IMG/VR virus record: IMGVR_UViG_3300048433_000130
Coordinates: 1 to 26,860 of that record
Length of the DNA: 26,860 nt
From: a virus
Direction: 5' to 3' (one strand)
Below are positions 1 through 26,860 of this stretch, one piece after another (the stretch's first letter is position 1; every line of letters starts with the position of its first letter). The notes beneath the pieces were generated by a model. The model saw only the letters and a list, made by a program, of their open reading frames with translations, had not been told where the DNA came from and did no database searches. Made by a program: the position numbers and the translations under genes.

Positions 1-311
1 TTAATACCAGTAGAGCTATTTGTAATGGATATGTAAAACTGTGTGAAGAAATATTTGGACAGCATAAAATCTATGATACCAAGCAAGAAGATTTAGTAAA
101 AGATTGGGTTGGTAAAGGTTTATCGCTGGATGCTGCAATGATATCTATGAGAAGAACTATACAATGGAGGAGAGAGAATAGAAGAGATTGTCCAGGTACT
201 ATGTATTTCTTTAAGGATGTATTCTTTAGAAAGGATAAGGCTTATAACAAGCAGCTATCAGTACAGGATATGGTCAAGAGGCTTAGTAATAAAATGAAGA
301 TGCCTAGGTAA
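1..311 (+). CDS. C-terminal part of a probable phage replication-module protein (partial)
   Basis: An open frame enters from the left edge and stops with TAA at 309-311, giving about 102 residues with no start in view. The visible part is basic and helical. It has a segment of the form W-V-G-K-G followed by a run of helix, an arginine-rich stretch, and then P-G-T-M-Y-F-F-K-D-V-F-F. A tryptophan/glycine helix followed by a Pro-x-x-x-Tyr-Phe motif and basic residues is reminiscent of the C-terminal ends of helix-turn-helix phage replication-initiation proteins. That is a resemblance from memory, not a firm assignment. Its position just upstream of the late gene block fits the end of an early or replication module. 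The reading frame is well supported; the function is weak. Confidence 0.6.
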   Translation, partial: NTSRAICNGYVKLCEEIFGQHKIYDTKQEDLVKDWVGKGLSLDAAMISMRRTIQWRRENRRDCPGTMYFFKDVFFRKDKAYNKQLSVQDMVKRLSNKMKMPR

Positions 312-318
312 CCTTATA

Positions 319-335
319 GTTTACAAAACGTAAAC
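319..335. promoter_or_regulatory. Perfect dyad GTTTAC-N5-GTAAAC
   Basis: Just after the stop at 311 lies a perfect 6-bp inverted repeat with a 5-base centre (GTTTAC, AAAAC, GTAAAC). The same core, TTTAC-N5-GTAAA, recurs at 7620-7634 in the other large intergenic gap, also shortly after a stop codon. It could be an operator or a small RNA stem. No T-run follows, so a simple terminator is unlikely. The function is inferred only from recurrence and placement. Confidence 0.35.
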
Positions 336-415
336 GTTCCTATATGATTTATAATAATGCAAAAATAATAAATTGATACAGGCTCTAGAATATACGACTA
401 GGATTGTGGCAAAAT

Positions 416-446
416 TTGACACCTTCGGCCCCCCTACGTCTAGTAT
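416..446 (+). promoter_or_regulatory. Candidate sigma70-type promoter before the late genes
   Basis: A perfect -35 hexamer TTGACA sits at 416-421. A plausible -10 is TAGTAT at 441-446 (4 of 6 consensus bases) at 19-bp spacing, inside a TATATATAT stretch. Transcription would start near the G-run at 453-458. The next gene starts at 511 behind the site GAGG, giving a leader of about 58 bases. A 10-bp near repeat, CTAGAATATA at 385-394 and CTAGTATATA at 440-449, lies exactly 55 bp apart and could mark a second promoter or a binding site. A host-type promoter would suit a phage without its own RNA polymerase, but that gene could lie outside the window. Confidence 0.45.
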
Positions 447-458
447 ATATATGGGGGG
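429..458. promoter_or_regulatory. C6/G6 inverted repeat spanning the candidate promoter
   Basis: CCCCCC at 429-434 can pair with GGGGGG at 453-458 across an 18-base AT-rich loop holding TACGTCTAG and TATATATAT. Six consecutive G-C pairs are conspicuous in such AT-rich DNA. The arms flank the presumed -10, so as DNA the element could form a cruciform or be a protein site. As RNA it would only exist in transcripts read through from upstream. No T-run follows it. Confidence 0.4.
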
Positions 459-510
459 TATCACACAATTTTATTGCAGAAAAAACATGAAATAAAAAGT
501 GAGGAAATAT

Positions 511-840
511 ATGTCTAAACCAACATCAAGCAACAAAGGATTTAAGTTTTATAAAGCTGCATCTATTCCAGAAGGATTAGAAGTAATTATAGAAACTTGG
601 CCTGGTGCTAATTACAATAAAGATACAGGAAGTTATGAACCAGTTCCTGGAAGATTAGATACTAAGATCTACAAGAAGGATGAAACAAAAGAATATAAAA
701 AAGGTGATCCTGTTTTATTCTTTAGTACATTCGAGAATAAGGATGAGGATGGTAAGTTAGATCCGGAAGATGCTCCTGTCAATCTAGCAGCTGAACAAGC
801 TGATCAAGAGGAAGAAATGGATGACCCAATCCCCTTCTAA
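511..840 (+). CDS. Small acidic protein with an SSB-like C-terminal tip
   Basis: The product is 109 residues from ATG 511. This start is preferred over GTG 499 because GAGG at 500-503 is correctly spaced before it. Residues 1-75 are mixed and probably beta-rich, with K-G-D-P-V-L-F-F-S-T-F near the centre. The last 35 residues are strongly acidic and end EEEMDDPIPF-stop. A flexible acidic tail ending D-D-x-I-P-F is the hallmark of bacterial single-stranded DNA-binding proteins, whose tip docks partner proteins; phage SSBs such as T7 gp2.5 also have acidic tails. No clear OB-fold signature is visible, and at 109 residues it would be short. A DNA-binding or SSB-mimic role is therefore an inference. 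It overlaps the next gene by 20 bases, so it is probably co-translated with the terminase genes. It could instead be an unrelated acidic structural protein. Confidence 0.75.
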   Translation: MSKPTSSNKGFKFYKAASIPEGLEVIIETWPGANYNKDTGSYEPVPGRLDTKIYKKDETKEYKKGDPVLFFSTFENKDEDGKLDPEDAPVNLAAEQADQEEEMDDPIPF

Positions 841-1324
841 AAAAAGGATAATAAAACCTCCCCTGGATCGTTTCGGTGGTGTCCGAGTGGTTCAGAGGAG
901 GATTAGAAAATCCGAAGTCATTGAGCATAACAAGGATAATGTTGCTCAAGAATTAATTGATATAGCTACTGCGAATATTGATGAGATAATGGATTGGGAT
1001 GCTGAAGGTAATGTCAGTATTAGAGATCCTAAAAATATTTCTAAGTCAGCAATTAAGGCTATAAAAAAAATAAAAGTAACACCGACAAAGATGGGGCCAC
1101 AGTTAGAAGTAGAGCTACATGATAAGGTTGGAGTGCTGCGTGTCCTGGCGAAAGCATCTGGATTATTAGAGCAAGAACAGGATGCAGATAGACCGAGTGT
1201 CGTACAAATTAACATGAGTGGACCAGAAGAACCTAAAATAGTTGAGGCAGAAGATGATGAGATTAATAACGCACAAGGAAGTAGAGAAGATCCAAGTAGC
1301 GATGTTAAAGAAACAACTGAGTGA
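821..1324 (+). CDS. terS: Terminase small subunit
   Basis: A 167-residue protein starting at ATG 821, 6 bases after AGAGGAAG (807-814), inside the end of the previous gene. The small terminase subunit recognises phage DNA and regulates the packaging motor. Residues about 40-115 match the C-terminal part of Terminase_2-type small subunits: a helix with A-x-x-x-I-D-E-I, a beta hairpin, then H-D-K-V-G-V-L-R-V-L-A-K-A-S-G-L-L, the usual dK-x-x-A-L-x-x-L-a-k-x-x-G-l signature. The usual N-terminal helix-turn-helix is not obvious. The first 35 residues are instead basic and Pro/Arg-rich, and the tail is acidic. Its place two genes before the large subunit supports the call. A tRNA-Ser-like 16-base segment lies inside the gene at 878-893. 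Confidence 0.75.
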   Translation: MTQSPSKKRIIKPPLDRFGGVRVVQRRIRKSEVIEHNKDNVAQELIDIATANIDEIMDWDAEGNVSIRDPKNISKSAIKAIKKIKVTPTKMGPQLEVELHDKVGVLRVLAKASGLLEQEQDADRPSVVQINMSGPEEPKIVEAEDDEINNAQGSREDPSSDVKETTE

Positions 1325-1445
1325 TCGTGAATGCGCCAGGTTATGTGGTCGTTCTTTAAAAGATTATAAAGATGTAGTGTTTAAAAAAAAGAAAGAAGAG
1401 AATACTAAAATACATATGATGGTAGGAAGGATCACAAGTGAGTAA
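1302..1445 (+). CDS. Small basic protein between the terminase genes
   Basis: A 47-residue frame from ATG 1302, overlapping the end of terS by 23 bases and the start of terL by 8 bases. A longer frame from 1242 exists, but it would overlap terS by 83 bases. The protein begins M-L-K-K-Q-L-S-D-R-E-C-A-R-L-C-G-R-S and continues very Lys-rich. The first 25 residues could form a small helix-turn-helix, the element that seems missing from the terS product; this is speculative. The ribosome site is weak (GAAG upstream), so coupling to terS translation is likely. I do not recognise the family. Confidence 0.5.
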   Translation: MLKKQLSDRECARLCGRSLKDYKDVVFKKKKEENTKIHMMVGRITSE

Positions 1446-2952
1446 TGCAATAGCAAATTTAAATCTAGACTTTAGTACATCCCCTACTGTTTGGAAATTT
1501 TTACAAGATAAAAGTTTTGTACGAGGATTAATGGGGCCAGTAGGTTCCGGCAAATCGTATGCGTGTGCAGCAGAGATTATGATCAAAGCTGTTTCTCAAG
1601 TACAAAGTCCTCGTGATGGAATTAAGTATTCTAGGTTTGTTGTAGTTCGTAATTCTTATCCAGAGTTGAGGACAACTACTATTAAAACATGGCAAGAATT
1701 ATTTCCAGAGAACATTTGGGGTGCATTTAGATGGTCACCACCATTAACGCATCACATAAAATTACCAGCAAGAGATAATGCTCCAGGCATTGATTGTGAA
1801 GTTATTTTTTTAGCATTAGATCAGCCTAAAGACGTTAGAAAATTATTATCAATGGAATTGACAGGAGCCTGGGTGAATGAGGCTAGAGAGCTGCCTAAAG
1901 CTGTTATAGATGGCTTAACACACCGAGTAGGAAGATACCCTACTAAAGCTGATGGTGGATCTACTAATAGATTTATTATTATGGATACGAACCCAATGGA
2001 TGATGATCATTGGTGGTTTAACTTAGCAGAAAAAGAAAAGATGAAAGGTAAATATGCCTGGAAGTTTTATAAGCAGCCAGGAGCTGTTGAAGAGGCTATC
2101 GTAAAAGAATTACCAGAAAATCCAGAGGCTAATGGTTTTGTCTTTAGTGCTGGTAAATGGTGGTTACAAAATCCTACAGCAGAAAATCAAAAAAACTTAA
2201 CTGATGGATATTACGAACAAACATTACTTGGTAAAAATTTAGATTGGATAAGATGTTATGCCCAGGGCAAATATACTTACGTTCAAGAAGGTAAGCCTGT
2301 TATGGGTGAGTATGATGATACACTAATGACAGAAGAGTTTATTGAACCAGATATTCAATACCCTATCCAGGTAGGTGTTGACTTTGGTTTAACTCCAGCA
2401 GCTATCTTCGGACAGAAACTTCCTAATGGCCAATGGGTAATACTTCATGAGCTTGTAACGTTTGATATGGGCCTGGAGAGATTTGGTTATATGTTAAAAG
2501 GTGAATTAGAAACAAGGTTCCCTAAGTTTGATGTATTAGTATGGGGTGATCCGGCTGGACAAAAGAGAGATGAGATCTTTGAAGTTACAGCATTTGATCA
2601 TTTACGAACCATTGGATTAGTTGCTAGACCAACTGCTACGAATGACTTTAGAGTTAGACGTGAGGCTGGTGCAGCTCCTATGAATAGATTGATACAAGGT
2701 AAGCCTGGATTATTAGTTGATAAAAGATGTAAGAGATTACGAAAAGCCTTGAGTGGTGGTTATCATTTTAAACGAGTACAAATATCTGGAGGTGAAAGAT
2801 ATAAAGATCAGCCAAATAAGAACGAGCATTCTCACGTTGGAGATGCTTTCATGTATTTATTATTAGGTGGTGGTGAACATAAAAGATTAACCAGGGGTGG
2901 CAATAGAAACTTTACACCAGCTGTAGCAAGTGCAGACTTTGATATTTTTTAA
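1438..2952 (+). CDS. terL: Terminase large subunit (packaging ATPase-nuclease)
   Basis: A 504-residue packaging motor that pumps DNA through the portal and cuts concatemers. Translation starts at GTG 1438, 7 bases after GGAAGG (1425-1430). The N-terminal ATPase has a Walker A motif GPVGSGKS at residues 33-40. A Walker B-like GAWVNEARE at 143-151 carries the catalytic Glu148, and a coupling-type segment I-M-D-T-N-P follows at about 180. The C-terminal RNase H-like nuclease has three acidic positions in the expected order: Asp315 (V-G-V-D-F-G), Asp371 (W-G-D-P-A-G) and Asp469 (H-V-G-D-A-F). Length and motif order are complete, so the gene looks intact. Here it heads the structural block, unlike T7, where it lies near the right genome end. 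Confidence 0.96.
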   Translation: MSNAIANLNLDFSTSPTVWKFLQDKSFVRGLMGPVGSGKSYACAAEIMIKAVSQVQSPRDGIKYSRFVVVRNSYPELRTTTIKTWQELFPENIWGAFRWSPPLTHHIKLPARDNAPGIDCEVIFLALDQPKDVRKLLSMELTGAWVNEARELPKAVIDGLTHRVGRYPTKADGGSTNRFIIMDTNPMDDDHWWFNLAEKEKMKGKYAWKFYKQPGAVEEAIVKELPENPEANGFVFSAGKWWLQNPTAENQKNLTDGYYEQTLLGKNLDWIRCYAQGKYTYVQEGKPVMGEYDDTLMTEEFIEPDIQYPIQVGVDFGLTPAAIFGQKLPNGQWVILHELVTFDMGLERFGYMLKGELETRFPKFDVLVWGDPAGQKRDEIFEVTAFDHLRTIGLVARPTATNDFRVRREAGAAPMNRLIQGKPGLLVDKRCKRLRKALSGGYHFKRVQISGGERYKDQPNKNEHSHVGDAFMYLLLGGGEHKRLTRGGNRNFTPAVASADFDIF

Positions 2953-3146
2953 TGAAAAAAAAATATTTAATCAAAGTATGGAAACTTGGGCAAATAGAAT
3001 TGCTAGAAGAAAAAATAATAGAAGTAGAAAATGATAATTGGAAAGGTTTAGTTCTTCATCAGCCAGGTACAAGAGCTACAGCAGAAGAGATAGATGAAAC
3101 TACAAACATTAGAACAGATATTCAAAGTCCAGGGAACGAAGGTTAG
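2952..3146 (+). CDS. Hypothetical 64-residue protein
   Basis: A short gene starting on the last base of the terL stop (TAATG). No Shine-Dalgarno site is visible, so it probably depends on re-initiation by ribosomes finishing terL. The product starts with Lys residues, has an amphipathic first half (V-W-K-L-G-Q-I-E-L-L-E-E-K) and an acidic, Thr-rich end. It overlaps the next gene by 53 bases, which is unusually long here. I do not recognise the family. Confidence 0.6.
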   Translation: MKKKYLIKVWKLGQIELLEEKIIEVENDNWKGLVLHQPGTRATAEEIDETTNIRTDIQSPGNEG

Positions 3147-3582
3147 TGTAATACCATTTAGGTCCTACTTGTTTAATATTATGGATCTTAATGAGTTTGA
3201 TAAACTAAATTTATCACAGCCTAATTACACAGACTACATGGATGCAGCTGCTGAACAAGGTTATGGATACTGTGTTATTGATGATGGTAAGCCTATGCTT
3301 TGTTTTGGAGTAGTTCCTTATTGGCCTGGAGTTGCAGAATTATGGTTGATCCCTGATAAAAATAAAATTTCAGAACATAAAATTAAATTTCATAAAGGTG
3401 CATTACAGTTCATGAAGTTAGTTGCTGATGATTTAAAATTAAAAAGATTACAAGTAACTGTAAGTTCTGTAAATGTTTCTGCTCTCAAATGGATAAAAAG
3501 CATATATTTTGAGGAAGAAGGAATTTTAAAACACTATGGTGTTGATGGTTCCGATTATAAAATGTTTGCGAGGTACTTTTAA
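3094..3582 (+). CDS. GNAT-type protein, T7 gp13-like
   Basis: A 162-residue protein. ATG 3094 is preferred because AGAAGAGA precedes it and because the I-P-F-R segment at about residues 20-23, a typical first strand of this fold, would be lost from ATG 3181. The central part (G-Y-G-Y-C-V-I-D-D-G-K-P-M, then G-V-A-E-L-W-L-I-P, then F-M-K-L-V, L-Q-V-T-V and A-L-K-W-I-K) follows the strand/helix order of acetyltransferase-fold proteins. These include the family of T7 gp13, a small internal virion protein. The canonical acetyl-CoA P-loop (R/Q-x-x-G-x-G/A) is not evident, so it may be a structural relative rather than an active enzyme. It lies among genes of the virion block, which fits a virion or assembly role. 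Confidence 0.65.
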   Translation: MKLQTLEQIFKVQGTKVSVIPFRSYLFNIMDLNEFDKLNLSQPNYTDYMDAAAEQGYGYCVIDDGKPMLCFGVVPYWPGVAELWLIPDKNKISEHKIKFHKGALQFMKLVADDLKLKRLQVTVSSVNVSALKWIKSIYFEEEGILKHYGVDGSDYKMFARYF

Positions 3583-3586
3583 AACT

Positions 3587-3856
3587 ATGGGATCATTATT
3601 CAAAATGCCAAAATATGAGCCACCGGCTGCTATTGATACAGCTAACAAAGCTATTGAAGAAAGAGAAAAGAGAGCAGAGGCTGGAGAAAAAAATGAAAGA
3701 AGAAAACTTGCATCAAGAGCTAGAGCTAGACGTAAAGGTGGTAGATTACTATTTTCTGATGAAAATAATGTTCCAGCTTTAGGAGTAACAAACAACATGT
3801 CACCTTCAGACAGCATTAATCGTAATCCAATGGACACACAAACGAGGTACACATAA
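3587..3856 (+). CDS. Small basic virion-type protein with Arg/Gly C-terminal motif
   Basis: The product is 89 residues from ATG 3587 (MGSLFKMPKYEPP). A longer frame from 3536 overlaps the previous gene with no better ribosome site. The middle is a charged helix rich in Glu, Lys and Arg. It ends in R-A-R-A-R-R-K-G-G-R-L-L-F-S followed by a small, polar tail. The arrangement of a helix followed by a basic R-x-R-x-x-G-G-x-x-L-L motif recalls small T7-type virion and tail-assembly proteins such as gp6.7 and gp7.3. That link is from memory and tentative. It shares this basic style with the next gene, which it overlaps by one base (TAATG). Confidence 0.65.
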   Translation: MGSLFKMPKYEPPAAIDTANKAIEEREKRAEAGEKNERRKLASRARARRKGGRLLFSDENNVPALGVTNNMSPSDSINRNPMDTQTRYT

Positions 3857-4137
3857 TGGGAGGATCACCAGTAAAAGTAATTAAAAAAACTATCACAAGA
3901 GCATTTGGTGGAGGTGGAGATGATACACCAGCTGCATCAGCAACATCTAAAATACAAGATAGAAGAGAAGAAGTTATTAAAGAAACATTACCTAAAGGTA
4001 AAAAATTAGTTGGAAGAAGAATTAGAAGATCAAGAAGAAATAGATCTCAATTAGCTGGAGATTTTACACAGACAGCAGCATTAGGCACAGGAGTTAGAAA
4101 TCCAACTGGTACAGGAAAGACTAAACTAGGAGCATAG
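3856..4137 (+). CDS. Small basic protein, T7 gp7.3-like in style
   Basis: A 93-residue protein opening M-G-G-S-P-V-K-V-I-K-K-T-I-T-R-A-F and followed by a Gly/Asp linker. A strongly basic segment (G-K-K-L-V-G-R-R-I-R-R-S-R-R-N-R) and a Gly/Thr-rich end complete it. This layout (amphipathic basic N-terminus, Ala/Pro linker, Arg-rich motif, small-residue tail) resembles T7 gp7.3, a virion protein involved in tail assembly and DNA ejection. Sequence identity is low-complexity, so the match is weak. The start overlaps the previous stop as TAATG. Confidence 0.65.
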   Translation: MGGSPVKVIKKTITRAFGGGGDDTPAASATSKIQDRREEVIKETLPKGKKLVGRRIRRSRRNRSQLAGDFTQTAALGTGVRNPTGTGKTKLGA

Positions 4138-4254
4138 ATGGATAGAGGAATACCAGAGTACAAAAGAAATCCTAGATTTATAGATTTAAAAAAATCTTGT
4201 GAGTGTCAAAAAGATTGTGAGTGTCAAAAAGAAAGAAAGAAGGAGGATGAATAA
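4138..4254 (+). CDS. 38-residue CxC-repeat miniprotein
   Basis: The ATG follows the previous stop directly and the TAA overlaps the next ATG by one base, so the frame fits exactly between its neighbours. The product starts MDRGIPEYKRNPRFIDLKK and then reads S-C-E-C-Q-K-D-C-E-C-Q-K-E before a charged end. Four cysteines in the pattern C-x-C-x4-C-x-C come from a perfect 18-bp tandem repeat. Paired CxC motifs often bind zinc or another metal, but no known family is recognised. It is unusual in being cysteine-rich among Lys-rich neighbours. Its short length keeps some doubt about expression, but the snug fit supports it. Confidence 0.6.
   Translation: MDRGIPEYKRNPRFIDLKKSCECQKDCECQKERKKEDE
4197..4232 (+). 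repeat. Perfect tandem 18-bp repeat encoding the CxC motif
   Basis: Two identical adjacent copies of TTGTGAGTGTCAAAAAGA lie at 4197-4214 and 4215-4232. The unit is six codons long, so copy-number change would keep the reading frame and add or remove one C-E-C-Q-K-D module of the miniprotein. Confidence 0.9.
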
Positions 4255-4445
4255 TGGCTAGTGAATACCACACAACAAAGGATGGAAAAAAAGCTAAGAA
4301 AGGTTTGTACTATAATATTAATAAGAAAAAAAAATCTAAAGCTGGATCGAATTCTAAATCTAAATCGACAATAAGCGATGAGGCTTATGCGAATATGAAG
4401 GCTGGGTTTCCAAAAAGAAAACGTAAGAAAGGATTAGTTGCATAA
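4254..4445 (+). CDS. Small Lys-rich protein of a recurrent phage family
   Basis: A 63-residue, very basic protein with a strong ribosome site, AAGGAGG at 4240-4246, 7 bases before the ATG, while the start also overlaps the previous stop. Recognisable parts are Y-H-T-T-K-D-G-K-K-A-K-K-G-L-Y-Y-N-I-N-K, then a Ser/Lys linker, then A-Y-A-N-M-K-A-G-F-P-K. As I remember, small proteins with this layout recur beside terminase and portal genes in aquatic podoviruses, without a known function. Its charge suggests it binds nucleic acid or packaged DNA. The strong ribosome site suggests more product than its neighbours. Confidence 0.75.
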   Translation: MASEYHTTKDGKKAKKGLYYNINKKKKSKAGSNSKSKSTISDEAYANMKAGFPKRKRKKGLVA

Positions 4446-4573
4446 TGTATAAAATGAAAATGAAAAAAAAACCTACTAATAAAAATAAAAATCTTGCAGC
4501 ACAGTATGGTGACAAGAAAAAAATTACTAGAGGTGATATCATAACTGCTGCAAAAAAAAACAAAAAGGCATAA
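4445..4573 (+). CDS. 42-residue Lys-rich protein
   Basis: A short frame starting on the last base of the previous stop (TAATG). The product starts M-Y-K-M-K-M-K-K-K-P, continues with an Asn/Lys run, and ends L-A-A-Q-Y-G-D-K-K-K-I-T-R-G-D-I-I-T-A-A-K-K-N-K-K-A in essence: a short conserved-looking core (I-T-R-G-D-I-I) between basic tails. I-T-R-G-D motifs with such Lys-rich flanks recur in small phage proteins near the portal gene, in my memory. No function is known. The chain of one-base overlaps on both sides of this cluster supports it as real. Confidence 0.6.
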   Translation: MYKMKMKKKPTNKNKNLAAQYGDKKKITRGDIITAAKKNKKA

Positions 4574-4574
4574 C

Positions 4575-4685
4575 ATGATTATATTCGGACATACTCCTAG
4601 AGAGTGGAAGAGAAGAGCTATGTTACATAAAACTTCTATTATTATAGCTGTTGTATCTTTTGCTTTAGGAGCTACGATTTTTTAA
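4575..4685 (+). CDS. 36-residue single-span membrane protein
   Basis: A tiny frame from ATG 4575 whose TAA overlaps the ATG of the next gene. Residues 1-19 are basic (P-R-E-W-K-R-R-A-M-L-H-K), and residues about 20-36 form one hydrophobic segment, I-I-I-A-V-V-S-F-A-L-G-A-T-I-F. It therefore looks like a small inner-membrane protein with a cytoplasmic N-terminus. It sits in the packaging block, far from the lysis genes. A holin-like role is possible but unsupported. Confidence 0.55.
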   Translation: MIIFGHTPREWKRRAMLHKTSIIIAVVSFALGATIF

Positions 4686-4939
4686 TGGTAGCAAAAAAAT
4701 TTCAAGATCCAAGTGGTGGTTTAAATGATGCTGGTAGAAAAAAGTTTGGTGTTAAAAGACCACAATCATCTGGTAAAGATGGAAGAAGAATTTCTTTCGC
4801 TGCTAGATTTTCAAAAGTACCTGGACCTTTAATGAAAGATGGAAAACCAACAAGATTAAAACTTGCATTAAAAAAATGGGGTTTTGCAAATAAACAAGCA
4901 GCTGCTAGTTTTGCTGCTAACAATAAGGCTAGTGCATAA
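4685..4939 (+). CDS. Small basic protein, DUF6321-like
   Basis: An 84-residue protein with a conserved-looking pattern. Residues about 8-22 read D-P-S-G-G-L-N-D-A-G-R-K-K-F-G, followed by R-R-I-S-F-A-A-R-F, then G-P-L-M-K-D-G-K-P-T-R-L-K-L-A-L-K-K-W. The combination of G-G-L-x-x-A-G-R-x-x-F near the start, S-F-x-A-R in the middle and K-D-G-K-P-T-R-x-x-L-A-L-x-x-W is one I associate with the uncharacterised family DUF6321 in T7-like phages. Its start is a TAATG overlap, and its own stop overlaps the portal start the same way. Confidence 0.75.
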   Translation: MVAKKFQDPSGGLNDAGRKKFGVKRPQSSGKDGRRISFAARFSKVPGPLMKDGKPTRLKLALKKWGFANKQAAASFAANNKASA

Positions 4940-6540
4940 TGCAATTACAACCACAACAAGTTTCAAAAAGATCTAAACAAGCATTCGCAGCTAAAGATAA
5001 TTGGAGAACAATCTATGAGGAATGTTACCAGTACGCATTACCACAAAGAAATCTCTATGATGGATATTACGAAGGAAACGTTCCTGGACAAAATAAAATG
5101 TCTAGAGTTTTCGATAGTACAGCAATTCATTCTGTTCAAAGGTTCGCTAACAGAATACAATCCGGTCTATTTCCTCCTTACAAAAAGTGGTGCCGGTTAG
5201 AACCTGGGAATGATATACCGGAAGAAAGACGAGGAGAAGTTCAACAAGCTCTCGATTTATATTTAGATAAATTATTTTCTGTTCTTAGGCAAAGTAATTT
5301 TGATTTAGCCATCGGTGAATTTCTTCTTGATCTTTCGGTAGGTACAGCTGCTATGTTAATACAGCCTGGAGATGATCTTAATCCAATAAGTTACACTCCT
5401 GTACCACAATACTTAATTGCAATAGAAGAAGGACCTAATGGTACAGTTGATAATGTTTATAGAAAATTAAAAATACCAGCTGATACAATCAAAAGACAAT
5501 TTCCAGATGCTAAAATTTCATCAGACTTAGAAAGATTAATACAAGATAAACCTCAAGAAAAAATAGAATTATTAGAGGCTGTGTTAATAGATCCACAAAG
5601 AAAAGATTATTGCTATCATATTGTCCATGAAAAAACTAATCACGAATTAGTATTTAGAAGAATGGATCAAACCCCATGGGTGGTAAGTAGATATATGAAA
5701 GTGCCTGGAGAAGTTATGGGTAGAGGTCCTCTAGTTACAGCAATTCCAGATATTAAAACATTAAATAAAACTTTAGAATTATTATTAAAGAATGCATCAT
5801 TAGCTATTAGTGGTGTTTATACAGCTGCTGATGATGGAGTAATAAATCCTAACAGTATTAGAATACAACCAGGTGCAATAATTCCTGTAGCTCGTAATGG
5901 TGGTCCTCAAGGTGCATCCTTGGCCCCTCTTCCTAGATCTGGAGATTTTAATGTATCTCAAATTGTTATTAATGATCTAAGAATGAATATTAAAAAAACT
6001 TTATTAGATGATACTCTTCCACCAGATAACATGAGTGCTAGATCTGCAACTGAGATTGTAGAAAGAATGAAAGAGTTAGCTCAAAATATGGGAGCTGCTT
6101 TTGGAAGATTAATTACAGAAACAATGGTTCCTATTATCAGACGTACTTTACAGATAATGGATGAAAAAGGTTTGATACAATTACCTCTAAAAGTAAATGG
6201 ATTAGAGATTAAAGTTGTACCAATATCACCTCTTGCCAAGGCCCAAAACTTGGATGAGGTAAACGAAGTTATGCAATTCTTCCAAATTGCTAACGCATTA
6301 GGCCCAGGTGGGATGGCCGAAATAAAACCGGATGCGATTGCTGCTTTCGTAGGAGATAAACTTGGCATTGCTGCTAAGTTAAGAAACTCTGAAGAAGAAA
6401 AGCAACAAATCCAACAAGAGGCTATGGCTTTAGCTCAATCACAAATGATGGGGCCACAACAACCACCTGGACAAGCAGCATCTCAAGCTCCTACTTCAGA
6501 GGAACCAGCAATGGCCTTGGAAGAAGAGGCTAGAGCATAA
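4939..6540 (+). CDS. Portal (head-to-tail connector) protein
   Basis: At 533 residues this is the usual size for the T7 gp8-type head-tail connector. Twelve copies form the channel through which the terminase packages DNA and to which the tail attaches. Family-typical stretches are R-I-Q-S-G-L-F-P-P about residue 71, L-S-V-G-T-A-A-M-L-I about 132, G-R-G-P-L-V-T-A-I-P-D about 259, and L-P-P-D-N-M-S-A-R-S-A-T-E-I near 357. The last 40 residues are Gln-, Ala- and Glu-rich and probably disordered. The start overlaps the previous stop (TAATG). It sits between the small basic genes and the scaffold, as expected for a head module. The gene appears intact. Confidence 0.95.
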   Translation: MQLQPQQVSKRSKQAFAAKDNWRTIYEECYQYALPQRNLYDGYYEGNVPGQNKMSRVFDSTAIHSVQRFANRIQSGLFPPYKKWCRLEPGNDIPEERRGEVQQALDLYLDKLFSVLRQSNFDLAIGEFLLDLSVGTAAMLIQPGDDLNPISYTPVPQYLIAIEEGPNGTVDNVYRKLKIPADTIKRQFPDAKISSDLERLIQDKPQEKIELLEAVLIDPQRKDYCYHIVHEKTNHELVFRRMDQTPWVVSRYMKVPGEVMGRGPLVTAIPDIKTLNKTLELLLKNASLAISGVYTAADDGVINPNSIRIQPGAIIPVARNGGPQGASLAPLPRSGDFNVSQIVINDLRMNIKKTLLDDTLPPDNMSARSATEIVERMKELAQNMGAAFGRLITETMVPIIRRTLQIMDEKGLIQLPLKVNGLEIKVVPISPLAKAQNLDEVNEVMQFFQIANALGPGGMAEIKPDAIAAFVGDKLGIAAKLRNSEEEKQQIQQEAMALAQSQMMGPQQPPGQAASQAPTSEEPAMALEEEARA

Positions 6541-6806
6541 TGGCAGATATTAATGCCCCAGGATGGGAAGGAATAGAAACACTTGGCATTAAATCTAAAG
6601 ATAATCAAATTGAATTAGATAAAGCCTATGCTAGAACCTTTGACACCGAAGAAGGAAAAAAAGTTTTAGAGCATCTAAAATCTAAAACATTAAATCAACC
6701 AACATGGGTACCAGGTTCAGAACCATCTTTTGGTTATGCAAGAGAAGGACAAAATTCTGTTATCCGAGATATTGTAATGCGAATGGAAAGGGCTAAGAAT
6801 GAGTGA
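6540..6806 (+). CDS. Bbp19-like small phage protein
   Basis: An 88-residue protein whose core reads A-Y-A-R-T-F-D-T-E-E-G-K-K-V-L-E-H-L, followed by W-V-P-G and a final helix R-D-I-V-M-R-M-E-R-A. The pattern Y-x-x-x-F-x-T-x-x-G-x-x-V-L-x-x-L is what I know from the Bbp19 family (named after Bordetella phage BPP-1), found beside portal genes. Its role is unproven; a capsid or assembly function is suggested by context. It starts on the portal stop (TAATG), and its stop overlaps the scaffold gene by 8 bases. Confidence 0.75.
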   Translation: MADINAPGWEGIETLGIKSKDNQIELDKAYARTFDTEEGKKVLEHLKSKTLNQPTWVPGSEPSFGYAREGQNSVIRDIVMRMERAKNE

Positions 6807-7605
6807 AGAAATAAATGATAATGGCTTAACTGCTGATGCACCAGCTATGGAACCAGAGGTAGAAAATCCAGAAGATAATGTTGTACCTCATAAAGTAGAT
6901 GAGCAACAAGAAAACGTTAGTGAGGCAAAAGAAACAAAAACTAATGCAGCAGAAAAACCAGATTGGTTAGAAGATAAATTTTGGGATAAAGAAAATAATG
7001 AAATAAAAACAGAAGATCTAAATAAATCTTTTAGTGAATTACAAAAACAATTTTCTATGGGTAAACACAAAGCTCCTAAAGATTATGATTTAGAAGTATT
7101 AGAAGATGTAGATGTAGAGAATGATGAATTATCTCAATTCTTTTTAGATTGGTCTAACAAATACAAACCAACACAAGGTGCATTTAATGAGTTAGTAGAT
7201 AAATTTAAAGAATTATCAGTAGCACAAGATCAAGAAGATAGTATTGATGTTGCGGCAGAGAAACAACAATTAGGACCTAATGCAGATCAAATTGTAAAAG
7301 GTACTGTTACCTGGATGCAAGGTTTAGTAGCCAAAGGTATTTGGTCAGAAACTGATTTTGAAGAAGGTAAAATATTTACTGCTACTGCTGATGGTATCAA
7401 TGCAATAAACAAAATTAGGCAATATTATGGTGAGCAAACAATACCTACAGCTCCTACTGATGTAGATGGACAGCCTTCAAGAGAAGAGTTATTTGCTTTA
7501 GTTGCTGATCCTAAGTACAAATCAGATCCAGGATTTAGAGCTAAAGTAGAAAAACAGTTTGAAAGGGCTTTCCCTGGTACAGCTACATCAACTGGTCAAA
7601 TATAA
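6799..7605 (+). CDS. Capsid scaffolding (assembly) protein
   Basis: A 268-residue, highly acidic, Gln/Glu/Lys-rich, mostly helical protein placed between portal and major capsid genes, the standard place of a scaffold such as T7 gp9. It directs procapsid assembly and leaves before DNA packaging. Features include a disordered acidic N-terminus, and W-L-E-D-K-F-W-D near residue 56, the W-x-x-x-K-F-w motif common in such proteins. A central P-K-D-Y-D-L-E and a C-terminal basic helix V-E-K-Q-F-E-R-A-F-P complete it; basic C-terminal helices bind the capsid in other scaffolds. The gene ends before the only large gap in the head module. Confidence 0.9.
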   Translation: MSEEINDNGLTADAPAMEPEVENPEDNVVPHKVDEQQENVSEAKETKTNAAEKPDWLEDKFWDKENNEIKTEDLNKSFSELQKQFSMGKHKAPKDYDLEVLEDVDVENDELSQFFLDWSNKYKPTQGAFNELVDKFKELSVAQDQEDSIDVAAEKQQLGPNADQIVKGTVTWMQGLVAKGIWSETDFEEGKIFTATADGINAINKIRQYYGEQTIPTAPTDVDGQPSREELFALVADPKYKSDPGFRAKVEKQFERAFPGTATSTGQI

Positions 7606-7619
7606 TTTGTTAAAGGGTA

Positions 7620-7634
7620 TTTACATTTTGTAAA
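7620..7634. promoter_or_regulatory. Perfect dyad TTTACA-TTT-TGTAAA
   Basis: A perfect 6-bp inverted repeat lies 14 bases after the scaffold stop. Its core TTTAC-N5-GTAAA equals that at 320-334 in both arm sequence and spacing. It is followed by an A-run, not a T-run, so it is a poor terminator on the + strand. An operator or RNA stem is possible. Confidence 0.35.
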
Positions 7635-7680
7635 AAAAAGATTAAATTCCAAATTGAAGATAACCGAAATTTTTTATTTG

Positions 7681-7729
7681 GCCTTCTGGCTGGTGAGCAA
7701 CTACACCAAATTGTCAGCCTGGCTTTTTT
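7681..7729 (+). terminator. Terminator-like hairpin upstream of the capsid gene
   Basis: GGCTG at 7688-7692 pairs with CAGCC at 7715-7719. An outer GCC (7681-7683) pairs with GGC (7721-7723), and six T residues follow directly at 7724-7729. Inside the loop, TGGTG and CACCA (7691-7695 and 7704-7708) can form a competing stem. The rest of the 7606-7785 gap is AT-rich and ends with the strong capsid ribosome site. The element could end or attenuate transcripts from the portal side, or serve as a processing site, letting capsid mRNA levels be set separately. No convincing promoter was found after it. Confidence 0.45.
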
Positions 7730-7785
7730 ACCAGACAACTGAGTTAAGAAAAAAACTATGTGTTAAACAAACAAAGGAGTGATAT

Positions 7786-8634
7786 ATGGCACAATCAATA
7801 ACAAATGCTTTTGTCACACTTTTCGATGCCGAGGTAAAACAAGCATACCAAAGTGAAAGTTCATTGCTTTCATGTGTAAGGCTAAGACAAGGTGTAACAG
7901 GGCAAACGTACAAGTTCCCAAAATTAGGGAAAGGTACAGCGACAGCCAGAATACCACAAACTGACGTAACCCCTCTTAATGTTACTTATTCTCAAGTAAC
8001 TGCAAGTATGAGTGATTACAATGCAGCTGAGTATTCTGACATCTTCCATCAAGCAAAAGTAAACTTTGATGAAAGATCAGAGTTGGTTCAAGTAGTATCG
8101 AAAGCTATCGGTAGAAGAATGGACCAATTAATCATCGATGCTTTAAACGCATCTTCACCTTCGACAGTTGCTAAAACTGTTGTTACAAGTGGAAGTGCTG
8201 CATCATCAAATTTAAACGTAGGTAAGCTAATTGCAGCAAAAAAAGCTCTCGATGCGAAAAACGTTCCATTTGATGATAGACATATCGTATGCCATGCTAA
8301 TAACTTAGCTGGTTTACTAGGTGACGAGAGAGCAATCTCAAGTGACTTTGCGTCTATTAAGGCATTAGTAAGTGGTGAGATCAACACATTTCTAGGATTT
8401 AATTTTTATGTATTAGGCGATAGAGATGAAGGTGGTTTACCATTATCAACAAACGACAGAAGTATTTTTGCTTTCCATAGAAGTGCGTGTGGTATGGCTA
8501 CTAACATGGCTCAAAAAACAGAGATCAACTATGTTCCGGAGAAAACTTCGTTCTTAGTTAATTCAATGTTTAGTGCCGGTGCTGTAGCTATCGATGACGA
8601 AGGTATTGTAAAAATAACTGCTGATGAAAGCTAA
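7786..8634 (+). CDS. Major capsid protein
   Basis: A 282-residue shell protein of the HK97-fold type, judged by position (directly after the scaffold) and sequence style. The N-terminus (F-V-T-L-F-D-A-E-V-K-Q-A-Y-Q) leads into G-x-T-Y-K-F-P-K-L-G-K-G. A central helix R-R-M-D-Q-L-I-I-D-A-L follows, then K-A-L-D-A-K-N-V-P-F-D-D-R-H-I-V, and an Ala/Gly-rich end (S-M-F-S-A-G-A-V-A-I-D). These are typical of capsid proteins of T7-like marine podoviruses. Translation is driven by AAGGAG at 7774-7779, 6 bases before the ATG, one of the best sites in the window, which suits the most abundant protein. GC-richer codons such as GCT, AAC and GAC look more frequent here than in neighbours, as is common for highly expressed genes; this is by eye only. 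Confidence 0.92.
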   Translation: MAQSITNAFVTLFDAEVKQAYQSESSLLSCVRLRQGVTGQTYKFPKLGKGTATARIPQTDVTPLNVTYSQVTASMSDYNAAEYSDIFHQAKVNFDERSELVQVVSKAIGRRMDQLIIDALNASSPSTVAKTVVTSGSAASSNLNVGKLIAAKKALDAKNVPFDDRHIVCHANNLAGLLGDERAISSDFASIKALVSGEINTFLGFNFYVLGDRDEGGLPLSTNDRSIFAFHRSACGMATNMAQKTEINYVPEKTSFLVNSMFSAGAVAIDDEGIVKITADES

Positions 8635-8651
8635 TAGAGGAGGATTAAATT

Positions 8652-8933
8652 ATGGCTTATGACAAAACAAACCTACAACCAATAGGTGGACAATCTAAAG
8701 CTGGTACTGCTCCTCAAATGTGGAGCTACACAGCACCTGGAACCGATGCGATTGCAGACATCAATACAGAAGGATACTTTAATAATGCATCCGATGTATT
8801 AAAAGTTGGTGATCTTATTCATATCTGGGATAGTTCTGTACCTACTTCAACTTTGGTAACTGTGTTATCAAATGCGAGTGGTGTTGTTGACGTATCTGAT
8901 GGAACAGCTCTATCAGTTGCTGACGCAGACTAA
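8652..8933 (+). CDS. Probable capsid decoration or head-associated protein
   Basis: A 93-residue protein 17 bases after the capsid gene, behind the strong site GAGGAGG (8637-8643). It reads Y-D-K-T-N-L-Q-P-I-G-G-Q-S-K, then A-P-Q-M-W-S-Y and G-Y-F-N-N-A-S-D-V-L-K-V-G-D-L-I-H-I-W-D, ending in short beta-rich repeats. Similar small beta proteins regularly follow the capsid gene in marine and enteric podoviruses and are presumed to decorate the shell. The strong ribosome site suggests high copy number. The role is inferred from position and beta-rich sequence. Confidence 0.75.
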   Translation: MAYDKTNLQPIGGQSKAGTAPQMWSYTAPGTDAIADINTEGYFNNASDVLKVGDLIHIWDSSVPTSTLVTVLSNASGVVDVSDGTALSVADAD

Positions 8934-8944
8934 TAAATAAATGT

Positions 8945-8970
8945 GAGGAGGCCCCTAAGTGGGCCTCTTC
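8945..8970 (+). terminator. Strong hairpin after the capsid/decoration genes
   Basis: A 10-bp stem pairs 8945-8954 (GAGGAGGCCC) with 8961-8970 (GGGCCTCTTC) around a six-base loop CTAAGT, with one G-U pair. It is the most stable intergenic hairpin noticed. No T-run follows, so it may be an inefficient terminator, a processing site, or an mRNA-stabilising 3' end. T7 has its late terminator in the same place, after the capsid gene. The next gene starts only 17 bases later. Confidence 0.6.
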
Positions 8971-8986
8971 CTAATTAGGAATTTAT

Positions 8987-9619
8987 ATGGCAAGTGGTGA
9001 TACAAATATAACAATCTGTAACCAGGCTTTAGTTTTACTTGGTGCTGATACAATATCTTCTTTTTCAGATACATCTAATGATGCTGCTGCTGTATGTAAT
9101 CAAATTTACGAAACTTTAAAAAGACAAACTCTATCAATGTATCCTTGGAGTTTTGCTTTAACTAAAACACAATTATCTAAATCTTCAACAGCACCTATAG
9201 GTGAATGGGATAATAGATTTGATTTACCAGCTGATGCTGTAGCTGGTCAACCTTTTCAAGTTTACAATACAGATGCAACAGGATCTATGCCAATTACAAG
9301 TTATGAATTACAATATACTTCATCTGGTCCAGCCATCTTTACAAATGAAAATGTTATTTTTGTTGATTATATAACAAGTGTTATCACAGAAGGATTAATG
9401 CCATCTTACTTTGTACAGTTACTTGTTTATATGATTGCTTGGCATTTAGCAGAGCCGGTAACAGATCAAACAACAAAGGCAGATTATTGGAAAAACATAG
9501 CTGTAGGTACTCCATCAGAAAGTGGTAGAGGAGGATTTTTTAGACAAGCTACTAATGCTGATGGTAGAGGTAAAACTTCTTACGCAATACATGAGTTTCC
9601 ATTAACTGATGTTAGGTAA
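8987..9619 (+). CDS. Tail tubular protein A (T7 gp11-like)
   Basis: A 210-residue adaptor that binds under the portal and starts the short tail. The N-terminus I-T-I-C-N-Q-A-L-V-L-L-G-A-D-T-I-S-S-F-S-D, followed by A-A-A-V-C-N-Q-I-Y and Y-P-W-S-F-A-L, is the family signature. Later parts, such as D-N-R-F-D-L-P and the helix L-V-Y-M-I-A-W-H-L-A-E-P-V-T, also fit. TAGGA lies 6 bases upstream of the start. It is followed with a one-base overlap by tail tubular protein B, the usual order. Confidence 0.93.
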   Translation: MASGDTNITICNQALVLLGADTISSFSDTSNDAAAVCNQIYETLKRQTLSMYPWSFALTKTQLSKSSTAPIGEWDNRFDLPADAVAGQPFQVYNTDATGSMPITSYELQYTSSGPAIFTNENVIFVDYITSVITEGLMPSYFVQLLVYMIAWHLAEPVTDQTTKADYWKNIAVGTPSESGRGGFFRQATNADGRGKTSYAIHEFPLTDVR

Positions 9620-11580
9620 TGACAAGAGCTGTAACTTTACAATCAAATTTTACAACAGGGGAAATAGATCCTTTGTTAAGATCAAGAATAGATATTAATC
9701 AATACTACAATGCATTAGAACAAGCTCGTAATGTTTTGATACAGCCACAAGGTGGTGCAACTCGTAGACCTGGTTTACAATTTATATCAGAGATCCCTTC
9801 TGCTGCTAATCCTCAAAATGGATGTCGATTAGTACCTTTTGAATTTTCAACTACACAAAGTTATATGTTGTTATTTGTGCATAACAGAATGTACATTTAC
9901 AAAGATAAAGTTTTACAAACTAATATTAATAGCTCTGGTAACGATTACTTAGTAACAACTATCACTTCTACAATGATTAAGACAATGGATTTTGCACAAT
10001 CTGCTGATACTTTAATTGTTGTACAAGAAGATATGGCTCCTAAACAAATTACTAGAGGTGGTAGTCATACTGCCTGGACTATTAGTGATGTAAGTTTTGA
10101 GTTTATACCTAAGTATGCATTTAGTTTATCAACATCAAATCCTTCAGCTACACTAACACCTAGTGCTGTAGATGGTAACATAACTCTAACTGCATCTTCT
10201 GGAGTGTTTGCATCTGGTAATCTTCATGATTATGTTGAGGCAGCAGATGGAATTGGTAGAGCTAGAATAACAAGATTTGAAAGTTCTACAGTTGTAGAGG
10301 CTATTGTTGAAATACCATTTTTTAACACAACTGCTATTGCTAGTGGATCTTGGTTATTAGAAGTTGACTATGTAGATGTATGGTCAGCAACTTATGGATA
10401 TCCTCGAACAGTTACTTTTCATGAAGGTAGATTATATTTTGGTGGTTCTAAATCTTTACCGAATACAGTATTTGCATCTAGAGTGGCAAGATTTTTTGAT
10501 TTTAATCCAGGTGAAAGTTTAGATGATGATGCTATTGAAGTAACATTAAACACCGGACAAGTTAATGCAATTACAGGAATGTTTTCTGGAAGAGATTTAC
10601 AACTCTTTACTAAAGGTGGAGAATTTTTTCTACCACAAACAAGTTTAGATCCAATCACACCCAATAATGTTGTTATACAAGGAGCTACAAAAAGAGGATC
10701 AAAAGAAGGTATTAAGCCTGTGGGGGCTGAAAGTGGTACAATGTTTATCCAAAGATCTGGTAAATCATTAAGAGAATTTTTATTTAGTGATGTAGAATTA
10801 TCTTACATATCAAATAATATTTCTTTGTTATCATCTCACTTACTTGTTGATCCTGTTGATATGGCTTTACGAAAAGCAACTTCTACTGATGATGGCGATT
10901 TATTATTGTTATGTAATACTGATGGTACCTTGGCAACCTACTCTATTCTTAGAGGGCAAAATGTTATAGCTCCTTCTTTGTCAACTACTGATGGAGAGTT
11001 TATAAATGTTGGAGTAGACGTAGACACAATTTATACTGTTGTTAAAAGAACAGTAAACTCAGCTACAAAATATTATGTTGAGGCATTAAATGATGACAAC
11101 ACAACAGATAGTGCAACTTTATTATCTGGATCAAGCAAACCTAGTTCAACTTCTGTAACAGGATTAAGTCATCTTGAAGGAAAAACTGTAAAAGTAATTG
11201 TTGATGATGGAATGCAAAGCGACAAAACTATTTCTAGTGGTGGAATTACCCTGGATGCTGTTCCTACTACTTATGTAGAAATAGGTTTAGATTACACACC
11301 TACAATAAAAACAATGCCGGTAGAATTAAAATTACCAAGTGGAAATATTATAGGTCAAAAGAAAAGAATAGTTGACGCAACAGCATTAGTCTATCTTTCA
11401 CAAAATTTAACATTAGATGCAAAAGATTTTGCGTTTACTGCTGCACAATTTTTTACAGGAAAGAAAAGAAGAAAACCCATGTTAGGTTATGATCGTGAAG
11501 GACAACTAACATTTAGTCAATCAGCTCCCCTATTCTTCACACTATTAGGGATTGAGTATAAAGTGAGTGTAGGTCAATAA
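9619..11580 (+). CDS. Tail tubular protein B (T7 gp12-like nozzle)
   Basis: A 653-residue beta-rich protein that forms the tail nozzle and DNA channel. The N-terminus has the typical pattern N-F-T-T-G-E-I-D-P-L-L-R-S-R-I-D. It continues Y-Y-N-A-L-E-Q-A-R-N and P-Q-G-G-A-T-R-R-P-G-L-Q-F-I, then P-F-E-F-S-T-T-Q-S-Y. A propeller-like middle contains Y-P-R-T-V-T-F-H-E-G-R-L-Y-F-G-G-S and L-Q-L-F-T-K-G-G-E-F. Length is slightly below T7 gp12 (794 residues) and usual for marine relatives. It is coupled to tail tubular A by TAATG. Confidence 0.93.
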   Translation: MTRAVTLQSNFTTGEIDPLLRSRIDINQYYNALEQARNVLIQPQGGATRRPGLQFISEIPSAANPQNGCRLVPFEFSTTQSYMLLFVHNRMYIYKDKVLQTNINSSGNDYLVTTITSTMIKTMDFAQSADTLIVVQEDMAPKQITRGGSHTAWTISDVSFEFIPKYAFSLSTSNPSATLTPSAVDGNITLTASSGVFASGNLHDYVEAADGIGRARITRFESSTVVEAIVEIPFFNTTAIASGSWLLEVDYVDVWSATYGYPRTVTFHEGRLYFGGSKSLPNTVFASRVARFFDFNPGESLDDDAIEVTLNTGQVNAITGMFSGRDLQLFTKGGEFFLPQTSLDPITPNNVVIQGATKRGSKEGIKPVGAESGTMFIQRSGKSLREFLFSDVELSYISNNISLLSSHLLVDPVDMALRKATSTDDGDLLLLCNTDGTLATYSILRGQNVIAPSLSTTDGEFINVGVDVDTIYTVVKRTVNSATKYYVEALNDDNTTDSATLLSGSSKPSSTSVTGLSHLEGKTVKVIVDDGMQSDKTISSGGITLDAVPTTYVEIGLDYTPTIKTMPVELKLPSGNIIGQKKRIVDATALVYLSQNLTLDAKDFAFTAAQFFTGKKRRKPMLGYDREGQLTFSQSAPLFFTLLGIEYKVSVGQ

Positions 11581-12044
11581 TGGCAATAAATCCTTGGGCA
11601 ATATTAGCTGTTGGTGCAAGTATGGTAAAAGCATATGGCACAATTTATTCTGGTTATGCTATGGCAGCATACTACGAAGGTAAAGCAGACTTAGCATTAT
11701 TACAGGGCCGAACAAAAAAAGTTGAGGCTAAAGAGGCTGGTGTAAAAGTATTAAGAGAATTAAATAATGTTATAGGTACTAACGTAGCTCGTAATGCAGC
11801 TGGTGGTATGAACCCATTTACAGGATCTAATCAAAATTTAAATTTTGTATCTCGTAAAGTTGCTGGAGAAGAATTTAGAACATCACAACTTACTCAAGAC
11901 ATTGTAGAAAGTTTCAGTATTGCAGAGGCAGCAATGTTAAACAATGCAGCTAAAACATCTAAAAAAGGTGCATTTATTACTGCTATATCTGATGTAGCAT
12001 TAACTGCTGGTAATGTAGGAATGCAAGGAGGCTTTAAAACATAA
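11580..12044 (+). CDS. Internal virion protein, T7 gp14-like
   Basis: A 154-residue Ala- and Gly-rich protein right after tail tubular B, the place of gp14 in T7. That protein is ejected first and forms a pore in the outer membrane. The N-terminal 25 residues are weakly hydrophobic (A-I-L-A-V-G-A-S-M-V-K-A-Y). A helical core with A-x-x-x-G-V-K-V-L-R-E-L-N and R-N-A-A-G-G-M-N-P-F-T-G-S follows, a stretch often seen in marine podovirus gp14 analogues, and then a second helix pair ending in small residues. Function rests on position and style. Confidence 0.75.
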   Translation: MAINPWAILAVGASMVKAYGTIYSGYAMAAYYEGKADLALLQGRTKKVEAKEAGVKVLRELNNVIGTNVARNAAGGMNPFTGSNQNLNFVSRKVAGEEFRTSQLTQDIVESFSIAEAAMLNNAAKTSKKGAFITAISDVALTAGNVGMQGGFKT

Positions 12045-13966
12045 TGGCCAAAGAAAGAATTAAATATAGACCGATTGGTGTTAGAGGATTTACTGCTGGT
12101 GATCTTCAACTTTCTTATGCTGATGTCCAGGCTAAAGCATCCATGTTTGATAATATTAATAAAAAAATTGATAGCATCCAACAATTTGCATTAGAACAAT
12201 ATGCTCAAGATAAAGCTCAAGAAGGTATGGTCTATGGTGCTGAGAATGCTCCTAGTGTATCAGAATTTTTAGATGCTAATGCAGAAGATAGAGAAACTTT
12301 ATTACCAGGTGATAAAACAACTACATATGGTAAGTCAGCTCGTAATACAGCTTTAAGTATTTTATCTAATCAAGTTTTAATTACTTCTTCACAACAGTTT
12401 GCAAAAGCAGAAGTAGAGGCAACTAAAAACAATACATCTCCAGAAGAATATTTAAGTCAACTAAATGATATTATAGAAGGATCAACAGAGGCATTAATGG
12501 GTGTATCACCAGAGGCTGCTATAAAACTTAATGCTCAACTATCTACTAAAGCAAACACCTACTATCTTTCTTACTCTGATAGAATGATTAAAGAATGGAA
12601 TATTAGAGATCAAGCAAACTCTGTAGGTTTTATTACACAATCTATAGATGAAGTAGCAAAATTAATTAGAGGACCAAACACTTACCAAGATCAAAATGGT
12701 GATGAACAAGATCTTTCTATTGATATGAAATTTAACATAGGAAGAATAAACTTAGAAAATTTCTTAACAGAAAAAAATTTTAAAGCAGACAAAATAAAAA
12801 CGTATTTAGAAAAATACGATACTGCTGTACTTGCAGCTAAATCAGATTTTATATTGGGTATGACTAATATGGAGGATTTTAATGGTAAAGAATTACTATT
12901 TTATCATGAAGTAGAAAATGGAACGTTCTTTGGTGCATCTAAAGAAGTTACTAATAACATGGATGTTGAAACTAATAATGAATTGTTACTTGCAAAAGAA
13001 ATATGGGATAACTCAAGTGAAACAGAAAGAAGTAAAATATTAGGTGACATAACAGCTAAGATTACACAACTTAATAATATTAAAACAATAGAAGAAGATA
13101 TTGTAAAATCAGCAACTGAAAATGCATTATTAAGATCTGAAGTTGGATTAATAAAAGCATTGAAAGCTGGTAACTTAACAGAGGCTGGTAATTTTTTAGC
13201 AATTATAGAAGATTTAGATGCTAGTAAATTTTTAAATTATAGTGAAATGTTAGGTTTTGATAAAACTAAAATAGGTCAAACTACTCCAGGTTTAGTTCCA
13301 TTTTTAGAAAAAGAAATATTTTACAGAAGAATAAGTGCAGATAAAATTTTTAAATATGTCAATGGAGCAGAACAAATTGATTTTAATAGTGATGGAATTC
13401 CAGATCTATTAAGTATGACAGATGCTGTAACACTATCTGAAAAATGGGCAACATCACAAGATGCAGATGTACAAGATGCAATCAGAATTGCAGCTGCTAA
13501 ATTATTAAGAAGTAGAGAACCAGAAATGGTAGCAGCTAGTAACGCATACAATGATAGGTTAGATCTTCAATTATACAATGATGTTGTAGCACAATTAATT
13601 TCAAGTAAATTAGAAAATAAAGATTTCAATGCATTATCAGAAGTTAATAAACTAATTGATGATACTAAGAGCAATAAATTAAATCAAGATTTACAATCAG
13701 CCTTATCAAGAGTGGAAAAGTATTCAGAGTTTTTAGAAGAACGTACTGTTACAATAAATGATAAACAAGTAACTCTACCAACTTTTTCTCCAGATTTAGA
13801 AATATCTGATTTGAGAAAATGGTACAATTTTATAAAAGCACAAGAACAATATCCTAAAATAAAAAACAAAAAAATAAAGTTACCATCATTAACTGATTAC
13901 GCAGCTATCGAGATATTAATAAATGAAATTATTGACATAAAAGGACAGATAAATGGATCTAAATAA
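12044..13966 (+). CDS. Internal virion protein, probably T7 gp15-like
   Basis: A 640-residue, almost wholly helical, charged protein between the gp14-like gene and two further large virion genes. It starts with a short conserved-looking segment (I-G-V-R-G-F-T-A-G-D-L-Q-L-S-Y) and then predicted coils rich in Asp, Glu, Lys and Asn. No enzymatic motif is visible. Position and length suit a gp15-like core or ejection protein that helps the DNA cross the periplasm, but I do not recognise specific family motifs. It overlaps the next gene by 14 bases. Confidence 0.7.
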   Translation: MAKERIKYRPIGVRGFTAGDLQLSYADVQAKASMFDNINKKIDSIQQFALEQYAQDKAQEGMVYGAENAPSVSEFLDANAEDRETLLPGDKTTTYGKSARNTALSILSNQVLITSSQQFAKAEVEATKNNTSPEEYLSQLNDIIEGSTEALMGVSPEAAIKLNAQLSTKANTYYLSYSDRMIKEWNIRDQANSVGFITQSIDEVAKLIRGPNTYQDQNGDEQDLSIDMKFNIGRINLENFLTEKNFKADKIKTYLEKYDTAVLAAKSDFILGMTNMEDFNGKELLFYHEVENGTFFGASKEVTNNMDVETNNELLLAKEIWDNSSETERSKILGDITAKITQLNNIKTIEEDIVKSATENALLRSEVGLIKALKAGNLTEAGNFLAIIEDLDASKFLNYSEMLGFDKTKIGQTTPGLVPFLEKEIFYRRISADKIFKYVNGAEQIDFNSDGIPDLLSMTDAVTLSEKWATSQDADVQDAIRIAAAKLLRSREPEMVAASNAYNDRLDLQLYNDVVAQLISSKLENKDFNALSEVNKLIDDTKSNKLNQDLQSALSRVEKYSEFLEERTVTINDKQVTLPTFSPDLEISDLRKWYNFIKAQEQYPKIKNKKIKLPSLTDYAAIEILINEIIDIKGQINGSK

Positions 13967-15953
13967 ATATTATGAAGATGAGTATACTGCTAGATCTAAT
14001 AATTCTGGAGAAATTGTACTTAGATTTAATGGTGATGGTATGGGTACAACTAAAGACAGATCATTCTTAGATATTATTGGAGAAAGTTACTCTGAAAGTA
14101 TGCAGCTACGAGCAGAAGGTAGTGCAGCAATGACTAAAGCTATGATTGATAATGCTCCTAATATTGGCAAAGGTGTTGTTAGAGGTTTAGGAGATTTTGT
14201 AGAAGGTACAACAAGTTTATTTTTATCTCCATTAAATGATGCAACTGGAGGATCTATTGATTGGTTAGACACTTGGATTAATGACAATCAACTCCAGGCT
14301 AAATTAGAAGGTATATTTCCAGAAAGTGAATTAGGAATGTCTGGTAATATTGCTAGAGGTTTTGGTCAATATACTCCAGCTGTAATAGGTGGTTATGGAA
14401 TTGCTGGTTTGTTTATTAAAGGTATTGGAAGAGTTATTTTAGCAGAACCAATTATTGCTGCTACAGCTCCAAGAAAAGGAGATCCAAATTTAGCAACATT
14501 AATTAGAGATATGTCCGGTATTAATGATGAGAATGCAGATACAATTTACAGAGAAGTAATTAATTGGGTGGGATCTACAGAAGAAGATGGTGTTTTAATG
14601 ACAAAACTAAAAGCTATTATTGGTGATGCTCCAGCTGGTATAGCAATAGAACCTATCTTTCATATTGGTAAAATAATGAGAGCATTAAAAAATAATCCAG
14701 AATTAAAACAAGAGGCAGTAAAAATTTCTAAGTATGTAGTTTTAGAAGATACAGAAAATCCTGGTACATTTGTTGTAGCAGATAATGAAACAGGAGAAAT
14801 AATAACTGATGGATCTCAAGAAAAAATGAAAGGTCTAGCAGATGAGTTTAATCAAGAAGAGGCATTAATTGATGAAGATGCTGTACCGGCATCATTGGGT
14901 GCAGCTGCTAATACAAATAATTTAACTTCAGTACAATTAATGAATTCTCAAGAACCAATAATTACAGGCACAGGAAAAAACAATAAAGTTAAAGTAGATG
15001 ACATTATAAATTATTTTGAGAACCAACCTAAACTTGACATTACTAATGAACAAGATTTTTCTACTATGGTAGATATTGGTGTTAAAGAAATTAATTATCA
15101 ACTTAAACAAGATATAACAGGAGTTGGATGGTATGATAAAGATGTAGCAGAGGCTATGGAGATAGCAGCAAGAGCAAATCCTAAAATAGCAAACAATGCT
15201 AACATAAAAGATTTAATACCATTCTTAACAGCTATTGCCTCTCCTGGTACACCGGTAGGTGCTGATTGGACAGTTGCTGTAAAACTTGCAAACATTTATG
15301 CAGATACAGGCAAGTTACCTAACATGAACCCAGAAACAGGAGCTGGGTGGACAAGACGACCAGCAATCAAAACTCAATTATTATTTACTCAAGCATATAT
15401 AGATAAGTTTGGTTTAGAACAATTTTTAGATTTCTTATCAACTTCAACAACAGTTAAAGAAGTAAATGCTACTAGAAAAGATTTAGGATTTAAACCTATA
15501 GCCGGTGCAATGGGTAAACAGATTTATGGTGCTGATATGTTTGGTCCTAAAGTTGGTCCATTTATGGCTAACCTTATGGGAACAAGTGATAACAATGTAC
15601 CAGATATTTGGTTTACTAGAGGCTTTAACAGAAAAGCCGGTAATATGTTTATTGTTACTAAAGAAGGTGACAAATCAGTTGCCGGACAACCTAGAAATTT
15701 AAAAGAAAGAGAAATAATGAATAATTATATTGATCAAATTGCATCACAAGTTGGATTAAATAGACGTGACACACAAGCTGTTCTATGGTACTTTGAGCAA
15801 GGATTATATACAAAACTAGGAGTTAAAAGTGAACCAAAAAGTTACGCAGACGCAACCAGAAAAATCTTCGGAGAAACCAATGTCGAAGATGGAGGCATTC
15901 CACAGAGCAAGGAAAGTAATACTAGCTCAACGCAACCAGGGGAAGGTCAATAA
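13953..15953 (+). CDS. Internal virion protein with a helical C-terminal domain
   Basis: A 666-residue protein. The first 160 residues include a small-residue, partly hydrophobic stretch (G-N-I-A-R-G-F-G-Q-Y-T-P-A-V-I-G-G-Y-G-I-A-G-L-F near residues 131-154 in essence), which could insert in a membrane on ejection. Residues about 345-650 form a separate globular helical domain. Its landmarks are I-G-V-K-E-I-N-Y-Q-L, A-S-P-G-T-P-V-G, G-W-T-R-R, I-W-F-T-R-G-F-N-R and R-R-D-T-Q-A-V-L-W-Y-F-E-Q-G-L-Y. A domain of this kind occurs, as I remember, in large phage and plasmid polyvalent proteins; its function is not known to me. Catalytic residues are not identified. It may be ejected with its neighbours. 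Its stop overlaps the next start (TAATG). Confidence 0.7.
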   Translation: MDLNKYYEDEYTARSNNSGEIVLRFNGDGMGTTKDRSFLDIIGESYSESMQLRAEGSAAMTKAMIDNAPNIGKGVVRGLGDFVEGTTSLFLSPLNDATGGSIDWLDTWINDNQLQAKLEGIFPESELGMSGNIARGFGQYTPAVIGGYGIAGLFIKGIGRVILAEPIIAATAPRKGDPNLATLIRDMSGINDENADTIYREVINWVGSTEEDGVLMTKLKAIIGDAPAGIAIEPIFHIGKIMRALKNNPELKQEAVKISKYVVLEDTENPGTFVVADNETGEIITDGSQEKMKGLADEFNQEEALIDEDAVPASLGAAANTNNLTSVQLMNSQEPIITGTGKNNKVKVDDIINYFENQPKLDITNEQDFSTMVDIGVKEINYQLKQDITGVGWYDKDVAEAMEIAARANPKIANNANIKDLIPFLTAIASPGTPVGADWTVAVKLANIYADTGKLPNMNPETGAGWTRRPAIKTQLLFTQAYIDKFGLEQFLDFLSTSTTVKEVNATRKDLGFKPIAGAMGKQIYGADMFGPKVGPFMANLMGTSDNNVPDIWFTRGFNRKAGNMFIVTKEGDKSVAGQPRNLKEREIMNNYIDQIASQVGLNRRDTQAVLWYFEQGLYTKLGVKSEPKSYADATRKIFGETNVEDGGIPQSKESNTSSTQPGEGQ

Positions 15954-18900
15954 TGTCAATACCCAAGGATCTACTACAGGAAAAGCCTAATCTCGAAGAA
16001 GAGATTAATACATTAATATCCCCTACTACTGAAAGTGTAGCACAAAATATTTCACAGGATGATACTCCTGTTATTGAGCAAGAAGAAAATCTTGCTGTAC
16101 CAGATATTACTCAAACAGAAATTGTAGAAGAAGAAGAGCCTGTGCAATTAGCTATGGGGCAAGGGTTCTATAATGTTTTTAAAGGTATAACGGAAACAGC
16201 ATCAGATGCTCAACCAATGTACAAATTTCAAACTGAAGATCTTGTAACTGATGTTAGAGGTAAAGTTTTTATTAGAGATGCTACTGACGAAGAAATAAAA
16301 TTAATGGATGACATTATGGGTACCGGTGCATCTTCTGGTACACCAAAAGATTATCCTATTATTAGACCTAACTTAGATCAAATAGTAGATGTAGATGATA
16401 TTGCCCAATATCAAAATGAAGTATCAAAAGTATTTTCTAAGTATATTGAAGAGGCAAGAAGAGGATCAGTTACTGTACAAGAATTATTAGATGATGCAGC
16501 TAAGATTGGCTACGATGATATGGTAGTCAAAATTATGAAAAGAGAAAAAGGTACTCAATTTAAATCTGCTGCTGAAGTTTTGAAAGCAAACATTATTACA
16601 ATACAAAGTTTATTTGAGGCAAAACGATTAGCTAACTTAGTTAGAGCTGGTAAAAAAGATGGCAAACTATCTGTTCAAGATACGCAAATTAAATATGCAC
16701 AAGCTGTAGGATTTCATTCTGCTATACTTTCATCAGTATCTGGCAACAATGCTGAAATAGGTAGATCTCTTATGATACTTGGTCATATTAAAAGATATTT
16801 TGGTTCACAAGGAATTGATAATCCAGAAAATGTTATAGCATTAGAAAAATTACAAGAATTATTACCAGGAATAGAAAATATAAAAGAACACGCAAATAAT
16901 TTTACTATTATAAGTGATCAGTATTCTTCTTCTAAGTTTGCAAAAGATAGTACCTGGTTACAAAAATCTGGAGATGTTTTATCTGAGTTATGGATTAATT
17001 CATTGTTATCTTCTCCTGTTACTCATGAAATAAACATTTTTTCTAATATGGCTTTTGCTATGTATCAAGTTCCGGAAACAGCTGTATCTGGTGCTATTGG
17101 TGGTGTTAGAACGCAAGTAAATAAAATACTACCTAATGGAATTCCATTATGGCCTGGTGGTCCAAAAATTTTAGGTAAGGGTGATGGTGATAGAGTTTAC
17201 ATGGGTGAGAGTTATGCCAAACTATATGGAATGCGTAGAGCATTAGGTGAGGCTACAGGAAACTTTTATAAAGTTTTAAAAACAGAAGAACCATTAGATC
17301 CTGTAACTAAACTTGATGTAAGAAAAAGAAAAGCTATTACAGCAGAAAATTTATTACCAGATAATTTAAAAGATACTGCCTTTGGTAAAACAGTAGATAT
17401 TATGGGTATGTTATATAGAGGCCCTGGTAGATTTTTAGTTGCTGAAGATGAATGGTTTAAAACTTTAGCATACAGAGCAGAGTTACACTCTCAAGCCTAT
17501 AGGCATGGTATGAAAATATTTTCTGAAACAGGAAGTAAAGAAGAGGCATCAAGAGCAGCTGCATTATTTATGAGTAACCCTCCTCCGGCTATTGTTCAAG
17601 CTGCTAAAGACAAAGCTACAGAGTTAACTTTCCAACAAGAATTAGATGGCTTTTTAGGTAATATGCAAGGTACAATGTCTAGTCCTCTTGCTAAGATCTG
17701 GATACCATTTTATAAAACACCAACTAACATAATGTTAGAGCTTGGTAAGAGATCTCCATTAGCTGTAACTATGCCATCGTTCTGGAGAGATATGACAGCT
17801 GGTGGTGCTAAGTCAGATGCAGCATTAGGTAAATTTGTATTAGGTACTTCTTTAATTGCATACTTTGCTGATAAGGCAAGTGGTGGATGGAACCAGGATA
17901 TTGTTATAACTGGTAAAGCTCCATTTGATCAAGAAGGTAGAGAAACATGGAAAGCACAAGGAATAGAACCTTACTCTATTGCATTTTATAATTCAGAAAC
18001 AAAACAATACACAAGTATAGGTTACTCAAGATTTGAACCTTTATCTGGATTGTTAGCTATATCTGCTGACTATGCATGGATGGCTAATCATTCTCCAAAC
18101 TCAGAAGGAGTAATAGAAAGTTTAACAGATGTAATGATGCATGGTGGTTCAGCTCTTTATAATTATATGGATCAAATGCCAATGCTCCAGGCTGTTGCAG
18201 AAGTATCAGAATTGTGGGGAGCAGACTATGAAAGTTTTGATCAAAGAATTGCAAGAGCAAAACAAATATTAGGAAAACAAGTTGGTGGTTATGCAATTAA
18301 TGTAACTCAACAAGCATTAACTTTTGGATTAGCTCCAGAAAGTATGGTCGCTACATACGAAAGATATATGGACCCTACTTCATCTAATGTTATGGCTGAA
18401 GATACTACTGGAGGAATGTTTTTATTAGGATGGAGAGAGGCTGTACAAAAATGGAGATCTAGAAATCCATTGTTTAGTGATGATGTTCAACCTCAATTAA
18501 GTCATTGGGGTGAAGAAGTTAGTATTGGTAGTGCAGAAATTAGTTGGCAATATTGGACACCATTTAGAATAAAAGAAAGTAAATATAATGTTGTTGATGA
18601 ATATTTTAGAGTAAATTTAAATGGAGGTGGTTTTAGAATGCCACCAAAAACTATAGAAGGAATTCCTTTAACTGCTACTCAATATAATAAAATGGTAATA
18701 TTAATGAACACTAAAGAATTAGCCATACCTGGTGGTAAAGGTAAAGGTAACTTATTAGACTATTATAAAGAATTAATTACAGGCAATTCACAAATGTCTA
18801 AAAGTTTTAAAACAAATACAATTAAAGGACAAAAAGATCAGATTGCTAATATTAGAAGTATGTATTTAACAGAGGCACAAATGGAAATAAAAAAAGAAAT

Positions 18901-18973
18901 ACAGGGCAGAATTGATAAGAGAAATAATTACATTGATTTGTATGGTAAATCACCAGCAAGAGGAGATTTTTAA
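15953..18973 (+). CDS. Large internal virion (DNA-ejection) protein, gp16-like position
   Basis: A 1006-residue protein, the last large gene before the fibre, where T7 has gp16 (1318 residues). Residues 1-70 are acidic and low-complexity. Residues about 190-320 are helical with L-x-x-x-I-x-x-I-Q-S-L-F-E. From about 335, conserved-looking stretches appear: L-W-I-N-S-L-L-S-S-P-V-T-H-E-I-N, R-G-P-G-R-F-L-V-A-E-D-E-W-F-K, L-A-K-I-W-I-P-F-Y-K-T-P-T-N-I. These are typical of huge phage ejection and polyvalent proteins. A Gly/Ser-rich C-terminal third follows. I see no E-x-S-x-x-x-A lytic transglycosylase motif as in the T7 gp16 N-terminus. It may help form the trans-envelope channel. Confidence 0.75.
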   Translation: MSIPKDLLQEKPNLEEEINTLISPTTESVAQNISQDDTPVIEQEENLAVPDITQTEIVEEEEPVQLAMGQGFYNVFKGITETASDAQPMYKFQTEDLVTDVRGKVFIRDATDEEIKLMDDIMGTGASSGTPKDYPIIRPNLDQIVDVDDIAQYQNEVSKVFSKYIEEARRGSVTVQELLDDAAKIGYDDMVVKIMKREKGTQFKSAAEVLKANIITIQSLFEAKRLANLVRAGKKDGKLSVQDTQIKYAQAVGFHSAILSSVSGNNAEIGRSLMILGHIKRYFGSQGIDNPENVIALEKLQELLPGIENIKEHANNFTIISDQYSSSKFAKDSTWLQKSGDVLSELWINSLLSSPVTHEINIFSNMAFAMYQVPETAVSGAIGGVRTQVNKILPNGIPLWPGGPKILGKGDGDRVYMGESYAKLYGMRRALGEATGNFYKVLKTEEPLDPVTKLDVRKRKAITAENLLPDNLKDTAFGKTVDIMGMLYRGPGRFLVAEDEWFKTLAYRAELHSQAYRHGMKIFSETGSKEEASRAAALFMSNPPPAIVQAAKDKATELTFQQELDGFLGNMQGTMSSPLAKIWIPFYKTPTNIMLELGKRSPLAVTMPSFWRDMTAGGAKSDAALGKFVLGTSLIAYFADKASGGWNQDIVITGKAPFDQEGRETWKAQGIEPYSIAFYNSETKQYTSIGYSRFEPLSGLLAISADYAWMANHSPNSEGVIESLTDVMMHGGSALYNYMDQMPMLQAVAEVSELWGADYESFDQRIARAKQILGKQVGGYAINVTQQALTFGLAPESMVATYERYMDPTSSNVMAEDTTGGMFLLGWREAVQKWRSRNPLFSDDVQPQLSHWGEEVSIGSAEISWQYWTPFRIKESKYNVVDEYFRVNLNGGGFRMPPKTIEGIPLTATQYNKMVILMNTKELAIPGGKGKGNLLDYYKELITGNSQMSKSFKTNTIKGQKDQIANIRSMYLTEAQMEIKKEIQGRIDKRNNYIDLYGKSPARGDF

Positions 18974-18989
18974 GCTGTGGTTTTTTTTT
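18952..18989 (+). terminator. Weak terminator-like element before the tail fibre gene
   Basis: ACCAGC near the end of the ejection gene can pair imperfectly with AGCTGTGGT (two-base bulge) around the stop codon. It is followed by nine T residues at 18981-18989, the longest T-run noticed. The 58-bp gap (18974-19031) has no clear promoter; the fibre start is preceded only by TAGGT. The stem is short, so activity is uncertain. Confidence 0.4.
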
Positions 18990-19031
18990 GTTCTACTATA
19001 CAAAACGATAACACAAGATTAGGTATTATAT

Positions 19032-22000
19032 ATGGCAACATTTAGTGTAAACGAAACAGCTAGAAGAGTACAATATGTTTCTACTGGACAGACTACTTAT
19101 AATTTTAACTTTCAAGTTAATGCTGCATCTGAGTTACAAGTCTATGTTAATGATACTCTTCAAGTAGATAGTGTATCTTATAGTGCTACAATAGGTTCAT
19201 CTGGTTCTGGTTCTATTGCTTTTATAAACAACTCTGGAAGTGGTGGTACTAATTACACACCATCTAATGGAGATTATATTACTATTATTGGTGATCTACC
19301 TTTATCCAGAACAACATCTTTAAATAATGCAGCAGATATTACTACAACAAATTTAGATACAGAATTCGATAATACTTTATTTAGACAACAACAATTAAAA
19401 GAAATGATGGATCGTTCCATCCAATTAAAAGTTACTACTCCAAGAACAGTAACAAGCACAGGAACCAATGGGCCATTACAATTTCCTTATGATGCAACTG
19501 TATCAAACAATGCCGATAAACTTATAGCCTATGATAGCAATGGTACATCTTTAATATTAGGACCAACATCTGCTGGATTAACTACACTTTCAACAATCAG
19601 TACAGAAGTTCAAGCTCTTGCTGCTAAGACAACTGAAATTGGAAGATTAGGTACTGCTGATGCTGTAGCAGATATGAATACCCTGGGTACTGCTGACGTA
19701 GTGGCTGATATGAATACTTTAGCTACTGCCGATGTAGTGGCTGACATGAATACCCTGGGTACTACAGATGTAGTAAGCGATATGAATACTTTGGCTACTT
19801 CTCAAAATGTAACTAACATGAATACCCTTGCCGGTATAAGCTCGGCAATAACTGGAGTGAATAATATTTCTGCTGCTGTTTCAGCTGTCAATTCAAATGC
19901 TACTAATATTAATGCTGTCAATTCTAACTCGAGCAATATTAATGCTGTGGCTGGTAAAGTTACTGAAATAGGATTACTTGGTACTTCAGATGCTATTGCT
20001 GATATGGCATTATTAGGCACGAGTGATGTAGTTGCTGACATGGCTTTACTTGCTACGTCAGATGTTATTGCTGATATGGCTCAACTTGCTAGTTCAGATT
20101 TTATTGCAGATTTAAATACTCTTGCAACTTCAGACATTGTTACTGATATGAATTTATTAGCAACAACAGCTAACGTAAATAATATGGCAACTCTTGGAGC
20201 AAGTGGTGTTGTTGGAAATATTGCAACTACTGCTGGATCTATAAGTAATATAAATTCGGTAGCTGGATCTATAAGCAACGTAAATACTGTTGCATCAAAT
20301 ATTTCTTCAGTAAATAGTTTTGCAAATACTTATCGTATTTCTGCAAATGCCCCAACTTCAAGTTTAGATGTAGGTGATTTATGGTTCGATACAACAAACA
20401 ATGTTATGAAAGTCTACGCATCTGGTGGATTTATTACAGCTGCGTCTGCTGTTAATGGTACTGCTAATAGGTTTACATTTACAGCAACTGCTAATCAAAC
20501 AACATTTACTGGCTCGGATGATAATTCAAATACCCTGGGATACGATGCCGGATTTGTGGATATTTATTTGAATGGTATAAAATTAGTTTCTGGTGGATCT
20601 AATGACTATGTAGCAACTAATGGCACAAGTGTGGTCCTAAATTCTGGAGCTGCTGCCAATGATATTTTACAAATAGTGGCCTATGGTACTTTTGAGTTAG
20701 CAAACTTTTCTATCAATGCTGCTAGTGATGTTAACACAACTGGTTTAGCAACTAATGATTTATTAAGATACGATGGAACAAACTTTGTACCAAAAAGTTT
20801 TGATGAAATTACACCATCACAATCTAGTAATTCTGGTAAATTTTTAACTACTGATGGAACCAATAGTTCCTGGGGTACAGTTAATACAAATTTAGTAGCA
20901 GACACATCTCCACAATTAGGGGGTAACTTAGATGGTAATGGAAACACAATAGATTTATCTGGTAGCACAACAGAATTAAGATTGCCTAGAGGAACAAGTT
21001 CACAACAACCAACACCTTCTACTGCTAATGAAGGTGCAATTAGATACGATACAGATGATAATGTTGTTTATTATTCTGATGGTAGTAGTTGGATTAAAAT
21101 AAATTCTACGATCCCTACACTAAGTAGTGTTAGTGGAACCATTATTGTTGGTGATGCTTCAAACCTTACATTAACAGGAACAGGATTTTTAACATCATCA
21201 CTTATTGTTAATTTTGTACAAACATCTGATAGCATTAATGAAAATGTTACAGTTACTGCATCTTCAAATACTTCTGCTACAGTTGCTGTTCCAGCAGCTG
21301 TTTATAATAATGTTACATCTGGTAATGCTGTTACTATAAAAGTTACAAATGCAGATGGTGGTGTCAGTAATACAATAAATAAAAATGCTTTAGCTCTACC
21401 TACTGGTGGATCTATTACTACTTCTGGTAATTTTAGAATACACACTTTCACATCTTCTGGAACATTTGGTAATACTGTTGCAAATCTTTCAGTACAATAT
21501 TTAGTTATTGCTGGAGGTGGTGGAGGTGGAGCAGACTATGGTGGTGCTGGTGGTGCCGGAGGGTATCGTACTTCTGCTACTAGCCAAACTTCTGGAAGAA
21601 ACTCTTCTACTGAAAGTGCTTTAACATTATCGACAGGAAACAAAACTGTTACTGTTGGTGCTGGTGGTGCTGGTGGTATTCACTCTAATACCATAAGAGG
21701 TAATACTGGATCTAATTCTGTCTTTGATAGCATAACATCTAATGGTGGTGGTTTTGGAGGCGGTGAAGGTAATGGTGCTGGTGGTAATGGTGGTTCTGGT
21801 GGTGGAGGAAACTATGGTGGTAGTGGTGGCTCTGGTACATCTGGACAAGGATTTGATGGAGGTAATGGTGTATCTGGACCTCACTACTCACAAGCTGGTG
21901 GAGGTGGTGCTGGTTCTGCTGGAGTAAACGCAACATCCTCAAGTAATGGTAATGGTGGAAATGGTTTAGCAAATAATATTACAGGATCTTCTGTAACTAG

Positions 22001-22223
22001 AGCTGGTGGTGGGGGTGGAGGTTATTCTTCAGACCAAAACATTGCTGCTGCAAGTGGTGGTTCCGGAGGTGGAGGAAATGGTGGAGGAAGTGGATCAAAT
22101 GGCCAAGCTGGTACAGATAACACAGGATCTGGTGGAGGTGGTGCTGGTGGAGCTGGTACAACTACTGGTGGTCAAGGTGGCTCCGGAATAGTAATCGTAA
22201 GGTATGATACAACAACAATTTAA
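19032..22223 (+). CDS. Tail fibre protein with T7-type N-terminus and glycine-rich C-terminal adhesin domain
   Basis: A 1063-residue fibre. Residues about 1-140 match the T7 gp17-type tail-attachment domain (M-A-T-F-S-V-N-E-T-A-R-R, Y-x-F-N-F-Q-V, then a helix with D-N-T-L-F-R-Q-Q-Q-L-K-E-M-M-D-R). Two blocks of 12-residue repeats (residues 206-265 and 316-399) form a probable trimeric shaft, with T-L-G-T-A-D-V-V-A-D-M-N as the unit. Beta-rich modules follow (residues about 475-560, then an IPT/TIG-like V-S-G-T-I-I-V-G-D-A-S-N-L-T-L-T at about 700-780). From about residue 820 the protein is glycine-rich, starting Y-L-V-I-A-G-G-G-G-G-G and ending G-G-S-G-I-V-I-V-R-Y. Such Gly-rich domains can form polyglycine helix bundles that display receptor-binding loops, as in T-even gp38-type adhesins; this is the likely receptor-binding part. 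It is followed by a MAH protein. Confidence 0.92.
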   Translation: MATFSVNETARRVQYVSTGQTTYNFNFQVNAASELQVYVNDTLQVDSVSYSATIGSSGSGSIAFINNSGSGGTNYTPSNGDYITIIGDLPLSRTTSLNNAADITTTNLDTEFDNTLFRQQQLKEMMDRSIQLKVTTPRTVTSTGTNGPLQFPYDATVSNNADKLIAYDSNGTSLILGPTSAGLTTLSTISTEVQALAAKTTEIGRLGTADAVADMNTLGTADVVADMNTLATADVVADMNTLGTTDVVSDMNTLATSQNVTNMNTLAGISSAITGVNNISAAVSAVNSNATNINAVNSNSSNINAVAGKVTEIGLLGTSDAIADMALLGTSDVVADMALLATSDVIADMAQLASSDFIADLNTLATSDIVTDMNLLATTANVNNMATLGASGVVGNIATTAGSISNINSVAGSISNVNTVASNISSVNSFANTYRISANAPTSSLDVGDLWFDTTNNVMKVYASGGFITAASAVNGTANRFTFTATANQTTFTGSDDNSNTLGYDAGFVDIYLNGIKLVSGGSNDYVATNGTSVVLNSGAAANDILQIVAYGTFELANFSINAASDVNTTGLATNDLLRYDGTNFVPKSFDEITPSQSSNSGKFLTTDGTNSSWGTVNTNLVADTSPQLGGNLDGNGNTIDLSGSTTELRLPRGTSSQQPTPSTANEGAIRYDTDDNVVYYSDGSSWIKINSTIPTLSSVSGTIIVGDASNLTLTGTGFLTSSLIVNFVQTSDSINENVTVTASSNTSATVAVPAAVYNNVTSGNAVTIKVTNADGGVSNTINKNALALPTGGSITTSGNFRIHTFTSSGTFGNTVANLSVQYLVIAGGGGGGADYGGAGGAGGYRTSATSQTSGRNSSTESALTLSTGNKTVTVGAGGAGGIHSNTIRGNTGSNSVFDSITSNGGGFGGGEGNGAGGNGGSGGGGNYGGSGGSGTSGQGFDGGNGVSGPHYSQAGGGGAGSAGVNATSSSNGNGGNGLANNITGSSVTRAGGGGGGYSSDQNIAAASGGSGGGGNGGGSGSNGQAGTDNTGSGGGGAGGAGTTTGGQGGSGIVIVRYDTTTI
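19647..19826 (+). repeat. Fibre shaft repeat block 1 (five 36-bp units)
   Basis: Five consecutive 12-codon units (residues 206-265) follow the pattern L-[GA]-T-x-D-x-V-x-D-M-N-T, with the fifth degenerate. Neighbouring units are close at DNA level (for example TGAATACCCTGGGTACT in several copies). The block is preceded by K-T-T-E-I-G-R, matched before block 2 by K-V-T-E-I-G-L. Confidence 0.9.
19977..20228 (+). repeat. Fibre shaft repeat block 2 (seven 36-bp units) plus shorter repeats
   Basis: Seven 12-codon units (residues 316-399) with consensus L-x-[TS]-S-D-x-[VI]-x-D-M-x-x, decaying toward the end. They then change to 10-residue units of the type V-A-G-S-I-S-N-x-N-x. Block 2 shares its entry sequence with block 1, which suggests a larger duplication within the fibre. 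Confidence 0.88.
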
Positions 22224-22235
22224 GGAGAATAAATA

Positions 22236-22628
22236 ATGGCTCATTATGCAAAAGTATTAGATGGTAAAGTGATAAATGTTATCGTAGCTGAAAAAGAATT
22301 TTTTGATACATTTGTTGATGATACTCCAGGAGAATGGATACAAACTTCTTATAATACAAGAGGTGGAATTCATTATCAGCCTAACACAAATACACCAAGT
22401 GATGATCAATCAAAAGCTCTAAGAAAAAATTATGCTGGTTTTGGATACACTTACGATAAAGATAAAGATGCCTTTATAGCACCTCAACCTTTTACATCTT
22501 GGACACTTAATGAAACAACTTGTTTGTGGGAACCTCCTATAACAAAACCAACAGGACATTATAAATGGGATGAAGAATTATATCAAAGTGATAACATGAA
22601 AGGATGGGTAGAAATAACAAATGACTAA
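22236..22628 (+). CDS. MAH-family fibre-associated protein 1
   Basis: A 130-residue protein behind a strong site AAGGAG (22222-22227), 8 bases before the start. It belongs to the same family as the product of 23937-24284. Shared features are M-A-H-[YF]-x-K, K-V-x-x-V-x-V, W-x-Q-T-S-Y-N, R-K-N-[YF]-A-G-x-G-x-T-Y-D, D-A-F-I-x-P-x-P-F-x-S-W-T-L-x-E-x-T-C-L-W and a final Y-x-W-x-E-E. It has an extra loop with H-Y-Q-P-N-T-N-T-P-S-D. I recall small proteins of this form as widespread beside fibre genes in marine phages, with no settled role. A fibre cap, assembly factor or tip protein is plausible from position. Confidence 0.8.
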   Translation: MAHYAKVLDGKVINVIVAEKEFFDTFVDDTPGEWIQTSYNTRGGIHYQPNTNTPSDDQSKALRKNYAGFGYTYDKDKDAFIAPQPFTSWTLNETTCLWEPPITKPTGHYKWDEELYQSDNMKGWVEITND

Positions 22629-23937
22629 AGCTAGAAAAATTTCTGATCTATTAGATGCAAATGGTCAAGTAGATAATTCAGATATACTTAATGTAGATGC
22701 TGCTAAAGTTACTACAGGAACATTTGCAGCAGCTAGAATAGATAATAATTCTTTAGGTAATGTTACAGCTTTACCTTTTACAACTGGAACAGATTGGCAA
22801 TCATCAATTAAAACATCTGATTTTACAGCAGCTGCTAATAAAGGTTATTGGGTAGATACATCATCAAACACAGTAACTGTTACTTTCCCCTCTTCTGCAA
22901 GTGTAGGGGATACTATTGAATTAGTAGACTATGCAAGAAATTGGGCAACAAATAAAATTATTATAGATAGTAATGGATTAAACTATCAAGGAGATCCAGA
23001 CACATTTAATGTTGAATACGACACAAGTGGTCAAGGATTAAGAATAGTTTATTCTGGTGCAACTAAAGGATGGATACCTACTTCTGATGATGTTTCAGAA
23101 GATAATCCAGCACCTCCTACTTATAACATAAATACTTTAACTATTGCTGGAGGTGGAGCTGGTGGTAATAGACACTCTGGTGGTGGTGGTGCTGGGGGTA
23201 TGTTAACAACAAACTCAGTAACTTTAAATCAAGGAATACAGTACACTATTACTGTAGGTGCTGGAGGAGCTGGAACAGCTTATGATGCATCTGCTGGTAA
23301 TAATGGGGTAAACTCAACTATTTCTGGTAGTAATATATCAACACTTACTGCTTTCGGTGGAGGTGGTGGAGGTATCTACCACAATGCTGGTCACATAAAT
23401 GGACAAAATGGTGGCTCTGGTGGGGGTGGTGCATCAACGTCTACTGGAGGATCTGGAACATCTGGTCAAGGTAATAATGGAGGAAGTGGTACTGGTCAAA
23501 CTGCATCAGAATATGGAGGGGCCGGAGGTGGTGGAGCTGGAGCTGCTGGTTCTAATGGATCTGGTGCTGCTGGTGGTGCTGGTGGAAATGGTGCTGCATC
23601 TTCTATTACTGGTTCATCTGTAACATATGCTGGAGGTGGAGGTGGTTCTTCTTACAGTACTAATAGTGCTGGAGGTGCAGCTGGTTCTGGTGGTGGTGCA
23701 GCTGGTACTGGAACAGAACCTGGAAATAATGCGTCAGTAAACACCGGTGGTGGTGGAGGTGGTAACACACACGACAATTCTGGTACTAGTAGATCTGGTA
23801 ATGGTGGTTCTGGTATAGTAATATTAAGCATACCTACTGCTAATTATTCTGGAACAACAACTGGTTCACCATCAGTTGCAACATCTGGTTCAAATAAAAT
23901 ATTAACATTTACAGGTTCGGGGAGTTATACAGCATAA
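22621..23937 (+). CDS. Second fibre/adhesin protein with glycine-rich domain
   Basis: A 438-residue protein overlapping the first MAH gene by 8 bases. Residues 1-40 (M-T-K-A-R-K-I-S-D-L-L-D-A-N-G) resemble attachment segments common in marine phage fibres. Residues about 55-155 form a beta module (Y-W-V-D-T-S-S-N-T-V-T-V-T-F-P), and residues about 170-405 a Gly-rich domain. It lacks the T7-type N-terminus and shaft repeats of the first fibre. Its Gly-rich part is homologous to the first: both hold G-S-G-T-S-G-Q-G, I-T-G-S-S-V-T, a T-V-G-A-G-G-A-G strand and the ending G-G-S-G-I-V-I. A short beta tail (T-N-K-I-L-T-F-like) follows. It could bind on the first fibre or be an alternative tip. Confidence 0.85.
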   Translation: MTKARKISDLLDANGQVDNSDILNVDAAKVTTGTFAAARIDNNSLGNVTALPFTTGTDWQSSIKTSDFTAAANKGYWVDTSSNTVTVTFPSSASVGDTIELVDYARNWATNKIIIDSNGLNYQGDPDTFNVEYDTSGQGLRIVYSGATKGWIPTSDDVSEDNPAPPTYNINTLTIAGGGAGGNRHSGGGGAGGMLTTNSVTLNQGIQYTITVGAGGAGTAYDASAGNNGVNSTISGSNISTLTAFGGGGGGIYHNAGHINGQNGGSGGGGASTSTGGSGTSGQGNNGGSGTGQTASEYGGAGGGGAGAAGSNGSGAAGGAGGNGAASSITGSSVTYAGGGGGSSYSTNSAGGAAGSGGGAAGTGTEPGNNASVNTGGGGGGNTHDNSGTSRSGNGGSGIVILSIPTANYSGTTTGSPSVATSGSNKILTFTGSGSYTA

Positions 23938-24284
23938 TGGCACATTTTGTAAAATTAGGAATGGGGAATAAAGTCTTAACAGTTGAAGTAGTATCTAATG
24001 ACATTGCAACAACTGAACAAGCTGGAGTAGATTTTTTAAATAACTTATATGGAACAAGGGATGTTTGGAAACAAACTTCTTATAATGGAACAATAAGAAA
24101 AAACTTTGCTGGTGTTGGTGATACTTACGATCAAACTAGAGATGCATTTATTTCACCAAAACCTTTTAACAGTTGGACATTAGATGAAGATACTTGTCTA
24201 TGGAAAGCTCCAGTTGATTATCCTACAGATGGACAAAGATATTATTGGAATGAAGAAACACAATCTTGGGAATTAACAGAATAA
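23937..24284 (+). CDS. MAH-family fibre-associated protein 2
   Basis: A 115-residue paralogue of the 22236-22628 product, starting on the last base of the second fibre (TAATG). Matching positions include W-K-Q-T-S-Y-N, R-K-N-F-A-G-V-G, T-Y-D, D-A-F-I-S-P-K-P-F-N-S-W-T-L and D-T-C-L-W. It differs mostly by lacking the insertion near residue 50 and by a more divergent first 35 residues. Its repeated place directly after a Gly-rich fibre gene argues for a functional pair with that fibre. The exact role is unknown. Confidence 0.8.
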   Translation: MAHFVKLGMGNKVLTVEVVSNDIATTEQAGVDFLNNLYGTRDVWKQTSYNGTIRKNFAGVGDTYDQTRDAFISPKPFNSWTLDEDTCLWKAPVDYPTDGQRYYWNEETQSWELTE

Positions 24285-24288
24285 TACA

Positions 24289-24510
24289 ATGGCTAGAGTT
24301 TCAAAAAAAGCAACAGTACAAAGTGTAACTCTAAAACACATTAACGAAAAGTTAGATCACATCCATAAAGATCTAGATCAAAATACTAAAGATATCGTAG
24401 AATTAAAGCAGCAAGTTGCTATGGGCCGAGGTGGTCTTAAAGTGATCTTCTATATTGGAGCTATAATTTCTATAATAATTGGAGGTTTAAAGATTGGAAA
24501 AATTATCTAA
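24289..24510 (+). CDS. Small coiled-coil protein with C-terminal membrane segment
   Basis: A 73-residue protein at the start of the lysis region. Residues 13-45 form a probable coiled coil (L-K-H-I-N-E-K-L-D-H-I-H-K-D-L), followed by a hydrophobic, Gly-containing span at about 50-70 (V-I-F-Y-I-G-A-I-I-S-I-I-I-G-G-L). An N-terminal coil with one C-terminal membrane span is the layout of XhlA-type holin-associated proteins. It may be a holin, an accessory, or an anchor for another lysis protein. It starts 4 bases after the second MAH gene. Confidence 0.7.
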   Translation: MARVSKKATVQSVTLKHINEKLDHIHKDLDQNTKDIVELKQQVAMGRGGLKVIFYIGAIISIIIGGLKIGKII

Positions 24511-24746
24511 TGAATTGGATGTTGATTGGAACCTTATGCCTACTAACTAACGTAGGAGATCTTGGCAGCTTGAGCTGTGTAAGAGTTGCTAGTGAAATTA
24601 AGTTTGCAAATTACGATGCTTGTAATGAATATTCTCTTCTAATTGTAGATGAATTTTCAACAGAGGTACAAAAATATCCTGGACAAAAAATAGAATTCTA
24701 TTGTGTGCCTTACCAATCAATCAAACTGAAAGGAACAAAAATATGA
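24510..24746 (+). CDS. Small probable exported cysteine protein A
   Basis: A 78-residue protein starting on the previous stop (TAATG). Residues 1-22 are hydrophobic with little charge (W-M-L-I-G-T-L-C-L-L) and could act as a signal or membrane anchor. The mature part has cysteines in the context Y-D-A-C-N-E-Y and I-E-F-Y-C-V-P-Y, probably a disulfide in the periplasm. No canonical lipobox is seen. It is similar in build to the product at 25551-25799. Its stop overlaps the holin start as ATGA. Confidence 0.65.
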   Translation: MNWMLIGTLCLLTNVGDLGSLSCVRVASEIKFANYDACNEYSLLIVDEFSTEVQKYPGQKIEFYCVPYQSIKLKGTKI

Positions 24747-25156
24747 TACAAGGATTGTCTGCCCTACTCCCTATAATTAATAAAGCTGTGGACCTGGTGC
24801 CTGATAAAAATAAAATTGCAAAACAAAAAGCAGATCTAGAAAAAGAATTAATGAAAGCTCTTGTCGATGTAGACAAGGAACAAGCAAAAATAAATAGAGC
24901 TGATGCCCAGGCTACTGGAGCTTTGTCTTGGATACAGAGATTGTGGAGGCCCTGTCTTGCATGGGTGTGTGTGTTAGCTTTCATGTTCCAGTTCTTAGTT
25001 ATACCAATTACAAATTGGATCTGTGCTATGAGAGGTACAACAATAGATCTTCCTACCCTGGACAGTTCGACCTTGATGACAGTTTTATTTTCATTGCTCG
25101 GCCTCACCGGTGCTAGAAGTTTCGATAAGTTAAAAAAAATTAGCGACAAAAAGTGA
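24743..25156 (+). CDS. Holin, 3TM gene-transfer-agent type
   Basis: The start at ATG 24743 gives 137 residues. It is preferred to 24701 because it follows AAAGGA (24729-24734) and forms an ATGA overlap with the previous stop. Residues 20-60 are a charged helix (P-D-K-N-K-I-A-K-Q-K, Q-A-K-I-N-R-A-D-A-Q-A). W-I-Q-R-L-W-R-P-C-L-A-W follows, then hydrophobic spans about 66-87 and 108-124. The pattern Q-x-x-x-N-x-x-x-A-x-x-x-x-x-x-x-x-x-x-W-R-P matches the family of 3TM holins known from gene transfer agents. Holins permeabilise the inner membrane and release the endolysin. The amidase gene lies downstream. Confidence 0.82.
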   Translation: MIQGLSALLPIINKAVDLVPDKNKIAKQKADLEKELMKALVDVDKEQAKINRADAQATGALSWIQRLWRPCLAWVCVLAFMFQFLVIPITNWICAMRGTTIDLPTLDSSTLMTVLFSLLGLTGARSFDKLKKISDKK

Positions 25157-25551
25157 AACGATTAGATCTCTCAGATAAGACACCAGTTTCTATGCCAATG
25201 AAAAATCTTTTGAGCATAGTTTCAGCCTGTCTTGTGGGAGCTTGGTTTGCTTTTACTGTTGTTGAAAGATTAAACATAATTGAAACAGAACAAAAATTAA
25301 TGCTCAATGATTTACAGAAAGCTAATGAGTTCATTGTAGGTGTACCAAAAGGCAACATGGTATCTCCACAAATAAATGAGTTGTTCATGTTGGTAGAATT
25401 TATCAGCAGCAACCAGGAGAAACTAAAAGAAAGTGTAGAGGAAGAAATGCCAGAGATAAATAAACTTAGATTAAAGGTAGAGTTCCTAGAGGACAGACTA
25501 GAGAAGTCAGAAATAATAATTGATAAACTTAGAAACAATGGAACACATTAA
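25153..25551 (+). CDS. Membrane-anchored coiled-coil protein, possible inner-membrane spanin
   Basis: The GTG start overlaps the holin stop as GTGA. The product has 132 residues: a short N-terminal segment with M-P-M-K, a hydrophobic span at about 18-37 (L-L-S-I-V-S-A-C-L-V-G-A-W-F-A-F), and then about 95 residues of charged coil rich in Leu, Glu and Lys. One N-terminal anchor plus a long periplasmic coil is the layout of inner-membrane spanins such as Rz. Similar proteins are common in marine phage lysis regions, as I recall, mostly unnamed. A spanin would need an outer-membrane partner; the next gene is the obvious candidate but lacks a lipobox. Confidence 0.7.
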   Translation: MKRLDLSDKTPVSMPMKNLLSIVSACLVGAWFAFTVVERLNIIETEQKLMLNDLQKANEFIVGVPKGNMVSPQINELFMLVEFISSNQEKLKESVEEEMPEINKLRLKVEFLEDRLEKSEIIIDKLRNNGTH

Positions 25552-25799
25552 TGACTAGCATAGCTATAGTATTTGCATTGTTAATGTTTAACTCTCAAGG
25601 AGATCCTAGTGATTGGAAAACCTCAGAAGAGTTTATGTACACCGACAATCTATCTAGTTGTATGAAATTACGAAGAGAGGCTACTCGCAACACCAATGGT
25701 AAAGTTACATTTAAATGTATCCAGGCTGAAGTAGAATTAGAAATATTAGAAGTAGATAAATCTTTACATATCAACAAAATAATAAGGGAAGTAAAATGA
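25551..25799 (+). CDS. Small probable exported cysteine protein B
   Basis: An 82-residue protein starting on the previous stop. Residues 1-15 are hydrophobic (S-I-A-I-V-F-A-L-L-M-F) and suggest a signal or anchor. The rest is charged, with C-M-K-L near residue 37 and F-K-C-I-Q-A near 55, a cysteine pair spaced much as in the 24510-24746 product (C, helix, G-x-K-[IV]-x-F-x-C). It may be a paralogue of that protein. It could pair with the upstream coil protein, but no outer-membrane signal is visible. The stop overlaps the amidase start as ATGA. Confidence 0.6.
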   Translation: MTSIAIVFALLMFNSQGDPSDWKTSEEFMYTDNLSSCMKLRREATRNTNGKVTFKCIQAEVELEILEVDKSLHINKIIREVK

Positions 25800-26209
25800 T
25801 AGAAAGAAAAGAAACTAAATACATTGTAATACATTGTGCTGATACTCCAGCTGATATGGACATTGGTGTAGAAACAATTCGTAAGTGGCATGTTGAAGAA
25901 AGAAAATGGTCAGACGTAGGTTATCATTATGTTATTAAAAGAGATGGCAAGATAGAACCAGCAAGAGATGTTAAGCTGCAAGGCGCACACGCAAAGGCTG
26001 TCAATTCTAAATCAGTAGGTATATGCCTAGTGGGTAGAGGTGATAATTTTACAGAAGATCAATTTTTTGGATTACATAATTTAATAAACACTCTTAACAG
26101 TATGTACGATGATTTAGAAATTATTGGACACTCTGATGTTGAACCTAAAAAACCACATTGCCCTGGGTTCAATGTAAAAGAATGGGTCCAAGAAGAATTT
26201 TATGGCTAA
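25796..26209 (+). CDS. N-acetylmuramoyl-L-alanine amidase (T7 lysozyme-like endolysin)
   Basis: A 137-residue zinc amidase that cuts the bond between muramic acid and the stem peptide to burst the host. Probable zinc ligands are His13 (Y-I-V-I-H-C-A-D), His112 (I-I-G-H-S-D-V) and Cys122 (P-H-C-P-G-F). The catalytic Tyr is Tyr43 (V-G-Y-H-Y-V-I), and a Lys at 118 or 119 corresponds to the Lys before the Cys ligand in T7 lysozyme. Size and motif order match the single-domain Amidase_2 type with no cell-wall-binding domain and no signal peptide, so it needs the holin. T7 lysozyme also inhibits T7 RNA polymerase; whether this does is unknown, as no such polymerase is in view. The start is an ATGA overlap. 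Confidence 0.93.
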   Translation: MIERKETKYIVIHCADTPADMDIGVETIRKWHVEERKWSDVGYHYVIKRDGKIEPARDVKLQGAHAKAVNSKSVGICLVGRGDNFTEDQFFGLHNLINTLNSMYDDLEIIGHSDVEPKKPHCPGFNVKEWVQEEFYG

Positions 26210-26860
26210 AGGATATTCTCGTGTTCTCGTTATTTCAGATCTCCATTGTCCTTGGGAACACCCAGATGCGTTTGCATTTTTAAAAGCATTAAAGAAAAAA
26301 ATTAAGCCGGACTTTGTGCTGGGAGCTGGAGATGAAGCTGATGCACACGGACTGTCATTTCATGACACAGATAGTGATCTTATGTCAGCCGGTGATGAGC
26401 TTATTGCTACTAAAAAGAAACTACATAAATTAGAAAAAATTTTTCCAAAGATGACACTACTGCATTCTAATCACTCATCATTAATCTATAGAAGAGCATT
26501 GAAACATGGAATGCCAAGAGCTTACTTAAAACATTACAACGAATTTTTAGAAGTAGGACCAGAATGGGAATGGGTAGATGATATTACAATACCATTATCA
26601 GATGGTACTAAAGCATTTGCTACGCATGGAATGTCGGCTGATGGTTTAAAACTTGCCATGCAATATGGACTTCACACGATCCAGGGCCATTTTCATTCGA
26701 AGATGAATATACAATACTTCTCAAATCCATCTTCATTAATATGGTCCATGCAAGTTGGCTGCTTAACAAAACAATCTTCATTAGCATTCGAGTATGCTCG
26801 TAATTTTAAAATGAGATTTGTTATTGGGACAGGAGCTGTCATTAATGGTCAACCTAAAAT
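26202..26860 (+). CDS. Calcineurin-like metallophosphoesterase (partial, 3' end missing)
   Basis: The ATG at 26202 overlaps the amidase gene by 8 bases and the frame stays open to the right edge (219 codons). Metal-site motifs occur in the family order: S-D-L-H (Asp13, His15), G-A-G-D-E (Asp44), S-N-H (Asn90, His91), T-H-G (His142) and G-H-F-H (His163, His165). The usual G-D becomes A-G-D and the G-N-H-D block reads S-N-H-S, a mild variant, but all metal ligands remain. Such enzymes hydrolyse phosphomono- or diesters, including nucleotides. In phages the substrate is usually unknown; lambda has a related protein phosphatase. Its position after the lysis genes could mean a nucleotide-scavenging or host-signalling role. 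Confidence 0.88.
   Translation, partial: MAKGYSRVLVISDLHCPWEHPDAFAFLKALKKKIKPDFVLGAGDEADAHGLSFHDTDSDLMSAGDELIATKKKLHKLEKIFPKMTLLHSNHSSLIYRRALKHGMPRAYLKHYNEFLEVGPEWEWVDDITIPLSDGTKAFATHGMSADGLKLAMQYGLHTIQGHFHSKMNIQYFSNPSSLIWSMQVGCLTKQSSLAFEYARNFKMRFVIGTGAVINGQPK

Follow-up and report, generated by a model that had tools for sequence, protein, structure and literature searches.

Separate Gly-rich fibre-MAH cassettes in a viral genome and a probable role for MAH as a fibre-tip chaperone

The region from 19032 to 24284 of a 26,860-nucleotide stretch of DNA from a marine phage (IMG/VR record IMGVR_UViG_3300048433_000130; hereafter the window) most probably, at odds that we put at roughly three in four, comprises two separate adhesin-chaperone cassettes, in each of which a small protein, MAH, would aid folding of the tip of a Gly-rich fibre in the way that gp25 does for gp24 in cyanophage Pam3. 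To judge from phylogeny, domain architecture and distribution among relatives, the two cassettes were acquired independently, rather than one having been copied from the other.

An initial reading of the sequence alone had proposed the order Gly-rich fibre, MAH, second Gly-rich fibre, second MAH, and this is borne out by the open reading frames:

19032..22223, + strand: fibre 1, 1063 aa, with a podoviral-type N-terminus, a LED-like repeat shaft and a C-terminal PF21722 Gly-rich domain (N-form)
22236..22628, + strand: MAH1, 130 aa, PHROG 7759, proposed fibre 1 chaperone
22621..23937, + strand: fibre 2, 438 aa, with a short MTKAR-type N-terminus, a beta domain and a C-terminal PF21722 Gly-rich domain (C-form)
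23937..24284, + strand: MAH2, 115 aa, PHROG 7759, proposed fibre 2 chaperone

MAH1 begins after a 12-nt gap past the fibre-1 stop, with AAGGAG upstream; its own stop is overlapped by the start of fibre 2 (ATGACTAA), and the fibre-2 stop and MAH2 start overlap as TAATG. Both fibres score above the gathering threshold of PF21722 (Gly_rich_2, 24.3 bits) in Pfam, fibre 1 with E 5.7e-17 (62.9 bits) and fibre 2 with E 2e-23 (84.0 bits), and the PHROG 7759 profile matches both MAH proteins over its full length (E 2.5e-28 for MAH1, 4.2e-39 for MAH2). The two MAH proteins are homologous (tblastn E 3.6e-20, about 43-45% identity) and carry all five of the motifs previously named for them, whilst the three motifs named for the Gly-rich domains are present in both fibres.

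A T7-type attachment domain had been assigned to fibre 1 only. The scans made found no such N-terminal domain in fibre 2, and fibre 1 itself gave no match to PF03906 (Phage_T7_tail) in the Pfam scan. In a relative, L095, the syntenic fibre matches PF03906 (E 2.9e-6), and residues 10-131 of fibre 1 resemble the N-terminus of a solved tailspike or tail fibre (E 5e-4, PDB).

The Gly-rich domains of the two fibres differ in the order of their parts, a single β-strand lying ahead of the Gly-rich core in the N-form and behind it in the C-form:

21411..21467, + strand: mobile beta-strand motif of fibre 1 (SITTSGNFRIHTFTSSGTF, aa 794-812), lying N-terminal to the Gly core; scores of 37-43 bits with the strand profile
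21498..22187, + strand: Gly-rich core of fibre 1 (aa 823-1052); AF2 model pLDDT about 93, Foldseek match to Pam3 gp24
23146..23814, + strand: Gly-rich core of fibre 2 (about aa 176-398), from Pfam and motifs
23872..23928, + strand: mobile beta-strand motif of fibre 2 (SVATSGSNKILTFTGSGSY, aa 418-436), lying C-terminal to the Gly core; score of 20.9 bits (E 1.3e-5 at Z=1000)

The strand motif of fibre 1 matches aa 418-436 of fibre 2 by BLASTP, and among 140 related fibres the strand was placed before the core in 46, after it in 89 and at both positions in none. Taken together, these positions indicate that the Gly-rich domains of fibres 1 and 2 are apparently related by circular permutation; the permuted C-form of the PF21722 domain has no description in the sources found. 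As a natural experiment, the two strand orders bear on the folding of such tips and on their recognition by a chaperone.

Comparison with related genomes delimits an interval that is exchanged within this locus:

22635..24281, + strand: exchangeable interval (fibre-2 body and MAH2), replaced in relative L090, flanks 91-93% identical

The replacement in L090 is a fibre with neither a Gly-rich domain nor an MAH. Conversely, positions 22794-24253 are common, at 86% nucleotide identity, to a phage (L037) that is otherwise unrelated and shares only that cassette. In further relatives the same accessory slot carries an ALK-type PF12810 domain (L091, L139) or a PF21722 domain (L093), in no case with an MAH of its own. 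Elsewhere, arrays of two cassettes occur at 12 loci and of three at 7, and the adhesin-plus-partner unit proposed from the sequence is a real module. On this pattern of shared and replaced intervals, fibre-MAH pairs are units that move between viruses, and the two-specificity device suggested earlier is plausible in the form of adhesins exchanged at a conserved accessory slot.

These observations bear directly on the further claim that the cassette had been duplicated in tandem within this phage lineage. The identical gene order and homologous proteins speak for such an event, and tandem sisters seem to be present in other phages (e.g. L051). However, MAH1 and MAH2 fall into different supported clades, with constraint of the two as sisters rejected (AU p = 3.5e-6), their fibres carry N-form and C-form domains, respectively, and cassette 2 is both missing from the near relative with 91-93% identical flanks and common to an unrelated phage. 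Nor do the shared motifs show recent duplication, since each is carried by 35-70% of 226 distinct homologues and is thus family-wide. We consequently reject the duplication reading for this window and give it next to no credence; it could be rescued only via a hidden history of fast-evolving paralogues. The sequence-only reading had itself named, as one sign against it, closer outside relatives for each copy combined with a lack of conserved pairing: each copy does have outside relatives closer than the other copy of the window, but the pairing between an MAH and its fibre is conserved.

That pairing was surveyed across related genomes, and the suggested tie between MAH and Gly-rich fibres is upheld. 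A Gly-rich gene lies directly upstream of MAH in 193 of 207 testable cases, against a background of 14%, the exceptions being mostly the second MAH of a tandem or MAH genes at contig ends; the arrangement extends to the majority of distant MAHs from other phage groups. At the fibre-MAH junction a -1 overlap, mostly TAATG, is found in 62/187 and a Shine-Dalgarno-like site in 162/187. The N-termini of the fibres ahead of MAH are highly diverse, indicating that MAH goes with the Gly-rich tip. MAH divergence correlates with that of the Gly core (r = 0.65) and to a lesser degree with that of the fibre N-terminus (r = 0.35), and exchanging partners within multi-cassette loci reduced the correlation from 0.64 to 0.44 on average, with none of 1000 swaps reaching as high a value. 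Counting against a chaperone, the same loci also contain 64 distinct Gly-rich fibres without an MAH directly behind, so that either an MAH is shared by several fibres or not every fibre needs one. A rule confining MAH to one type of Gly-rich domain was considered and discarded, because 57 of these 64 also carry PF21722. A search of isolated phages with fibre 2 found few relatives, probably owing to low-complexity masking.

That some Gly-rich fibres manage without MAH would suit a mere operon neighbour of the fibres, having an unrelated virion or lysis function. We consider this improbable in view of the partner-specific co-divergence, which no within-locus swap equalled, of the exchange of MAH together with the fibre body, and of the structural matches that the modelled tip and MAH give to the two members of a single fibre-chaperone complex.

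MAH proteins, mostly 98-138 aa long, belong to PHROG 7759, which is listed as of unknown function, is spread over hundreds of contigs of marine viruses (about 400 matches to each of two queries) and is matched also by distant phage homologues. Isolated phages of Pelagibacter, Roseobacter, Methylophilales and cyanobacteria encode them, nearly always annotated as hypothetical proteins; in the cultured phage HTVC025P the MAH is gp44. The family is essentially viral, as a genome scan found it on only two MAG contigs. No Pfam family was found for MAH, nor any match to Tfa/DUF4376, and comparison of the MAH profile with PDB sequences gave no significant match and none to a chaperone.

The predicted structure of MAH2 (pLDDT 94.9) contains one helix (residues 27-38) and ends in C-terminal beta-hairpins. 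Among the 50 PDB matches listed, its two highest query-normalised TM-scores were to Pam3 gp25 (7ypx_a; 0.41, 2.5 Å) and Mu Tfa (5yvq_B; 0.31), for which the Foldseek E-values of 2.7 and 4.3, respectively, are not significant by themselves. A second model, of the fibre-1 tip and MAH1 joined by read-through of the fibre-1 stop (pTM 0.78), employs an artificial tether and leaves docking undecided; it matched the Pam3 fibre gp24 (7ypx_A; Foldseek E 6.1e-5, probability 1.00), the Bxb1 tail tip (E 2.8e-5) and, again, gp25 (7ypx_a; probability 0.63, E 1.0), whilst the sequence of the Gly-rich domain gave no match against the PDB. The fold of MAH thus weakly resembles those of the fibre chaperones gp25 and Tfa, and MAH may possess a fibre-binding N-terminal beta-sandwich domain of the gp25/TfaMu type. 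Chaperones of the Tfa/gp25 group end in an α-helical trimerisation domain, for which the MAH2 model has no counterpart, and long MAH variants gave no family match to a helical chaperone domain, their sequences looking like extra hairpins. MAH may work like Tfa, but we do not file it as a member of that family.

The gene immediately ahead of MAH in cyanomyoviruses, and in a group that includes phage DSL-LC04, encodes a 2OG-Fe(II) oxygenase or 'ferrochelatase', and in one cyanomyovirus group the Gly-rich fibre is several genes away, a further point against a chaperone. Such an order would fit an accessory of fibre modification, such as a partner of the oxygenases, with no part in folding. However, no such gene adjoins the cassettes of the window or lies between those of tandem arrays, and no enzyme-like fold appeared among the 50 PDB matches listed for MAH2; we regard this role as very improbable.

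It is also conceivable, if unlikely, that MAH is a permanent structural protein of the fibre tip that touches the receptor directly, a role suggested for Mu Tfa and one that S16 gp38 has. Mu Tfa, one of the MAH2 fold matches, remains on its fibre (PMC9608196), and the rigid, well-predicted hairpins of varying length at the MAH C-terminus would suit a binding surface. Against this, mass spectrometry of Pam3 virions did not detect gp25, the nearest solved relative (PMC9608196), and MAH is more conserved than its Gly domain (e.g. 74% versus 49% for two cassettes of locus L022), the opposite of what is expected of a receptor-contacting tip.

The pairing, the exchange and the fold matches to gp24 and gp25 count instead for a chaperone, and the 'no known function' of the earlier reading gives way to a probable role. 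MAH most likely acts on Gly-rich fibre tips as an intermolecular folding chaperone, or cap, of a new subtype in which C-terminal β-hairpins replace the trimerising helices. In such a mechanism the PF21722 tip at the end of the fibre would contact the host; MAH, made directly after the fibre, would bind the tip and beta-sandwich region of the nascent chain, help it to fold and trimerise, and thereafter either leave or stay as a cap. Fibre 1 would be the main tail fibre and fibre 2 the occupant of a conserved accessory slot behind MAH1, with whole fibre or fibre-MAH modules exchanged between marine phages.

The chances are about even that MAH represents a structurally new class of fibre-tip chaperone, with a Tfa-like N-domain and a W-hairpin C-terminus but without trimerising helices, serving a Gly-rich domain in two permuted forms, and that marine phages carry arrays of up to three cassettes that are swapped as units, presumably changing host recognition. 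A widespread protein family would gain a probable job; if MAH is a tip chaperone, the Gly-rich adhesins of phages of SAR11 and other marine hosts would become expressible and their receptors accessible, and MAH would mark where host-recognition modules start and end in metagenomic genomes.

Amongst known systems the closest parallel is Pam3, in which gp25 was shown experimentally to be the chaperone of the Gly-rich fibre gp24 (PDB 7ypx; PMC9608196). Here too a Gly-rich fibre is accompanied by a small partner, both modelled halves match the two Pam3 proteins, and the MAH fold is similar to gp25 over part of its length; however, there is no detectable sequence similarity, MAH is shorter, with beta-hairpins where gp25 carries its helical trimerisation domain at the C-terminus, and the window-type Gly-rich domain has two strand orders. 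Chaperones of the Mu Tfa (PDB 5yvq) and T4 gp38 type are likewise small genes directly behind a fibre gene, with Mu Tfa weakly similar in fold to MAH2, but MAH lacks a Tfa match in Pfam or PHROG and the conserved helical C-terminal part. Alteromonas phages V22 (gp26-gp27) and A5 (gp8-gp9) encode a fibre with a chaperone or transient cap (PMC7289586, PMC10579305), a module similarly shared between marine phages of different families by horizontal transfer, although there the fibre heads are lectin-like and the chaperones, of DUF4376 type, have a helical core and beta-hairpin tentacles, both belonging to other families. The Gly-rich adhesin gp38 of Salmonella phage S16, which is reported to resemble Pam3 gp24 (PMC9608196), is also a tip for host recognition. 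It is, however, a protein of its own attached to gp37, while the window fibres carry the Gly-rich domain within their own chain, with a chaperone-like gene coming next. The window proteins themselves are members of PHROG 7759 and PF21722.

The 26,860-base virus record carries podovirus-type genes in its upstream part (head-tail adaptor, PHROG 332; tail protein, PHROG 376), and its two cassettes, each a Gly-rich fibre gene with a gene for a small MAH-family protein behind it, lie on its right side as follows:

19032-22223: fibre 1, C-terminal PF21722
22236-22628: MAH1, PHROG 7759 (function unknown)
22621-23937: fibre 2, C-terminal PF21722
23937-24284: MAH2, PHROG 7759 (function unknown)

Two small genes, then holin and other late genes, lie after MAH2. 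Residues ~209-375 of fibre 1 (window 19656-20157) form a shaft of T-A-D-V-V-A-D-M-N-T-L-type repeats, bearing a weak likeness to PF20854 LED (E 1.8e-5, below the cut-off).

Every motif listed by a sequence-only reading, which proposed a duplicated module, is found in the window proteins, those common to MAH1 and MAH2 being family hallmarks. The proposed origin did not survive alignment and phylogeny: MAH1 and MAH2 have 43-50% of residues in common, whereas outside proteins reach 98% identity to MAH1 (in the related viral locus L090), and many are 70-82% identical to MAH2. A 118-MAH tree places MAH2 inside a clade of 54 rows (support 96), apart from the small set that contains MAH1 (support 95), and forcing the two together on a careful 41-row tree is 97 log-likelihood units worse (AU p = 3.5e-6). 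Tandem duplication of the cassette is rejected by these separate clades, the AU test and the closer outside relatives.

Up to position 22634 L090 matches the window at 92.8% identity, and from 24282 onward at 90.9%; in between it encodes a 529-aa fibre with neither Gly-rich domain nor MAH. One breakpoint lies just inside the fibre 2 start, following MTKAR, and the other coincides with the final codon of MAH2. A locus unrelated elsewhere, L037, shows 86% identity at 22794-24253 (fibre-2 body and MAH2) and little beyond. Judged from these comparisons, the fibre-2 body and MAH2 are exchanged as a unit. Different MTKAR-type fibres occupy the position behind MAH1 in L091-L093, L095 and L139, and this site looks like a dedicated accessory-adhesin slot. 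The slot fibres at L091 3367-4266 and L139 7125-8024 carry ALK/LTK-type PF12810, not PF21722, and lack a MAH.

The tie between MAH and fibre suggested by the same reading held in a locus survey: the upstream gene is Gly-rich for 193 of the 207 MAH genes that have one (background 14%), usually with an overlap or a gap of at most 13 bases. The N-termini of these fibres range from T7-like to almost none, leaving the C-terminal Gly-rich tip as the constant element. In this sample, which was fetched by MAH and is biased to MAH-bearing loci, 127 loci hold one cassette, 12 two and 7 three, and MAH lies directly behind ~72% of Gly-rich genes, a weaker converse association; 57 of 64 distinct Gly-rich fibres without a MAH directly behind are still PF21722. 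MAH distances correlate with those of the Gly core at r 0.65, against 0.35 for the fibre N-terminus. Partner swaps within multi-cassette loci, which remove shared genome history from this correlation, gave a mean r of 0.440 and a maximum of 0.616 against the observed 0.640 (0/1000).

Further architectures comprise several Gly-rich fibres sharing one MAH, and two MAHs in a row, the latter behind a single Gly-rich fibre in L014-L016, L113-L115, L118 and L134. In cyanomyoviruses L170 and L179-L192, and also L009 and L194-L199, distant MAHs lie in the tail-fibre region directly behind a 2OG-Fe(II) oxygenase or 'ferrochelatase' gene, and the Gly-rich fibre is encoded several genes further upstream; an inverted carbamoyltransferase gene separates fibre and MAH in P-RSM4. 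The MAH matches found in bacterial genome contigs were confined to L237 (Chitinophagales MAG) and L236 (Flavobacteriaceae MAG), possibly prophages or binned phage contigs. The MT375525.1 (Greip EXVC021P) gene at 174-896, annotated 'DNA stabilization protein', adjoins a MAH gene; across 244 aa its product shares 57% identity with fibre 2, and it is probably a misannotated fibre.

The predicted MAH2 model (pLDDT 94.9) consists of strands, one helix and then beta-hairpins. No PDB match was significant by E-value; among the 50 PDB rows listed, two fibre chaperones of known structure take the top two query-normalised TM-scores, Pam3 gp25 with 0.41 (2.5 A) and Mu Tfa with 0.31, and the closest viral models are uncharacterised tailed-phage proteins. 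A second model, in which the fibre-1 tip is tethered to MAH1 by read-through of the fibre-1 stop (pTM 0.78), matches the Pam3 fibre gp24 (E 6e-5), a Bxb1 tail-tip protein (E 3e-5) and again gp25 (prob 0.63), so that the two halves of the cassette lead to the two proteins of a single known complex. In Pam3, the formation of soluble gp24 trimers is promoted by gp25, which binds at the TNF-like/Gly-rich junction and was not detected in the virion (PMC9608196). By analogy, MAH most likely acts as gp25 does on gp24: translated right after its own fibre, it would hold the tip during folding. Long MAH variants (~160-193 aa; the second MAH of L014-L016, L171-L173, L177) have a longer C-terminal part, the extra stretch often containing W-(D/N)E-W hairpin-like repeats.

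The tip itself occurs in two strand orders. In fibre 1 the motif SITTSGNFRIHTFTSSGTF stands before the Gly core; in fibre 2 its counterpart, SVATSGSNKILTFTGSGSY, comes after the core, a pair picked up by BLASTP. A strand profile built solely from N-terminal instances recovered 14 C-terminal ones in its first pass and, iterated to convergence over 140 fibres, gave 46 with the strand before the core (N-form) and 89 with it after the core (C-form); 5 were undecided, and no fibre had it in both places. Shuffled controls gave no matches at the same threshold. Fibre 2 scores 20.9 bits (E 1.3e-5) against the second-pass profile, and its Pfam alignment begins at profile position 15 rather than 2, as expected had the first strand moved. 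A single copy, before or after the core, is what circular permutation predicts, and from these sequence patterns we infer that the domains are circular permutants. MAHs whose fibres share a strand form group together on the MAH tree, with 11 changes of form compared with 33.7 for shuffled labels (0/500), and the entire MAH2-type clade pairs with C-form fibres.

We found no published description of a role for PHROG 7759, its hairpin C-terminus, cassette arrays or strand orders, in literature searches largely limited to non-subscription journals. Pairing of a fibre with a chaperone is already known, as is the horizontal exchange of such pairs (T4, Mu, Pam3 and V22/A5; PMC7289586, PMC10579305). 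Apparently new are the probable function of PHROG 7759, the hairpins at its C-terminus, the arrays of Gly-rich fibre-MAH cassettes and the existence of the tip in two strand orders. Unlike the Tfa family, MAH lacks a helical trimerisation domain and is therefore not filed as a member; a Tfa-like mode of action is still the best reading.
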